Source: Geodermatophilus sp. DSM 44513 (GTDB lineage: Bacteria > Actinomycetota > Actinomycetes > Mycobacteriales > Geodermatophilaceae). Taken from it: DNA of 64,000 nucleotides. Position numbers and translations under genes: made by a program. Location: the NCBI RefSeq assembly GCF_032460525.1, contig NZ_CP135963.1, positions 62,001 to 126,000 of the forward strand, read 5' to 3'. Position 1 is the stretch's first letter. Every line of letters starts with the position of its first letter. Below, piece after piece: positions 1 through 64,000 of the stretch. A model generated the notes under the pieces. It saw only the letters and a list, made by a program, of their open reading frames with translations. It was not told where the DNA came from and made no database searches.

Positions 1-309
1 CGCACCCTGCGCCTGGTCCCACCCCACCTGCGCCGCGCCGCCGAGGTCCGCGACGGCGGCTGTGTGTTCGCCGGCTGCAGCGCACCCACCGGGTGGTGCG
101 ACGTGCACCACCTGCTCGAGTGGGCCAACGGCGGGGAGACCTCGTTGGCCAACTCCGCGCTGCTGTGCGAACGCCACCACACCAAGGTCCACCACGGCTT
201 CCGCGTCGAACGCGACACCGACGGCCGCTGGCACACCTGGCGCCCCGACGGCACCCAGATCCGCACCGGACCGTGGACCACCGGACCACCGATGAGCGGC
301 GCCGCCTGA
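1..309 (+). CDS. DUF222/13E12-type HNH endonuclease, C-terminal fragment
   Basis: Frame 1 is open from the window edge to a TGA at 307, so only the last 102 residues are visible. They hold a compact HNH nuclease fold: Cys residues (GGCVFAGC) before DVHHLLEW, a central Asn, and the closing CERHH. This arrangement is typical of the HNH domain at the C-terminus of actinobacterial DUF222 (13E12 repeat) proteins, which are multicopy in Geodermatophilaceae and mycobacteria. HNH domains cut DNA with one metal ion; the biological role of DUF222 proteins is not established. The 5' part lies outside the window. The following MFS remnant begins about 50 bases downstream without a start region of its own, which suggests the HNH copy landed at, or recombined into, that transporter gene. 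Confidence 0.85.
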   Translation, partial: RTLRLVPPHLRRAAEVRDGGCVFAGCSAPTGWCDVHHLLEWANGGETSLANSALLCERHHTKVHHGFRVERDTDGRWHTWRPDGTQIRTGPWTTGPPMSGAA

Positions 310-362
310 CCGGGGTGCCGCGACCGACCGCGCGTTCCACGTGGAACGCGCGGCTGTCGTGC

Positions 363-1184
363 GTGCTCGTCGGCAACGCCCGTCTGATGGCCGGCTCGCT
401 CACCATGAACGAGCTGGCCGGTCCCGCCGTGGGCGCCGCACTGTTCGTCGCCGGGACGGCGTGGCCGTTCGCCGCGCAGGCCGTGCTGCCCGCACTGGCC
501 GCGCTGCTCCTCTCGCGCATGCGGCTGCCGGCGCACGAGCAGTCGGTGCAGCGCGCCCACGTCCGCCGGGACGTCGCCGAGGGGTTGCGCTGGACGTGGG
601 GCAACGCCGCGGTCCGCACGCTGACCCTCACCATCGTCAGCTTCAACGTCACCTTCGGCGCCGCCTGGGCGGTGCTGGTGCTCTACGCCGACCAGCGGCT
701 CGGCCTCGGCCCGGTCGGCTACGGCCTGCTCACCTCCGTGGGCGCCCTCGGCGGCATCGTCGGGACGGTGTCCTACGACCGGCTCGAGCGGCGCCTGGGC
801 CTGGCCACCCTCATGCGCGTCGGGCTGGTGATCGAGACCCTGACCCACCTGGCGCTCGCCGTCACCACCACGGCCTGGGTCGCGATGGTGGTGATGGCCG
901 TCTTCGGCGCCCACGCCTTCGTCTGGGGGACGACGGCCCGGACGGTGCGGATGCGCGCCGTCCCGCTCGGCCTGCAGGGCCGCGTCGGCAGCCTCTACGC
1001 CATGGGCGTCTACGGCGGCATCCTGCTCGGGCAGCTGGCCGGCGGGCTGATCGCGCGCGCCTGGGGAGTCACCGGGACGTTCTGGTTCGGCTTCGTCGGC
1101 TCCGCGGTGGTCCTCGCCCTCATCTGGCCGCAGCTCGGGCACGTCGCCCACGCCGGGGAGGAGGGTGGCGTTCCGTCACGCTGA
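363..1184 (+). pseudogene. MFS transporter, N-terminal half missing
   Basis: The frame encodes about 273 residues that match the middle and C-terminal half of a 12-TM major facilitator transporter: NARLMAGSLTMNELAGPAVG resembles the TM4-TM5 region of drug or macrolide efflux MFS proteins, followed by the cytoplasmic loop and about six further membrane segments. The family is normally about 400 residues, so TM1-TM4 are absent. The frame stays open upstream but there encodes Arg/Pro-rich sequence antisense to nothing sensible and out of frame with the HNH gene. GTG at 363 and ATG at 387 are possible internal starts but neither has a clear ribosome binding site. I read it as a truncated, probably non-functional gene whose 5' end was replaced by the HNH gene. 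Confidence 0.7.
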
Positions 1185-1389
1185 CGGCAACGGCGCAGGT
1201 GGGAGAGCCGTCCGTCGCAGTTCCGGTGCGCAGCGTGACGGAACTGTGCCGTTCCCGCTCCCAAACGACACGCGTGTGGTTACCCTCGGTGGCGCATCGG
1301 ACGCCCGGCGCCGTCGAGGGCGGCCGCGGGGCGGAGTCCCCGCCGGGGGGGACTTGCGTGTGCCGCCGGGGGAGAAGGAAGCGGGCAGG

Positions 1390-3480
1390 GTGCAGTCACG
1401 GGTGCACGTCGACACGGACGACCCGCTGTCCACCGTGCCGGACGGCGTGTACCGGATCGACCGCGCCTGGCGCTTCACCTACGTCAACGCCGCCGCCGCG
1501 GAGCTGGTGGACCGCCACCCGGAGGACCTGGTCGGCCGGCGCACCGCGGACTGCTTCCCGACGGCCACCGGCTCGTTCATCGAGGCCGAGTGCCGCGCGG
1601 CCTTCGCCGACGGCCAGGCGCGGTGCTTCACCTACTTCCACCCGCCGCGCGGCCGCTGGTTCGAGATCCGGGCCTTCGCCGACCCCGACGGGCTCACCGC
1701 CTTCGTCCGCGACGTCGACGACGAGCACCGCAGCGCCCAACAGCGCGCCGAGCGGGTGGCGCAGCTGACCGCCGTCCTGGAGGCACTGCCGCAGGCCACC
1801 GTGCTGCTCGACGGCGACGGGCGCATCGCGTCGGTGAACCGGAGCTGGACGGAGACCGGGCTCGCCATCCGGGACGCCGGACTGCGGCCCGGCGTGGTCG
1901 GGGACCGCTACCTCGACGTCCTGTCCCAGCACCTGACGCCGGAGGACCGGCGGCTCATCGGCGCCGGCATCCGCGGACTGCTCGCCGGCGGGCGGGCGGT
2001 GGGCGCCCGCCCCTTCGTGCACGATTACGCGCACGCGATGGGCTCCGAACGCGGCTACGTCCGCCTGCAGGCCGCCCGGGTGGAACCGTCCGGCCAGGTC
2101 GTCGTCACGCACGCCGACATCACCGAACGCGTGCGCGACCAGCAGGCCCTGGCATGGCGGGCTGCCCACGACGACCTCACCGGCCTGCCCAACCGCGCCC
2201 GGGTGCTCGAGCTCGTCGGCGACGCCCTGGACGACGACCCCGACCAGGTGGCGCTGCTGCTCCTGGACCTCGACGGCTTCAAGGGGGTCAACGACTCCCT
2301 CGGTCACGAGGTCGGTGACGAGCTGCTGCGCCAGGTCGGCGCGCGGCTCACCGCACGAGTACGCCCCGGCGACGCCGTCGGGCGGCTGGGCGGTGACCAG
2401 TTCGTCGTCCTGGCCCGCGGCTGCGACACCGCCGAGGCGGCGGCGCTGGCCTTCCGGCTGCGGACGGCGCTGTCCCAGCCCTTCACCGCCGAGGGCATCC
2501 CGGTCCCGCTGACCGCCAGCATCGGGGTCGCCACGGCCCAGCCCGGCGGTGACCCGGTGCACCAGCTGCTCAGCGGCGCCGACACCGCCGCCTCCGCCGC
2601 GAAGGGCGCCGGCCGCGACCAGGTGCACGTGTTCTCCCCCGGGCTGCGGGAGGCCGCGCGCTGGCGGCTGGAGGTGGCCAACCGGCTGCGGGACGGCGCC
2701 GTCGACGAGTTCGTCGTCCACTACCAGCCGGTGGTCCGGGTGGACACCGGCGAGCTGGAGGGGGTGGAGGCGCTGCTGCGCTGGCAGCACCCCCAGCGCG
2801 GGCTGCTGGCCCCCGACGCCTTCCTCTCCGTGGCGGAGGAGACCGGCCAGCTCATCCCGATCACCCGCTGGCTGCTCGGCGAGACGACGCGGCAGGCCGC
2901 CGCCTGGGCCGCGCAGGGCCTGCCGCTGCGCATGGCGGTCAACATCAGCGCCCGGCACTTCTCCACCGAGACACTGGTGCGCGACGTGCGGGTGGCGCTG
3001 CACGACTCCGGGTTGGCCCCGGAGAAGCTGGTGCTCGAGCTGACCGAGACCAGCGTCGCCGAGGACCCCACCCGCGCCGAGGACCAGCTGGCGCTGCTGC
3101 AGAGCTCCGGCGTCGTGGTGGCCATCGACGACTTCGGGACCGGCTGGTCCTCGCTGGCCCAGCTGCTCGCCCTGCCCATCGGCACCCTCAAGATCGACCG
3201 GTCGCTGATCACCGCCGCCGCCCGGCTGGCCGCGGGCGGCAGCGGGCCGGTGCTGGCCGCGATCGTCGCGCTGGCCCGTACCATGGGCATCCGCTCGGTC
3301 GCCGAGGGGGTGGAGACCCCCGCGCACCTGCAGATGGTCCGGGAGGCCGGCTGCGAGCTGGCCCAGGGCTACCTCCTGGCCCGGCCGATGCCGGCCGCCG
3401 ACGTCCCCCGCTGGGCGTCCCGGGTGCGCGCCGCCGGCGGCGACTCGTGCGCCCTGGCGCTGCGCAGCGGCGGGTACTGA
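1390..3480 (+). CDS. PAS-PAS-GGDEF-EAL protein, probable c-di-GMP phosphodiesterase
   Basis: A 696-residue cytoplasmic protein: two PAS-like sensor domains (about 10-120 and 125-245), GGDEF (about 250-415) and EAL (about 430-690). No membrane segment is visible. The GGDEF signature reads GGDQF (D336, Q337), so the usual Glu at position four is lost, while an RxxD inhibitory-site motif sits the normal five residues upstream. The EAL half looks intact: EALLRW (E460), NISARHF, ELTETS, DDFGTGWSS, KIDRS and VAEGVET. The likely net activity is c-di-GMP hydrolysis, with the degenerate GGDEF acting as a nucleotide-sensing domain; this is inference. The frame is open further upstream to 1165, but GTG 1390 is preferred because AGAAGGA lies about 10 bases before it and PAS homology starts soon after. 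Confidence 0.9.
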   Translation: MQSRVHVDTDDPLSTVPDGVYRIDRAWRFTYVNAAAAELVDRHPEDLVGRRTADCFPTATGSFIEAECRAAFADGQARCFTYFHPPRGRWFEIRAFADPDGLTAFVRDVDDEHRSAQQRAERVAQLTAVLEALPQATVLLDGDGRIASVNRSWTETGLAIRDAGLRPGVVGDRYLDVLSQHLTPEDRRLIGAGIRGLLAGGRAVGARPFVHDYAHAMGSERGYVRLQAARVEPSGQVVVTHADITERVRDQQALAWRAAHDDLTGLPNRARVLELVGDALDDDPDQVALLLLDLDGFKGVNDSLGHEVGDELLRQVGARLTARVRPGDAVGRLGGDQFVVLARGCDTAEAAALAFRLRTALSQPFTAEGIPVPLTASIGVATAQPGGDPVHQLLSGADTAASAAKGAGRDQVHVFSPGLREAARWRLEVANRLRDGAVDEFVVHYQPVVRVDTGELEGVEALLRWQHPQRGLLAPDAFLSVAEETGQLIPITRWLLGETTRQAAAWAAQGLPLRMAVNISARHFSTETLVRDVRVALHDSGLAPEKLVLELTETSVAEDPTRAEDQLALLQSSGVVVAIDDFGTGWSSLAQLLALPIGTLKIDRSLITAAARLAAGGSGPVLAAIVALARTMGIRSVAEGVETPAHLQMVREAGCELAQGYLLARPMPAADVPRWASRVRAAGGDSCALALRSGGY

Positions 3481-3608
3481 CCGGACCGGTGCGAGCCCCC
3501 CGACTGCGCCGCCGGACGCCGCGCCGGGCCACCTCCCCGGCCGGTCCGCCACGCTGGACGGCGGTGCCGCCCGTCGGTTAGCGGGCGCCGGCGGGGCAGA
3601 CTGCCCCC

Positions 3609-4310
3609 GTGACCGCCGTGGACGCAGCCGCCGAGACGACAGCCGGGCCCGACGCCCCCGACGGCCGGGAGCGCCCCGCGCTGGACCTGCTCATCTGGGA
3701 CGCGCCCAACATCGACATGACCCTCTCCACGGTCATCGGCGCCCGACCCACCGCGGAGACCCGGCCCCGGTTCGACGCGATCGCCGCCTGGTTCGTCCAG
3801 GGCGCCGGCGACCCGGGCACGGTCGGGGCGGCCGGTGACGTGCCGGAGGTCGAGGCGTGCGTCTTCGCCAACATCCCGCCCGTGGTGGGCAGCCTGCAGC
3901 GCTGGGTGGAGGCGCTGCGCAGCTTCGGCTACGCCGTCTTCGCCCGGCCCAAGCAGCAGCCCGACGACGACATCGACCAGGCCATGCTCGACCACATCGA
4001 CGTCCGCCGGCACAGCCACCGGCTGCGCCGGCTGGTCGTCTTCTCCGGCGACGGGCGCAACTTCGCCGAGCCGCTGGAGGAGCTGGCCCGGGCCGGCACC
4101 CGGGTGACCGTGGTGGCCTTCAGCGAGGTCGCCGGCTACGCGATCAGCTCCGAGCTGCTGGAGTTCATCGACATCGAGGACGTGCCCGGCGCCTTCGCCG
4201 TCCCGCTGGACCGGGTGCGCCTGGACGCCCTCCCGGCCGACGGCGCGTGGCTGCGGCCCACCCGCAGCCTGCGCGACTTCGTCACCTCCTACGTGCGCCG
4301 CAACGGCTGA
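3609..4310 (+). CDS. NYN (PIN-like) domain protein, putative ribonuclease
   Basis: A 233-residue soluble protein. After a 25-residue low-complexity lead comes LLIWDAPNID (Asp31), the first acidic motif of NYN domains, then ARPKQQPDDDIDQAMLDHI, which supplies the next acidic pair, and VVFSGDGRNF, the third. NYN domains are PIN-like folds that bind metal and are thought to cleave RNA. The last 60 residues are a family-specific tail ending in LRDFVTSYVRRNG. The GTG start is set by homology at the N-terminus; no strong ribosome binding site is seen. The stop lies only five bases before the PLD gene, so the two are probably cotranscribed. Substrate and pathway are unknown. Confidence 0.8.
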   Translation: MTAVDAAAETTAGPDAPDGRERPALDLLIWDAPNIDMTLSTVIGARPTAETRPRFDAIAAWFVQGAGDPGTVGAAGDVPEVEACVFANIPPVVGSLQRWVEALRSFGYAVFARPKQQPDDDIDQAMLDHIDVRRHSHRLRRLVVFSGDGRNFAEPLEELARAGTRVTVVAFSEVAGYAISSELLEFIDIEDVPGAFAVPLDRVRLDALPADGAWLRPTRSLRDFVTSYVRRNG

Positions 4311-4315
4311 CCTGC

Positions 4316-5848
4316 GTGGTCGAGGAGGGCGGCGGGCCGGTCGCGACGGAGGACCTGCTCGTCCCGGGGGAGACCTGCTGGCGGGTCGAGCGCGCCGACC
4401 GGTACGCCGTCTTCGTCGACGCCGCCGACTACTTCGCCGCCCTCCGCGCGGCGGTGCTGCAGGCACGGCGGCGGGTGCTGTTCATCGGGTGGGACTTCGA
4501 CCCGCGGATCCGGATGGACCCCCGCCGGCCGGGCCGGCGGCGGGCCGACGCGCTGGGCCGGGTGCTCGAGGGTGCGGTGCGGGCCAACCCCGAGCTGGAG
4601 ATCGGCGTCCTGGTGTGGGACTACGGCGTCGTCGGGGCCCTGGGCCGCGGCCTGGTGCCGGTCGTGCTGCTGGACCGGCGCACCCCGGACCGGCTGCGGA
4701 TGACCGTCGACACCCACCACCCCGTCGGCGGTGCGCACCACCAGAAGATCGTGGTCGTCGACGACTGCCTGGCCTTCGCCGGCGGGATCGACGTCACCGC
4801 CGACCGCTGGGACACCTCCGACCACCTCGACCGGCACCCGCTGCGCCGCCGTCCCTCCTCCCACCGGCTCACCGGGCCCTGGCACGACGTGACCAGCCTG
4901 GTGTCCGGCCCGGCCGCCCGGGCGCTCGGCGACCTGGCGCGGGAGCGCTGGGAGAGCGGCACCGGGGAGGCGCTGGAGCCGGTCGCGGACGTCGGCGCCG
5001 ACGAGGAGGCCTGCTGGCCCGACGACGTCGAGCCGCTGCTCACCGACGTCGACGTCGCCGTCTCGCGCACCCGCCCCGAGCACGGCGGGACCCCCCTCGT
5101 GCACGAGGTCGAGCTGCTGTGGCTGGCCGTGGTCGCCGCCGCCCGGCGCTGCGTCTACATCGAGAGCCAGTACTTCGCCAACCGCCGGATCGCCGAGGCG
5201 ATCGCCGAGCGGCTGGGCGAGCCCGACGGCCCGGAGTTCGTCGTCGTCAACCCCGAGACCGCCGACGGGTGGCTGCAGGAGAAGGCCATGGGCACCGCGC
5301 GCGCCGCGCTGCTCGCCCTCGTGCGGGACGCCGACGTGCACGGCCGCTTCCAGCTCTACGTCCCGGTCACCGAGGCGCGGCGCCCGGTCTACGTGCACGC
5401 CAAGGTGACGGTGGTCGACGACCGGCTGCTGCGGATCGGCTCGGCCAACCTCAACAACCGCTCGATGGGCCTGGACACCGAGTGCGACGTGTCCATCGAG
5501 GTGCGCCCCGGCGACCCGCGCGCCGCGGAGCTGGCCGCGGCGGTCACCGGCCTGCGCGACCGGCTGCTCGGCGAGCACCTCGGGGTGTCCCCGGCCGCGG
5601 TCGCCGCCGCGGTCGAGGCCTGCGGCGGGTCGCTGCTGCGGGCGGTGGAGAGCCTGCGCCGGCCGGTGGGCCGCTCGCTGGTGCCCTTCACCCCGCCGGA
5701 CCTCGGCCCGGTGGGGCAGGTGCTGGCCGACACCGGACTGCTCGACGCGGAGCGGACCCCGGACCGGTGGGAGCGGGTCCGCCGCAGCTTCCGACCCCGG
5801 CTGGCCGGCCGGGGACGGCGCCGGCGACCGGCTCACCCCCGCGGGTGA
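4316..5848 (+). CDS. Phospholipase D-family protein (cardiolipin synthase-like)
   Basis: A 510-residue protein with two HKD catalytic motifs: HQKIVVVDD (H142, K144, D149) and HAKVTVVDDRLLRIGSANLNNRS (H361, K363). The spacing fits the bacterial PLD/cardiolipin synthase-like group that cleaves or transfers phosphodiesters. No N-terminal membrane anchor is visible, unlike classical cardiolipin synthase, and LFIGWDFDPRIRM near residue 55 is typical of soluble PLD proteins. Residues 420-510 form an extra helical tail. GTG 4316 is the first start after the NYN stop; the open frame further upstream overlaps that gene and is rejected. Substrate could be phospholipid or nucleic acid; the neighbouring nuclease makes the second worth considering. 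Confidence 0.85.
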   Translation: MVEEGGGPVATEDLLVPGETCWRVERADRYAVFVDAADYFAALRAAVLQARRRVLFIGWDFDPRIRMDPRRPGRRRADALGRVLEGAVRANPELEIGVLVWDYGVVGALGRGLVPVVLLDRRTPDRLRMTVDTHHPVGGAHHQKIVVVDDCLAFAGGIDVTADRWDTSDHLDRHPLRRRPSSHRLTGPWHDVTSLVSGPAARALGDLARERWESGTGEALEPVADVGADEEACWPDDVEPLLTDVDVAVSRTRPEHGGTPLVHEVELLWLAVVAAARRCVYIESQYFANRRIAEAIAERLGEPDGPEFVVVNPETADGWLQEKAMGTARAALLALVRDADVHGRFQLYVPVTEARRPVYVHAKVTVVDDRLLRIGSANLNNRSMGLDTECDVSIEVRPGDPRAAELAAAVTGLRDRLLGEHLGVSPAAVAAAVEACGGSLLRAVESLRRPVGRSLVPFTPPDLGPVGQVLADTGLLDAERTPDRWERVRRSFRPRLAGRGRRRRPAHPRG

Positions 5849-5889
5849 TGGAGGTGGTCGACGGCGCGGGAGCGTGCACCCGATCGGGT

Positions 5890-5897
5890 TACCGTTC
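5890..5897 (+). promoter_or_regulatory. TACCGTTC, candidate -10 element of the PilZ gene
   Basis: TACCGTTC occurs here 54 bases before the PilZ start. The same octamer precedes the two Pro-rich genes (11732 and 13981) at 44-45 bases from their starts. TAnnnT fits an actinobacterial -10 hexamer. There is no convincing -35 element at the usual distance. Confidence 0.35.
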
Positions 5898-5951
5898 CGA
5901 CGCGACACCGCGCGACTCCGCGCGGCACCGAGCACAGGACAGAGGGGGACG

Positions 5952-6587
5952 ATGCACGCCGTCGGCGCTCAGCGCCCCGAGGCCAACGCCGACGCCGAGG
6001 TGATCCTCCTCGGCGGCCGCGCCTCGGTGAGCACCCGGGTCGAGCGGGTCGAGACCGACACCCTCGTCGTCCGGCCCTCCTCCGGGGACTTCGACGACGA
6101 CCCCGTCGTGCGGGTCGGGGACGCGGTGCAGGTCTTCTGGCGGGACGCCGTCAGCGGGTGGTCGATGCCCGCCCGGGTGGCCACCGTCGAGCGAGGGACC
6201 CACCCCCGCTGGCACCTCGACGTCGTCGGCGCGGCCGAGCACTCCCAGCGGCGCGAGGCGGTGCGGGTGCGGCTCACCCTCCCCGTCGTCGTCCGGGTCG
6301 GCGGCACCGACCTGGAGGGCGAGACGCTCGACGTCAGCGAGGGCGGGGTCCGCGCCGTCGTGGACGCCTACGGCCACCCCCCCGAGCCGGGCACGGTCGT
6401 CCCGCTCACCGTGCGGCTGGAGGACGTCGCCGTCGCCGCCCCGGCCGAGGTCGTCCGGCACCAGGCCCGCGGCGCCAAGTGGGGCCTGTCGCTGCGCTTC
6501 GTCGACCTGCCCGAGAAGCTGCAGGACCGGATGCGCCGCCGGGTCTTCCAGGCGATGCGCGAGGAGCGCGCCCGCGGCGCGGACTAG
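5952..6587 (+). CDS. PilZ domain protein, c-di-GMP receptor
   Basis: A 211-residue soluble protein with an N-terminal beta-barrel-like region (about 1-90, YcgR_2-type) and a C-terminal PilZ domain (about 95-205). Both ligand motifs are present: QRREAVRV supplies RxxxR, and LDVSEGGVRA supplies DxSxxG, so c-di-GMP binding is expected. ATG 5952 is preceded by AGAGGGGGAC, a clear ribosome binding site, and is preferred over an in-frame ATG at 5874. It lies 2.4 kb downstream of the GGDEF-EAL gene, so enzyme and effector may belong to one signalling set. The controlled process is not shown; YcgR-like proteins act on flagella or surface polysaccharide in other bacteria. Confidence 0.85.
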   Translation: MHAVGAQRPEANADAEVILLGGRASVSTRVERVETDTLVVRPSSGDFDDDPVVRVGDAVQVFWRDAVSGWSMPARVATVERGTHPRWHLDVVGAAEHSQRREAVRVRLTLPVVVRVGGTDLEGETLDVSEGGVRAVVDAYGHPPEPGTVVPLTVRLEDVAVAAPAEVVRHQARGAKWGLSLRFVDLPEKLQDRMRRRVFQAMREERARGAD

Positions 6588-6617
6588 AAGCAGCCGCGGC
6601 GGGATAGACCCGGAGGC

Positions 6618-8330
6618 GTGACGACGACCGCCCGCCTGCCCGAGGCCCTGGCAGCCCTGCGGGACGCCGTCGCCACCGCCCCGCTCGGCCTGGACACGCC
6701 CGGCAGCCAAGCCGCCCGCCGCGCGGCCCGCGGGGTGGTCGAGCAGGTCGACGACTACCTGCTGCCCCGCCTGCGCGACCTCGACGCCCCGCTGCTCACC
6801 GTGGTCGGCGGCTCCACCGGCGCCGGCAAGTCCACGCTGGTCAACAGCCTGGTCGGGGCTCACGTCACGACGTCGGGCGTGCTGCGCCCGACCACCCGGG
6901 CGCCGGTGCTGGTCTGCGCCCGCGCCGACGTGGGTGCCTTCTCCGGCGACCGGGTGCTGCCCGGCCTGGCGCGGGTCACCGGCGGGGCGGCGGGGCAGCC
7001 GCAGGGTGGGTCCGGCACGCTGCAGCTGGTGCCGCGGGACGACGTCCCGCCCGGGCTGGCGCTGCTGGACGCCCCCGACGTCGACTCCGTCGTGGAGTCC
7101 AACCGCGAGCTGGCCGCCCAGCTGCTGGCCGCCGCCGACCTGTGGGTCTTCGTCACCACCGCGGCCCGCTACGCCGACGCCGTCCCCTGGGACGTGCTCC
7201 GGACGGCGCAGCAGCGGGGCACCGCGCTGGCCGTCGTGCTGGACCGGGTGCCGGCCGGCGCCGCCGCGGAGATCGCCCCCGACCTGGCCGGCATGCTGGA
7301 GCGCGCCGGCCTGTCCGGGGTGCGGCTGTTCGTCGTCGAGGAGCGGCCGCTGGTCGACGGGCTCCTCCCCGCGGACCAGGTCGCCCCCCTGCGGCAGTGG
7401 CTGCACGCGCTCGCCGCCGACCAGGAGCAGCGCGCCGCCGTCGTCCGGCAGACGCTCACCGGCGCGCTGGCCAGCCTGGCCGACCGGGTGGCCGGGGTCG
7501 CGGCCGCCGTCGAGGAGCAGGCGCAGGCCGCGACCGCGCTGCGGCAGGCCGCCGCCGCGGCCTACACCGCCGCCTACGACGGGATCGGCGAGGGCGTGCG
7601 CAGCGGCAGCCTGCTGCGCGGGGAGGTGCTCACCCGGTGGCAGGAGTTCGTCGGCACCGGTGAGTGGATGCGTTCGCTGCAGACCTCGATCGGCCGGCTG
7701 CGGGACCGGGTCGGCGCCGCGCTGACCGGCCGGTCCTCGCCGGCCGACGAGCTGCAGGGCGCGCTGGAGAGCAGCGTGGAGACGCTGCTGCGCGCCGAGG
7801 CCGACCGTGCCGCCGAGCGCACCGTCACCGCCTGGCGGGCGCTGCCGGCAGGCCCGCCGCTGCTGTCGGCCGCCGACGACCAGCTGGACCGGGTGTCGCC
7901 GGACTTCCCCGAGGCCGCCGCCGCGCAGGTGCGCGACTGGCAGGGGTACGTGCTGGACCTGGTCCGCGAGGAGGGGGCCGGCAAGCGCAACCGCGCCCGG
8001 GTGCTGTCCTGGGGCGTCAACGGCACCGGCGCCGTGGTCATGGTCGCCGTCTTCGCCCAGACCGGTGGGCTCACCGGCGGGGAGGTCGTGGTCGCCGGCT
8101 CGACGACGGCGATCGGGCAGCGGCTGCTGGAGGCCCTCCTCGGCGACGCCGCCGTCCGCTCGCTGGCCGCCCGCGCGCGGGAGGACCTGCAGGCCCGCGC
8201 CGACGCGCTGCTGCGCTACGAGCAGGCCCGCTTCGACGTCCTCGTCGACTCCGCCGGCCCGGACCCGGAGGCGCCCGCGCGGCTGCGGGCCGCCGCGGCC
8301 GCGCTGGCCGCGGCCCGGGACCGGGCATGA
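6618..8330 (+). CDS. Dynamin-like GTPase, first of a coupled pair
   Basis: A 570-residue protein with a P-loop GGSTGAGKST (K71), a RPTTRAP switch I with the conserved Thr, and LLDAPDVDSV in place of the usual DxxG G3 motif. Downstream are long helical segments rich in Ala, Glu and Gln (about 270-460), then a hydrophobic stretch around residues 465-505 that may insert in membrane. The layout matches the bacterial dynamin-like/YfjP group. CCGGAGGC precedes GTG 6618. The next gene starts inside its stop codon (ATGA), so the two are made together. In Streptomyces a paired DynA/DynB system stabilises FtsZ rings during sporulation septation; orthology here is inferred from pairing and domain order only. 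Confidence 0.85.
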   Translation: MTTTARLPEALAALRDAVATAPLGLDTPGSQAARRAARGVVEQVDDYLLPRLRDLDAPLLTVVGGSTGAGKSTLVNSLVGAHVTTSGVLRPTTRAPVLVCARADVGAFSGDRVLPGLARVTGGAAGQPQGGSGTLQLVPRDDVPPGLALLDAPDVDSVVESNRELAAQLLAAADLWVFVTTAARYADAVPWDVLRTAQQRGTALAVVLDRVPAGAAAEIAPDLAGMLERAGLSGVRLFVVEERPLVDGLLPADQVAPLRQWLHALAADQEQRAAVVRQTLTGALASLADRVAGVAAAVEEQAQAATALRQAAAAAYTAAYDGIGEGVRSGSLLRGEVLTRWQEFVGTGEWMRSLQTSIGRLRDRVGAALTGRSSPADELQGALESSVETLLRAEADRAAERTVTAWRALPAGPPLLSAADDQLDRVSPDFPEAAAAQVRDWQGYVLDLVREEGAGKRNRARVLSWGVNGTGAVVMVAVFAQTGGLTGGEVVVAGSTTAIGQRLLEALLGDAAVRSLAARAREDLQARADALLRYEQARFDVLVDSAGPDPEAPARLRAAAAALAAARDRA

Positions 8331-9922
8331 GGGGTCGCACCCCGCCGCTGGCCGACCGGCTGGCCGCGCTGCGCGAGACCGTCGACGTCGCCGGGGACCG
8401 CCTGGAGCTGCCCGAGGTCGACCGGGCCCGCACCCTGCTGGCCAAGGCCGGTGCCCGGGAGGCGCTCGGCGACGCCACCGTCGTCGCGCTGGCCGGGGCC
8501 ACCGGCAGCGGGAAGTCCACCCTGTTCAACGCGCTGTCCGGCGCGGAGGTGAGCACCCCCGGCGTGCGCCGGCCCACCACCGGCGTCGCGCACGCCACCG
8601 TCTGGGGCGCCGACGAGAACACCGACCGGCTGCTGGACTGGTTGCAGGTGCCCCGCCGGCACCGGCACGCCCCCGAGCGGGCACTGGACGGGCTGGTGCT
8701 GCTGGACCTGCCCGACCACGACAGCGTCAGGCAGGAGCACCGGCTGGAGGTCGACCGGCTGGTGCAGCTGGTCGACGTGCTGGTGTGGGTGCTGGACCCG
8801 GAGAAGTACGCCGACGCCGCCGTCCACGAGCGCTACCTGGTGCCGCTGGCCGGGCACGCCGGCGTGCTGCTCGTCGTCCTCAACCAGGTCGACCGGCTCG
8901 ACGCCGCGGCCGCGCGGGCCTGCCTGACCGACCTGCGCGCCCTGTTGGACCGGGAGGGCCTGGCCGGCACGCCGCTGCTGGCCGTCTCGGCGCGCACCGG
9001 CGCCGGCGTGGGCGAGCTGCGCGCCGAGTTGGCCCGGCGGGTGTCCGCCCGGCGGGCGGCGACCGACCGGCTGACCGCCGATGTCCGGGGGACGGCGGCG
9101 GCGCTGGCCGCGCACTGCGCCGCCCCCGACGGCCGGGCGGGCGGGGGACGGGCGGAGCACGGGCAGCTGACCGACGCCCTGGCCCAGGCCGCCGGGGTGC
9201 CCGCCGTCGTCTCGGCGGTCGAGCGGTCGGTGCGCCGCAGCGGGACGGCGACCACCGGCTGGCCGGTGGTGCGCTGGACCCGCAAGCTGCGCGCGGACCC
9301 GCTGGAGCGGCTGCACCTGGGCCGCGGCGACGGGGACACGGTGGGCGCGCGCACGTCGCTGCCCTCGGCCGGCGCGGTGCAGCGCGCCGGGGTGACCCGG
9401 GCGGTGCGCGCGGCCCGGGAGGCGGCGGGTGCGGGCCTGCCGCAGGTCTGGCGCGACGAGCTGCGGCGCACCGTCGAGGTGTCGGAGGACCAGCTGGCCG
9501 ACCGGCTGGACCGGGCCGTCGGCGGCACCGACCTGGGCTCGCCGCGCACCCCGCTGTGGCAGCGGGCGGTCGGCGGGTTGCAGTGGCTGCTCACCCTGGT
9601 CGCGCTGGCCGGGGCGCTGTGGCTGCTGGCGCTGGTGGCCCTGGGCTTCGTCCAGCTCGACGACGTCGTCCCGCTGCCGCGGGTGGAGGGGATCCCGCTG
9701 CCCACCCTGCTGCTGGTCGGCGGTCTGCTGGCCGGGGTGCTGCTGGCGCTGGTGGTGCGGCCGCTGGTCGCGCTGCGGGCCCGGCGGCGGGCGCGGCGGG
9801 TCGAGCAGCGGCTGTACGCGGCGGTCGAGGCCGTGGCGCAGGAGGAGGTGCTGGGCCCGATGGCCGAGGTGCGGGAGGACCACGACCGCTTCTGCGCCGC
9901 CGTCGCCCGGGCCGGCCGGTAG
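8327..9922 (+). CDS. Dynamin-like GTPase with C-terminal membrane segments, second of a coupled pair
   Basis: A 531-residue protein with P-loop AGATGSGKST (K63), RPTTGVAHA switch I, LLDLPDHDSV as G3 and LNQVDR as the NxxD-type G4. Residues about 418-441 and 455-480 are strongly hydrophobic and separated by a short Pro-containing loop, giving two membrane passes near the C-terminus, followed by a basic RARRRARR stretch and a coiled segment. ATG 8327 overlaps the previous stop by four bases. One soluble and one membrane-anchored member is the arrangement seen for the DynA/DynB septation pair and for other two-gene bacterial dynamins. The larger open frame upstream is antiparallel noise inside the first GTPase gene. 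Confidence 0.87.
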   Translation: MRGRTPPLADRLAALRETVDVAGDRLELPEVDRARTLLAKAGAREALGDATVVALAGATGSGKSTLFNALSGAEVSTPGVRRPTTGVAHATVWGADENTDRLLDWLQVPRRHRHAPERALDGLVLLDLPDHDSVRQEHRLEVDRLVQLVDVLVWVLDPEKYADAAVHERYLVPLAGHAGVLLVVLNQVDRLDAAAARACLTDLRALLDREGLAGTPLLAVSARTGAGVGELRAELARRVSARRAATDRLTADVRGTAAALAAHCAAPDGRAGGGRAEHGQLTDALAQAAGVPAVVSAVERSVRRSGTATTGWPVVRWTRKLRADPLERLHLGRGDGDTVGARTSLPSAGAVQRAGVTRAVRAAREAAGAGLPQVWRDELRRTVEVSEDQLADRLDRAVGGTDLGSPRTPLWQRAVGGLQWLLTLVALAGALWLLALVALGFVQLDDVVPLPRVEGIPLPTLLLVGGLLAGVLLALVVRPLVALRARRRARRVEQRLYAAVEAVAQEEVLGPMAEVREDHDRFCAAVARAGR

Positions 9923-9936
9923 GCCGGCGGGACCCC

Positions 9937-10431
9937 TCAGCGCGGGTGGTCGCCGGCGCGGGGCTCGGGGACGCGGTCCGGGGCGGGCTCCAGCGGTGCC
10001 AGGCCGTTGGGCAGCCTCGCCCAGACGTGCTTGCGCCCCGGCCGGCACTCCCAGCCGTAGGCCGTGGACAGCTGCGCCACCAGGTGCAGCCCCATGCCCC
10101 CCAGGGCCGGGTCGCGGTCGACGGCCGGGACCGGGGGGCGGTCGGGTGCCTCGTCACTGAGGTCCAGCAGCCAGCCGTCGGTGCCGGCGACCACCAGCGC
10201 GCGCACCGCGCCACCACCGTGCCGCAGCGCGTTGGACGCCAGCTCCTCGAAGACCAGCAGCAGCCCGTCACGGGCGTCGTCGGTGGACGTCGAGGAGACC
10301 GACGGGTGGGCGATCCTCGCCCGCAGGTCGGCCCGCACCCGGGACACGACCTGCATCGCCTCGAGCTGCCAGTGCCACACGTCGCCGACGAGGGACGGCA
10401 CGGGTTCGCGCGGCCACGGCTCCGGACCCAA
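9937..10431 (-). CDS. ATP-binding protein, RsbW/SpoIIAB-like (HATPase_c_2)
   Basis: A 164-residue GHKL ATPase of the anti-sigma factor type. The N-box reads FEELASNALRHGG, then DLSDEAP, and a G-box GGMGLHLVAQL followed by the typical tail WECRPGRKHVWARL. Such proteins phosphorylate STAS antagonists or bind sigma factors in partner-switching systems. I place the start at TTG 10431 because GGAGGAGG stands four bases before it; GTG 10401 would remove ten residues. No partner sigma or STAS gene is adjacent. It is a paralogue of the protein at 15295-15717, sharing ASNALRHGGG and the C-terminal KHVWA motif. Confidence 0.8.
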   Translation of the reverse strand: MGPEPWPREPVPSLVGDVWHWQLEAMQVVSRVRADLRARIAHPSVSSTSTDDARDGLLLVFEELASNALRHGGGAVRALVVAGTDGWLLDLSDEAPDRPPVPAVDRDPALGGMGLHLVAQLSTAYGWECRPGRKHVWARLPNGLAPLEPAPDRVPEPRAGDHPR

Positions 10432-10526
10432 GGGACCTCCTCCACCGCTGCTGGGGAGCGGGCCGGGACCCCACCCGGCCGTCGACCCATCCTGGCCGAC
10501 GCCCGGGGTTCCCGCACCGCCGGGTG

Positions 10527-11513
10527 TCACCCGTCCGCCGGGCCGCCCGGTCGGTACAGCGGGCCCACCGCCCGGGCCAGGGACTCCAGGCGGTCCACCA
10601 GCAGGCCCACCGCCGCGGCGCTGTCCACCGTCTCGGCCACCTCGACGGCGGTGGGGGACGTCGAGGGCGCCCGCCGGTCGACCAGGGTCTGCCCGCGGCC
10701 GGCGCCCAGGGTGGTGTCCACGACGACGTCCCGGCGCACCGTGCCCAGCGTCCCCGGGACGATCGCCTCGGTGAGGGCCAGCGCGTCGTGCAGCACCACG
10801 CCGGTGGTGCCGTAGCTGCTGCGGGAGTGGTCGAGGTACTGCCGCACGATCGCGGCGGCGGTCGCCCCGACCGGTCCGGCGGCGGCGAACCGGGCGATGC
10901 CGTCCGCGTCGAGGACGGTCGGCAGCGTGACGTCCAGCCCGACGAGCACGGTGGGGACGGCGGAGCCGAGCACCCGCTGGGCGGCCTCCGGGTCCGACCA
11001 CACGTTGAACTCCGCGGCCGCGGTCACGTTGCCACCCCGCGCGGCCGAGCCGCCCATGAGCACCAGCCGGCCGATCCGCTCGGCGGCCTCGGGGTGGGTG
11101 GCCAGCAGCAGCGCGATGTTGGTCCAGGGGCCGATCGCGGCCACCGTCACCGGCTCGGTGGCCGCGGTGAGCACCTCGGCGAGTGCGACCACCGCCGGTC
11201 GCGGGTCGGGCGCGGCGGGCGAGGGCGCCAGCCGCACCCCGCCCAGGCCGGCCTCGCCGTGCACGTGCCCGGCCCGCTCGCGCTGTGGGTACACCAGCGA
11301 GTCCCGGGCGCCGACGGCCACCGGGACGTCGGACCGCCCGGCCAGGTGCAGCACCCGCAGCGCGTTCTCGGTGGTCTGCGCGAGGTCCACGTTGCCGTGC
11401 ACGGTGGTGACCAGCCGCAGGTCCACCTCCGGGCTGGCCACCGCCAGCAGGATGGCCAGGGCGTCGTCGATGCCCGGGTCGGTGTCGATCACGAGGGGGA
11501 CGGGGACGGCCAC
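10527..11513 (-). CDS. Nucleoside hydrolase (IunH/RihA family)
   Basis: A 328-residue protein that opens with LVIDTDPGIDDALAIL, the calcium-binding Asp cluster (D10, D12, D16, D17) of inosine-uridine preferring nucleoside hydrolases. Further family marks are GPWTNIALLL, LVLMGGS and EFNVWSDPEAA, where Asn and Asp contact ribose. The enzyme hydrolyses the N-glycosidic bond of ribonucleosides to base and ribose in salvage or catabolism; substrate preference cannot be read from sequence. GTG 11513 is chosen because the DTDPG motif must sit within the first dozen residues. The open frame continues upstream through antisense of the Pro-rich gene and is ignored. Confidence 0.92.
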   Translation of the reverse strand: MAVPVPLVIDTDPGIDDALAILLAVASPEVDLRLVTTVHGNVDLAQTTENALRVLHLAGRSDVPVAVGARDSLVYPQRERAGHVHGEAGLGGVRLAPSPAAPDPRPAVVALAEVLTAATEPVTVAAIGPWTNIALLLATHPEAAERIGRLVLMGGSAARGGNVTAAAEFNVWSDPEAAQRVLGSAVPTVLVGLDVTLPTVLDADGIARFAAAGPVGATAAAIVRQYLDHSRSSYGTTGVVLHDALALTEAIVPGTLGTVRRDVVVDTTLGAGRGQTLVDRRAPSTSPTAVEVAETVDSAAAVGLLVDRLESLARAVGPLYRPGGPADG

Positions 11514-11617
11514 CCGGCCATCCCAGCAGAGCCGGTGCGCGCCGACACGCCGGGAGCGTCGCGCCCGCCGGGGTGACCGACCGCGGCAACGGCCCGTTCC
11601 GGACCGCCGGACGGCGC

Positions 11618-11739
11618 CTTGTCGACCCCGGGCGGGGTGTCCGGGACGGTCACCCCACGGTGCCGAGGGGCCGGACAACTGTTCGGTCACGTGGTGCCAC
11701 TGGTGCCAGGGGTGCGGGAGGTGCGCGCCCCTACCGTTC
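11618..11739 (+). promoter_or_regulatory. Phased motif set A upstream of Pro-rich gene A
   Basis: Three words are spaced exactly as upstream of the second Pro-rich gene: CTTGTCGAC at 11618, GGTCACC at 11648 (offset 30) and CAACTGTTCGGTCAC from 11676 (AAC at offset 59). CCCTACCGTTC follows at 11729. The intervening bases are not conserved. This looks like a regulator binding array followed by a -10 (TACCGT) without a -35, in which GGTCAC recurs 37 bases apart. Confidence 0.6.
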
Positions 11740-11783
11740 GGCACGGACGACCGCCCGAGCCGCGGTCCTCCCGAGGAGACCCC

Positions 11784-13007
11784 GTGCCCCTGCACCCGCC
11801 CGCCCCCGTGCCCGCCGCACGACGCACCGCCGCCCAGCGTGCGGCCGACGCGCGTGCTGCCCTGGCGACCCGTCCCGCGCCGCGACGGACCGCCGCGCAG
11901 CGCACCGCGGAGGCGCGCGGGTGGAGCCGCCCGGTGCACCGGACCGCCGCCCCCGCGCTCCCGGCGCCGAGGCCGGCCGTCGCGGCACCGGTGCCGCTGC
12001 CCCTGGCCGCACCGGCGCTCCCGGCTCCCCGCCCGCCGGTCGCGGCACCGGCGCTCCCGGCACCGCGCCCGCCGGTCGCGGCACCGGCGGTCCCGGCCCC
12101 GCGGCCACCGGTCCCGGCCGCGGTCCCGTCGCCCGTCCCGGTACCGGCCCCGGTGGCCGTGCCACGACCCGTCCTGGTGCCCGTGGCCCGGCCCGTCCCG
12201 GTCCCCGCCGCCCGGCCGGCGGCCGTAGCCGCAGCCGAGCGGCGTCCCGTTTCCCGGCCGGTGCACCCCGTGCCGGCGCACCCGTCCCGCCGGCCACCCG
12301 GCCCACTCCGGCCGGTGCCGGCTCCGGGACACTGGCTGGACCGGGTGCGGTCGTGGACCCGGCACCGTCAGCCGGCCCCGGTGGCCCCGGACCTGCGGTC
12401 GGTCAGCCGGGTGAGCAGGTACAGCACGACCCCGCCGAGCAGCAGCAGCCCGCCGAACCCCCACACCCGTGCCTCCTGCTGCGACAGGAGCAGCAGGCAC
12501 GAGGCGATGCCCAGCACCGGCAGCACGGTCGGGGCGTGGAAGTGCTCCGCCGCCACGGTGTCGCGGCGCAGCACCAGCACCGCGGTGTTCGTGCTGAGGA
12601 ACACGAACAGCAGCAGGAGCACCACGGTGCTGGCCAGGGTGGTGAGGTCCCCGGCCAGGCTGAGCCCCATCGCGACGGCCGTGGTGACGGCGATGGCCAC
12701 CCACGGCGTGCGCCGGTTGGGCAGCACCCGCTCCAGGACGCCGGGCAGCAGCCGCTGCTCGGCCATCCCGTACGCCATCCGGCTGGCCATGATCATGGTG
12801 AGCAGTGCGCCGTTGGCCACCGCGATGAGCGCCACCGCGCTGAACAGCCGGTCGGGGACGCCGACGTCCGCGGCCCGCACCACCTCCAGCAGCGGGCCGG
12901 AGGAGGCCGCGAGCTGGTCCGGCGGCAGGACGACCGACGCCGCCAGGCCGACCAGGACGTACACCGCGCCGGCGGCCAGCAGCGCGCCGAACAGCGCCCG
13001 CGGGTAG
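11784..13007 (+). CDS. Pro/Ala-rich low-complexity protein A (3' end uncertain)
   Basis: GTG 11784 has GAGGAG five bases upstream and the conserved upstream array described at 11618. The first 200 residues are dominated by Pro, Ala, Arg and Val: two copies of RRTAAQR near residues 14-40, then a 12-residue module (ALPAPRPPVAAP) repeated. Around residue 180 a short amphipathic stretch HWLDRVRSWTRH appears. Beyond about 12368 the frame runs antisense through the APC permease gene to 13007 and reads like noise, so the true C-terminus is doubtful; a single-base shift near 12370 would end it at 12414. No domain or signal peptide is recognised. Compare protein B at 14031, which has a similar composition and promoter. 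Confidence 0.45.
   Translation: MPLHPPAPVPAARRTAAQRAADARAALATRPAPRRTAAQRTAEARGWSRPVHRTAAPALPAPRPAVAAPVPLPLAAPALPAPRPPVAAPALPAPRPPVAAPAVPAPRPPVPAAVPSPVPVPAPVAVPRPVLVPVARPVPVPAARPAAVAAAERRPVSRPVHPVPAHPSRRPPGPLRPVPAPGHWLDRVRSWTRHRQPAPVAPDLRSVSRVSRYSTTPPSSSSPPNPHTRASCCDRSSRHEAMPSTGSTVGAWKCSAATVSRRSTSTAVFVLRNTNSSRSTTVLARVVRSPARLSPIATAVVTAMATHGVRRLGSTRSRTPGSSRCSAIPYAIRLAMIMVSSAPLATAMSATALNSRSGTPTSAARTTSSSGPEEAASWSGGRTTDAARPTRTYTAPAASSAPNSARG
12015..12122 (+). repeat. 36-bp in-frame tandem repeat, three copies
   Basis: Units starting GCGCTCCCGG or GCGGTCCCGG recur at 12015, 12051 and 12087, a period of exactly 36 bases (12 codons, encoding A-L/V-P-A-P-R-P-P-V-A-A-P type modules). A related earlier copy is at 11955. 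It lies in Pro-rich gene A and is likely variable in copy number between strains. Confidence 0.7.
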
Positions 13008-13708
13008 ACCCGGCGCACGTCGCGGACCTCCTCGACGATGTTCGCCGACGTCTCGAACCCGACGAAGGAGTAGTAGGCCAGCAGTGCGGCGGCCAGCACC
13101 GCCGTGGCCGGGGCCACCCCGGACGGGAACTCCACCGTGCGGCCCAGGTCGCCGTCGCCGCGGCCGAGCACCAGCGCGCCGAGGACGACGACGAGCACCA
13201 GGCCGGACACCTCGACCACCGTCATCACCACGTTGGCGCCCAGGGACTCCTTGATGCCCCGCGCGTTGAGCAGGCCGACGACCAGCAGGAACACCAGCGC
13301 GGCCGGCGCGGCGGGCACGTCCAGGAAGACGCCGAGGTAGTCACCGGCGAAGGCCAGCGCCAGCCCGGCCGCGCTGGTCACCCCGGCGGCGAGCATGCAG
13401 AAGCCGACGAGGAAGGCCAGCACCGGCTGCCGGAAGGCGCGCTCGGCGTAGACCGCCGAACCCCCCGCCCGCGGGTACTTGGTGGCCAGCTCGGCGTAGG
13501 ACGCCGCGGTGAGCAGGGCCAGCAGCAGCGCGACCAGCAGCGGCACCCAGATCGCCCCGCCGACCTCGGCGGCCACCGAGCCGGCCAGCGCGTAGACGCC
13601 CGCGCCGAGGACGTCGCCGAGGATGAAGAGGAACAGCAGCTTCCCGGTGACGGCCCGGCGCAGCCTGGTCCCGGTCTGGTCGGCGGGGGGCGCCTCCGGC
13701 GTGCTCAT
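12368..13708 (-). CDS. APC-superfamily amino acid permease
   Basis: A 446-residue membrane protein with about 12 hydrophobic segments. After a short cytoplasmic lead it has LLFLFILGDVLGAGVYALAG, the helix-1 break motif of APC transporters, AELATKYPRAGGSAVYAERAF around helix 3, and YYSFVGFETSANIVEEVRD, the conserved helix-6/loop region. These are typical of proton-coupled amino acid or cationic amino acid carriers. ATG 13708 is taken over ATG 13750 because the extension is Arg-rich and lacks homology. It is transcribed towards Pro-rich gene A and away from Pro-rich gene B. Substrate is not predictable. Confidence 0.9.
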   Translation of the reverse strand: MSTPEAPPADQTGTRLRRAVTGKLLFLFILGDVLGAGVYALAGSVAAEVGGAIWVPLLVALLLALLTAASYAELATKYPRAGGSAVYAERAFRQPVLAFLVGFCMLAAGVTSAAGLALAFAGDYLGVFLDVPAAPAALVFLLVVGLLNARGIKESLGANVVMTVVEVSGLVLVVVLGALVLGRGDGDLGRTVEFPSGVAPATAVLAAALLAYYSFVGFETSANIVEEVRDVRRVYPRALFGALLAAGAVYVLVGLAASVVLPPDQLAASSGPLLEVVRAADVGVPDRLFSAVALIAVANGALLTMIMASRMAYGMAEQRLLPGVLERVLPNRRTPWVAIAVTTAVAMGLSLAGDLTTLASTVVLLLLFVFLSTNTAVLVLRRDTVAAEHFHAPTVLPVLGIASCLLLLSQQEARVWGFGGLLLLGGVVLYLLTRLTDRRSGATGAG

Positions 13709-13857
13709 CGACGGGTTCTGCGCAGCGCGCCGTGCGGGCAAACGCCGCACCGGCCCGCGTCACCCGCCGCGGGAGAGCGCGACACGCCGGGCGGGTCGGA
13801 CCGCGGCCCGGGGTGACCGGCGCCTCGACCGGCGCGTCCCACGCTCGGGACGCGCGG

Positions 13858-13988
13858 CTTGTCGACACGCCTCCGCCGGTTGCGCGGGGTCACCGGCACC
13901 CCCGCCGGGTCGCCGCAACGGTTGGGTCACACGCACTCCGAGGGGTGGCGCAGCGGGCCGTCGCGGGGCGCCGTCGTCCCTACCGTTC
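13858..13988 (+). promoter_or_regulatory. Phased motif set B upstream of Pro-rich gene B
   Basis: This lies in the 322-base gap between the APC permease and Pro-rich gene B. CTTGTCGAC at 13858, GGTCACC at 13888 (offset 30) and CAACGGTTGGGTCAC from 13916 (AAC at offset 59) repeat the spacing seen at 11618. CCCTACCGTTC is at 13978, nine bases further away than in copy A. Upstream, 13709-13857 holds the permease promoter region and no gene. Confidence 0.6.
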
Positions 13989-14030
13989 TCCCTGTCCGCA
14001 GCACCGCGGCGCACCGACAGGGAGGACGTC

Positions 14031-14720
14031 ATGGCGAACGACCGGGCACTGGCCCAGCGCACGTCGGACCGGCCCGACGAGCTGTCCCTCGGTGGCCTGC
14101 TGGACCTGCTGGACCGGGCCGAGCCGCTGCCGGGGCGGACCGGGTCCCGGCCCGCCCGCCCGGCGGTGCACCGCGCGGGCCCGGCGCGCCGGCCGTCCGC
14201 CGTCCGGCCCGTCCCGGTGCCGGCGACGCGCCCCCGGCCGGCCACCCCGCCACCGGCAGCCGCACCCACCCCGGCGACGCCGACCTGGACCGCGCCGGCC
14301 CCCGCGCCGGCCCCCCGGCCGCGGCTGCGCGAGCGGATCCGCGGCCTGGTCCGCCGGCTGGCGCTGTGGGGTGCCGGCCCCGCCGGCGCGCACCTCGCCT
14401 GGGGCCGGCCGGCCCCGTCCGCCCCGGCGCCCCGCCCGGGCGGCCCGGTCGTGCTCACCGAGCTGCCCAGCACGCCCACGATCCAGCCCGCGGCGCCTTC
14501 CCCCGCCGCGGCGCTCCGTCCGGCCCGGACCCCCCGGCCGGTCCGTTCCCCCCGCGTCCCGGTGGTCGCCCCGCTCGCCCGGCACACGCCGGCACCGCGG
14601 CCTGCCCCCGCACCGCGGACCGCGCAGGGGAGCGCCCGGCCCCGGGGGGCCCGGTCGGCCGCGCCGGCCCGGTCGCGCGGCGACCCGCGGCCCCCTCCGG
14701 CCCGGGGTCAGCCACCCTGA
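14031..14720 (+). CDS. Pro/Ala/Arg-rich protein B
   Basis: A 229-residue protein. ATG 14031 has GGGAGG five bases upstream and the conserved array at 13858. The N-terminus is the only ordered-looking part: DELSLGGLLDLLDRAEPLPGR (about 15-35), a likely amphipathic helix. The rest is Pro/Ala/Arg-rich disorder, broken by a basic helix RLRERIRGLVRRLALW (about 100-115) that could touch membrane or nucleic acid, and a short PGGPVVLTELPST segment. No signal peptide and no known domain. A perfect hairpin follows the stop codon directly, supporting a real transcription unit. Function unknown; it shares composition and promoter with protein A. Confidence 0.7.
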   Translation: MANDRALAQRTSDRPDELSLGGLLDLLDRAEPLPGRTGSRPARPAVHRAGPARRPSAVRPVPVPATRPRPATPPPAAAPTPATPTWTAPAPAPAPRPRLRERIRGLVRRLALWGAGPAGAHLAWGRPAPSAPAPRPGGPVVLTELPSTPTIQPAAPSPAAALRPARTPRPVRSPRVPVVAPLARHTPAPRPAPAPRTAQGSARPRGARSAAPARSRGDPRPPPARGQPP

Positions 14721-14739
14721 GGGAGGACGCCGTCCTCCC
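14721..14739 (+). terminator. Hairpin directly after Pro-rich gene B
   Basis: GGGAGGAC and GTCCTCCC form a perfect 8-bp stem with a 3-base loop, beginning at the base after the stop codon. There is no T-run, as usual in GC-rich actinobacteria. Confidence 0.65.
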
Positions 14740-15294
14740 CGCCCGTCCAGCGCACCGCCTCCCGGCTCCGGCAGCCGGCCACTCCCCCGGTGGCCGTGCG
14801 CCAGGCCACGGGGGTCTCCGCTCCGCCCGACCGACCCGCACCGCCCCCCGGTGCGTCCTCCGACGGTGGCAGTCCCGCCGCCCCAGACGTCCCGCTCCAC
14901 CGGTAGCCGCCCCGACCTCCCGCCGACCGCGCCCCGACGCGGCGCGCGGACCCTCCAGGGCGGCGGCGACCGCGGCGCGGCACGGCTGTCCGGCGACGGG
15001 GACCGTCCGAGGGCGACAGGTCCGTGCCAGTACCCGTCCCCCGGGTCTCTGACCGGCACCGACCTGACCGGGGCGCCCGACGGTCCCGGGTGTCGACCGC
15101 AGGAGACCGGCCCGGGCACCCGCCGGAGGAAGGCAGCAGCGGACGAGCACCGCAGGACGGGCGCCACCCGGCACCGCACGCCACCACCCCTGCCGACGGC
15201 GGGCCCCCTCCAGGACGCGGGGGGTGCCCGCCGTCGGCCGTCCTCGGGCAGCCCCGCGCCGGACCGGACCGCCCGGAGCCGTCCGACCGCCGGG
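14740..15294. other. 555-base stretch without a supported gene
   Basis: All open frames here are Arg/Pro/Gly-rich and have no ribosome binding site, recognisable domain or codon pattern favouring one strand. The only structure I see is the strong hairpin at 15192-15238. Confidence 0.6.
15192..15238 (-). terminator. Strong hairpin downstream of the second RsbW-like gene
   Basis: GCCGACGGCGGGC (15192-15204) pairs perfectly with GCCCGCCGTCGGC (15226-15238), 13 bp, with a 21-base loop that can add three more G-C pairs. It sits 57 bases past the stop of the minus-strand ATPase gene and is its likely terminator. Confidence 0.6.
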
Positions 15295-15717
15295 TCAGGG
15301 GGCGAGCACGGCCCAGACGTGCTTGGCCCCGGCACTGACGTACCAACCGTGCTCGACGGCCAGCTCGGCGATCAGGTACAGCCCGAGCCCGCCCTCACTG
15401 GGGTCGCGGCCGACCGCGGGCGTCGGCGGGGAGCCGGGCGCGCCGTCGCAGACCTCGACCAGCCAGCGGTCGGCCACGGGGCGCACCGAGGCGCGCACCT
15501 CCCCGCCGCCGTGCCGCAGCGCGTTCGAGGCCATCTCGTCGAGGGCCAGCACGAGCCGGTCGCACAGGTCGGCGGACCGCGGACCGCCGAGGTGCGCCCG
15601 CACCTCGGCGCGGACCTGGGGCAGCTCGGCCACGGTGCCCAGGCGCCACGCGAGGTGCTCGGGGGCCACCGGCGGCCGTGCGGACGGCCACAGCTGCCGG
15701 GCCGCCTCGCCTGTCAC
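15295..15717 (-). CDS. ATP-binding protein, RsbW/SpoIIAB-like (HATPase_c_2)
   Basis: A 140-residue GHKL ATPase. N-box LALDEMASNALRHGGGEVRA, then VEVCDGAPG, and G-box GGLGLYLIAELAVEHGW with the tail GAKHVWAVLAP. It is a clear paralogue of the 9937-10431 protein and probably regulates a sigma factor or STAS partner by binding or phosphorylation. GTG 15717 gives the same distance from start to first helix as in the paralogue. It stands alone between a gene desert and the thiamine operon, so its partner must be encoded elsewhere. Confidence 0.8.
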   Translation of the reverse strand: MTGEAARQLWPSARPPVAPEHLAWRLGTVAELPQVRAEVRAHLGGPRSADLCDRLVLALDEMASNALRHGGGEVRASVRPVADRWLVEVCDGAPGSPPTPAVGRDPSEGGLGLYLIAELAVEHGWYVSAGAKHVWAVLAP

Positions 15718-15907
15718 GCCGTGGTCCCCTCACGTGCTCCGCCCGCTCGGGGGCGGACCCTGGCCCACGCCCGGCGGACGTGGCCGACCGACGGTTCGCG
15801 GGCGAACCGGGACACCTGCGTATGGGTCTGCGGACCCGACCGCAAACATGGGTGAGACACGGGTCACAGACCGCGCCGGGTCGTGCCGCCGGGCACCCCC
15901 GCCCGGG

Positions 15908-18603
<2,696 letters not shown>

Positions 18604-18607
<4 letters not shown>

Positions 18608-19941
18608 GCCGCCGCCCTCCGCCGGCGCAGCACCCCGGGCAGGCAGACCAGCGCGGTGAGCGACACCGCCACCGCCAGGCCGACCAGGGACGCCGACCAG
18701 CCGTTGGCCGGGTCGATGCCCAGGTCGGCCTGGCGGGCGGCCCACCACGCCGTCCAGCCCGCACCCGGGCCGGCGAAGTAGGTCGGCAGGGTGAGCTGGT
18801 AGGCGAGGAAGCCGGCCGCCCACGGCAGCAGGAACACCGGCCGTGCGGGGGCGGTGTCGGAGGTGTCCCAGGCCCCGCGCGGGGTGCTGGCGTAGGCGAC
18901 GAGCAGCACACCGGCCAGCGGCACGAACACCGCGCCGATGAGGAAGAGGAACGGCTCGTAGGCGGCGATGTCGAAGGTCAGGGCCAGCAGCGTGGCGACC
19001 GTGCCGACGCCGACGGCCAGCAGCCGCCGGTCGGCCCGGGCGACGATGTTCTGCGCGGACACCGCGGTGGAGTAGACGTTGGCGAAGGCCTCGTCCAGCT
19101 CCACGGTGACCAGCACCAGCACGGCCAGGGCCCCCAGCGGGACGGCCAGCAGCGCGTCGATGACGTCGAACCCGGCGCTGCCGTAGGCGGCCAGCGCGAC
19201 GACGCCGAGGGTGAACATCACGATCGTGGCCAGGCCGTAGCCCAGCCCCGCGCCGGCACCCGCGGCCCGGGCGCTGCGGGCGTGCCGGGTGTAGTCGGCG
19301 ACCAGCGGGAACCAGGAGACCGGCAGCGCGATGACGATGTCGGCCGCCGTCCAGAACGAGGTGGCCGCGCCCTGCGTCAGCGGCGGCAGCGGCTCGGCCA
19401 GGACGTTGACGAACAGGTAGACCACCGCCGCGAGGGCCGCCCAGATCGCGTAGCGGGCCAGCACCCGGGCGACCCCGAGCGGGCGCAGCGCCATCGCGGT
19501 GGCCAGCACCCCGGCGAGCAGCACGAACGGCCACCGCGGTGCGTCCAGCACCCGGGACGCCGCCTCGGCGATGATGACGATCTCGAAGGTGGCCCAGCCG
19601 ACGCACTGCACCAGGTTGACCGCGGTGGGCAGCGCGGAGGCGCGCCGGCCGAGCAGCCCGCGCAGCAGCACCATCGTGGGCACCCGCTCGCGCGCCCCCG
19701 CGGCGGCGGCCAGCCCGAGCAGCGTGGCGCCGATGACGGCGCCGACGACGATGGCGCCGATCGTGGTCGACAGCGGCCGGCCCGGGAGGACGACGAAGAC
19801 GGCGGCCACCGGCAGCAGCAGGCTGACGCCCAGGTTGGCCCACAGGCCGAAGGTGTCCCGCAGGCCGAGGACGGGGGCGGGCGCCTCGGCGAGGGTGAGG
19901 GGGGCCTCCCCGGTCGCGGGGACGGCGTTCGACGTGCTCAT
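18604..19941 (-). CDS. cytX: CytX-type HMP (hydroxymethylpyrimidine) permease
   Basis: A 445-residue membrane protein of the NCS1 cytosine/purine permease family with about 12 segments: LRDTFGLWANLGVSLLLP near the start, the NCS1 substrate region PVSWFPLVADYTRHARS, and LDEAFANVYSTAVSAQN. As first gene behind a TPP riboswitch and upstream of thiazole genes, it most likely imports a thiamine pyrimidine precursor, as proposed for CytX. ATG 19941 follows GGGAG closely; that ribosome binding site is part of the riboswitch 3' end, so translation is likely controlled directly. Confidence 0.92.
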
Positions 19942-19947
19942 GACTGC

Positions 19948-20037
19948 TCCCTACGCCGGCATTACCCGGTCAGGTTCCAGCGGTCGGCGACGCCTCGAGT
20001 CGCCCTCTCAGCCCGGTGGTGCCCGAGCTCCCGCACG
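19948..20037 (-). promoter_or_regulatory. TPP riboswitch (thi box)
   Basis: On the minus strand the leader of cytX carries the canonical thi-box words: GGGCTGAGAGGG (pyrimidine-sensing J3-2/P3), then ACCGCTGGAACCTGACCGGG and TAATGCCGGCGTAGGGAG (pyrophosphate arm and P1/P2 closure). The GGGAG serves as ribosome binding site six bases before the ATG, so TPP binding should hide it and shut off cytX-thiO-thiS-thiG-tenI. Confidence 0.95.
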
Positions 20038-20077
20038 TGCAGCGCCCACCCTAGACCCGGTCCGTACAGTCCCCGCC

Positions 20078-20677
20078 GTGCCGGTCGCCGACCTCCCCTC
20101 CCGCTCCCCCGACGACTGGCGGCGGGCCACCCGGCACCCGTTCCTCGACGCCGTGCGCGACGGGACCGTCCCGGTCGCCGCCTTCGACACCTGGCTGGTG
20201 CAGGACGCCCGCTTCGTCGCCGACCTGCTGCGCTTCCAGGCCCGGTTGCTGGCCCGCGCGCCCCGGCCGGCGCAGGCGGTGCTCGCCGGCGGGCTGGTGG
20301 CGCTGGTCGAGGAGCTGGCCTGGTTCGAGCAGCAGGCCGCCGTCCGCGGGTTGGACCTGGGGGCGCCGGCCCGGCCGGCCACCGCCGGCTACGCGGAGCT
20401 GCTCGGGCGGCTGGACGCCGCTGACGCCGGGACGGCGCTGACCGCGCTGTGGACCATCGAGCGCACCTACCTGGACGCGTGGTCGCACGCGCGGCCCGGC
20501 GCGCCCGGGTACCGGGAGTTCGTCGAGCACTGGACGACGCCGGGGTTCGCCGGCTACGTCGCCGGGCTGGCGGCGGCGGCCGACGGCACGCCCGCGCCGG
20601 ACGCCGACGCGACCTTCGCCGAGGTGGTCGCGGCCGAGGTGGCCTTCTGGGACATGGCGCTGGACGCGGCGCTGTGA
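20078..20677 (+). CDS. TenA-like protein lacking the catalytic Cys (TenA_E type)
   Basis: A 199-residue all-helical protein of the TenA/thiaminase II family: RHPFLDAVRDGT, FDTWLVQDARFVADLL (first Asp), ELAWFEQQA, ALTALWTIERTYLDAW and EVVAAEVAFWDMAL with the terminal Glu. The segment that in TenA holds the nucleophile Cys instead reads LWTIERTYLD, the hallmark of the TenA_E subgroup in which Glu replaces Cys. TenA proteins hydrolyse aminopyrimidine breakdown products to recover HMP. It is divergent from the cytX operon, starts 40 bases from the riboswitch and runs into a second tenA-type gene. Confidence 0.8.
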   Translation: MPVADLPSRSPDDWRRATRHPFLDAVRDGTVPVAAFDTWLVQDARFVADLLRFQARLLARAPRPAQAVLAGGLVALVEELAWFEQQAAVRGLDLGAPARPATAGYAELLGRLDAADAGTALTALWTIERTYLDAWSHARPGAPGYREFVEHWTTPGFAGYVAGLAAAADGTPAPDADATFAEVVAAEVAFWDMALDAAL

Positions 20678-20705
20678 GCACGGCGCTGGACGCGGCGCTG
20701 TGAGC
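20656..20705 (+). repeat. 24-bp direct repeat duplicating the end of the first tenA-like gene
   Basis: GGCGCTGGACGCGGCGCTGT plus GAGC occurs at 20656-20679 and again at 20682-20705 (period 26). Each copy holds ALDAAL-stop and an overlapping GTGA. The duplication moves the second gene's GTG 22 bases away from the first gene's stop. Confidence 0.85.
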
Positions 20706-21317
20706 CTGTCCGCCGACCTGTGGGCGGCGAACGCCGACCTGGCCGCCGCGGCGCTGGCGCACCCGTTCGTGGCCGGGATCGGCGACGGAACGCTGCCGCG
20801 GGAGCGCTTCGCCGGCTACGTCGCCCAGGACGCGTTCTTCCTGGAGTCCTTCGCCCGCGGCTACGCCCTCGGGGTGGCGCACAGCCCCGACCGGGCCACC
20901 CTGGACGCCTTCGCCGACCTGCTCGCCGGGGTCCGCGAGGAGCTGGCGCTGCACGCCGGCTACGCGGCCCGCTGGGGCATCGACCTGGCCGGCGTGCAGC
21001 CGCTGCCGGCGACCACCGCCTACACCGACTTCCTGCTGGCCACGGCGTCCCTCGGCGGGGTCGGTGCGACCTGCGCGGCGATGACCCCGTGCATGCGGCT
21101 GTACGCGCACCTGGGCCGCTCGCTGTCGCCCGGGCGCGCCGGGGACTACGCCGAGTGGGTCACCACCTACGCCGACCCGGGGTTCGACGCGCTGGCCGGC
21201 ACGCTGGAGCGGCTGCTGGACTCGCACGCCGCCGACGTCCCCGCCGTCCGGACGGCGTACCGGCGGGCGATGGCACTGGAGGTCGGCTTCTTCGACGCCG
21301 CCTGGCGCGGGGCCTGA
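20700..21317 (+). CDS. tenA: TenA-family aminopyrimidine aminohydrolase/thiaminase II (Cys type)
   Basis: A 205-residue helical protein: AHPFVAGIGDGTLPRERFAGYVAQDAFFLESFARGYA carries the first Asp and aromatic pocket, TTAYTDFLL, AAMTPCMRLYAHLG holds the nucleophile Cys, and ALEVGFFDAAW the closing Glu. This is the classical TenA_C set, so hydrolysis of formylaminopyrimidine or aminopyrimidine to HMP is expected. GTG 20700 sits in the second copy of the 24-bp duplication. With the TenA_E neighbour it probably forms a salvage pair next to the CytX importer. Confidence 0.88.
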   Translation: MSLSADLWAANADLAAAALAHPFVAGIGDGTLPRERFAGYVAQDAFFLESFARGYALGVAHSPDRATLDAFADLLAGVREELALHAGYAARWGIDLAGVQPLPATTAYTDFLLATASLGGVGATCAAMTPCMRLYAHLGRSLSPGRAGDYAEWVTTYADPGFDALAGTLERLLDSHAADVPAVRTAYRRAMALEVGFFDAAWRGA

Positions 21318-21340
21318 CGGGCGCTCGCCGGACGGCGACG

Positions 21341-21391
21341 GTGTGCGCCGAGGCCCCCTCCCGACGGGTGGAGCAGGGCGGCGGCGCACAC
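21341..21391. terminator. Bidirectional hairpin between tenA and mntH
   Basis: GTGTGCGCCG (21341-21350) pairs with CGGCGCACAC (21382-21391), 10 bp perfect with a 31-base loop, between the convergent stops at 21317 and 21415. Confidence 0.45.
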
Positions 21392-21414
21392 GCTCGGCCG
21401 TGGAGCGAGCGGGC

Positions 21415-22707
21415 TCAGAGCACGAAGCCCAGCAGCAGGTGGCCGTTGAGGGCGATGATCAGCGCCGCGACGACGCACCCGGCGACGGTGGTGACCCGCC
21501 GGTTCACCCAGCCGCCCATGAGGTCGCGCCGGCTGGTCAGCCACAGCAGCGGCACCAGGGCGAACGGGATGCCGAAGCTGAGCACGACCTGGGACCAGAC
21601 CAGCGCGGTGGTCGGGTCGCCCCCGAGCACCAGCACCAGCAGCGCCGGGGCGAGGGTCACCAGCCGGCGGACCAGCACCGGGATGTGCCGCTTGAGGAAG
21701 CCGGCCATGACCACCTGGCCGGCGTGCGTGCCGACCGAGGACGACGCGAAGCCCGACGCCAGCAGCGCCAGGGCGAAGGCCAGCGCCGCGCCGGCACCGA
21801 GCTGGTCGCCCAGCCCGGCGTGCACGCCCTCCAGCGAGCCGGCCTGCTCGGCCGAGCCGGTGAACAGCTGGGCGGCGATGACCAGCATCGCGGCGTTGAC
21901 CAGCCCCGCCACGCCCATGGCCACCAGCACGTCCAGCCGCTGGGCGCGCAGCAGCCCGCGCCGTCCCTCGCGGGTGCGCCCGGCGGTGACCACGTCGCCG
22001 TAGCGGCCCGGGGTGAGCGCGGAGTGCACGTAGATGACGTGCGGCATGACCGTGGCGCCGAGGATGCCGGCGGCCAGCACCAGGCTGTCCGGGCCGGCGA
22101 AGGAGGGCACCATCCCCGACGCCATGCCGCCCACGTCGACACCGGAGCCGACCAGCGTGTAGGCGAAGCCGGCGCCGATGACCAGCAGCAGCCCGGTGAT
22201 GACCCGCTCGAAGGGGCGGTGCCCGCGGGACTGCGCGGCCAGCAGCACGAAGGCGACGACGGCGGTGATCAGGCCGCCGATCGGCAGCGGGACGCCGAAG
22301 AGCAGGTTGAGCGCGACCGCGCCGCCGACGATCTCGGCCAGGTCGGTGGCGATGGCGACCGCCTCGGCCTGCAGCCACAGCCCGCGGGTGACCGGGCGGG
22401 GCAGCTGCTCGCGGCAGTTGGTGGCGAGGTCCCGGCCGGTGGCCAGGCCGAGCTTGGCGGTGAGGCTCTGGATGAGCATCGCCATGAGGTTCGCCGCGAC
22501 GATCACCCACAGCAGGGTGTAGCCGAAGGAGGCGCCGCCGGAGAAGTTGGTGGCGAAGTTGCCCGGGTCCACGTAGGCGACCGCGGCGACGAAGGCCGGG
22601 CCCAGCAGCGGCCAGATCCGCCGCCGCGCGGTCGGCTGCGCGGGGCGGCGGGGGCCGGCGACCAGGGTGGTCGGGAGGACGGCGGCCTCGGTCTTGGACA
22701 GGTACAC
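21415..22707 (-). CDS. mntH: Nramp-family divalent metal (Mn2+/Fe2+) transporter
   Basis: A 430-residue membrane protein with about 11 segments. DPGNF (D47-N50) in helix 1 and MPHVIYVHS in helix 6 are the metal-binding signatures of Nramp proteins; the Met of MPH supports transition metals over magnesium. GDPTTALVWSQVVLSFGIPFALVPLL fits helix 10. It imports Mn2+ or Fe2+ with protons. Start is GTG 22707. It lies downstream of, and on the same strand as, the Mn/Fe superoxide dismutase, but a strong hairpin separates them, so cotranscription is unlikely though a functional link through metal supply is attractive. Confidence 0.94.
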   Translation of the reverse strand: MYLSKTEAAVLPTTLVAGPRRPAQPTARRRIWPLLGPAFVAAVAYVDPGNFATNFSGGASFGYTLLWVIVAANLMAMLIQSLTAKLGLATGRDLATNCREQLPRPVTRGLWLQAEAVAIATDLAEIVGGAVALNLLFGVPLPIGGLITAVVAFVLLAAQSRGHRPFERVITGLLLVIGAGFAYTLVGSGVDVGGMASGMVPSFAGPDSLVLAAGILGATVMPHVIYVHSALTPGRYGDVVTAGRTREGRRGLLRAQRLDVLVAMGVAGLVNAAMLVIAAQLFTGSAEQAGSLEGVHAGLGDQLGAGAALAFALALLASGFASSSVGTHAGQVVMAGFLKRHIPVLVRRLVTLAPALLVLVLGGDPTTALVWSQVVLSFGIPFALVPLLWLTSRRDLMGGWVNRRVTTVAGCVVAALIIALNGHLLLGFVL

Positions 22708-22823
22708 GGGGGCCTCGCAGGGGACGGGCGGTGCGCGGTGGTCGCTGCTGTCCTGCCCGCCGGGGGTGTCACGGTCGGGCCAGGGCGTGGCCCGCGCGGG
22801 CCGAGGTGAGGCTGCCCTGACGT

Positions 22824-22853
22824 CCCGGGGCCGCGGGTCCCCGCGGCCCCGGG
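22824..22853 (-). terminator. Terminator of the superoxide dismutase gene
   Basis: CCCGGGGCCGCGG and CCGCGGCCCCGGG form a perfect 13-bp stem with a 4-base loop, starting eight bases past the sod stop on the minus strand. Confidence 0.75.
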
Positions 22854-22860
22854 AGCACGT

Positions 22861-23490
22861 TCAGGCGGCCGGGACGATCAGCCCCGCGGTGGCCGTGCGC
22901 GCCGTGGTGAACCGCCGCGTGACGTCGGCCCAGTTGACGACGTTCCACCACGCGTCGATGTAGTCGGTCTTCACGTTGCGGTACTGCAGGTAGAAGGCGT
23001 GCTCCCACATGTCGAGCATGAGCAGCGGGACCAGGCCGACGGCGAGGTTGCCCTGGTGGTCGTAGAGCTGGCAGATGAGCAGCTTCTGGCCCACGGAGTC
23101 CCAGGCCAGGATCGACCAGCCCGAGCCCTGGACGCCGCCGGCGACGGCGGTGAAGTGCGCCCGGAAGGCGTCGAAGGAGCCGAACTGGTCGTCCACGGCC
23201 GCGGCCAGCTCGCCGTCGGGGCGGTCGCCGCCGTCGGGGCTCATGTTCGGCCAGAACACCGAGTGGTTGACGTGCCCGGCCAGGTTGAACGCCAGGTTCT
23301 TCTCGTGCAGGTTCGCCGTCCCCAGCCCGTCGTTCGCGCGCGCCTCGGCGAGCTTCTCCAGCGCGGTGTTGGCGCCGGTGACGTAGGTCTGGTGGTGCTT
23401 GGAGTGGTGCAGCTCCATGATCTCGCCGGAGATGTGCGGCTGCAGCGCCCCGTAGTCGTAGGGCAGGTCGGGGAGCTGGTAGTCGGGCAT
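22861..23490 (-). CDS. sodA: Superoxide dismutase, Mn/Fe family
   Basis: A 209-residue enzyme that dismutates superoxide to oxygen and peroxide. By comparison with E. coli Mn-SOD the metal ligands are H28 (ELHHSKHHQ), H76 ([10 protein letters not shown]), D160 and H164 ([11 protein letters not shown]). [10 protein letters not shown] and DAWWNVVNW complete the C-terminal domain. No signal peptide, so cytoplasmic. ATG 23490 follows GGAGGG at six bases. The neighbouring mntH suggests manganese as cofactor, but Fe or cambialistic use cannot be excluded. Upstream lies a palindromic repeat element, and then marR. Confidence 0.95.
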
Positions 23491-23614
23491 CGGGTTCCCT
23501 CCGTCGCGCGTGCTGGACGCAGGTGGTCCTGCCCCGCGCCCCTGACACGTCGGGGCCGACCCGTGGCCCGCCCGGGCCAGACCACCTCCTCCGGCGTTCC
23601 GCGCGCGGAAGGCC

Positions 23615-23680
23615 CCCGAGCAGCCTTCATCGCGACAATGGCCACCCCTCCGGCCTTTATCGCGACAATGGCTGCTCGGG
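23615..23680. repeat. Composite hairpin repeat with two TCGCGA-core direct repeats
   Basis: An 11-bp perfect inverted repeat, CCCGAGCAGCC (23615-23625) and GGCTGCTCGGG (23670-23680), encloses two 20-bp direct repeats, GCCTTCATCGCGACAATGGC (23623-23642) and GCCTTTATCGCGACAATGGC (23653-23672), that differ at one base. A palindrome TTCCGCGCGCGGAA (23597-23610) lies just outside. The element ends exactly at the marR stop codon. A related copy is at 45770 with the same TTCCGCGCGCGGA word beside it. Confidence 0.8.
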
Positions 23681-24148
23681 TCAGTGCCCGGGGTCGTCGA
23701 GGACGGCGTGCAGGAAGCGTTCCACCGCGGCCAGCTCGGCGGCATCCAGCTCGGCAGTGGCCGCCTGCAGCCGGCGGGCCAGCGGCACCATCCGCTCGGC
23801 GCCGAGCGCGCGCGCCGCGGGAGCGAGCACGACCAGCACCCGGCGCCGGTCGCCGGTGTCCCGTTCCCGCCGGACCAGCCCGTGCCGCTCCAGCCGGTCG
23901 ACCAGCGCGGTGACCGCACCGGAGGACAGCCCCAGCTGCGCGCCGAGGGTGTTGACCGGCGTCCCGTCGCCGGCCGCCGCGTCGAGCGCGCGCAGGGCGG
24001 CGAGGTCGGAGGTGTTCAGCCCGGTGCTCGTGATCAGCTCGCCGGCCAGCGCCACCATCCGGCGCATCAGCTCCCGGGTCAGCTCCTGCACCCGATCGGC
24101 GGGGTCGGGGGGGAGTGCCGCTTGCCCGTACGTCATCCGTCGTGCCAT
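23681..24148 (-). CDS. MarR-family transcriptional regulator
   Basis: A 155-residue winged-helix regulator: [40 protein letters not shown] (recognition helix) and [17 protein letters not shown] (wing), with dimerisation helices at both ends. It is divergent from the MMPL transporter gene 24218, with a 69-base gap that holds two TCTCGA-type operator sites, so it most likely represses both itself and the exporter until a ligand binds. ATG 24148 is immediately after GAGAGG; ATG 24136, four codons later, has better spacing. Confidence 0.9.
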
Positions 24149-24150
24149 CC

Positions 24151-24188
24151 TCTCGATGCGTCGAGATACTTGTCGCGTCGAGAGATAC
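24151..24188. promoter_or_regulatory. Probable MarR operator pair between marR and the MMPL gene
   Basis: TCTCGATGCGTCGAGA (24151-24166) has perfect 6-bp arms. A second, degenerate site TTGTCGCGTCGAGAGA begins at 24170. GCGTCGAGA is common to both and is followed by ATACT. Placement in the divergent gap fits autorepression and control of the exporter. Confidence 0.55.
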
Positions 24189-24217
24189 TAGCCACCCGTC
24201 GTCCCAGGGAGCACACC

Positions 24218-26326
24218 GTGGACCGTCTGTCCGCCCTCGTCACCCGCCGCCGTCGCGCCTGGGCGGTGCTCGTGCTCTACCTGGCCGCCGCGGCGGCGGT
24301 GCTGCTGGCACCGGCGCCGGACCAGGTCGCGCCCCCGTCCTCCTCCGGGCTGCCCGACGACTACCAGTCGGCGCAGGCCGAGCGGCTGCAGGCGCAGCTG
24401 CCGCAGACCGGCGTCGAGCCGGTGCTGGCGGTGGTCAGTCGCAGCGACGGCGGCGCGCTGTCCCCCGCCGACCTCGCCGCGGCCCAGGAGGCCGCCGCGG
24501 CCGGGGCCGGGGCCGCCGGCAGCACCGTGGCCGGCCCGCCGGACGTCTCCCCGGACGGCGCGGTGGCCGTGCTGGTCGTCCCGCTGGACACCACCGGCGG
24601 GGACGAGGCCGTGGCCGACCGGGTGGCCGCGCTGCGCGAGGCCGTCGGCGCCGACCTGCCCGGCGGGCTCACCGTGCAGGTCACCGGTGGGCCGGCGTTC
24701 GGCGCGGACCTGCTGCGCGTCTTCGAGGGGGCCGACACCACGCTGCTGCTGGTCACCGCCGCGGTGGTGGCCGTGCTGCTGCTGGTGACCTACCGCAGCC
24801 CCGTGCTCTGGATCGTCCCGCTGGCCGTGGTGGCCACCGCCGAGCAGGCCACCCTCGCGCTGCTGGACCAGGTGCTGCCGCGGCTCGGGCTGGCCTACGA
24901 CGGCAGCACGGTCGGCATCACCAGCGTGCTCGTGTTCGGTGCGGCCACCGACTACGCGCTGCTGCTCATCGCCCGCTACCGCGAGCAGCTGCGGGTCACC
25001 GCCGACCGGTTCGCCGCGATGCGCACCGCCGTCGCGCGCACCGCCGAGGCCATCCTGGCCAGCGGCGGCACCGTCGTGCTGGCCTGCCTCACCCTGCTGC
25101 TGGCCACCCGCGAGGGCAGCCGGGCGCTGGGTGCGGCGGCCGCCCTCGGCGTCGCCGTCGCCGTCGTCGCCGGGCTGGTCGTACTGCCCTGCGCGCTGGT
25201 GCTGTGCGGGCGCGGGCTGTTCTGGCCCCTCGTGCCCCGCGTCGGCAGCCGCGGCACCGAGGGCCGGGTGTGGGGGCGCCTCGGCGAGGGCGTGGCCCGT
25301 GCCCCGCGGCTGGTCGCCGCCCTCGGCATCGCCGTGCTGGCCCTGCTGTCGGTCGGCGGGCTGGGGCTGCAGACCGGGCTGTCCCAGGTGGAGCAGCTGC
25401 GCGCCGAGCCCGAGTCGGTGCTCGGCGCCCGGACGCTGGCCGGCGCCTTCCCCGCCGGGTCGGCCGAGCCGGTCGCGGTGCTCACCACCACGGCCGCCGC
25501 ACCGGCGGTGGCCGACGCGGCGGCCGGCGTGGAGGGGGTCGCCTCGGCCGCGGTCGGCCTCGGCGGGCCGGAGGTCACCCAGGTCGACGTCGTCCTGGAC
25601 GCCGAACCGGGGTCGGCGGCGTCGGAGACCGCCGTGCGCGAGCTGCGCGAGGCCGTGGCCGCGGTGCCGGACGCCGGTGCGGCGGTCGGCGGGTCGGAGG
25701 CCACGGCGGTGGACCTGGCCGACGCCGAGGCCCGCGACCGGCTGGTGGTGATCCCGCTGGTCCTCGTGCTGGTGGCCGCGGTGCTGGTCGCCCTGCTGCG
25801 CTCGCTGGTGGCCCCGCTGCTGCTCGTGCTCACCGTGGTCGCCTCCTACGCGGCCAGCGTCGGCGCCAGCTGGCTGCTGTTCACCACCGTGTGGGACTTC
25901 CCCGCCCTGGACGAGGGGGTGCTGCTGCTGTCCTTCCTGTTCCTCGTCGCGCTCGGGGTCGACTACAACATCTTCCTGGTCACCCGGGCCCGCGAGGAGG
26001 CCGCCCGGCTGGGCACCCGCGCCGGCGTGCTCACCGCGCTGCGGGTCACCGGCGGGGTCATCACCAGCGCCGGGATCCTGCTGGCCGCGGTGTTCGCCGT
26101 CCTCGGCGTCCTCCCGCTGGTCACGCTCACCCAGATCGGCGTCATCGTCTGCGTCGGCGTGCTGCTGGACACCCTGCTGGTGCGCACCGTGATCGTGCCG
26201 GCCCTGGCCTTCTGGCTCGGCGACCGGTTCTGGTGGCCCGGGCGCCCGCAGGCGCCGGCCCCCGAGCCGCCCCATGGTGGGACGCCGCACCGGGAGGGGG
26301 CGGCCGCCCTGGTCCCCACCCCGTGA
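24218..26326 (+). CDS. MMPL/RND-type transporter
   Basis: A 702-residue membrane protein with two repeats of one segment, an extracytoplasmic domain and five segments: N-terminal TM about 10-30, periplasmic-side domain 35-170, TM bundle 175-350, TM about 372-392, second domain 395-505 and TM bundle 505-670. ATDYALLLIARYREQL and GVDYNIFLVTRAREE carry the family's DY pairs that couple proton flow to transport. Actinobacterial MMPL proteins export lipids or drugs. GTG 24218 follows GGGAG at seven bases. Adjacent MarR suggests a drug or phenolic compound as inducer. Confidence 0.9.
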   Translation: MDRLSALVTRRRRAWAVLVLYLAAAAAVLLAPAPDQVAPPSSSGLPDDYQSAQAERLQAQLPQTGVEPVLAVVSRSDGGALSPADLAAAQEAAAAGAGAAGSTVAGPPDVSPDGAVAVLVVPLDTTGGDEAVADRVAALREAVGADLPGGLTVQVTGGPAFGADLLRVFEGADTTLLLVTAAVVAVLLLVTYRSPVLWIVPLAVVATAEQATLALLDQVLPRLGLAYDGSTVGITSVLVFGAATDYALLLIARYREQLRVTADRFAAMRTAVARTAEAILASGGTVVLACLTLLLATREGSRALGAAAALGVAVAVVAGLVVLPCALVLCGRGLFWPLVPRVGSRGTEGRVWGRLGEGVARAPRLVAALGIAVLALLSVGGLGLQTGLSQVEQLRAEPESVLGARTLAGAFPAGSAEPVAVLTTTAAAPAVADAAAGVEGVASAAVGLGGPEVTQVDVVLDAEPGSAASETAVRELREAVAAVPDAGAAVGGSEATAVDLADAEARDRLVVIPLVLVLVAAVLVALLRSLVAPLLLVLTVVASYAASVGASWLLFTTVWDFPALDEGVLLLSFLFLVALGVDYNIFLVTRAREEAARLGTRAGVLTALRVTGGVITSAGILLAAVFAVLGVLPLVTLTQIGVIVCVGVLLDTLLVRTVIVPALAFWLGDRFWWPGRPQAPAPEPPHGGTPHREGAAALVPTP

Positions 26327-26336
26327 CACCCGCCCC

Positions 26337-26387
26337 GTGAACACCGCGTCCTCATGAACACCGCGTCCCCGTGAACACCGCGTCCCC
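26337..26387. repeat. 17-bp tandem repeat, three copies
   Basis: [G/A]TGAACACCGCGTCC[C/T]C repeats at 26337, 26354 and 26371 without spacers, 11 bases after the MMPL stop. It runs straight into the terminator hairpin. Confidence 0.85.
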
Positions 26388-26421
26388 GGCGCGGCGGACC
26401 GACCCCGCCGCCGCGCCGGGG
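26384..26421 (+). terminator. Terminator after the MMPL gene
   Basis: CCCCGGCGCGGCGG (26384-26397) and CCGCCGCGCCGGGG (26408-26421) form a perfect 14-bp stem with a 10-base loop. Confidence 0.7.
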
Positions 26422-26499
26422 ACGCGGGCACGCGGTCCTTGAACTCTCAAGCAGTCGGGAGCAGACTGGGCTGGTCACCGTCCACCCGAGGAGCCCGCC

Positions 26500-27012
26500 G
26501 TGCCCGTCCAGCGCCTGAACCACGCCGTCCTCTACGTCCGCGACCTGGCCCGCAGCCTGGCCTTCTACCGCGACGTCCTCGGCTTCCGGGTGACCAACGA
26601 GATCCCCGGCACCGCGGTCTTCCTGCAGGCCGAGGGGTCGACCAACGACCACGACCTGGGCCTGTTCCAGGTCGGCCCCGGCGCCAGGCCCTCCGAGGCC
26701 GGCCGGCGCACCGTCGGGCTCTACCACCTGGCCTGGGAGGTCGACACCCTCGCCGAGCTGGCCCGCGTGCGCGCGGAACTGGACCGGGTCGGGGCGCTCA
26801 CCGGCGCCGCCGACCACGTCACGACCAAGGCCCTCTACGCCCGGGACCCCGACGGCCTGGAGTTCGAGGTGTCCTGGCTGGTGCCGGCCGCGCTGATCAC
26901 CCCGGAGCTGACCGAGGGCGCCCCGCTCACCGCGCCGTTGGACCTCGACCGCGACACCGCCCGCTACGGCGCGTCGACCCGCGGCGGCGTGGGGGTGTCC
27001 GTCCCCGCCTGA
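26500..27012 (+). CDS. VOC-family dioxygenase/glyoxalase-like protein
   Basis: A 170-residue vicinal oxygen chelate protein. Three metal ligands are in place: His in LNHAVLYVRDL (residue 7), His in LYHLAWEV, and Glu in GLEFEVSW. LARSLAFYRDVLGFRV and ARDPDGLEFEV are family signatures. The layout resembles a single-module catechol 2,3-dioxygenase-like enzyme, but substrate and even catalytic status are unknown. GTG 26500 has GAGGAG upstream at seven bases. It is a single gene between the MMPL terminator and a convergent hydrolase. Confidence 0.85.
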   Translation: MPVQRLNHAVLYVRDLARSLAFYRDVLGFRVTNEIPGTAVFLQAEGSTNDHDLGLFQVGPGARPSEAGRRTVGLYHLAWEVDTLAELARVRAELDRVGALTGAADHVTTKALYARDPDGLEFEVSWLVPAALITPELTEGAPLTAPLDLDRDTARYGASTRGGVGVSVPA

Positions 27013-27037
27013 GCGTCGCTCCGGCCGGGCCGAGGTC

Positions 27038-27733
27038 CTAGAGGGGGACGGCGAGCGCGGAGTCGGCCAGGGCGCGGCGCAGGTCGGCCCGCCACGGCGC
27101 CAGGCCCGCCCCGGCCAGGACGACGTCCCGGACGAAGGCGTGCCACACCGGCGCCCGGCGCACCATGCTGTGGCCCCCGGCGATGGTGAAGCGGGCGATG
27201 TGCGCGCCGGCCTGCCGCGCCCGGTCGGCGAAGTCCGCCGACAGCGCCTCCGGCACCCAGCGGTCGCCACGGCCGTGCAGGACGGCCACCGTGCGGTCGC
27301 GCAGGTGCCCGACCGGCTCGCCCGGCGGCGTCCACGGCGCCAGCGCGCAGACCGCCGCCACCTGCGCGTCGTCGGCGGCGCGCAGCACCGCGCGCCCGCC
27401 CATCGAGTGCCCGACCAGGACCACCGGGACGTCGTCCCCGTGGCGGGCCCGCAGCTCCTGCAGCGCCCAGCGCACGTCGGCGTGGGCGTCGGCCGCGGCG
27501 CCGTTCCACCCCGCCACCCGGTAGCGCAGCAGGCAGGTGCCCACCCCCCGGTCGGCGGCCGCGCCGTGCACGAACTGCTCGATGGCGCGCATCCGCAGCA
27601 GCGACAGCGCCCGCTCCCGCGGCGGCTGCACACTGGCCACGGTGCCGCCGTGGCAGAAGACGGCCAGCGCCCGCTGGGTCGGGCCGGGGGCCGCCCGGTA
27701 CTCCAGGGCCGGCTGCGGACCGCCGGTCGTCAC
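27038..27733 (-). CDS. Alpha/beta hydrolase (dienelactone hydrolase-like)
   Basis: A 231-residue soluble hydrolase. AVFCHGG gives the oxyanion strand, VVLVGHSMGGRAVLRAA the nucleophile elbow (GHSMG), VAVLHGRGDRWVP the acid strand and GGHSMVRR the catalytic His. Substrate unknown. GTG 27733 overlaps the stop of the small membrane protein upstream by four bases (GTGA), which decides the start; the longer frame to 27943 reads antisense-like Pro/Arg sequence over that gene. Confidence 0.85.
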   Translation of the reverse strand: MTTGGPQPALEYRAAPGPTQRALAVFCHGGTVASVQPPRERALSLLRMRAIEQFVHGAAADRGVGTCLLRYRVAGWNGAAADAHADVRWALQELRARHGDDVPVVLVGHSMGGRAVLRAADDAQVAAVCALAPWTPPGEPVGHLRDRTVAVLHGRGDRWVPEALSADFADRARQAGAHIARFTIAGGHSMVRRAPVWHAFVRDVVLAGAGLAPWRADLRRALADSALAVPL

Positions 27734-27933
27734 CGGCGCCGGCGCCCGCCACGGAGCGTCGTGCGGGCCCGGTCGCCGAGGTCCCCGGCCTTGTAGAGGG
27801 CGCGGGTCACCGAGGTGGCGCCGGTGCGCCGCTCCAGCGCCCGCCCCGCGCGGCGGAGCAGGCCGGTGGCGAGGGGGACGACGACGGTGAGCAGCAGCCA
27901 GGTGCGCAGCCGGCTGGTGAGGAGGAGCCACAT
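27730..27933 (-). CDS. Small membrane-associated protein, 67 residues
   Basis: Residues 1-26 are a hydrophobic helix (MWLLLTSRLRTWLLLTVVVP) and the rest is basic: LLRRAGRALERRTG, ALYKAGDLGDRARTTLRGGRRRR. ATG 27933 has GGGGAGG ten bases upstream. Its stop overlaps the hydrolase start, so the two are coupled. No known family; likely a single-pass or amphipathic inner membrane protein with a cytoplasmic positive tail. Confidence 0.65.
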   Translation of the reverse strand: MWLLLTSRLRTWLLLTVVVPLATGLLRRAGRALERRTGATSVTRALYKAGDLGDRARTTLRGGRRRR

Positions 27934-27967
27934 GGTCGGCCATCCTCCCCGGCGCCGCGGGTGCCCG

Positions 27968-28981
27968 TCAGTCGGGGTCGGGGGCCAGCCGGACGACCAT
28001 CTTCCCGACGTTGCCACCGCGCAGCAGGTCCAGGAAGGCCGGCACCGCCTGCTCGATGCCCTCCCGCACGGTCTCCCGGACGACGAGGTCGCCGGAGCGC
28101 AGCCAGCCGGTCACCGTCTCGGTGAACTCCGGGCGCAGGTCGGCGTGGTCGCTGACCAGGAAGCCGCGCAGGGTGAGCCGCTTGCCGACCATGAGGAACA
28201 GGTTGCGCGGGCCCGGCGGCGGGTCGACGGCGTTGTAGCCGGAGATGGCCCCGCACAGCGCGGCCCGCCCGTGCACCCGCAGCGCGTCGACCGCGGCCTC
28301 CAGGTGGTCCCCGCCGACGTTGTCGAAGAACAGGTCGATGCCGTCCGGCGCCGCCTCGGCCAGCCCGCGCGCGACGCCGTCCCGGTGGCTGAACGCCGCG
28401 GTGAAGCCGAGGTCGCGCAGCCAGGCCACCTTCTCCGGCGACCCCGCGCTGCCCACCACGCGGCCCGCGCCGCGCAGCCGGGCGAACTGGCCGACCAGGC
28501 TGCCCACCGCGCCGGCGGCCCCGGAGACGAACACGTCGTCCCCCTCGCGGAACGCGCCGACCCGGAACAGCCCGGCGTACGCGGTGAGGCCCGGCATGCC
28601 GAGCACGCCCAGGTACCAGGACGGGGAGACGTCCTCCGCCGCCGGCAGCCGGGTGGCCGCCGCCGCGTCCACGACGGCGGTCTCCCGCCACGCGGCGTCG
28701 GTGAGCACCAGCGACCCCTCGGGCAGCTCCGGGGCGCGGGAGGCGACCACCCGGCCGACGGCGCCGCCCTTCATCACCTCGCCGACCTGCCACGGCGGGG
28801 CGTAGGACGGCGTCGAGCGCATCCGGCCGCGCATGTACGGGTCGACGCTCATCACCACGTTCCGGACGACGACCTGCCCGTCGGCCGGCTCCGGGACGGG
28901 CACCTCGACCAGCTCGAAGTCCCCGGGGACCGGCTCCCCGTGCGGCCGGGCCGCCAGGTGCCACTCGCGCGTCGTCGCCAT
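27968..28981 (-). CDS. NADPH-dependent MDR oxidoreductase (CurA/prostaglandin reductase-like)
   Basis: A 337-residue zinc-independent medium-chain reductase: VDPYMRGRM at the catalytic domain, [12 protein letters not shown], and [20 protein letters not shown] (AAGAVG nucleotide loop) leading the Rossmann fold, then [13 protein letters not shown] and GAISGYN. Members reduce the double bond of unsaturated ketones and aldehydes and are linked to electrophile detoxification. ATG 28981 is chosen over 29038 because family homology starts at residue 3. It is followed by the small membrane protein/hydrolase pair on the same strand 34 bases later. Confidence 0.92.
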
Positions 28982-29049
28982 GCCCCGATCCTCACATCGG
29001 CGCTGCTCGGCCCGCCGGGCCCCTTGCGCGCCGCGCATACGCTCGGGGC

Positions 29050-29703
<654 letters not shown>

Positions 29704-29717
29704 TCCTCGCTCCCGTC

Positions 29718-29783
29718 CCGGCGAGATCGGCGATCTCGTACGGTTCCCGGGCCGTACGCGCGCGAGATCGCCGATCTCGCCGG
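29718..29783. repeat. Double palindrome/large hairpin between msrA and the methyltransferase gene
   Basis: CCGGCGAGATCGGCGATCTC-G (29718-29738) and its complement (29763-29783) are each nearly perfect palindromes around GATCGGCGATC and also pair with each other. Inside, TACGG/CCGTA adds five pairs and an 8-base loop; one arm has a 6-base CGCGCG bulge. It may act as msrA terminator and sits directly before the GGAGGAGGG of the next gene. Confidence 0.8.
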
Positions 29784-29796
29784 TGGAGGAGGGCAC

Positions 29797-30921
29797 GTGG
29801 CGGACCTCGGGCTGCTCGGGCAGCTGCGGCGGGAGCCGGACGTCGAGGCGCCGGACCTGGTCGCCGTCGACGCCACCGACCGCCTCCTGCTCGACGAGGC
29901 GGCGCCCCTGCTGGCCGCGACCGGCCCCGGGGAGGTGGCCGTCGTCGACGACTCGCACGGCGCGCTGACCCTCGGCGCGGTCGCCGCCGGGGCCCGCGAC
30001 GTCCGGGTGCACCAGGACCTGCTGGTCGGCGAGCTCGCCCTGGCCCACAACGCCGCGCGCACCGGGCTGGCCGGCACGTACGCCTCCCTGCCGCTGGGCC
30101 CGGGGGTGGCCGACGGCGCCCGACTGGTGCTGGCCAAGGCGCCGCGGTCGCTGGACGCGCTGCGCGAGCTCACCGAGGTGGTGGCCGGATCGGCCGCGCC
30201 CGACGCCACGCTGCTCGTCGGCGGGCGGGTCAAGCACATGACGCACGCGATGAACGACGTCCTGGCCGCCGGGTTCGGCGAGGTGCACGCGACGCTGGCC
30301 CGGCAGAAGTCGCGGGTGCTGGTCGCCCGCGGGCCGCGCCCGGGCGGAACGTCCTCCTTCCCACGCCGGCAGGAGCACCCCGAGCTCGGGCTGACGGTGT
30401 GCGCGCACGGCGCGGCCTTCGCCGGCACCAAGGTGGACGGCGGCACCCGCGCACTGCTGGCCGCCCTGCCCGGCGCGGCACCCGGCGCCCGGACGGCGCT
30501 GGACCTCGGCTGCGGCACCGGCGTGCTGGCCGCCGCCCTCGCCCTCGCCCGGCCGGAGCTCGCCGTGCTGGCCGGCGACCAGTCGGCCGCGGCGGTGGCC
30601 TCGGCCGAGGCGACGGCCGCCGCCTCCGGGGTGGCCGGTCGGGTGCGGGTGGTGCGGGACGACGCGGCGTCCACCGTCGCCGACGCGAGCGTCGACCTCG
30701 TCGTCTGCAACCCGCCGTTCCACCTCGGCGCGGCCGTGGTGACCGGTGCGGCCGACCGGCTGTTCGCCGCGGCGGGCCGGGTGCTGCGGCCGGGCGGGCA
30801 GCTGTGGTGCGTCTACAACAACCGGCTGCCGCACCGGGCCGCACTGCGCCGGCTGGTCGGCCCCACCCGGGTCGCCGCGGCCGACCGGCGCTACACCGTC
30901 ACCGTCTCCACCGCGCGCTGA
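29797..30921 (+). CDS. Class I SAM methyltransferase, RlmG/RsmC type
   Basis: A 374-residue two-lobe methyltransferase. The N-terminal half is a degenerate MTase-like domain (residues 1-180); the C-terminal half binds [19 protein letters not shown] (motif I), [13 protein letters not shown], and [11 protein letters not shown] (motif IV NPPFH, typical of exocyclic amino methylation of guanine). The closest well-known relatives methylate 23S rRNA G1835 (RlmG) or 16S G1207 (RsmC). GTG 29797 follows GGAGGAGGG at four bases. Single-gene unit. Confidence 0.85.
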
Positions 30922-30974
30922 CGCCCGGCCCGCGGGCCTGGGCAGTCCGCACGCCGGGCAGGCACGCTGGACGC

Positions 30975-31478
30975 ATGAGGACCCGGAGCACCCCGCCGCC
31001 CGCCGTCCCCCCGGGACTGCCCCGGTTGCTCGGCTGGGTGGCGCTGCCGGCCGCGCTCGCCGTCGGCGGCCGGCTCGCGGCCTGGCGCCTGGACGAGGGC
31101 GACGAGAGCACGGCCGGCATCCGGCGGGTGGTCGTGCTGGGCGGGGCGGACCTGCGCCCGGTCCACCCCGCCCTGTCCCGCGTGCGGCTGGACCTCGTGC
31201 TGGCCGGCGCCCGGCTCGACCTGACCGGGGTGCCGCACGTGCCCGGCGGGGTCGACCTCACGGTGCGGGGCCTCGGGTACGGCCTCGCGGTGACCGTGCC
31301 GGCCGGCTGGCGGGTGTGGTGGAGCCACCGCGGCCCGGGCGGCGTGGACTTCGCCGAGGGCGAGGGCATCGTGCACACCGACGACGAGCGCAGCGCCGAC
31401 CTGCGCATCCACGCCGACGTCGTCCTCGGCGGCATCCGGGTCGACGCGGGGCCGCAGGACGACACCTGGGGCCGCTGA
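30975..31478 (+). CDS. Membrane-anchored LiaF-like protein
   Basis: A 167-residue protein with one hydrophobic segment near residues 15-36 ([15 protein letters not shown]), then a repeated beta pattern: [47 protein letters not shown] and a terminal VVLGGIRVD. This resembles the beta-solenoid C-terminal domain of LiaF/DUF2154 cell-envelope stress proteins. ATG 30975 is assigned without a strong ribosome binding site. It converges with uraH, with 14 bases between stops. Role unknown; envelope sensing is a guess from fold. Confidence 0.65.
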
Positions 31479-31492
31479 GTGCGTCCGGCGGG

Positions 31493-31810
31493 TCAGCTGC
31501 CGCGGTAGGTGGAGTACCCGAACGGGGCCAGCAGCAGGGGCACGTGGTGGTGACCCGAGGGGTCGCGGACGTCGAAGGTGAGCACCACCTCCGGCCAGAA
31601 GGCGTCCCGCCCCTGCCCGGCGAACCACCGGCCCGTGTCGAACACCAGCCGGTGCAGCCCCGGCGCGGTCGGGCCCCCGGCGGGCCGGCACCGGCCGTCG
31701 GCGTCGGTGACCCCCTCACCGACCAGGTCCCCGCCCGCGTACAGCCGGACGGCGATCCCGGCGGCCGGGCGGCCGAGGACGGAGTCCAGGACGTGCGTGG
31801 ACACGCTCAC
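31493..31810 (-). CDS. uraH: 5-Hydroxyisourate hydrolase (transthyretin-like)
   Basis: A 105-residue transthyretin-fold enzyme that hydrolyses 5-hydroxyisourate from uricase to OHCU. STHVLDSVLGRPAAG at the N-terminus supplies the active-site His, GRWFAGQGRDAFWPEVVLTF and HHHVPLLLAPFGYSTYRGS follow, ending in the diagnostic C-terminal YRGS. GTG 31810 overlaps the uraD stop by four bases, so the pair is coupled. Uricase is not in the window. Confidence 0.95.
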   Translation of the reverse strand: MSVSTHVLDSVLGRPAAGIAVRLYAGGDLVGEGVTDADGRCRPAGGPTAPGLHRLVFDTGRWFAGQGRDAFWPEVVLTFDVRDPSGHHHVPLLLAPFGYSTYRGS

Positions 31811-32304
31811 GACACCAGCCCCCGCACCCGCAGCGCGGTGATCTCGGCCAGCTGGGCGGTCACCTCGGCGCGCTCGGCCGCCTCGTCGTTGCTCAGCCGG
31901 CGGCGCAGCTCGGCCAGCAGCTCCTCCGCTGACCGGCCCGCCGCCCGCACCAGGAACACCCGGTCGAAGCGCTCCTCGTAGGCCCGGTTGCCCTCGGCCA
32001 GGGCGGCCCGCGTGGCGTCGTCCGCCCCGCCCACCGCGCTCTGCTCCCGGCGGGAGGCCGCCGCCTCGGGCGAGGAGCCCTCGGGCCGCTCGCCGATGCG
32101 CGGGTGCCCGGCCAGGGCCAGCTCCACCTCCGCCCACGGCAGCCCCCGGGCCACCTCGTCGGCGCGGGCGACCAGCGCGTCGACGTCCGGGTAGGGCCGC
32201 CCCGCCACCACCTCGGCGGCGAACCGCGGGGCGGCGTTGCACGAGCGCAGCAGCTGCACCGCGCGGTCGGCGGGCCCGGCGTTGAGGTCGTCGAGGGCGG
32301 ACAC
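31807..32304 (-). CDS. uraD: OHCU decarboxylase
   Basis: A 165-residue helical enzyme that decarboxylates 2-oxo-4-hydroxy-4-carboxy-5-ureidoimidazoline to S-allantoin. Catalytic H67 lies in AGHPRIGE; LAEGNRAYEERFDRVFLVRAAGRS and the C-terminal EVTAQLAEITALRVRGL are family-typical. GTG 32304 start. It is followed by uraH, giving a two-gene ureide module; a divergent 156-base gap separates it from the giant sensor gene. Confidence 0.95.
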   Translation of the reverse strand: MSALDDLNAGPADRAVQLLRSCNAAPRFAAEVVAGRPYPDVDALVARADEVARGLPWAEVELALAGHPRIGERPEGSSPEAAASRREQSAVGGADDATRAALAEGNRAYEERFDRVFLVRAAGRSAEELLAELRRRLSNDEAAERAEVTAQLAEITALRVRGLVS

Positions 32305-32460
32305 CCGTCGAGCATCGCAGCCGGCGCCGGCCGTGGCAGGGTCGGCGGGGCCGTGCCCGAGGACGTCCGGGCCGCGGCCCGGGCGGCCCCCGCTGCCCGG
32401 CGCGGCCCGGCCGGCCCCCGACCGGCGGCGGCCGACCTACGATCCCCCCGTGAGGGCGCA

Positions 32461-35400
32461 GTGACCGACGATGACCGGAACGGCGCGGTGAGCGACGAGG
32501 TCCCTGTGGGGTCACTGTTCGCCGGGGGTGGCGAGGTGGGCCGCGCGATGGCCGCGGTCGACTGGGCGCGGACCCCGCTCGGCCCGCCGGAGCGGTGGCC
32601 CTCCGGGCTGCGCCACACCGTCCGCATCCTGCTGACGTCGCGCTTCGCGATGTGGGCCGGCTGGGGCCCGGAGCTGCGGTTCTTCTACAACGACGCCTAC
32701 CGGCACGACACGCTGCAGGCCAAGCACCCGTGGGCGCTGGGCCGCCCCGCGTCGGAGGTGTGGGCCGAGATCTGGCCCGACATCGCCCCGCGCACCCAGG
32801 CGGTGCTGCAGGACGGCGCCGCCACCTGGGACCAGGACCTGCTGCTGTTCCTGGAGCGCAGCGGCTACCCGGAGGAGACCTACCACACCTTCTCCTACAG
32901 CCCGCTGCCCGACGACGACGGCGGCACCGGCGGCCTGTTCTGCGTGGTCACCGAGACCACCCAGCAGGTCGTCGGCGAGCGGCGGATGGCCACGCTGCGC
33001 GACCTCGCCGCGGCCGTCGGGGCCGCGCGCACCGAGGCCGGTGTGCTCGCCGCCGTCGAGGAGCAGCTCGCCGGCAACCCCGCCGACCTGCCGTTCGCCG
33101 CCGTCTACCTGGTGGACGACGGCAGCGCCCGGCTGCGCTGCGCCTCCGGTCTGGGGCCCGGGTCCGCGGTGCCGTCGGTGGTGACCCCGGGCGGGCGCTA
33201 CGACGTGCCGCTGCGGCGCCTGCTGGCCGGCGAGGACGTCGTCGTCGACGACCTGGGCCGGTACCGCCCGGGCCTGCCGACCGGCGCCTGGGACGTGCCG
33301 CCGGTGCAGGCGGTCGCGCTGCCGATCGCCTCCTCCGCGCAGGACCGCGGGCCGGTCGCCGGCTTCCTGGTGGTGGGGCTGAACCCGCACCGCCGCTGGG
33401 ACGACGCCTACCGCGACTTCCTCGGCCTGGTGGCCAGCCAGGTCTCGGCCGCGCTGGCCAACGCCGGCAGCTACGAGGCCGAGCGGCGGCGGGCCGAGGC
33501 GCTGGCGGAGCTGGACCGCGCCAAGACCGACTTCTTCAGCAACGTCAGCCACGAGTTCCGCACCCCGCTGACGCTCATCGCCGGGCCGGTCGCCGAGCTG
33601 CGCGCCTCCCCGGCGGTCACGGCCGACCCCCAGCTGGCCGAGGAGCTGGAGGTGGTCGAGCGCAACGCGCAGCGGCTGCGCAAGCTGGTCGACACCCTGC
33701 TGGACTTCTCCCGCATCCAGGCCGGCCGGATCGACGCCCGCTTCGAGCCGGTCGACCTCGCCGCCACCACCACCGAGCTGGCCAGCGTCTTCCGCTCGGC
33801 CGTCGTCCGGGCGGGGCTGGACTACACCGTCGACTGCCCGCCGCTGGGCGCGCCGGTGCACGTCGACCGGGACATGTGGGAGAAGGTCGTGCTCAACCTG
33901 CTGTCCAACGCGCTGAAGTTCACCCCCACCGGCGGCATCACGGTGCGGCTGCGGCCGCAGGACGGCGGCGCGCGGCTCACCGTCAGCGACACCGGCACCG
34001 GCATCCCGGCCGAGGAGCTGCCCCGGCTGTTCGAGCGCTTCCACCGCGTCGCCGACGCCCGCGGCCGCTCCGGGGAGGGCAGCGGCATCGGCCTGGCGAT
34101 GGTCCGCGAGCTGGTCGGCCTGCACGGCGGGACGGTCGGCGTCGAGAGCACCCCCGGGGCCGGGACGACGTTCACCGTCACCCTGCCGTCGGGCACCGGG
34201 CACCTGCCGGCCGACCAGCTGGCCGGGCCCGCCGGCGCACCGGCCGTGTCCCCGGCCGCCGCGCCGTTCGTCACCGAGGCGCTGCGGTGGCTGCCCGAGG
34301 ACGACGGCGACGAGCCCGTGCCGCCGCCCCGCGACGCGGCGGCACCCACCGGGCGGGTGCTGGTCGCCGACGACAACGCCGACATGCGCGGCTACCTGCG
34401 GCGGCTGCTGGCCCCGCACTACGACGTCCGGACCGTGTCCGACGGGCGGCAGGCGCTGGACGCGGCGCTGGCCGACCCGCCGGACCTCCTGGTCAGCGAC
34501 GTGATGATGCCGGAGCTGGACGGCATGGGGCTGCTGGCCGCGCTGCGCGCCGAACCGCGCACCGCGCGGGTCCCGGTGGTGCTGCTGTCCGCGCGGGCCG
34601 GTGAGGAGGCCGCCGTCGAGGGCCTCGCCGCCGGGGCGGACGACTACCTGGTCAAGCCGTTCTCCGCCCAGGAGCTGCTCGCCCGGGTCAGCGCCCACCT
34701 GCAGCTCGGCCGGGCCCGGCGGGCCGCGGAGGAGCAGTTCACCGCGATGGCCGACCTGGCCCCCGCGCTGATCTGGGTGGCCGACCGCGACGGGCGCCGG
34801 GTGTTCGTCAACCGCGGCTGGACGGAGTTCACCGGCCGCCCGGCGCGCGAGGAGGTCGGCGACGGCTGGGTGCAGGGGGTCCACCCGGACGACCGGGACC
34901 GCTACGGCGCGGTCGTCGCCGCGGCCACCGCGCGCCGCGGGGGCTGGGAGGTCGACGTCCGGCTGCGGCGCGCCGACGGCGCCTACCACTGGGTGCTGGA
35001 GCGCGCCGCCCCGATCGGGGCGGGCGAGACGTTCGCCGGGTACGTGGGCAGCTGCACCGACATCAACGCGCGCACCCGGGAGACGGCCCGGCAGGCGCTG
35101 CTCGCCGAGGTGGGCACCGCGCTGGACCGGCAGGCCGCCGTGGAGGGCCAGACCGGCGCCCTGGCCCGCCTGCTGGTCGACCGGCGGCTGGCCGAGCTGT
35201 GCACCATCCGCCTCGTCGGCGAGGACGGCGGGCTGGAGTGGGCCGCCGTCGCCGCGGCCGACGAGGACGCCGCGGCCGCGCTGGCCGCGACCGACCCGGC
35301 GATCGGCGCCGCCCCGCACGTGGTCCGGACGGGTATGCCGGTGCTCTACCCGACCGGGCTGCCGGACGCGGTCGACGACCTGCCGCCCGTCGCCCGGGCG

Positions 35401-37593
35401 CTGCCGGTCGCCTCGCTGCTGGTGCTGCCGCTGAGCGCGCGGGGCCGGGTGCTGGCCGTCCTGGCCCTGGGCCGGCGGGACGACGCGCCGCCGTTCACCG
35501 AGGACGACCGGGAGCTGCTCGAGGAGGTGGCCGCCCGCGCGGCGCTGGCCGTGGACAACGCGCTGCTGCTGGCCGAGGAGCGCGCCGCCGCCCGCCGGCT
35601 GGTGCTGCTGCAGCGGGTCACCGCGGAGCTGTCGGCCGCGACCACCCCGGCCGAGGTCGCACGGGCCGCCGTCGAGCACCTGCGCGCGGTGAGCGGGCCG
35701 GACAGCTGGGTGGCCGTGCACGAGCTGGACGCCACGCACCGTGCGCTCACCGCGTTGGCCGTCGACGGCCCGGACGAGGTCGCCCGGCGGGCGTGGCAGA
35801 CCGTGCCCCTGACGGCGCCCACGCCCACGACCACGGCGGTCACCGAGGGCCGTCCGGTGTGGCTGCCCGACGTCGGCGCGGCGCCGGCCCCGGACGGGGA
35901 CCGGCTGCCACCCGAGCTCGCCGAGGCGGTGCGCGCCTCCGGCATGCCGTCGGTCGCCGCGCTGCCGCTCACCGTGGCCGGCCGGCCGGTCGGCGTCCTG
36001 TCCCTGGCCTGGTCGGCCGTGCAGCGGTTCCTCCCCGGTGAGCGGACGATGCTGCTCGCCGTCGCCGAGCAGTGCGCGCAGGCCCTGGACCGCGCCCGGC
36101 TCTACCGCGCCGAGCGGGGGATCGCCGAGACGCTGCAGCGCAGCCTGCTGCCCGCGCAGCTGCCGGCGCTGGAGCGGCTGGCGCTGGCCGCGCACTACCT
36201 GCCCGGTGCCGAGGGCGCCCAGGCCGGCGGGGACTGGTACGACGTCGTGGAGCTGGCCGGCGGCCGGGTGGCGATCGCGGTGGGCGACGTCGTCGGGCAG
36301 GGACCGGCGGCCGCCGCGGTCATGGGCCAGCTGCGCAGCGCGCTGTCCACCGCCCTGCTGCAGGGCTGCGGCCCGGCGGAGGCCCTGGAGCTGCTGGACC
36401 GCTTCGCCGCCCGGCTGCCGGGCGCGCTGGCCTCCACCGCCGCCTGCCTGGTCGTCGACGGCGCGGCCGGCACGGTCCGCTGGGCGCGCGCCGGGCACCC
36501 GCCGGCCCTGCTCGTCACCGCGGCCGGCGCGCGGCTGCTCGACGGGGCCGGGTCCGGGACCGTGCTCGGCGTGACCGGCCGGCGTCCCCACACCGAGGGC
36601 ACGGCCGCCGTCACGGCCGGGGACACCCTGCTGCTCTACACCGACGGGCTGGTCGAGCGGCGCGGCGAGGTCCTCGACGACGGCCTGGAGCGCGTCCGGG
36701 CCGCCGCCGCGCGGCACGCCGCCGCCGACCCCGCGGTGCTGACCGGGCACCTGCTCACCGAGGTCCTCGCCGACGCCTCCCAGCCCGACGACGTCGCGCT
36801 GATCGCCGCCCGGCTGCTGCCCGAGCCCCTGGTCGCGCGGGTGCCGGCCGACCCGCGGCGGCTGTCCGGGGTCCGGCGGGCGGTGACGGCGTGGGCGGCG
36901 CTGGCCGGTCTGCCCGCGGGCACCACCGAGGACCTGCAGCTCGCGCTGGGCGAGGCGCTGGCCAACGCCGTGGAGCACGCCTACGCCGCCTCCCCCGACG
37001 ACGGCGAGTGCCGCTGCACGGTGACCCGCGAGCCGGACGGCGGCGTGCGGGTGGAGGTGTGCGACACCGGGGCGTGGCGGCCCCCGCCGGCCGACCGCGG
37101 CCACCGCGGCCGCGGCCTGGAGATGATCAGCGCGCTGGCCTCCGACGTCGAGGTGGACCACCCCCCGGGGTCGGCCGGCACCACCGTGCGCTTCCGCATC
37201 GCCCCCGCCGTCCCGGGACCGCGGACCCCTCCCCGGCCCGGCCCGGCGGGCCCGGCCCCGGACGGGACTGCGGCGCTGAGCGTGCACGACGGGCCGGGCG
37301 GCCCGCGCCTGGCGCTGCTCGGCGAGGTCGACCTGGCCACCGTCGGCCCGGTGCGCCGGCAGCTGCTCAGCCACCTCGACGGGCTCGCCCCGGGGACGAC
37401 GGCCACCCTGGACCTCGGCGCCACCGGCTACCTGGCCAGCGCCGGCGTCGGGCTGGTGCTGGAGGCCGTGGCCCGGGCACGGGCGGCCGGCGTCGGGCTG
37501 CGCGTGCAGGCCCGGCCGGGCACGCCGCCGGCGCGGGTGCTGGCCCTCGCCGGGGTCGGCCACCGGGAGGTCCCGTCCCCGTCCACGCCGTAG
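32461..37593 (+). CDS. Single-chain hybrid histidine kinase with SpoIIE phosphatase, RsbW-like kinase and STAS domains
   Basis: A 1710-residue cytoplasmic protein. Domains in order: PAS (15-175), GAF (180-340), HisKA with NVSHEFRTP (H364), HATPase_c (463-581, NLLSNALKFTP), REC (634-750, phosphoacceptor D680 in VSDVMMPELDG), PAS (760-873), GAF (877-1043), GAF (1047-1217), SpoIIE/PP2C phosphatase (1220-1457; GGDWYDV with D1258, LLLYTDGLVE, QPDDVALIA with D1443-1444), HATPase_c_2 (1460-1584; LALGEALANAVEH, E1498 and N1502; GRGLEMI) and STAS (1604-1710). The STAS phosphosite Ser survives (S1660 in YLASAGVGL) but the usual preceding Asp is Ala. All catalytic residues I can check are present. Phosphorelay input, phosphatase, kinase and substrate of a partner switch are thus fused. 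GTG 32461 follows GAGGG; GTG 32488 is an alternative. A hairpin separates it from the MEDS-ATPase gene. Confidence 0.93.
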   Translation: MTDDDRNGAVSDEVPVGSLFAGGGEVGRAMAAVDWARTPLGPPERWPSGLRHTVRILLTSRFAMWAGWGPELRFFYNDAYRHDTLQAKHPWALGRPASEVWAEIWPDIAPRTQAVLQDGAATWDQDLLLFLERSGYPEETYHTFSYSPLPDDDGGTGGLFCVVTETTQQVVGERRMATLRDLAAAVGAARTEAGVLAAVEEQLAGNPADLPFAAVYLVDDGSARLRCASGLGPGSAVPSVVTPGGRYDVPLRRLLAGEDVVVDDLGRYRPGLPTGAWDVPPVQAVALPIASSAQDRGPVAGFLVVGLNPHRRWDDAYRDFLGLVASQVSAALANAGSYEAERRRAEALAELDRAKTDFFSNVSHEFRTPLTLIAGPVAELRASPAVTADPQLAEELEVVERNAQRLRKLVDTLLDFSRIQAGRIDARFEPVDLAATTTELASVFRSAVVRAGLDYTVDCPPLGAPVHVDRDMWEKVVLNLLSNALKFTPTGGITVRLRPQDGGARLTVSDTGTGIPAEELPRLFERFHRVADARGRSGEGSGIGLAMVRELVGLHGGTVGVESTPGAGTTFTVTLPSGTGHLPADQLAGPAGAPAVSPAAAPFVTEALRWLPEDDGDEPVPPPRDAAAPTGRVLVADDNADMRGYLRRLLAPHYDVRTVSDGRQALDAALADPPDLLVSDVMMPELDGMGLLAALRAEPRTARVPVVLLSARAGEEAAVEGLAAGADDYLVKPFSAQELLARVSAHLQLGRARRAAEEQFTAMADLAPALIWVADRDGRRVFVNRGWTEFTGRPAREEVGDGWVQGVHPDDRDRYGAVVAAATARRGGWEVDVRLRRADGAYHWVLERAAPIGAGETFAGYVGSCTDINARTRETARQALLAEVGTALDRQAAVEGQTGALARLLVDRRLAELCTIRLVGEDGGLEWAAVAAADEDAAAALAATDPAIGAAPHVVRTGMPVLYPTGLPDAVDDLPPVARALPVASLLVLPLSARGRVLAVLALGRRDDAPPFTEDDRELLEEVAARAALAVDNALLLAEERAAARRLVLLQRVTAELSAATTPAEVARAAVEHLRAVSGPDSWVAVHELDATHRALTALAVDGPDEVARRAWQTVPLTAPTPTTTAVTEGRPVWLPDVGAAPAPDGDRLPPELAEAVRASGMPSVAALPLTVAGRPVGVLSLAWSAVQRFLPGERTMLLAVAEQCAQALDRARLYRAERGIAETLQRSLLPAQLPALERLALAAHYLPGAEGAQAGGDWYDVVELAGGRVAIAVGDVVGQGPAAAAVMGQLRSALSTALLQGCGPAEALELLDRFAARLPGALASTAACLVVDGAAGTVRWARAGHPPALLVTAAGARLLDGAGSGTVLGVTGRRPHTEGTAAVTAGDTLLLYTDGLVERRGEVLDDGLERVRAAAARHAAADPAVLTGHLLTEVLADASQPDDVALIAARLLPEPLVARVPADPRRLSGVRRAVTAWAALAGLPAGTTEDLQLALGEALANAVEHAYAASPDDGECRCTVTREPDGGVRVEVCDTGAWRPPPADRGHRGRGLEMISALASDVEVDHPPGSAGTTVRFRIAPAVPGPRTPPRPGPAGPAPDGTAALSVHDGPGGPRLALLGEVDLATVGPVRRQLLSHLDGLAPGTTATLDLGATGYLASAGVGLVLEAVARARAAGVGLRVQARPGTPPARVLALAGVGHREVPSPSTP

Positions 37594-37608
37594 CCCGCAC
37601 GCCGCGCC

Positions 37609-37636
37609 GGCCCACCCCCGGCACGCCGGGTGGGCC
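37609..37636 (+). terminator. Hairpin after the giant sensor gene
   Basis: GGCCCACCC (37609-37617) pairs with GGGTGGGCC (37628-37636), 9 bp, loop 10 bases that can close further. It starts 16 bases past the stop. Confidence 0.6.
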
Positions 37637-37708
37637 GCCGGTGTACCAGGATGGCCTCCCAGTCGGCCGGGGCCCCCGGCTCCGGACCCGGGCGAGGAGG
37701 ACCGAGCG

Positions 37709-38665
37709 GTGGGTGCGCACGCGACCTCACCCCGGGCGGCCCACGCCGCCGCCGTCGTGGCGGGGGAGCGCGGGCTGCTGGCCGTGGCGCTGCCGTACAT
37801 CGACGCCGGGTTGCGCGCCGGGGACGTCGTCGCGCTGAGCTGCCCGCCGGACGTCGTGGCCGTGCTGTGCGGCGAGCTGGGCGAGCGCGCCGGGCGGGTC
37901 CGCGACGAACCCCGGCTGAGCCTGGTCGGCGCCCGGGCCCCCGACGCGATCGGCCACACCGACCGGCTGGTCCGGGAGCTGCCCGAGGGTGTCCGGCTGC
38001 GCGTCCTCTCCCTGGTGGACTCCGGGCCCGGCCCCGCCGACTGGCGCGAGGGGCTGCGCTTCGAGTCCGCGGTCAACCGGTTCGTGGTGGGTACCCCGGT
38101 CGAGGCCCTGTGCGTCTACGACCGCACCCGGCTGCCGGCCCCGGTGGTCGCGGCCGCCGCGGTCACGCACCCCGCGCTGGTGCACGACGGCGCGTGGGCG
38201 CCCAGCCCGGCGTACCGCGACCCCGCCGACTACCTGCCGCAGCTGCCCTGGCCGCGCGACCCGCTGCAGGACACCGCGCCGGTGCTCGCGCTGGACGACG
38301 TCCCCAGCCTGCGCGCCCTGCGCTCCCGCGTCGGCCGGGCCCTCGCCGAGCTGGTGCCCGACCCCGACCAGCGGGCGGACCTGCACCTGGCCGCCGCCGA
38401 GGTCGCCGCCAACGCCTTCCGGCACGGCGCCCGGCCGGTGTCGGTGCGGATCTGGACCGGAGGTCAGCGGCTGGTCTGCGCCATCACCGACGCGGGGCAC
38501 TCCTTCGCCGACCCGATGGCCGGGTTCCGACCCGCCCACGGCAGCGACCTCGGCCGCGGCGGCATGGGCCTGTGGCTGGCCCGCAAGCTGTGGGACTCCG
38601 TCGACCTGCTCCCCGGGCCCGACGGCCTCACCGTCCGGCTCGGCACCCGCCTGCAGCCTGCTTGA
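37709..38665 (+). CDS. MEDS sensor domain fused to RsbW-like ATPase
   Basis: A 318-residue protein. Residues 1-165 match the MEDS (DcmR-like sensory) domain: AVVAGERGLLAVALPYIDAGLRAGDVVALSCPP and LCVYDRTRLPAPVVAAAAVTHPALV. Residues 190-315 are a HATPase_c_2 domain with N-box LAAAEVAANAFRHG, CAITDAGHSF and GRGGMGLWLARKLWD. In actinobacteria this MEDS-ATPase architecture is common and thought to feed anti-sigma switching. GTG 37709 has GAGGAGG eight bases upstream. Its position behind the single-chain partner-switch protein makes that protein's STAS domain a possible substrate. Confidence 0.88.
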   Translation: MGAHATSPRAAHAAAVVAGERGLLAVALPYIDAGLRAGDVVALSCPPDVVAVLCGELGERAGRVRDEPRLSLVGARAPDAIGHTDRLVRELPEGVRLRVLSLVDSGPGPADWREGLRFESAVNRFVVGTPVEALCVYDRTRLPAPVVAAAAVTHPALVHDGAWAPSPAYRDPADYLPQLPWPRDPLQDTAPVLALDDVPSLRALRSRVGRALAELVPDPDQRADLHLAAAEVAANAFRHGARPVSVRIWTGGQRLVCAITDAGHSFADPMAGFRPAHGSDLGRGGMGLWLARKLWDSVDLLPGPDGLTVRLGTRLQPA

Positions 38666-38673
38666 CGCCCCCG

Positions 38674-38693
38674 TTGCCTCACTGCTGAGGTAC
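38674..38693. promoter_or_regulatory. MarR box upstream of marR 38698
   Basis: TTGCCTCA-CTGC-TGAGGTAC, arms CCTCA/TGAGG. Nearly the same palindrome stands before the marR/ABC exporter pair at 61999, and a weaker one before hyuA at 47917. It ends four bases before GTG 38698, so binding would block initiation. Confidence 0.6.
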
Positions 38694-38697
38694 CGGG

Positions 38698-39186
38698 GTG
38701 GGGGACGCGGTCGACCGGATCCTGGCCCAGTGGGCCCGGGAGCGGCCCGACCTGGACTGCCGCCCGATGGGCGTCGTCGGGCGCATCTCCCGGCTGCAGC
38801 GGGAGGTGCTGCTCGCCCAGCGCGCCACCTTCGCCCGCCACGGCCTGGACGTCCCCTCCTTCGACGTGCTGGCCGCGCTGCGCCGGGCCGGCTCCCCGTA
38901 CCAGCTGACCCCGACCGCCCTGATGCGGACCGCGCTCGTCACCTCCGGGGCCATCACCCAGCGGCTGGACCGGCTGGAGGAGCGGGGGCTGATCACCCGC
39001 GAGCGCAGCGAGGCCGACGGGCGCGCCGTCGTCGTCACGCTCACCGCGGCCGGCCTGGCCGCCCTCGACGCCGCCCTGCCCGACCACCTGGAGACCGAGC
39101 GGCGGCTGCTGGCCGGCCTGTCCGACGACGACCAGCAGGCGCTGGCCGCCCTGCTCAGCCGCCTCCTGGTGGCTCTGGGGCGATGA
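38698..39186 (+). CDS. MarR-family transcriptional regulator
   Basis: A 162-residue regulator with a longer N-terminal helix than usual: GVVGRISRLQREVLLAQRATFARHGL, LDVPSFDVLAALRRAG, TPTALMRTALVTSGAITQRLDRLEERGLI (recognition helix) and RERSEADGRAVVVTLT (wing). Such proteins often contact PCP-type or antibiotic ligands. GTG 38698 overlaps its presumed operator region, supporting autoregulation. No obvious target gene is adjacent: upstream is the MEDS protein, downstream the convergent ligase. Confidence 0.88.
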   Translation: MGDAVDRILAQWARERPDLDCRPMGVVGRISRLQREVLLAQRATFARHGLDVPSFDVLAALRRAGSPYQLTPTALMRTALVTSGAITQRLDRLEERGLITRERSEADGRAVVVTLTAAGLAALDAALPDHLETERRLLAGLSDDDQQALAALLSRLLVALGR

Positions 39187-39301
39187 CACGGCGGTCCTCC
39201 GGACCGCACCGCGGCCACGTGCCGTGCCCGACCTGCGCCGAGCCCTCCCGCCGTCTCGTCGTGGACCGCTCCGGGGCCGACTCCTCGACGGCACGACCTG
39301 C

Positions 39302-40312
39302 TCAGACCCGCGGGACGTCGTCGGCCGTGAGGTCGGGGCGGACGCGGACGAAGCGCAGCGGGTGGCGGAACACGCCGGCCTGCAGCGCGGCGTCGGCGCT
39401 GACCTCCACGACGACGTCCGGGCGCACCCGGGTGAGCGCCACCGACAGCCGGCCGCCCCCGAAGGCGCCGGTGCCGATCCGCTCCGGCCACGGGTGGTCC
39501 GGCCCGGCCGGGGTCAGGACGGCGGCCAGCCCGGCGGACTGCGCCGGTGACAGCGGGCCGGTCCGGCCGACGACGACCAGCTCCCCGTCGCGGTACCGCC
39601 CGGCGACCAGCTGCCCGGGCCGCTCCAGCGGGCCGATGACCCCGCCGGCGAGCACCTCGGTGCTCTCCCAGGACTTCACCTTGAGCCACTCGCGGCGGCC
39701 GGGGGCGTAGCGGGTGCCCGAACCCTTGGCGACCAGCCCCTCCACCCCAGCCGGGCGGAAGTCCGCCGACCACTGCCGCGCCTCGGCCGGGTCGGTGGTG
39801 ACCGGGGAGAGCTGCAGCGGTGGCGCCCACCGGGCGGCGAGCTCCTCCAGCGCCGCCCGCCGCTCGCGCAGCCGCCGGCCGCGCAGGTCCGCACCGCCCA
39901 GGGCGAGCAGGTCGAAGGCGACGTAGGACGCCGGCGCGGCGGCCGCGAGCGCGCCGACCCGGCCGGCGGGGGCCACCATCCGCTGCTGCAGCAGGCCGAA
40001 GTCCAGCCGGGTGCCGTTCCACACCACCACCTCGCCGTCGAGCACCGTGCCGGCCGGCACCTGCGCCACGGCCGCGGCGACGACGTCCGGGAAGCGGGCG
40101 GACAGGTCGCGGCCCTGCCGGGACCACACCCGGGTGCTGCCGCCGGTGCGCACGACGACGAGGCGGTAGCCGTCCCACTTCGGTTCGTAGAGGACGCCGC
40201 CGGGCAGCGCGTCGGCCCGCGGCAGGTCGCGCACCGGCCGGGCCAGGGCCACCGCGACCGGTCCGGCCAGCTCGGGCGGCACCTCGGGCAACCCGGGCAC
40301 GGACAGCGGCAC
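39302..40312 (-). CDS. ATP-dependent DNA ligase, LigC-like
   Basis: A 336-residue enzyme with the adenylation motif EPKWDGYR (K45), SRQGRDLSARFP (motif Ia region), VLDGEVVVW (III), FDLLAL (IIIa), GVEGLVAKGSGTRYAPGRREWLKVKSWE (IV-V) and a C-terminal OB-fold domain. The size and order match LigC, a nick-sealing ligase of actinobacteria and part of alternative end-joining or base-excision repair sets. It lacks polymerase and phosphoesterase modules of LigD, and no Ku gene is in the window. GTG 40312 is 27 bases from the window's next remnant region. Confidence 0.9.
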   Translation of the reverse strand: MPLSVPGLPEVPPELAGPVAVALARPVRDLPRADALPGGVLYEPKWDGYRLVVVRTGGSTRVWSRQGRDLSARFPDVVAAAVAQVPAGTVLDGEVVVWNGTRLDFGLLQQRMVAPAGRVGALAAAAPASYVAFDLLALGGADLRGRRLRERRAALEELAARWAPPLQLSPVTTDPAEARQWSADFRPAGVEGLVAKGSGTRYAPGRREWLKVKSWESTEVLAGGVIGPLERPGQLVAGRYRDGELVVVGRTGPLSPAQSAGLAAVLTPAGPDHPWPERIGTGAFGGGRLSVALTRVRPDVVVEVSADAALQAGVFRHPLRFVRVRPDLTADDVPRV

Positions 40313-40365
40313 GGCGGCCAGCCTGGGGCCTGCCGTCCCCGCGCGGGTGGCTCAGCGCCCTCCCG

Positions 40366-40611
40366 TCACCCCTTCGGGGCCGTCGCCAGCACCGCCCGGA
40401 CGGCGGCGGCCACCAGCGGCCCGGGGCGGACGGTGCGCAGGAACGCGGTGAGGTCCGCGCGCACGGCGGCGTCGGTGCGGGCCGGGCGCAGCCAGTCGCC
40501 GACCAGCGCCCGGTCGAAGCCGCGGGCGGTGGACACGTTGAGCCGGCCGGGGCGGGCGGACAGCGCCGGGACGCCGAGGGCGTGGAGCAGCAGCCGCGTG
40601 GTCCCCGGCAC
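40366..40611 (-). pseudogene. Alpha/beta hydrolase remnant
   Basis: An 81-residue open frame ending in FDRALVGDWLRPARTDAAVRADLTAFLRTV, which resembles the lid/C-terminal part of alpha/beta hydrolases (helices before the acid strand) but has no HGxxG, no nucleophile elbow and no catalytic His. The 5' boundary at about 40611 abuts the remnant of a TetR gene on the other strand, so both seem to have been cut at one breakpoint. Family assignment is tentative. Confidence 0.45.
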
Positions 40612-40626
40612 GGCGGCTAGCGCGGG

Positions 40627-40824
40627 GTGGCCGCGGCGGTGGCCGACGGCTGGCTGTCCTGGCTCGGGTCGCGGCTGGACGTGCCGGACGCCGAGCGGGC
40701 GGACGCCGCCGCCGGCGTCCTGGCGGTCGTGGACGGCCTGCTGCTGGTGCGCTTCCTCGCCCGGGGCCGGCGGCCGACCGCGGCCGGGTGGCTGGCCGGC
40801 CGGCTGGGGTATCCAGGAGGGTGA
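40627..40824 (+). pseudogene. TetR-family regulator, C-terminal remnant
   Basis: A 65-residue frame: ADGWLSWLGSRLDVPDAERADAAAGVLAVVDGLLLVRFLARGRR. The run AVVDGLLLVRFL matches helix 8-9 of TetR ligand-binding domains, near their C-terminus. The DNA-binding half is absent, with an in-frame TAG at 40618. Its TGA overlaps the ATG of the DUF1992 gene (TGATG), showing that an intact tetR once led that operon. It may now only serve as a short upstream coupling frame. Confidence 0.55.
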
Positions 40825-41300
40825 TGACCGAGCGCAAGCCCCCCGGCATGGCCTTCGAGACCTGGATCGACCACCAGATCACCCAGGCGCAGGCGCGCGG
40901 CGCGTTCGACGGGCTCGAGGGCAGTGGCCGGCCGCTGCCGCGACGGGTCCGGGAGCAGACCAGCTACGAGTGGGCGCTGGAGTGGGCGCGCCGCCAGGAG
41001 GCCGACCCGCGGGACCTGCTGCCGCCGGGCATGGCGCTGCGGCGGGAGCGGGAGGACCTCGCGCTGGCGGTGCCGGCGATGCCCAGCGAGGCGGTGGTGC
41101 GGGCGACGGTCGCCGACCTCAACGCCCGGGTGGAGGCACACTGGCGGCGTCCCCAGGACGGACCGGACGCCGTCCCGGGACTGGCCGACGAGGACGCCCT
41201 CGTGCGGCTGTGGCACGCGACCCGACCGCCGCCGGCACCGCCGGTGCCGGCCCCCGCCCCGCCGCCGGCCCGGTCGCGCTGGTGGCGCCGCCGCCGCTGA
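40824..41300 (+). CDS. DUF1992 (DnaJ-like C28 homology) protein
   Basis: A 158-residue protein. FETWIDHQITQAQARGAFDGLEGSGRPLP is the signature of DUF1992, a domain shared with human DNAJC28 but without a J domain, so chaperone function is not shown. The middle is helical and charged; the last 30 residues are Pro-rich and end in WWRRRR. ATG 40824 overlaps the tetR remnant stop, with AGGAGG three bases upstream (GTG 40821 is possible). It converges with the diguanylate cyclase gene. Confidence 0.85.
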   Translation: MTERKPPGMAFETWIDHQITQAQARGAFDGLEGSGRPLPRRVREQTSYEWALEWARRQEADPRDLLPPGMALRREREDLALAVPAMPSEAVVRATVADLNARVEAHWRRPQDGPDAVPGLADEDALVRLWHATRPPPAPPVPAPAPPPARSRWWRRRR

Positions 41301-41312
41301 TCGGTGCGGTGG

Positions 41313-43139
41313 TCAGGCGCCGGCGGGGACCGCGTCCACCGCGGCGGCCAGGTAGGCGCCCTTGCCGCCGCTCTTCACGCCGTACATGGCGGTGTCGGCG
41401 CGGTGCAGCAGGGTCTCCGGGGTGTCACCGGGCACGGCCCGCGCGCCGCCGATGCTGGCGGTGACGGTGAGGGTCCGGCCGGCCGCCTGCAGCGGGGCGC
41501 CCAGGTCGGCGGTCAGCCGGGCGGCCACCTCGTCGACCCGCTCCGCGGGGCCCGCGGCGAGCAGGACGGCGAACTCGTCCCCGCCCAGCCGGGCGACGGC
41601 GTCCCCCGCGCGGACGGCGTGCCGCAGCCGGCCGGCGACGGCGACCAGCACCTCGTCGCCGGCGGCGTGGCCCAGGGAGTCGTTGACCCGCTTGAAGTCG
41701 TCGAGGTCCACGAACAGCACCGCGGGGGCCCCGGCGGCGGGGACGGCCGCGGTGACGCGGGCCAGCCGGCGCAGGAACTCGGCGCGGTTGTGCAGCCCGG
41801 TCAGCGGGTCCGTGGCGGCGCGGTGGCGCAGCTCGCCCTCGAGCACCTTGCGGTCGGTGATCTCCCGCAGGTTGACCACCCAGCCGTCGACGCCGATCGC
41901 CGCGACCCGGTCGCTGACCTTGACCTCGACCCACCGGCCGGCGCCGGTGGTGTCGCGCAGCCGGACGTCCGCGTCCACGGGCCCGCCGCCCGGTGACCGG
42001 CGGACGGCCCGGCGCAGCCGGCCGCGCTGCCCGGCGTCGAGCAGGTCCAGCGCGCGGCGGCCGAGCAGGTCGCCGGGGGAGTGGCCCAACAGCTCGCGCA
42101 CGGCCGGGCTGACGTAGCTGATCCGCCCGTCGCCGTCGACGATGGCGATGACGTCCGCGGCGTTCTCCAGCAGCACCCGCAGCCGGGCCTCGCTGGCGGC
42201 CAGCGCGGTGCGCACCCGCTCGCGTTCGGCGGTGAGCCGGCCCAGCCGCCACAGCGCCAGCACGGTGAGCACCGCGGTACCGGCGGCCAGCCAGTAGCCG
42301 GTCCCGCCCTGCCGCAGCGTCCACAGCAACACCAGCGCCGGGGTGGCCAGCAGGGCGGTGCCCAGGCCGAACACCCGGCTCACCGTGACCGCGGAGCCGG
42401 GGTCGGCGCCGCGGCCGAGCACCGCCACCGACGGGTGCCGGGCGGCGAAGGCGGTGGCGACGACGGCGAACTCGGAGAGGGCCTCCACGAGGGGGGCGAC
42501 CTCGGCGTCCTGCGCGATCCGGATCGCGGTGCCGGCGAGGCCCAGGGTGCCGGAGAGCAGCAGGGCGATCCCGCTCGGCGAGCGCCCGCTGCCGACCACG
42601 GCCACGCGCACGCAGGCGACGAGCACGACGGCGGTGACCAGCGGCAGGCCGACCAGCAGCTCGGCGAGGCCGCGGTGGAGCTGCCGGCCCTCCGAGGTCA
42701 GGACGGTCACGGCCAGCGCGGCCACGAGCAGGAGGCTGCCGGTGTCCGCCCACGCGTCCCAGTCCCGCCGGCGCCGGCCGCCGGCCAGCGCGGTGAGCGC
42801 GGCCACCGTCACCCCCAGGTAGCCGGCCAGGTCCAGCCGGGCCTCCCACACCCCGGTCACGTCCGCGGCCACGCCGGCCTGCTCGAGGACCTGGGCGACG
42901 GCGCTGGCGCCCAGGGCGGCCAGCGCGACCGCGGTCACCCGCCAGGTCAGGAGGAGGACCGGGCGGTGCTCCCGCAGTGCGTACCGCACGGCCAGCAGGG
43001 CGAGCAGGTAGACGGCGACCTCCGTACCGGACCGCCAGGGCCCGGCCGGCAGGAGCAGACCGGCGGCCACCACCGCGGTGCCCGCGCCGGCGTACCGCCA
43101 GGGTGCGGTGACGACGGGGGAGGGGCGGGAGCTGCTCAC
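41313..43139 (-). CDS. Membrane PAS-GGDEF diguanylate cyclase
   Basis: A 608-residue protein with about nine to ten hydrophobic segments in residues 10-300, a PAS domain (about 320-440) and a GGDEF domain (445-605). GGDEF is intact (D521, ARLGGDEFAVLLA), DLDDFKRVNDSLGH and ADTAMYGVKSGGKG are typical, and RAGD five residues upstream gives an RxxD inhibitory site, so an active, product-inhibited c-di-GMP synthase is expected. The multi-TM sensor has no family name I recognise. GTG 43139 is chosen as the first start with plausible sequence after it. It complements the phosphodiesterase at 1390 in c-di-GMP turnover. Confidence 0.9.
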   Translation of the reverse strand: MSSSRPSPVVTAPWRYAGAGTAVVAAGLLLPAGPWRSGTEVAVYLLALLAVRYALREHRPVLLLTWRVTAVALAALGASAVAQVLEQAGVAADVTGVWEARLDLAGYLGVTVAALTALAGGRRRRDWDAWADTGSLLLVAALAVTVLTSEGRQLHRGLAELLVGLPLVTAVVLVACVRVAVVGSGRSPSGIALLLSGTLGLAGTAIRIAQDAEVAPLVEALSEFAVVATAFAARHPSVAVLGRGADPGSAVTVSRVFGLGTALLATPALVLLWTLRQGGTGYWLAAGTAVLTVLALWRLGRLTAERERVRTALAASEARLRVLLENAADVIAIVDGDGRISYVSPAVRELLGHSPGDLLGRRALDLLDAGQRGRLRRAVRRSPGGGPVDADVRLRDTTGAGRWVEVKVSDRVAAIGVDGWVVNLREITDRKVLEGELRHRAATDPLTGLHNRAEFLRRLARVTAAVPAAGAPAVLFVDLDDFKRVNDSLGHAAGDEVLVAVAGRLRHAVRAGDAVARLGGDEFAVLLAAGPAERVDEVAARLTADLGAPLQAAGRTLTVTASIGGARAVPGDTPETLLHRADTAMYGVKSGGKGAYLAAAVDAVPAGA

Positions 43140-43294
43140 ACCGACCCATCGGCACGGCCCTCCCGCAGCTGCACCCACCCGTCCCGGTGGCCTCACCCGT
43201 CCCGGTGACCCACCGGCCCCGCAGGTGACCCCCGGGGAGGTCCGGTTGGCCCCGGGGCCGCCGGGTACCGGGCGACCGAGACGAGGAGGTCACC

Positions 43295-43471
43295 ATGACC
43301 GAGGTACCCGGCACCGACCGTGACCAGGCCGGCGAGAACGTGCTGCGGGAGACGCCGACGGCCCCCGAGGACGTCGCCGAGGCCACCGACGACCCGGGCG
43401 GCACGGACGACGACGGGCCGGCCGGCGAGGACGTCAAGCCGCAGGCCGGGAGCACCGAGCTCGGCACCTGA
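43295..43471 (+). CDS. Small acidic protein, 58 residues (first of a pair)
   Basis: ATG 43295 has GAGGAGG five bases upstream. The product starts MTEVPGTDRDQAGENVLRET and is rich in Asp, Glu, Gly and Pro with no hydrophobic core, so it is probably disordered. It is followed 78 bases later by another 58-residue acidic protein; both hold NV(L/P)(R/Q)E. No known family. Confidence 0.65.
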   Translation: MTEVPGTDRDQAGENVLRETPTAPEDVAEATDDPGGTDDDGPAGEDVKPQAGSTELGT

Positions 43472-43549
43472 CCGGCCGCCCGGCGCCACGGGCCCCGCAG
43501 CAGCAGCCCCGCGGCAGCAGCCCCGCAGCAGACCCCTGGAGGAGACCCC

Positions 43550-43726
43550 ATGACGCAGAGCCCCGGCCCGGCCGACGGCAGCTCCGGTGACGTCCCCAGC
43601 GACGCCATGTCCCGCGAGGACCCGCCCGCCGCCGTCCCCGGCGGTGACGAGGACGCCGACCGGGGCAACGTGCCGCAGGAGGTCTACGAGGACGGCCTGG
43701 AGAGCGGCGCGGACGAGCCCGCGTAG
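43550..43726 (+). CDS. Small acidic protein, 58 residues (second of a pair)
   Basis: ATG 43550 has GGAGGAG five bases upstream. The product, MTQSPGPADGSSGDVPSDAM at the start, contains GNVPQEVYEDGLESGADEPA at the end. It is acidic, Gly/Pro-rich and lacks a hydrophobic core. Same length as its neighbour. It converges on hyuB, whose stop is 12 bases away. A third similar protein is encoded at 56445-56606. Confidence 0.65.
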   Translation: MTQSPGPADGSSGDVPSDAMSREDPPAAVPGGDEDADRGNVPQEVYEDGLESGADEPA

Positions 43727-43738
43727 CCGGACCGGCCC

Positions 43739-45838
43739 TCAGTCCTCCTCGGGCTCGCCGTCCGCCCGCCGCGCGTCCAGCTCGCGGGTGGCCATGCCGC
43801 CGTGGCCGCCCTCGTCGTGCTGGCCCGGGCGCAGGTTGTTCTCGGGCTCGTCGTCCTCACGGGGGGTGGCCACGTCCCGAGCCTGCCGCACCGGAGGCGG
43901 TCCCGCCGGGTGTCCCAGGACGTCGAACTCGTTGGCCGTCGCCCCGCCGGACAGCCGGGCGTAGCCCGGGCCGCGGTCGAAGAACGCCTCGTCCCCGGTG
44001 CGGGCGGCCCGCACCCGTGCACGCAGCGCCTCGGTGGCCGGCTCGTCGGCGGTCCCGTCGTCCCGGACGACGACGCCGTAGTCCTCCCGGGCGCCGGCCA
44101 CCGACACCTTGCGCCAGGCGACGTCGCGCAGCACCTCGGCGACCGGCCGGTCCAGCGGGTCGCCCCACCCGCCGCCGCCCGTCGTCCGGATGCGCACGAC
44201 CGTGCCCGCGGGCAGCGGCTCGGCGTCGGCGAGGGCGTCGACGTCGTGCTCGCCCGGCCCGCCGGGGTCCACGGTGACCCGGAACGGCCGCCCGGCCCGG
44301 CCGCCGTTGACGCCCCAGCAGGACAGGATCGAGCGGTCGGCGATGGACATGAAGTGCGCGTCGCGCAGCACCCGGATGTGCTTGTCGTACCCGCAGCCGC
44401 CCCGGTACCGCCCCGGGCCGCCGGAGTCCACCGCCAGGCCCAGGCGCTCCACCCGCAGCGGGAAGCGGCTCTCGGTGAACTCCGTCGGCAGGTTCCGCGA
44501 GTCGGGGACGACGTGGATGGTGTCCTCCCCGTCGGCGTACCACCGTCCGCCGGAGCCGCCGCCGAGCACCTCGCGCATCAGGTAGGGCTCGCCGTCGTCG
44601 TCCAGCCCGTACACGCCGGTGTAGCGGATGGTCTCCTGGTCCGCGGGCATCCGGCCGCCGGTGGCCTTGGCGAGCACGCCGGCCAGCACCCCGAGCAGCC
44701 GCAGGATCACGAAGGTGCGCGCGTTGGTGGGCGCGGGGAAGACCGGGGTGAGCAGCGTGCCCTTCTCCGGGAAGCGCATCTCGATCAGCGGGACGACGCC
44801 CTCGTTGACGTCCAGCTGCGCCATCCGCTCCGGCGTCTCGGCCAGGTTGCGCAGGATCGGTGCCAGCCACTTCTTGAGGAAGTTGCCGTCGGCGTGGTCG
44901 CCGCAGTGGTTGATCGGCCCCTTGGCCTGCGGGCCGGTGCCGGTGAAGTCGATGACGAGCGGCACCTCGTGGTCCGAGCGCATGGTCAGCGTGATCCGCT
45001 GGCGGTGCAGCCGCGGCGGGTCCACGCCGTCGTGCTCGGCGTAGTCCTCCCAGACGTAGGTGCCGTCGGGGATCCGGGACAGCAGCTCCCGGCGGAACAC
45101 CTCGGTGGAGGCGGCCAGGATGGCGTCGAAGCACTCCTCGACGGCGGCCACCCCGTAGCGGTCGAACAGCTCGCCGAGCCGCCGCGCCCCGGCCAGGCAG
45201 GCCGAGCACTCCGCATCCAGGTCGGCGGCCAGCGAGTCCGGCATCCGCGAGTTGCGGGTCATGATGGTCAGCGCCGCCTCGTTGCGGACGCCGCGGTCCC
45301 ACAGCTTGATCGGCGGGACCATCAGCCCCTCCTCGAACACGCTGGTCGCGCGCGACGGCATGGACCCGGGCACCGACCCGCCGATGTCGTCGTGGTGGCC
45401 GAACGCCTGCACGAACGCGACCACGGTGGGCGTCCCGTCGACGTCGGCGAACACGGGCACCGTCACGCACAGGTCGGGCAGGTGCCCGATGCCGCCCTCG
45501 GAGAGGTAGACGTCGTTGTGGAAGTAGACGTCGCCGGGGTGCATGGTCGGGATCGGGTGGTCGCGGACCACCGGGTGCACCAGCGCGGAGTAGGAGCGGC
45601 CGGTGAGCTTGCGCAGCCGGCGGTCGTGGATGCCGGCGCGGAAGTCGTGCGCGTCGCGGATCATCGGCGACCGCGACGTGCGGCCGATGGAGGTCTCCAC
45701 CTCCTTCTCGATGGCGGCCAGCGTGCCCGCGACGATCTCCACCAGCACCGGGTCGGCACCCGCCGAGTCGCCTTTATCGCGATATTGGCCGTCCGGGGTC
45801 CCACCCGAGGGGGCTTCCGCGCGCGGATGGTCGGTCAT
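43739..45838 (-). CDS. hyuB: Hydantoinase B/5-oxoprolinase-type subunit
   Basis: A 699-residue HyuB-family protein: TMHPGDVYFHNDVY, FGHHDDIGGSVPGSMPSRATSVFEEGLMVPPIKL, DFTGTGPQAKGPINH and LGGGSGGRW are conserved. With HyuA it forms ATP-dependent hydantoinase, oxoprolinase or acetone-carboxylase-like enzymes that open cyclic amides. ATG 45838 touches the hyuA stop (TGATG). Residues 17-23 are encoded by a palindromic repeat copy (45770-45789), and homology begins only near VLVEIVAG (residue 31); GTG 45748 would place the repeat in untranslated sequence. The 50-residue tail after residue 650 is acidic and His-rich. Confidence 0.92.
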   Translation of the reverse strand: MTDHPRAEAPSGGTPDGQYRDKGDSAGADPVLVEIVAGTLAAIEKEVETSIGRTSRSPMIRDAHDFRAGIHDRRLRKLTGRSYSALVHPVVRDHPIPTMHPGDVYFHNDVYLSEGGIGHLPDLCVTVPVFADVDGTPTVVAFVQAFGHHDDIGGSVPGSMPSRATSVFEEGLMVPPIKLWDRGVRNEAALTIMTRNSRMPDSLAADLDAECSACLAGARRLGELFDRYGVAAVEECFDAILAASTEVFRRELLSRIPDGTYVWEDYAEHDGVDPPRLHRQRITLTMRSDHEVPLVIDFTGTGPQAKGPINHCGDHADGNFLKKWLAPILRNLAETPERMAQLDVNEGVVPLIEMRFPEKGTLLTPVFPAPTNARTFVILRLLGVLAGVLAKATGGRMPADQETIRYTGVYGLDDDGEPYLMREVLGGGSGGRWYADGEDTIHVVPDSRNLPTEFTESRFPLRVERLGLAVDSGGPGRYRGGCGYDKHIRVLRDAHFMSIADRSILSCWGVNGGRAGRPFRVTVDPGGPGEHDVDALADAEPLPAGTVVRIRTTGGGGWGDPLDRPVAEVLRDVAWRKVSVAGAREDYGVVVRDDGTADEPATEALRARVRAARTGDEAFFDRGPGYARLSGGATANEFDVLGHPAGPPPVRQARDVATPREDDEPENNLRPGQHDEGGHGGMATRELDARRADGEPEED
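45770..45789. repeat. TCGCGA-core palindromic repeat inside hyuB
   Basis: GCCTTTATCGCGATATTGGC matches the 20-bp repeats at 23623 and 23653 at 18 of 20 bases relative to the second. TTCCGCGCGCGGA follows at 45815, as it accompanies the other copies. The element lies in the first 25 codons of hyuB. Confidence 0.75.
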
Positions 45839-47907
45839 CAAGCCCTCTCCAGCAGCAGGTTGCCGCGGCGGTCCACGGTCGCGCGGAAGCCGGGGTGCAC
45901 CGGCACGGTCGAGCCGAACTCCTCGACCACCGCGGGGCCCGCGACGACGTCCCCGGACGCCAGCCGGGCGCGGTCGTGGGTCGGGGTGTCGACCCAGCCG
46001 TCGTCGAAGCAGACCGGCCGGGTGCCCGTGACGGCCCGGTCCGTCACGGGCCCGTCGGCGGGGGGCAGCTCCACCAGCGCCGGACGGCGGATCGGCCCGA
46101 TCCCGGTCACCCGCAGGTTGACCCACTCGACGGCCTGCCGCCGGTCGCCGTCCAGGTCGTAGCCGTAGAGCTGCCGGTGCGCGGCGTGGAAGGCGGCCGC
46201 GACGTCGTCGGCGGCGGCCGCGGTGAGCTCCCCGTCGGTCACCGGCACCCGCACCTCGAACGCCTGGCCGGCGTAGCGCAGGTCCGCGCTGCGCTGCACC
46301 CGCTGCTCGGCGCGGCCGAAGCCCTCGCCGTCCAGCGCCCGCCGGGCGTCGGCCTCCAGGTCGGCGTAGACCGCCCGCACCCGGTCCAGGTCCAGGCCGT
46401 CGTGCCGGCTGATCGCCGTCTGCACGGAGTCGTTCCGGACGTCGACGGTGAGCAGGCCGAACGCGCTGAGGTTGCCCGGGTCGGGCGGGACGAGCGTGCG
46501 CGGCAGGCCGAGGACGTCCATCAGCCGGCAGGCCAGCAGTGACCCGGAGCCGCCGAAGGTGGTGAGCGTGAAGTCGCGGACGTCGAGGCCGCGGGCGACG
46601 GTCACCTGGCGCAGCGCGTTGGCCTGGTTCCACGCGGAGACCTCCAGGACGCCCAGCGCCGTCCGCTCCAGCGACAGGCCCAGCCGCTGCCCGAGCGCGG
46701 CCAGTCCGGCCCGCGCCGCGTCGACCGACAGCGGGATCTCCCCGCCCAGCAGGTGCGGCGGGATGCGGCCGAGGACCAGGTGCGCGTCGGTGACCGTGGG
46801 CTCCTCACCGCCGGAGGGGTAGCACAGCGGCCCGGGGTCGGCGCCGGCCGAGCGCGGCCCCACCTTGAGCGTGCCCTCCGGCGACAGCCAGGCGACCGAC
46901 CCGCCGCCGGCGCCGACGGTGACCACGTCGATCATCGGGATCTTCGACGGGTACGCGCCGACCTGGCCCTCGGTGGTGAGCGCCGGCTCGCCGTCGACGA
47001 CGACGGTGACGTCGGTGGAGGTGCCGCCGCCGTCGCAGGTGAGCACCCGGTCGAAGCCGGCGGCCCCGGCGACCAGGGCGGCGCCGAGCGCGCCGGCGGC
47101 CGGGCCGGACAGCACGGTGGTGATCGGCTGGTGCACGACCTCCTCGGCCGACAGCACCCCGCCGTTGCTCTTCATCACGTGGAACGGCACCCCGGGCGCG
47201 AGGCCGTCGAGGCGCTCGCGGATGGCCGTCACGTAGGCGGCCACCCGAGGCTTGACCGCGGCGTCGACCAGCGTGGTCACCGACCGCTCGTACTCCCGGT
47301 ACTCCCGCAGCACCTGCGAGCTGATGGAGACCACGGCGTCGGGGTGCTCCTCGCGCAGCAGCTCCAGCACGCGGCGCTCGTGGGCGTCGTCGGCGTAGGA
47401 GTGCAGCAGGCAGACGCCGACGGTGGTGACGCCGGCGGCGCGCAGGGACCGGGCGGCGGCGCGGACGTCGTCCTCCTCGAGCGGGCGGACCTCGCGCCCG
47501 CGGGGGTCCAGCCGGCCGCGCACGGTGTGCACCAGGTCGGCGGGGACGATCCGCGGCGGCTTGACCCAGAACCAGCTGTTGCCGTAGCCGTCGGGCACCG
47601 ACTGCCGGGCGATCTCCAGCACCGACTCGTAGCCCTCGGTGGTGAGGAACCCGATCCGGTCCAGCCGGCCCTCGAGCAGCTGGTTGGTCGCCACCGTCGT
47701 CCCGTGGCTGACCGCGGTGACCGCGCTGCCGTCCAGACCCAGCAGGTCGAGGACCTTGCGCACACCGGTGAGGAACCCCGCCGCCGGGTCGGCCGGGGTG
47801 GACGGCGTCTTGGTGGTCGTCGTCGCGCCGGTCTCCTCGTCGACGGCCACCACGTCGGTGAACGTCCCGCCGGTGTCGACGCCGATGCGGACCCGGCGCG
47901 GCTGCAT
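45838..47907 (-). CDS. hyuA: Hydantoinase A/5-oxoprolinase-type subunit
   Basis: A 689-residue protein of the ASKHA-like HyuA family: IGVDTGGTFTDVV phosphate loop at the N-terminus, VSHGTTVATNQLLEGR, VMKSNGGVLS, VLSGPAAGALGAA, TCDGGGTSTDV and FGGSGSLLACRL. It binds ATP and phosphorylates the cyclic amide before ring opening by HyuB. ATG 47907; a TGAGG palindrome overlaps its leader (47917). Divergent from the transporter operon at 48051 with a 143-base shared control region, which supports common regulation by the operon's GntR protein. Confidence 0.93.
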   Translation of the reverse strand: MQPRRVRIGVDTGGTFTDVVAVDEETGATTTTKTPSTPADPAAGFLTGVRKVLDLLGLDGSAVTAVSHGTTVATNQLLEGRLDRIGFLTTEGYESVLEIARQSVPDGYGNSWFWVKPPRIVPADLVHTVRGRLDPRGREVRPLEEDDVRAAARSLRAAGVTTVGVCLLHSYADDAHERRVLELLREEHPDAVVSISSQVLREYREYERSVTTLVDAAVKPRVAAYVTAIRERLDGLAPGVPFHVMKSNGGVLSAEEVVHQPITTVLSGPAAGALGAALVAGAAGFDRVLTCDGGGTSTDVTVVVDGEPALTTEGQVGAYPSKIPMIDVVTVGAGGGSVAWLSPEGTLKVGPRSAGADPGPLCYPSGGEEPTVTDAHLVLGRIPPHLLGGEIPLSVDAARAGLAALGQRLGLSLERTALGVLEVSAWNQANALRQVTVARGLDVRDFTLTTFGGSGSLLACRLMDVLGLPRTLVPPDPGNLSAFGLLTVDVRNDSVQTAISRHDGLDLDRVRAVYADLEADARRALDGEGFGRAEQRVQRSADLRYAGQAFEVRVPVTDGELTAAAADDVAAAFHAAHRQLYGYDLDGDRRQAVEWVNLRVTGIGPIRRPALVELPPADGPVTDRAVTGTRPVCFDDGWVDTPTHDRARLASGDVVAGPAVVEEFGSTVPVHPGFRATVDRRGNLLLERA

Positions 47908-47916
47908 GCCCGAGAA

Positions 47917-47930
47917 CCTTAGTGCTGAGG
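47917..47930. promoter_or_regulatory. MarR-box-like palindrome upstream of hyuA
   Basis: CCTTA-GTGC-TGAGG, one mismatch from the arms of the boxes at 38674 and 61999, ending 10 bases before the hyuA start. Weakest of the three. Confidence 0.35.
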
Positions 47931-48003
47931 CATCGACGGCAGAAGGCGCCGGCCGGGGTCACGGCCCGGTGTCATTTCCGTGCCACCCCTTCACCGTGAC
48001 TTT

Positions 48004-48018
48004 GGATACAGGATACGG
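48004..48018. promoter_or_regulatory. GGATACAGGATACGG, candidate GntR operator
   Basis: Direct repeat GGATAC-A-GGATAC in the hyuA/transporter gap, 33 bases before the lipoprotein start. FCD-type GntR regulators commonly bind ATAC/GTAT-containing sites; the operon encodes one. Confidence 0.4.
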
Positions 48019-48050
48019 TCGCGTCCCCCGCCGGACCCCCAGGAGCACCC

Positions 48051-49706
48051 ATGTCGCGACGCACCCCCTCGTCACCCGGTCGTGCAGGACGGCGGGCGCT
48101 GGCCGCCACCGGCCTGGCCGCGACGTGTCTGATCGCCGCCTGCTCGCCCGTCCAGCAGGCCGAGGGGCCGGCGGAGGAGGCCCCCGACCAGAGCGTCGGC
48201 GAGCCGGCCGACGCCGGTGCGGTGCAGCAGGGCGGGGAGCTGGTGGTCGCGCTGTCGGCCGAGCCGGACCGGCTGGACCCGGTGACGTCGCGGTCGCTGT
48301 ACTCCCGCTACGTCTTCCACACCATGTGCGAGAAGCTCTACGACCTCGACGCGGACACCGAGATCGTGCCGCAGCTGGCCACCGCCCTGCCGGAGGTCTC
48401 CGAGGACGGCCTGACCGTGACCATCCCGGTCCGCGAGGGCGTGGTGTTCGCCGACGGGACGCCGTTCGACGCGGCGGCGGTGAAGACGACGCTGGACCGC
48501 AGCCTGTCGGCGGAGACGTCGGCGCGGCGCGGCGAGCTGGGGCCGATCAGCTCGGTCGAGGCACCGGACCCCACGACGGTCGTCATCACGCTCGAGGAGC
48601 CGTTCGCGCCGCTGACCGCCGCGCTGGCCGACCGGGCCGGGATGATCCTGAGCCCGACCGCGCTGACCGAGCTGGGCGAGGACTTCTCCACCGCCCCGGT
48701 CTGCGTCGGCCCGTTCAAGTTCGTCAACCGGGTCGCGCAGAACTCCATCGAGGTCGAGCGCGACCCCAACTACTACGACGCCGACAAGGTGTTCCTCGAC
48801 CGGATCACCTACCGGATCATCACGGACGCCAGCATCCGCGCGGCCAACCTGCAGTCCGGTGACGCCCAGGTCGCCGACACGCTGTCCACCCAGGACGTGC
48901 CCGGCCTGCGCGGCACCGAGGGCATCACCGTGCTGGAGACCAACTCGCTGGGCTACCAGGGCGTGACCTTCAACGTGGGCAACGTCGACGGCCTCGGGAC
49001 CCCGCCGGGCGACGTGGGGACGCCGGTGGCCAACGACCCGCGGGTCCGCCAGGCGTTCGAGTACTCGGTGGACCGCGAGGGCCTGGTGCGCGCCGTGTGG
49101 AACGACCTGTACAGCCCGGCGTGCTCGCCGATCAGCCCGGAGAGCGAGTTCAGCAGCGACGCCGCGCAGGAGTGCACGGAGTTCGACCCGGCCCGGTCGC
49201 GGGAGCTGCTGGAGGAGGCCGGCGTCGAGCAGCCCTACCCGCTGTCGATGATCGTGTCGAACAACCCCGACACCCTGCGCCTCGCGCAGGCCCTGCAGGC
49301 CAACCTGGAGGAGGGCGGCTTCGCCCTGTCCATCGAGCCGGTGGAGTACTCCTCGCTGCTCGACCAGCAGGACCGCGGCGACTACGAGTCCCTGCAGCTG
49401 GGCTGGTCCGGCCGGGTCGACCCCGACGCCAACATCACCAACTTCCTCGGCACCGGCGGTGGGCAGAACGTCGCCGGCTACAGCAACGCCGAGCTGGACG
49501 CGGTGCTCGAGCAGGCCCGGACCTCCACCGACACCGAGGAGCGGGTCCGGCTCTACGGCGAGGCGGTCAGCCTGATCCAGGCCGACGACCCGATCGTCTA
49601 CCTGTACCGGCAGCGCAACCTCAGCGGCGTCACCGACGACGTCCAGGGCGTCCAGGTCTTCCCGGACGGCGTCCTGCGGGTCGCCTTCGCCGGCCTCACC
49701 GGCTGA
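48051..49706 (+). CDS. Peptide/nickel-type ABC transporter substrate-binding lipoprotein
   Basis: A 551-residue SBP_bac_5 protein. Residues 1-31 are a lipoprotein signal: basic RRAGRR-like start, hydrophobic core and lipobox LIAAC with lipidated C31. A disordered linker (32-60) is followed by GGELVVALSAEPDRLDPVTSRSLYSRYVFHTMCEKLYD and the family-wide DAAAVKTTLDR region. It captures an oligopeptide or similar ligand outside the cell. First gene of an operon with two permeases, two ATPases and a GntR regulator. Divergent from hyuA, so ligands may be cyclic amides or gamma-glutamyl peptides (inference). Confidence 0.93.
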   Translation: MSRRTPSSPGRAGRRALAATGLAATCLIAACSPVQQAEGPAEEAPDQSVGEPADAGAVQQGGELVVALSAEPDRLDPVTSRSLYSRYVFHTMCEKLYDLDADTEIVPQLATALPEVSEDGLTVTIPVREGVVFADGTPFDAAAVKTTLDRSLSAETSARRGELGPISSVEAPDPTTVVITLEEPFAPLTAALADRAGMILSPTALTELGEDFSTAPVCVGPFKFVNRVAQNSIEVERDPNYYDADKVFLDRITYRIITDASIRAANLQSGDAQVADTLSTQDVPGLRGTEGITVLETNSLGYQGVTFNVGNVDGLGTPPGDVGTPVANDPRVRQAFEYSVDREGLVRAVWNDLYSPACSPISPESEFSSDAAQECTEFDPARSRELLEEAGVEQPYPLSMIVSNNPDTLRLAQALQANLEEGGFALSIEPVEYSSLLDQQDRGDYESLQLGWSGRVDPDANITNFLGTGGGQNVAGYSNAELDAVLEQARTSTDTEERVRLYGEAVSLIQADDPIVYLYRQRNLSGVTDDVQGVQVFPDGVLRVAFAGLTG

Positions 49707-49712
49707 CCGGTC

Positions 49713-50669
49713 GTGCGTGCCTACCTGCTGCGCAGGCTCTGGCAGTCGGCGCTGACGCTGGTCCTGGCCACCATCGTGGTGTTCCTCGGGGTGCGCGCGC
49801 TCCCCGGGGACCCCGCGCTGGCCTTCGCCGGGGAGGAGCGCGACCCGGCGTCGCTGGCCGCGATCCGGGCGCAGTACGGCTTCGACGACCCGCTGGTGGT
49901 CCAGTACGGGACGTTCGTGGCCAACAGCCTGCAGGGCGACCTCGGCCGTTCCACCCGCACCGACATCCCGGTCACCGAGATGCTCGCTGCGGCGCTCCCG
50001 GTGACCCTGGAGCTGGCTGTCCTGTCGCTGGCCGTGGCCATCGTGATCGGCGTGGGTGCGGGCGTGCTCGCGGCGGTGCGGCAGGGCCGGCCGGCGGAGT
50101 GGGCGGCCAACGCGGTGGCCCTGCTGGGCCTGTCGGTGCCGAACTTCTGGCTCGGCCTCATCCTGATCCTCTACCTGGCCGTGGGCGCCGGGCTGTTCCC
50201 GGCCTCGGGCTACGTGCCGTTCACCGAGGACCCGCTGGACAACCTGCACCACCTGGTGCTGCCGGCGCTGGTGCTGGGCACCGGCCTGGCCGCGGTGCTC
50301 ATGCGCCAGACGCGCTCGTCGATGCTGGAGGCCCTGGGCGCGGACTACATCCGCACCGCCCGCGCCAAGGGTCTCGGCCCGGGGGCGCTGATCGGCCGGC
50401 ACGCGCTGCGCAACAGCCTGGTCGTCGTCGTCACCATCGTCGGCCTGCAGCTGGGCGTGCTGATCTCCGGTGCGGTCGTCACCGAGCGCATCTTCGGGCT
50501 GCCCGGGTTCGGCAAGATGACGCTGGACGCGGTCTTCCAGCGCGACTACCCGGTGATCCAGGGCGTCGTCCTGGTGACGGCGTCGGCCTACATCATCGTC
50601 AACTTCCTGGTCGACCTGGCGTACTCGCTCATCGACCCGCGGATCCGGGTGGCAGGAGCCGCGACGTGA
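49713..50669 (+). CDS. ABC transporter permease, DppB/OppB type
   Basis: A 318-residue inner membrane protein with six segments. MRAYLLRRLWQSALTLVLATIVVFLGVRALPGDP is the classic DppB start, and the EAA loop reads EALGADYIRTARAKGLGPGALIGRHALRNSL, which docks on the ATPases. GTG 49713 starts six bases after the lipoprotein stop. The C-terminus overlaps the next permease by four bases. Confidence 0.95.
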   Translation: MRAYLLRRLWQSALTLVLATIVVFLGVRALPGDPALAFAGEERDPASLAAIRAQYGFDDPLVVQYGTFVANSLQGDLGRSTRTDIPVTEMLAAALPVTLELAVLSLAVAIVIGVGAGVLAAVRQGRPAEWAANAVALLGLSVPNFWLGLILILYLAVGAGLFPASGYVPFTEDPLDNLHHLVLPALVLGTGLAAVLMRQTRSSMLEALGADYIRTARAKGLGPGALIGRHALRNSLVVVVTIVGLQLGVLISGAVVTERIFGLPGFGKMTLDAVFQRDYPVIQGVVLVTASAYIIVNFLVDLAYSLIDPRIRVAGAAT

Positions 50670-51601
50670 CCACCTCGGAGACCACCCCGCCGCAGACCCC
50701 CACGGTGGTCCCCGCCCGGGCGGGGCTGGGGGCGGTGGACCCCCCGCCGCCGGTCGCGCCGGTGCGCCGCCGCCGGGTGCTGCGCCGGCTGCGCCGCAAC
50801 CCCCTGGGCGTCATCGGGTTCGCCATCCTGGCGGTGGCCGTCGTGGCCGCGGTCCTGGCGCCGGTGCTCGCGCCGTACCCGCCCGCGCAGGTGAACTTCC
50901 AGGCGCCGTTCCAGGTGCCCGGCACGGTCGGGTACCTGCTGGGCACCGACGACCTGGGCCGCGACATCCTGTCCCGCATCCTCTACGGGCTGCGCGCCTC
51001 CCTGCAGGTCGGCGTGCTGGCCGTCCTGGTCGCGCTCGCGGTCGGGGTGCCCCTCGGGCTGGCCGCCGGCTACTTCCGGGCGCTGGACGCGGTCATCTCC
51101 CGCTTCACCGACCTGATGCTGGCCTTCCCGTTCCTCATCCTGGCCGTCGGCCTGGCGGCCATCCGCGGCGCCAGCCTGGGCAACGCGGCGCTGGCGATCG
51201 GCATCTCGCAGATCCCCGGCATGATCCGGGTCGTCCGCTCGGAGACGCTGCGGCTCAAGGGGCTGGACTTCGTGGCCGCCTCGATCGTCGACGGCGCCGG
51301 TGACCTCTGGGTGCTCGGCCGGCACGTGCTGCCCAACGCCCTGTCGGCGATCATCGTGCAGGCGACCGTCACCATCCCGGTGGCCATCCTGGGCGAGGCG
51401 GTGCTGTCCTTCCTGGGTCTGGGCATCCAACCGCCGTCCCCCAGCCTGGGGACCATGCTGTCGGAGGCCCAGCAGTACGCGGCACAGGCGCCGTGGACCG
51501 CGATCGTGCCCGGGCTGGCGATCGTCGTGGTCACGCTGGCGTTCAACCTCTTCGGCGACGCGCTGCGCGACGCCCTCGACCCGCGGGCGTCGCGGCGGTG
51601 A
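50666..51601 (+). CDS. ABC transporter permease, DppC/OppC type
   Basis: A 311-residue membrane protein: 40-residue Pro-rich lead, then [55 protein letters not shown] (the OppC signature), six segments in total, and EAA loop [33 protein letters not shown] 50666 lies in GTGA with the previous stop. Partners with the DppB-like protein to form the pore. Confidence 0.95.
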
Positions 51602-52677
51602 CCGGCACGCAGGTGGGTGCGGCCGGCACCGGGACGCGCGCGGTGGCCGGCGCGCCGGTGCTCTCCGTGCGGGACCTCTCGGTCGGCTTCACCACCGAGG
51701 ACGGGACCGTCTCCGCGGTGGACGCGGTGTCCTTCGACGTGTGGCCCGGGGAGGTGCTCGCCGTCGTCGGGGAGTCCGGCTGCGGCAAGAGCGTGACGGC
51801 CATGAGCCTGTCGGGCCTGCTGCCCCGCACCGCCCGGGTGACCGGGTCGGTGCTGCTGGAGGGCACCGAGCTCGTGGGGGCCGGGGACCGCGCGCTGCGC
51901 CGCATCCGGGGCGACGACGTCGCCTACATCTTCCAGGAGCCGATGACCTCGCTGAACCCGGTGTTCACCGTGGGCCGGCAGATCATCGAGGTGCTCCGGC
52001 TGCACCAGGGGATGAACCGCAGGCAGGCGGCCGACCGCGCGGTGGAGCTGCTGACCCTGGTCGGCATCCCCTCACCGGCGCGGCGGGTGGGGGAGTACCC
52101 GCACCAGCTGTCCGGCGGGATGCGCCAGCGGGTGATGATCGCGATGGCGCTCGCCTGCGACCCCAAGGTGCTGGTCGCCGACGAGCCGACCACCGCGCTG
52201 GACGTCACCGTGCAGGCGGCGATCCTGGACCTGCTGCGCGACCTGGGCCGGCGGCTGGGCACCGCCATCGTGCTGATCACCCACGACCTGGGGGTGGTGG
52301 CCGACATCGCCGACCGGGTCGTGGTGATGTACGCCGGGCGGGTGGTGGAGACCGCCCCGACGGAGGAGCTCTTCGACGCCCCGCGGCACCACTACACGAC
52401 CGGGTTGCTGGGCGCGGTGCCCACCGCCGGACGGCGGGCGTCGGACGGCCGGCTGCAGGAGATCCCCGGGCTGGTGCCGGTGCTCAGCGAGCAGCCCGAC
52501 GCCTGCACCTTCGCCGACCGCTGCCCCGCGGCCTCCGACCGGTGCCGCACCTCGCGGCCGCCGCTGGCACCGGAGACCCCGGACCGGGCGGTGCACCGGT
52601 TCGCCTGCTGGCACCCCGCCGGGCACCGTGCCGACGTCCCTCCCGAGCCCCCCGCCGACCCGCAGGAGCGAGCGTGA
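51598..52677 (+). CDS. ABC transporter ATPase, DppD/OppD type
   Basis: A 359-residue cytoplasmic ATPase: Walker [10 protein letters not shown]-loop [12 protein letters not shown], signature LSGGMRQRV, Walker [13 protein letters not shown], switch THDLG. The C-terminal [14 protein letters not shown] cluster is the Cys-rich motif of OppD/DppD proteins. GTG 51598 overlaps the upstream stop by four bases. Confidence 0.95.
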
Positions 52678-53771
52678 GCACAGCCACCGGGACCCCCGCG
52701 GCGGGGACGGCGCCGGCCGGGCCGGGTGCCGGCGAGCCCCCGGCCCTGGAGGTCGAGGACCTCGTCATGCACTTCGGGTCGGTGCGGGCCGTGGACGGCG
52801 TCTCCATGCGCATCGACCGGGGCCGGGTCCTGGCCCTGGTCGGCGAGAGCGGGTCGGGCAAGTCGACGGTCGGCCGCTGCATCGTGCGGCTGCTGGAACC
52901 GACGTCGGGCACCGTGCGGCTGGCCGGCACCGACGTCACCTCGCTGAGCCGCCGCCGGCTGCGCCCGCACCGGCGGGACGTGTCGATCGTCTTCCAGGAC
53001 CCGGCCAGCTCGCTGGACCCGCGGCTGACCGTCGGTGACATCGTCGGCGAGCCGCTGCGGCTGCTCGACGGCGACCGCTCCCGCCGGGCCCGGGCGCAGC
53101 GGGTGGGCGACGTGCTGGAGCAGGTGGGGCTGCGCCGCCAGGTGGCCGAGCGCTACCCCCACGAGATGTCCGGCGGGCAGCGCCAGCGGGTGAGCATCGC
53201 CCGGGCGCTGGTGTCCTCCCCCCGGCTGCTCATCGCCGACGAGCCCACCAGTGCCCTCGACGTGTCGGTGCAGGCCTCGGTGCTCAACCTGCTTGCCGAC
53301 CTGCAGCGCGACCTCGGCTTCGCCTGCCTGTTCATCACCCACGACCTGTCCGCGGTGGAGTACCTCGCCGACGAGGTGGCGGTGATGTACCTCGGCCAGC
53401 TCGTCGAGCAGGGCACCCGCGCCCAGGTCTTCGACTCCCCCCGCATGCCCTACACCCAGGCGCTGCTGTCCGCGGCGCCCCTGGCCGACCCGCGCGAGCA
53501 GCGCAGCCGCCGGCGCGTGGTGCTGACCGGCGACATCCCCTCGCCGGTCGACCCGCCGCCCGGGTGCCGGTTCCACACCCGCTGCCCGGTGGCGGTGGAC
53601 CGCTGCCGCAGCGAGGTGCCGGAGTTGCGGCAGGTCGCCGGCCGGCGGGTCGCCTGCCACCTGGTGGCCGACGACGGGACCGGGCCGGACGTGCGGCTGC
53701 TGGGGACGGCCGGCCCCGCCGCGCCGGGCGCGCCCGCGGACGTCGCGGCCGCGGACGTCGCGCGCCCGTGA
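52674..53771 (+). CDS. ABC transporter ATPase, DppF/OppF type
   Basis: A 365-residue ATPase: Walker [24 protein letters not shown], signature MSGGQRQRV, Walker [31 protein letters not shown], and C-terminal [14 protein letters not shown]. Start GTG 52674 is in a GTGA overlap with the previous gene. A 45-residue Ala/Pro tail extends past the family core. Confidence 0.95.
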
Positions 53772-54472
53772 GCTCCCCGCCCGCGAGCGCCGCGCCGTCC
53801 CCCGTGCGGGGCAGCCCGACCATCGGGGACCGGCACGCGCCGCTGCGCGAGCAGGTGCTCGACGAGCTGCGCACCCGGATCATCGACGGGGTCTACGCGC
53901 CCGGTGAGCGGCTGACTGAGGAGCGGCTGGCCGAGGACTTCGGCGTCTCCCGCAACCCGGTCCGCGAGGCGCTGCGGGTGGTGCAGGCCGAGGGGTTCGT
54001 CCTGGAGCTGCCCCGGCGCGGCGTGGTGGTGGCCACCCCGGACGCGACGAGCATGCACGACCTGTTCGCCGTCCGGCGGCGGCTGGAGACCCTCGCCGCC
54101 CGGCAGGCCGCCGAGCGCGCCGGCCCGGCCGACATCGCCGGGCTCCGGGACCTGCTCGACGCCGCCCGGCTGGCCACCGAGGCGCAGGACTTCGACCTGG
54201 TCGCCGAGCTGAACAGCACCCTGCACCGACGGATCATCGACATCGGCGGCAACCGCTGGCTGAGCACGCTGTCGGTGTCGCTCTACCGGCACGTGGAGTG
54301 GGTCTTCCGGATCGGCGTCGCGCACCGCGCCCCGCACTCCTGGACCGAGCACGTGCGGCTGGTCGAGGCCATCGCCGCCGGCGACCCGGAGGACGCCGAG
54401 CAGGCCGCCGCCGAGCACGTCGGCGCCGCCGCTGCGGCGGCCCTCCCGGCTCCCCGCGACCGGCACCCCTGA
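53768..54472 (+). CDS. GntR-family regulator with FCD domain
   Basis: A 234-residue regulator. N-terminal winged helix: PLREQVLDELRTRIIDGVYAPGERLTEERLAEDFGVSRNPVREALRVVQAEGFVLELPRRGVVVA. C-terminal helical FCD domain (about 95-225) with FAVRRRLETLAA, Asp and His metal ligands around ELNSTLHRRII and EHVRLVEAI. FCD regulators bind organic acids and usually repress catabolic genes. GTG 53768 overlaps the dppF-like stop, so it is the last gene of the transporter operon and likely controls it and the divergent hyuA-hyuB genes. Confidence 0.92.
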   Translation: MSSPPASAAPSPVRGSPTIGDRHAPLREQVLDELRTRIIDGVYAPGERLTEERLAEDFGVSRNPVREALRVVQAEGFVLELPRRGVVVATPDATSMHDLFAVRRRLETLAARQAAERAGPADIAGLRDLLDAARLATEAQDFDLVAELNSTLHRRIIDIGGNRWLSTLSVSLYRHVEWVFRIGVAHRAPHSWTEHVRLVEAIAAGDPEDAEQAAAEHVGAAAAAALPAPRDRHP

Positions 54473-54531
54473 GACCGGCGCACCCCCACCCCGCCGGCAG
54501 CCCGCCGGCCCGACCCCCAGGTGGTACCCCT

Positions 54532-56343
54532 GTGTTCACGACGCGACCGGAGCTGACCGGCACCTTCGGCATGGTGGCCTCCACCCACTGGCTGGCCAGC
54601 GCCGCCGGGATGGCGACCCTCGAGGCCGGGGGGAACGCCTTCGACGCCGCCGTCGCGGCCGGGTTCACCCTGCAGGTGGTCGAACCGCACCTCAACGGCC
54701 CCGGCGGCGAGGTGCCGGTGCTGTTCGCCCGCGCGGAGGGGACCGACGCCGGCCGGCCGGTCGTGCTCTCCGCGCAGGGGGTCGCGCCGGCCGCGGCGAG
54801 CATCGAGGGGTTCACCGACCTCGGGCTGCCGCTGGTCCCCGGCACCGGCCTGCTGGCCGCCACCGTGCCCGGCGCGGTGGGCGGCTGGCTGACGCTGCTG
54901 CGCGACCACGGCACGATGCCGCTGGACGCCGTCCTGCGCTTCGCCATCGGCTACGCGGAGGACGGCCACCCGCTGGTGCCGCGGGCCGCCGCGACGGTGG
55001 CCTCGGTCGCCGACCACTTCCGCGAGCACTGGCCCACCTCGGCGGCCACCTGGCTCACCGACGACGGGGCACCCCCAGCCGGCGGTGCGCTGTTCCGCAA
55101 CCCGGTGCTCGCCGCGACCTACCGGCGGCTGGTGGAGGAGGCCCGCGGTCCCTCCCGCGAGGCGCAGATCGACGCGGCCCTGGCGGCCTGGTACTCCGGC
55201 TTCGTCGCCGAGGCGGTCGACGCGTTCTGCCGGCAGCCGGTCGTGGACGACTCCGGCCGCGCGCACGCCGGGTTCCTCACCGGTCAGGACATGGCCGCCT
55301 GGACGCCGGCCTACGAGGCCCCGGTCACGCTGGACTGGCGCGGCTGGACGCTGGCCAAGGCCGGGCCGTGGTCGCAGGGCCCGTCGCTGCTGCAGGCGCT
55401 CGCCGTCCTCGACGGGCTGCCGGCCGCCGGACCGGCCGGCTACGCCGGGGGCGTCGCCGGCGCCGACCTGGTGCACGCCTCCGTGGAGGCGGTCAAGCTG
55501 GCGATGGCCGACCGGGAGGCCTGGTACGGCGACGCGGCGGAGGTCCCGGTCGAGGACCTGCTGTCGGCGGGCTACACCGAGCAGCGGCGCGCGCTGGTCG
55601 GTGCGCAGGCCGACCGGGACCTGCGCCCCGGCTCCCCGGGGGGTCGTGCGCCGGTGCTGCCGCGTTTCGTCACGGACGTCTCCGACCGGCTGCACCCGTC
55701 GGCGGAGACCCTGGCCGGGGTCGGCGAGCCCACCGTGGACACCCGCGGCACCACCCGCGGCGACACCTGCCACGTCGACGTCGTCGACCGGTGGGGCAAC
55801 CTGGTGTCGGCCACCCCGTCGGGCGGCTGGCTGCAGAGCTCGCCGGTGATCCCGTCGCTGGGCTTCGCGCTGGGCACCCGGGCGCAGATGTTCTGGCTGG
55901 AGCCGGGGCTGCCCAACTCCCTGGTGCCCGGCCGGCGCCCGCGGACCACGCTGACGCCGTCCCTCGCCCTGCGCGGCGGCGTCCCGACCCTGGCCTTCGG
56001 CACCCCCGGCGGCGACCAGCAGGAGCAGTGGCAGCTGTGCTTCTGGCTGGCGCACACCGTCGGCGGGCTGGACCTGCAGGCGGCCATCGACGCGCCGGCC
56101 TGGCACACCAGCAGCTTCCCGTCGTCGTTCTACCCGCGGCAGTCCTCGCCCGGCGAGGTGGTCGTGGAGTCCCGGCTCGGCGACGACACCATCGCCGAGC
56201 TGCGCCGCCGGGGGCACGACGTCACCGTCTCCGACGCCTGGTCGCTGGGCCGGCTGTCGGCGGTGTCGCGGGACCCGGACACCGGCCTGCTCCGCGCCGG
56301 GGCCAACCCGCGCGGCATGCAGGGCTACGCCGCCGGGCGCTGA
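54532..56343 (+). CDS. ggt: Gamma-glutamyltransferase family protein
   Basis: A 603-residue Ntn-hydrolase proenzyme. The large-subunit start STHWLASAAGMATLEAGGNAFDAAVAAGFTLQVVEPHLNGPGG is family-typical; autoprocessing is expected before T412 in RGDTCHVDVVDRWGNLVSATPSGGW, and FGTPGGDQQEQWQLCFWL matches the oxyanion Gly-Gly. No signal peptide is visible, so it may act inside the cell after import. It cleaves or transfers gamma-glutamyl groups. GTG 54532 is 59 bases after gntR. With HyuAB-type oxoprolinase and the importer it forms a plausible gamma-glutamyl/pyroglutamyl use pathway. The end of the gene is repeated four more times downstream. Confidence 0.9.
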   Translation: MFTTRPELTGTFGMVASTHWLASAAGMATLEAGGNAFDAAVAAGFTLQVVEPHLNGPGGEVPVLFARAEGTDAGRPVVLSAQGVAPAAASIEGFTDLGLPLVPGTGLLAATVPGAVGGWLTLLRDHGTMPLDAVLRFAIGYAEDGHPLVPRAAATVASVADHFREHWPTSAATWLTDDGAPPAGGALFRNPVLAATYRRLVEEARGPSREAQIDAALAAWYSGFVAEAVDAFCRQPVVDDSGRAHAGFLTGQDMAAWTPAYEAPVTLDWRGWTLAKAGPWSQGPSLLQALAVLDGLPAAGPAGYAGGVAGADLVHASVEAVKLAMADREAWYGDAAEVPVEDLLSAGYTEQRRALVGAQADRDLRPGSPGGRAPVLPRFVTDVSDRLHPSAETLAGVGEPTVDTRGTTRGDTCHVDVVDRWGNLVSATPSGGWLQSSPVIPSLGFALGTRAQMFWLEPGLPNSLVPGRRPRTTLTPSLALRGGVPTLAFGTPGGDQQEQWQLCFWLAHTVGGLDLQAAIDAPAWHTSSFPSSFYPRQSSPGEVVVESRLGDDTIAELRRRGHDVTVSDAWSLGRLSAVSRDPDTGLLRAGANPRGMQGYAAGR

Positions 56344-56439
56344 CGCGGGGCCGCCGGGCGCTGACGCGGGGCCGCCGGGCGCTGACGCGGGGCCGCCGGG
56401 CGCTGACGCGGGGCCGCCGGGCGCTGACGCGGGCCGCCC
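56329..56439 (+). repeat. 21-bp tandem repeat carrying the ggt stop codon, five copies
   Basis: The unit GCCGCCGGGCGCTGACGCGG plus G recurs with a strict 21-base period; TGA occurs at 56341, 56362, 56383, 56404 and 56425. Because 21 is seven codons, each copy repeats the last codons and stop (AAGR-stop) of ggt in the same frame. Confidence 0.9.
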
Positions 56440-56444
56440 CCGGG

Positions 56445-56606
56445 CTACCCGGTCTCCTCCGCGCCGGTACCGGAGCGGCCGGCGTCGTCGACGGCGGCGC
56501 CGGAGGGCTTCGGGCGCTCCCCGACCTCGTCGGGCCCGGTGGGCTCCTCGTCGGGGTCCAGCAGGGCGTCGTCGGGCGCCAGGAAGGCGTCGTCGGGACC
56601 GGTCAC
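56445..56606 (-). CDS. Small acidic protein, 53 residues
   Basis: GTG 56606 has GAGGAG five bases upstream on the minus strand. The product begins VTGPDDAFLAPDDALLDPDE and consists mostly of Asp, Glu, Pro and Gly, with two or three PDDA/PDE repeats. No hydrophobic core. It resembles the two 58-residue proteins at 43.3-43.7 kb in size and charge. Divergent from the AraC gene. No known family. Confidence 0.6.
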   Translation of the reverse strand: MTGPDDAFLAPDDALLDPDEEPTGPDEVGERPKPSGAAVDDAGRSGTGAEETG

Positions 56607-56756
56607 GGGAACTCCTCGGTCGGTGGCACGTCCCCGGGCGGTACCCCGCGGACGGCGTCCGGACGCCCGGTGGTCCCACTCTCCCGGGGTGCGCGTCCCT
56701 CGCCACCGGGCGCGAGCCGCCTAGCATCCGGCCCCGGGACCCGGTGGGAGGGAGGC

Positions 56757-57695
56757 GTGGTGCCGCAACGCTTCGTGGGACCCACCGGGCTGAGCTCCTT
56801 CACCCACGCGGTCGGCGGGTCGCTGGTCGACCAGGTGGTGCACGCGCCGTCCGCCGACCGGTTCGAGGCGACGCTGGTGGACGTGGCGCTCGGAGACGCC
56901 CGCCTGGTCTCCGCCCGCATCGGACCCCTGGCCGCCGAACGACGCGCGGACCCCGCGTCGGCGGCCGCGGGCAGCGTCTTCCTGCTGCTCGCCCGCCGCG
57001 GCCGGGGGCGCATCACCCACCGGGCGGGCACGGGCCCGATCGGCCCCGACCGGCTGGTGGTGGTCCCCGGCGGCGAGCCCTTCGCGGTGGAGTACCCGGC
57101 GCCGTCGTCTCTGCTGTTCGTCGCGCTGCCCGCCGCGCGAGTCGCCCGGACCTGCCCCGCACTGGACGGACCGGTCCGCTCGGTGCCGCTCGGCAGCGGC
57201 GGGCGGCCGCTGGCCGGCCAGCTGCCGCACCTGATGGCCGCCGTGTCCGGTGCCCCGGGACCCGACGGGGAGGAGCTGGCCGGCGTCCTCGACTCCTTGC
57301 TGCACCTCCTGTTGCGGCGCAGCGTCGGGGACACCGCCGGCGACCCGCTGGTGGCGCTGCGGGTGGCCGCCGAGCGGCTGGCCGAGCGGCACCTGGACGA
57401 CCCCGCGCTGTCGGTGCCGTGGCTGGCCGGCCGGCTGGCGGTGTCCGTCCGTCAGCTGCACCGGGCCTTCGCCACCGGCGGGCGCACCCCCGCCGAGCAC
57501 GTGAGGACCCAGCGGCTGCGCGCCTGCGGCCGGGTGCTGGCGGCCGCCCCGGACGCGACCGTGGCCGACGTGGCCGCCCGGTACGGCTTCGCCTCGGCGT
57601 CCCACCTCGGCGCCTGGTTCCGGCGGACCCACGGCGTCACGCCCGCCGAGTGGCGGGCCCGGCACGCAGCTGACCGGTACCCGGCAGGCACCTGA
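56757..57695 (+). CDS. AraC-family transcriptional regulator
   Basis: A 312-residue regulator. Residues 1-190 resemble the AraC-binding-like domain 2 (VFLLLARRGRGRITHRAG, VVVPGGEPFAVEYP). Residues 205-305 hold two helix-turn-helix motifs: LSVPWLAGRLAVSVRQLHRAF and TVADVAARYGFASASHLGAWFRRTHGVTPAEWR. It likely activates the downstream hydrolase-amidase pair 90 bases away. Either GTG of the GTGGTG at 56757 or 56760 may start; GGGAGGGAGG precedes both. Confidence 0.9.
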   Translation: MVPQRFVGPTGLSSFTHAVGGSLVDQVVHAPSADRFEATLVDVALGDARLVSARIGPLAAERRADPASAAAGSVFLLLARRGRGRITHRAGTGPIGPDRLVVVPGGEPFAVEYPAPSSLLFVALPAARVARTCPALDGPVRSVPLGSGGRPLAGQLPHLMAAVSGAPGPDGEELAGVLDSLLHLLLRRSVGDTAGDPLVALRVAAERLAERHLDDPALSVPWLAGRLAVSVRQLHRAFATGGRTPAEHVRTQRLRACGRVLAAAPDATVADVAARYGFASASHLGAWFRRTHGVTPAEWRARHAADRYPAGT

Positions 57696-57784
57696 CAGCG
57701 GCCGCGCACCCCGCCTCCCTAGCGTCCACCTCCCACGGTGCACCGGCAGGCGGCGCACCGGGACACGCAGCACTGGGAGCGGGT

Positions 57785-58507
57785 ATGCGGTTCGTCCTCG
57801 TCCACGGGTCCTGGCACGACGGCGGGTGCTGGGACGGCGTCCGGCACCACCTGGAGGCCGCCGGTCACGAGGTGCACGCCCCGACGCTGCCCGGCAACGG
57901 CCCGGCCGGGGACCCCGCCGTGACGATGACGCAGGTGGTCGACGCCGTCGTCGACCTCCTGGAGGACGGCGACCTGCGGGACGTCGTCCTGGTCGGGCAC
58001 AGCTTCGGCGGGGCGGTGGTGCAGCAGGTGGCGCTGCGTGTGCCGGCGCGGCTGCGGCGGATGGTCTTCCACAACGCCTACGTCGTCCGGGACGGCGCCG
58101 CGGTCTTCGACGAGGTCCCTGCATCGGTGGCTCCGGCGTTCCAGGCACTCGCGGAGGCGGCCGGCGACGGGACGGTCATGCTGCCGTTCGAGTCCTTCCG
58201 CGACGGCTTCTGCAACGACGCCGACCTGGACACCGCGCGCGCCGCGTACGCGCGGATGACCCCCGAGCCGCTGGCGCGCTCCACCGAGCCATTGGCGCTG
58301 GCCGGCTTCGCGGAGCTGCCGGTGCCCCGCTCCTACCTGCACGCCACCGACGACAACGTCTTCCCGGCGGCCGAGTTCAGCTGGCACCCGGGGATGTCCT
58401 CGCGGCTGGGCGCGTTCCGGCTGGTGCAGATGCACGGCTCGCACGAGGTGCTCTTCTCCGACCCGGCGGGCCTGGCCGACAAGCTCGTCGAGGCCGGGCG
58501 GGACTGA
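57785..58507 (+). CDS. Alpha/beta hydrolase (salicylate esterase/MEKA-like)
   Basis: A 240-residue hydrolase: [17 protein letters not shown] oxyanion loop, [17 protein letters not shown] nucleophile elbow, HATDDNVFP acid region and [12 protein letters not shown] catalytic His. The HGSWH start and HGSHEVLF end match the esterase group that includes plant methyl-salicylate esterases and their bacterial relatives. ATG 57785 is preceded by GGGAGCGGGT. It ends three bases before the amidase start. Confidence 0.88.
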
Positions 58508-58509
58508 CC

Positions 58510-59928
58510 GTGCAGCTGCTGGACGGCACGGTGGCCGCGCTGGCCGCCGCGGTGCGCTCCGGCGCGGTCGACGCCCGGGAGGTGCTCGAGGCCGCCGTGC
58601 GACGCATCGAGGAGCGCGACGGGCCGCTGAACGCGGTCGTCGCCCTCGACCCCGAGCCGGCGCTGCGCCGGCTGGCCCGCACCGGGCCGCCGTCCGGCCC
58701 GCTGGCCGGGCTGCCCCTGCTGGTCAAGGACCTGCACGCCGAGGTGGCGGGGCTGCCGCTGTCGCGGGGCAGCCGGCTGTTCGCCGGCCTGCCCGCCCGC
58801 GGCACCTCGACGCTGGTCGCCCGCCTGGAGGCCGCCGGCGCCCTCGTCCTCGGTCGCACGAACACCCCGGAGCTGGGCCTGAACGCCACCACCGAGCCGC
58901 TGCTGCACGGCGCCACGGTCAACCCGTGGCGGCCCGGCCGCTCCGCCGGCGGGTCCAGCGGCGGTGCGGCGGCCGCGGTGGCGGCCGGGATGGTGCCGGC
59001 CGCGCACGCCACCAACAGCGGCGGCTCCACGCGCATCCCGGCCGCCTGGTGTGGGCTGGTCGGCCTCAAGCCCAGCCGGGGCCGCAACCCCATGGGACCG
59101 TTCCGCCTCGACGACTGGGCCGGCCTGAGCCACGAGCACGCCGTCACCCGCACCGTCGCCGACAGCGCGCTGCTGCTCTCGGTGACGGCTGGGCCCGCCC
59201 CGGGGGAGCCGTACGCGCTGCCCGCCGTCCCGCCCGAGCTCGGCGCGCCACCGCGGTGCCGGGTGGGCCTGCTGGAGGAGGCGCCGGCCGGTCGGCCGGT
59301 CGCGCCCGCCCACGTCGCCGCGGTACGGGAGAGCGCCGCAGTGCTCGACCGGCTCGGGCACGCCGTCGTCCCGCTGCCCGCGATCGAGGCGGCCGCCGAG
59401 GTGGGGCCGGTCCTCGGGCGGGTGGTCGCCGGCCACCTCGCCGCGGCCGTCGACGCGCTCGAGCGGCAGACCGGCCGCCGGGCCTCCCCGGACACGCTGG
59501 AGCCCGCGGTCCTCGACCTGCTGCAGCAGGGGCGGCGCACGACCGCGGCCGAGCTCGTCGAGGCGCAGCTGCAGGTCCGCCGGCTGGCCCTGGTCCTCGC
59601 GACGGCGGTGCGCGGGGTGGACGTGGTGCTGAGCCCGACCACGGCGCAGCCGGCGCCGGCGCTGGGTGAGCTGCACACCGACCGCAGCGCCCGGGAGCTG
59701 TTCGCCGAGATCTTCCGGCTGTCGCCGTTCGTCGGGGTCTACAACGTGACCGGCGGCCCCGGGCTGAGCCTGCCCTGGGGCCTGGACCGCGACGGGCTGC
59801 CGGTGGGTGTGCACCTGGGTGCGGCTCCCGGTGCCGACGGCCTGGTGCTCGGTCTGGCGGCGCAGCTGGAGGCCGCCCGGCCGGACCGGGTCCTGCTGCG
59901 CAGCCCGGTGGCGGAGGTCAGTCCGTGA
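58510..59928 (+). CDS. Amidase signature enzyme
   Basis: A 472-residue amidase: Lys of the Ser-cisSer-Lys triad is K73 in LLVKDLHAE, the Gly/Ser region reads [16 protein letters not shown], and nucleophile S173 is in [24 protein letters not shown]. The commonly invariant Asp of the GTDxGGS segment is Asn (N169). It hydrolyses amide bonds of an unknown substrate. GTG 58510 lies two bases after the esterase stop, so the two act together. Its end overlaps the convergent winged-helix gene by 11 bases. Confidence 0.9.
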
Positions 59929-61003
59929 CCGCGAGCTGCCGCAGGGCCACCCCGCGGGAGGCGGCCAGACGCTCGGCGGCCGTGACGACCTGCTCGCGCG
60001 CGACCGGCGCCCACAGCTCCACGGCCACGACCAGGGACGCACCGGCCTTGCGTGGCCGCCAGGTGCCGGCGACGTCGCCGTCGGCGAGCACTGCGCCGGG
60101 CCGGCCGAGCACCGGCCAGAGGGTCTTCGCGCGGGCGGGGTCGGCGACCAGCAGCGGCCGGTCACGCGCCTGCAGGAACAGGTCGAACGGGCCGAGCAGG
60201 TGCACGCCGCGCGCGGGCGGGACACCGGCCAGCCGGGCGGCGTCCTCGGCGAGCAGCCAGCGCCGCTCACCGTCCACCGTCACCTCGACGGCGTCCTGCG
60301 GCCACCGGGCCCGCACGTCCCCGACCGGCGCGTCCAGGTAGCCGGCGACCAGCGCCGGGGTCGCCGGGCCGAGCAGCCGCAGGTAGCCGCGGACGACGTC
60401 CAGGTGCGGGGGCACCTCGGTGGCCGGTGTGAGTCCGGGCACCGGGCGCAGCACCGGGGGTGAGGTGCCCGGCTCGAGCTCGAGGCCGGCGCGCAGCGCG
60501 GCCAGCCGGAAGGGCTGCTCGAACAGGTGCGTGGCGTCGCACGGGCGGCAGTGGCGCAGGTAGGGCGCGGGCAGCAGCTCGGTCAGCCGCCCGGAGACCT
60601 CGCCCTTGACCATCGGGGCGCTCACCACCGACCGCATGGTGGCGGCCACGGTGTCCAGCGCCTCGAGGGTGCCGATCCCGGCGGCCCGGAGCGGCTTGGC
60701 GGCGTCGAAGACGCGCTTGGCCGCGTCGGCCTCGGAGAACGGGGCGGTCGCCGCCACGACGCCGGGCAGGTCGGCCCGCCGGTACAGGTGTGGGGCGCCG
60801 CGGAGCGTCCACAGGGTGGCCAGCTCGCCGTCGCGGGCGTCCACGCCGCGCAGCGCCAGTGCCCACCGGCCGCCGTCGGGCCCGGTGTCCTGCACACCGA
60901 GGTCGAGCACGGCGGTGTCGGCCGGGTCCCCGGCGACGCGGCCGAGCTGCTGGGCGTGCACCCGCAGGTCGAGCACCTGCCGGCGGGTGAGGGTGGGGGT
61001 CAC
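59918..61003 (-). CDS. Winged-helix DNA-binding protein, AlkZ-like glycosylase family
   Basis: A 361-residue protein with tandem winged helices. LTRRQVLDLRVHAQQLGR and AVLDLGVQDTG hold the Gln-rich pair of motifs corresponding to the QxQ/QxD active site of AlkZ/YcaQ DNA glycosylases; HLYRRADLPGVVAA and RGVHLLGPFDLFLQARDRPLLV are family-typical. AlkZ relatives unhook crosslinked or alkylated bases, but in this actinobacterial branch the activity is unproven. GTG 61003 start; DUF1707 gene lies one base upstream on the same strand. Confidence 0.8.
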   Translation of the reverse strand: MTPTLTRRQVLDLRVHAQQLGRVAGDPADTAVLDLGVQDTGPDGGRWALALRGVDARDGELATLWTLRGAPHLYRRADLPGVVAATAPFSEADAAKRVFDAAKPLRAAGIGTLEALDTVAATMRSVVSAPMVKGEVSGRLTELLPAPYLRHCRPCDATHLFEQPFRLAALRAGLELEPGTSPPVLRPVPGLTPATEVPPHLDVVRGYLRLLGPATPALVAGYLDAPVGDVRARWPQDAVEVTVDGERRWLLAEDAARLAGVPPARGVHLLGPFDLFLQARDRPLLVADPARAKTLWPVLGRPGAVLADGDVAGTWRPRKAGASLVVAVELWAPVAREQVVTAAERLAASRGVALRQLAVTD

Positions 61004-61004
61004 G

Positions 61005-61433
61005 TCAACGCCGCGGCCGCCCGATGCCGACCACGTACAGCACCAGCAGGGCGCCCCCGGGGACGGACAGCCAGATCCACCACGGGTAGACGTCGTCGTT
61101 GGTGACCGAGACCAGCCCCCACACCAGCAGGTTCACCGCGGCGATGCTCGCCCAGACGACGGCCAGCACGCGCATCGCCGTGCCGGCGTCGTCGTCGCTG
61201 AACCAGCGGTCCAACGGCGGCGGGGGAGGTGCGGCCGGGGGCGGCTCGGGGAGGTCGCGGGTGACCCGGGCCAGGTCACCGCGGGTGCGGGCGGCCCAGA
61301 CCGCCTGCACGCGGGTGTCGAACTCGTGCAGGTCCAGCTGCCCGGCCCCGACGGCGCGGCGCAGCCTCTCCTGCACCGCGGCCCGCTCGGGGTCGGACAC
61401 GCGCAGCTGGTCGGGGTGCACCGGCTCGATCAC
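61005..61433 (-). CDS. DUF1707 membrane protein
   Basis: A 142-residue protein. Residues 5-62 are a DUF1707 domain (LRVSDPERAAVQERLRRAVGAGQLDLHEFDTRV), a short helical module frequent in actinobacteria. A Pro-rich linker is followed by two membrane segments (about 85-107 and 117-138). GTG 61433 start. It is next to, and probably cotranscribed with, the winged-helix gene. Confidence 0.88.
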   Translation of the reverse strand: MIEPVHPDQLRVSDPERAAVQERLRRAVGAGQLDLHEFDTRVQAVWAARTRGDLARVTRDLPEPPPAAPPPPPLDRWFSDDDAGTAMRVLAVVWASIAAVNLLVWGLVSVTNDDVYPWWIWLSVPGGALLVLYVVGIGRPRR

Positions 61434-61456
61434 GTTCCCGATCGTGGCACAGGAGC

Positions 61457-61482
61457 CCTGCCGGAACCGGCCCTCCGGCAGG
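61457..61482 (-). terminator. Hairpin between marR and the DUF1707 gene
   Basis: CCTGCCGGA (61457-61465) and TCCGGCAGG (61474-61482), 9 bp perfect with an 8-base loop; it lies just upstream of the DUF1707 start on the minus strand, so it could end the marR transcript. Confidence 0.5.
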
Positions 61483-61490
61483 CGGGGGGT

Positions 61491-61543
61491 GGCCGCTCTT
61501 CAGGGGCCCGCGCCGAGCTCGCGAGGCGTGGGGGGAAGAGTGG
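61491..61543. repeat. Imperfect long hairpin between marR and DUF1707
   Basis: CCGCTCTTC (61493-61501) pairs with GAAGAGTGG (61535-61543) at 8 of 9 positions, and GAGCTCGCGAG lies in the loop. It resembles a small structured repeat, but no second copy is in the window. Confidence 0.4.
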
Positions 61544-61550
61544 TCCTTCT

Positions 61551-61970
61551 TCAGTCGTCCGCCAGGGTGCGCAGGATGCGGGCCAGCGTCGCGCGGTCGG
61601 CCGCGTCCAGACGGGCGAACAGGTCGCGGGTGTCGGCGGCCCGGGCCGCGGCGATCTCGGCCTGCACCCGGCGGCCCTCGTCGGTCGGGGTGAGCACCAC
61701 GGCGCGCCGGTCGGTGGGGTCCGGCGCCCGCTCGACCAGCCCCCGGGCCTGCAGCGCGTCGGCCACCTCGGTGGCCGACCGCGGCGCGATGTGCAGCGCC
61801 TCGGCGAGGTCGGACAGCCGGGTGCCGGGCCGGGCGGTGACCACGCGCAGCGCACGGGCGTGGTGGGGGGAGAGCTCCCACGGGGCCAGCGCGTCCCGCC
61901 ACCGCCGGCGCTGGCCGCGGGCGACCCGCACGAGCAGCTCGCCCAGCATCTCGGCGTCGTCGTCCGGCAC
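61551..61970 (-). CDS. MarR-family transcriptional regulator
   Basis: A 139-residue regulator: LSPHHARALRVV, RLSDLAEALHIAPRSATEVADALQARGLV (recognition helix) and RAPDPTDRRAVVLTPTDEG (wing). It is divergent from an ABC exporter 62 bases away; the gap holds a CCTCA/TGAGG palindrome. The likely role is repression of the exporter until a drug-like ligand binds. GTG 61970 start. Confidence 0.9.
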   Translation of the reverse strand: MPDDDAEMLGELLVRVARGQRRRWRDALAPWELSPHHARALRVVTARPGTRLSDLAEALHIAPRSATEVADALQARGLVERAPDPTDRRAVVLTPTDEGRRVQAEIAAARAADTRDLFARLDAADRATLARILRTLADD

Positions 61971-61998
61971 GCCGGGAAGCCTAGCGGCCGTCCTGCTG

Positions 61999-62017
61999 TT
62001 GCCTCACGGTGAGGTAA
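61999..62017. promoter_or_regulatory. MarR box between marR and the ABC exporter
   Basis: TTGCCTCA-CGG-TGAGGTAA: arms match at seven of eight positions. It shares TTGCCTCA and TGAGGTA with the box at 38674. A further AACCTCATCATC follows towards the exporter start. Confidence 0.65.
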
Positions 62018-62032
62018 CCTCATCATCAGGAG

Positions 62033-63877
<1,845 letters not shown>

Positions 63878-63918
63878 GCGGTGGGAAGGACGGCGGGACG
63901 GCGGTGGTTGGGCCCGGC

Positions 63919-64000
63919 ATGAGCACCCCGCTGTCCGTCCTGGACCTGGCGCCGATCTCCCGGGGGCAGACGCCGGCCGAGAGCATCGCCGCCAGCGTCG
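63919..64000 (+). CDS. LLM-class flavin-dependent monooxygenase, N-terminal fragment
   Basis: ATG 63919 opens MSTPLSVLDLAPISRGQTPA followed by ESIAASV before the window ends. LSVLDLAPISRGQTPAE is the characteristic N-terminus of luciferase-like (MsnO8-type) flavin monooxygenases. Only 27 residues are visible. It is 41 bases after the exporter gene on the same strand. Confidence 0.75.
   Translation, partial: MSTPLSVLDLAPISRGQTPAESIAASV

Follow-up and report, generated by a model that had tools for sequence, protein, structure and literature searches.

Partner switching within one polypeptide is known from Rv1364c of Mycobacterium tuberculosis, a PAS-PP2C-kinase-STAS protein for which phosphorylation and dephosphorylation of a serine in its own STAS domain have been reported (PMC7693655, PMC9138534). 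This protein is described in a review as confined to pathogenic mycobacteria (PMC9138534). HsbR of Pseudomonas aeruginosa and CrsR of Shewanella carry receiver (REC), PP2C and kinase/anti-sigma domains in a single chain (PMC6482189), and in the RsfS-RsfR pair of Mycobacterium smegmatis and the RsbK-RsbY pair of Bacillus cereus a histidine kinase is described as controlling a REC-PP2C phosphatase that acts on an anti-anti-sigma factor (PMC10950880, PMC7522486). Here we analyzed a protein of the soil actinobacterium Geodermatophilus sp. DSM 44513 that brings these elements together. It is encoded in a window of 64,000 nucleotides (the whole stretch of DNA analyzed, C1:62001-126000 of a genome of one contig and 4,628,844 bases), where a single open frame of 1710 codons at 32461..37593 (+), starting at GTG 32461 or 32506, specifies a chain of 1710 aa. 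Homologues of similar length are present among the matches listed.

Domain layout and residue conservation

A Pfam profile search of the translation returned the order PAS-GAF-HisKA-HATPase-REC-PAS-GAF-GAF-SpoIIE-HATPase_c_2-STAS, which bears out the layout that the initial annotation had proposed. All coordinates that follow are on the + strand. The N-terminal PAS domain (PAS_4, residues 69-170, 32665..32970; 31.9 bits, cut-off 23.1) and the first GAF domain (residues 195-332, 33043..33456; GAF_2 32.1 bits, cut-off 28.6) exceeded their cut-offs when the N-terminal piece was scanned separately. The features of a hybrid histidine kinase are all found within the same chain: a HisKA domain (residues 354-422, 33520..33726) with H364 at 33550-33552, a histidine-kinase ATPase domain (residues 469-577, 33865..34191) and a REC domain (residues 633-743, 34357..34689) with D680 at 34498-34500. 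The His is kept in 118 of the 119 homologues listed, with one gap, and the Asp in all 119. A second PAS (residues 759-872, 34735..35076) and two more GAF domains (residues 909-1032, 35185..35556, and about 1060-1210, 35638..36090) lead to the SpoIIE/PP2C phosphatase, whose Pfam match covers residues 1267-1452 (36259..36816; 142.7 bits) and is preceded by the conserved GGDWYD that starts at residue 1256. Residues 1258, 1276, 1395 and 1444, which we take to be the metal-site aspartates of the phosphatase, are Asp in 119, 119, 119 and 118 of the 119 homologues listed, respectively. The RsbW-like kinase (HATPase_c_2, residues 1461-1579, 36841..37197; 113.5 bits) retains E1498 and N1502 in 118 and D1535 in 117 of these 119, the remainder being gaps, and the STAS domain (residues 1617-1699, 37309..37557; STAS_2 34.7 bits, cut-off 29.2) carries S1660 at 37438-37440. 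The roles given here to individual catalytic residues are presumed from their families. Structure predictions give the STAS segment a STAS fold, and among PDB entries the phosphatase-kinase tandem matches Rv1364c best, by sequence and by fold; both results agree with the folds first assigned to these segments. As a separate observation, the motif GDVVGQG has Gln at position 1280 (window 36298-36300), which is Gln in 118 and His in one of the 119 homologues listed, and His in Rv1364c; this Gln can be taken as a mark of the family.

The homologues were obtained from a search of about 5.8 billion proteins in which the 7985 candidates with most shared words were scored; 2457 had E <=1e-10, the best 120 of these 2457 were used, and the alignment holds 119 of them, the window's own protein (P0002) being excluded. 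Among those listed the best named match is Geodermatophilus pulveris (84% identity) and the named sources include Geodermatophilus, Blastococcus, Modestobacter, Trujillonella, Actinomycetospora and Pseudonocardia, while many rows are metagenome proteins; the assignment of the named genera to families, for example to the Geodermatophilaceae, is our assumption. Eleven residues (H364, D680, D1258, D1276, D1395, D1444, E1498, N1502, D1535, G1552 and S1660) are jointly kept in 110 of the 119 homologues listed, in agreement with the claim that the key residues are intact, and in the other nine every departure is a gap, with zero substitutions. Judging from their lengths and ends, four of these (P0065, P0091, P0092 and P0094) seem to be fragments; the other five, P0083, P0084, P0085, P0087 and P0093 (5 of the 119 listed), appear to stop naturally after the kinase domain, without a STAS. 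An assembly error or a frameshift joining two genes, one of the outcomes that would have undone the initial annotation, was ruled out because those 110 homologues retain all 11 residues and the matches listed are full of proteins with similar length and architecture. From these alignments we regard the protein as a member of a real, conserved family with intact residues.

The alanine that stands in place of Asp before the STAS serine had been singled out as the one exception among these residues, yet it proved to be the family rule: at the position of A1659, 100 of the 119 homologues listed have Ala, 11 have Pro and 8 have a gap. S1660 is Ser in 111 and a gap in 8, that is, Ser in all 111 that have the column. 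In the alignment with SpoIIAA it falls on a residue for which 1th8 has Ser and 1tid has Ala, the latter presumably being SpoIIAA with the Ser58Ala mutation. Gly precedes the Ser in RsfB (8ih8) and in a related antagonist from mycobacteria (4qtp), and P0122, a fused paralogue discussed below, reads S-S-A-A at the STAS motif by eye; together with the family counts, this means that Asp is not universal among such antagonists. A degenerate STAS on account of A1659 was ruled out, as Ala is the commonest residue in the family and the Ser is retained. In a further alignment of 23 rows (A2) the STAS Ser is invariant, and the residue before it is Ala in 13, Pro in 3 and Gly in 1 of the 17 fused rows, and Asp in 5 and Gly in 1 of the 6 separate STAS proteins. 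Replacement of the Asp thus accompanies fusion in A2, a tie that is correlation only because the sample is small and related.

Fused and split arrangements of the STAS domain

We compared 45 loci in which the SpoIIE profile matched either the kinase-fused chain or a related one. A STAS match was found in the same frame in 37, in a separate frame just behind in six and nowhere in two, namely L006, which is cut by a contig end, and L038, where neither a kinase nor a STAS profile match was found. In 36 fused loci, 24-47 residues separate the kinase profile match from the STAS that follows it. At the six split loci (L032, L039, L063, L068, L075 and L077) the separate STAS frame overlaps the kinase stop codon in another frame, assuming the first nearby start of the STAS frame; it was identified by Pfam in L032 and L075, and in the others by a profile built from the fused STAS. 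These represent at most five independent cases, because L068 and L077 are nearly identical in sequence. The same pair is found both fused and split, which is therefore good evidence that the STAS belongs to its phosphatase-kinase, and it is very probably the cognate substrate of this module, as had been supposed for S1660 at the outset. In a tree of 43 sequences rooted with one paralogue, the 36 fused sequences fall inside a group of 38 (support 0.83) together with one split and one STAS-less member, and five split sequences fall outside it, a topology that suggests a direction of fusion. Two other arrangements were seen at these loci. In Pseudonocardia hydrocarbonoxydans a second large protein (L046:12913-15948, +) lies directly behind the fused one and has SpoIIE and kinase matches, with no STAS match in its frame by profile search; in Kutzneria the locus with the split kinase and STAS genes also has a STAS-HATPase_c_2 gene close by (L032:13942-14880, +).

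The RsbA-family neighbor and a proposed mechanism

The next gene, at 37709..38665 (+), encodes an RsbA-family anti-sigma factor (MEDS + HATPase_c_2; NF041045 222.4 bits, cut-off 210), whose product we propose as the reader of the STAS. The initial annotation had the switch read by an outside sigma factor; the outside partner is retained here as a candidate, but the conserved neighbor is an anti-sigma factor and not a sigma factor. An RsbA homologue lies downstream and on the same strand as the fused gene in 22 of 22 Geodermatophilaceae loci of sufficient reach (L006 is cut off). Of 17 loci tested from other actinobacteria, some of them on short contigs, tblastn found no such homologue in 15, and in the other two it lies upstream, alongside a MEDS-STAS gene. 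The Geodermatophilaceae loci also carry a marR gene (21/23) and a ligase gene (21/23). Since these genes are conserved too and RsbA was not found in those 15 loci, the neighborhood alone is weak evidence, and we treat it as supporting, not decisive. RsbA of Streptomyces coelicolor is reported as an anti-sigma factor acting on SigB (PMC8346170), and it is compared with the present gene by role. In Pseudonocardia, MEDS-STAS and MEDS-HATPase_c_2 genes lie upstream of the fused kinase (L035:5170-6947 and L036:5167-6866), a pair with a common sensor domain and one gene on each side of a partner switch.

The surroundings of the fused gene held some other candidates. A 10-bp stem lies between the kinase gene and rsbA, but a terminator is not supported: the folding energy of the gap is unremarkable against shuffles (z -0.68) and the best stems in the same gap of 22 relatives are mostly at shuffle level, with L014 and L026 as the strongest exceptions. 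A 281-aa gene between rsbA and marR in L004 was considered as a sigma gene and turned out to be NmrA/NAD-binding (only the L004 copy was scanned). Elsewhere in the window, a stand-alone 140-aa RsbW-like HATPase_c_2 protein (15295-15717, -) may be a further anti-sigma kinase, and a PAS-GGDEF protein (41313-43196, -) is likely a diguanylate cyclase.

A profile search of the genome gave 16 SpoIIE matches, 12 STAS_2 matches (the present STAS and 11 others), 3 RsbA-family matches over cut-off and 8 SigBFG matches, only one of them over cut-off (C1:2616325). This SigBFG gene is some 2.5 Mb distant by the coordinates of the record and adjoins an RsbW-like gene and an Rv1364c-like protein. There, the 687-aa SpoIIE-HATPase_c_2-STAS protein P0122 (L110:5328-7391 = C1:2613327-2615390, -) is divergent from the RsbW-like and SigBFG genes. 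P0122 resembles the fused protein in its phosphatase and kinase (36% identical) and in its fused STAS, but differs in that no histidine kinase or REC was found by Pfam at E 0.001. By these matches, the genome holds two such regulators, one of Rv1364c-like type at a SigB/F-type locus and another that is larger and fused to a histidine kinase.

The reading that we favor, and consider fairly probable, is that of a multi-sensor hybrid histidine kinase whose output would be a built-in Rv1364c-type partner switch, with a phosphorelay-gated, tethered STAS acting on RsbA. It draws on the domains, the intact residues, the predicted folds, the family-wide conservation, the split-gene equivalents and the RsbA neighbor in one family. 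We infer that the PAS and GAF domains would set autophosphorylation of H364, from which phosphate would move to D680 on the REC domain. Through the PAS-GAF-GAF relay and a putative helix ahead of the phosphatase, the REC would then change the relative activities of the SpoIIE phosphatase and RsbW-like kinase, two enzymes that would have opposing effects on S1660 in the tethered STAS, exerted in cis or in trans within a dimer. When unphosphorylated, the STAS may bind an anti-sigma factor, for which the RsbA-family protein of the adjoining gene is the likeliest candidate, and thereby free a SigB/F-type sigma factor. Published precedents cover each piece (a self-acting STAS, a REC-controlled phosphatase and a helical linker), and such a linker is described as dimerizing and activating phosphatases of this kind (PMC12143880). 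Phosphorylation of the REC is reported to lower activity in RsfR (PMC10950880) and to raise it in HsbR (PMC6482189) and RsbY (PMC7522486); since these precedents disagree, its sign is left unpredicted here. A stricter form, which we hold to be doubtful, would have the phosphorelay and partner switch complete inside one molecule or homodimer, with a STAS that never leaves and is modified only in its own chain, an Asp or Gly before the Ser that was lost because of tethering, a switch insulated from the 11 other STAS_2 matches, and RsbA as its sole reader.

An unlikely alternative gives the chain an anti-sigma role of its own: the RsbW-like domain would bind sigma directly, the unphosphorylated tethered STAS would dock there and evict it, and RsbA would belong to a separate system. 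Such a role would fit the reported interactions of Rv1364c with SigF (PMC7693655) and of HsbR and CrsR with RpoS (PMC6482189), as well as the 15 loci in which tblastn found no RsbA homologue; against it, no sigma factor was found among the ten neighboring ORFs scanned, none of the eight SigBFG matches is inside the window and the one over cut-off stands next to genes for an RsbW-like and an Rv1364c-like protein. It is quite improbable that the main targets of the SpoIIE and kinase domains are free STAS proteins modified in trans, with the attached STAS as a regulatory or docking module. The numbers of STAS_2 and SpoIIE matches in the genome make cross-talk possible and some homologues lack a STAS, but the invariance of the serine in every homologue having the column and the position of the STAS frame at the junction in split relatives argue for the attached domain as substrate. 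Finally, the idea that the histidine kinase and the partner switch are uncoupled halves, with REC phosphate passing to a separate histidine phosphotransferase, is very improbable: the N-terminal 345 residues do match loci of Alphaproteobacteria and other phyla (about 35-54% identity) in which the SpoIIE profile found nothing, but proteins from Geodermatophilus, Blastococcus, Actinomycetospora and Pseudonocardia preserve the join, with the checked residues intact as counted above, and the match ranges show it retained in split-STAS relatives.

Comparison with described regulators

The protein shares with Rv1364c the order of PP2C phosphatase, RsbW-type kinase and STAS in a single chain, with the phosphatase Asp, the kinase E/N/D and the STAS Ser intact, so that one-chain partner switching is not in itself new. 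Rv1364c differs in having 653 aa and one PAS, and its description mentions no histidine kinase or receiver (PMC9138534). Phosphatase-kinase-STAS chains of the Rv1364c plan are also present in Geodermatophilus and relatives, among the matches listed and in the genome studied here. The kinase step is disputed even in Rv1364c, since one published title reportedly announces a loss of its kinase activity, and de Been and others are said to have dealt in 2011 with hybrid histidine kinases in SigB regulation. The present chain is unlike HsbR and CrsR in the PAS and GAF domains between its REC and PP2C and in its fused STAS, which in those systems is described as a separate protein (HsbA or CrsA), and HsbR is described as receiving phosphate from separate kinases via HptB (PMC6482189). 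In RsfS-RsfR and RsbK-RsbY the kinase, phosphatase and STAS are described as separate proteins, whereas the present chain has all in one, and the descriptions of those phosphatases mention no RsbW domain (PMC10950880, PMC7522486). Among the titles and abstract openings listed by our literature searches, no description of a histidine kinase-REC-SpoIIE-HATPase-STAS chain was found.

If the proposed mechanism holds, two phosphate codes of bacteria, that of His-Asp and that of Ser on a STAS, would be united in a single chain, and in its stricter, doubtful form phosphohistidine and phosphoserine signaling would be covalently joined. The protein would offer a ready system for asking how, and in which direction, a receiver sets the PP2C/RsbW balance, and because fused and split versions exist in nature, the effect of tethering can be tested. 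Because the one-chain partner switch is already known from Rv1364c, the protein is not categorically new; what is added here is a complete hybrid histidine kinase in front, so that it joins two known devices.
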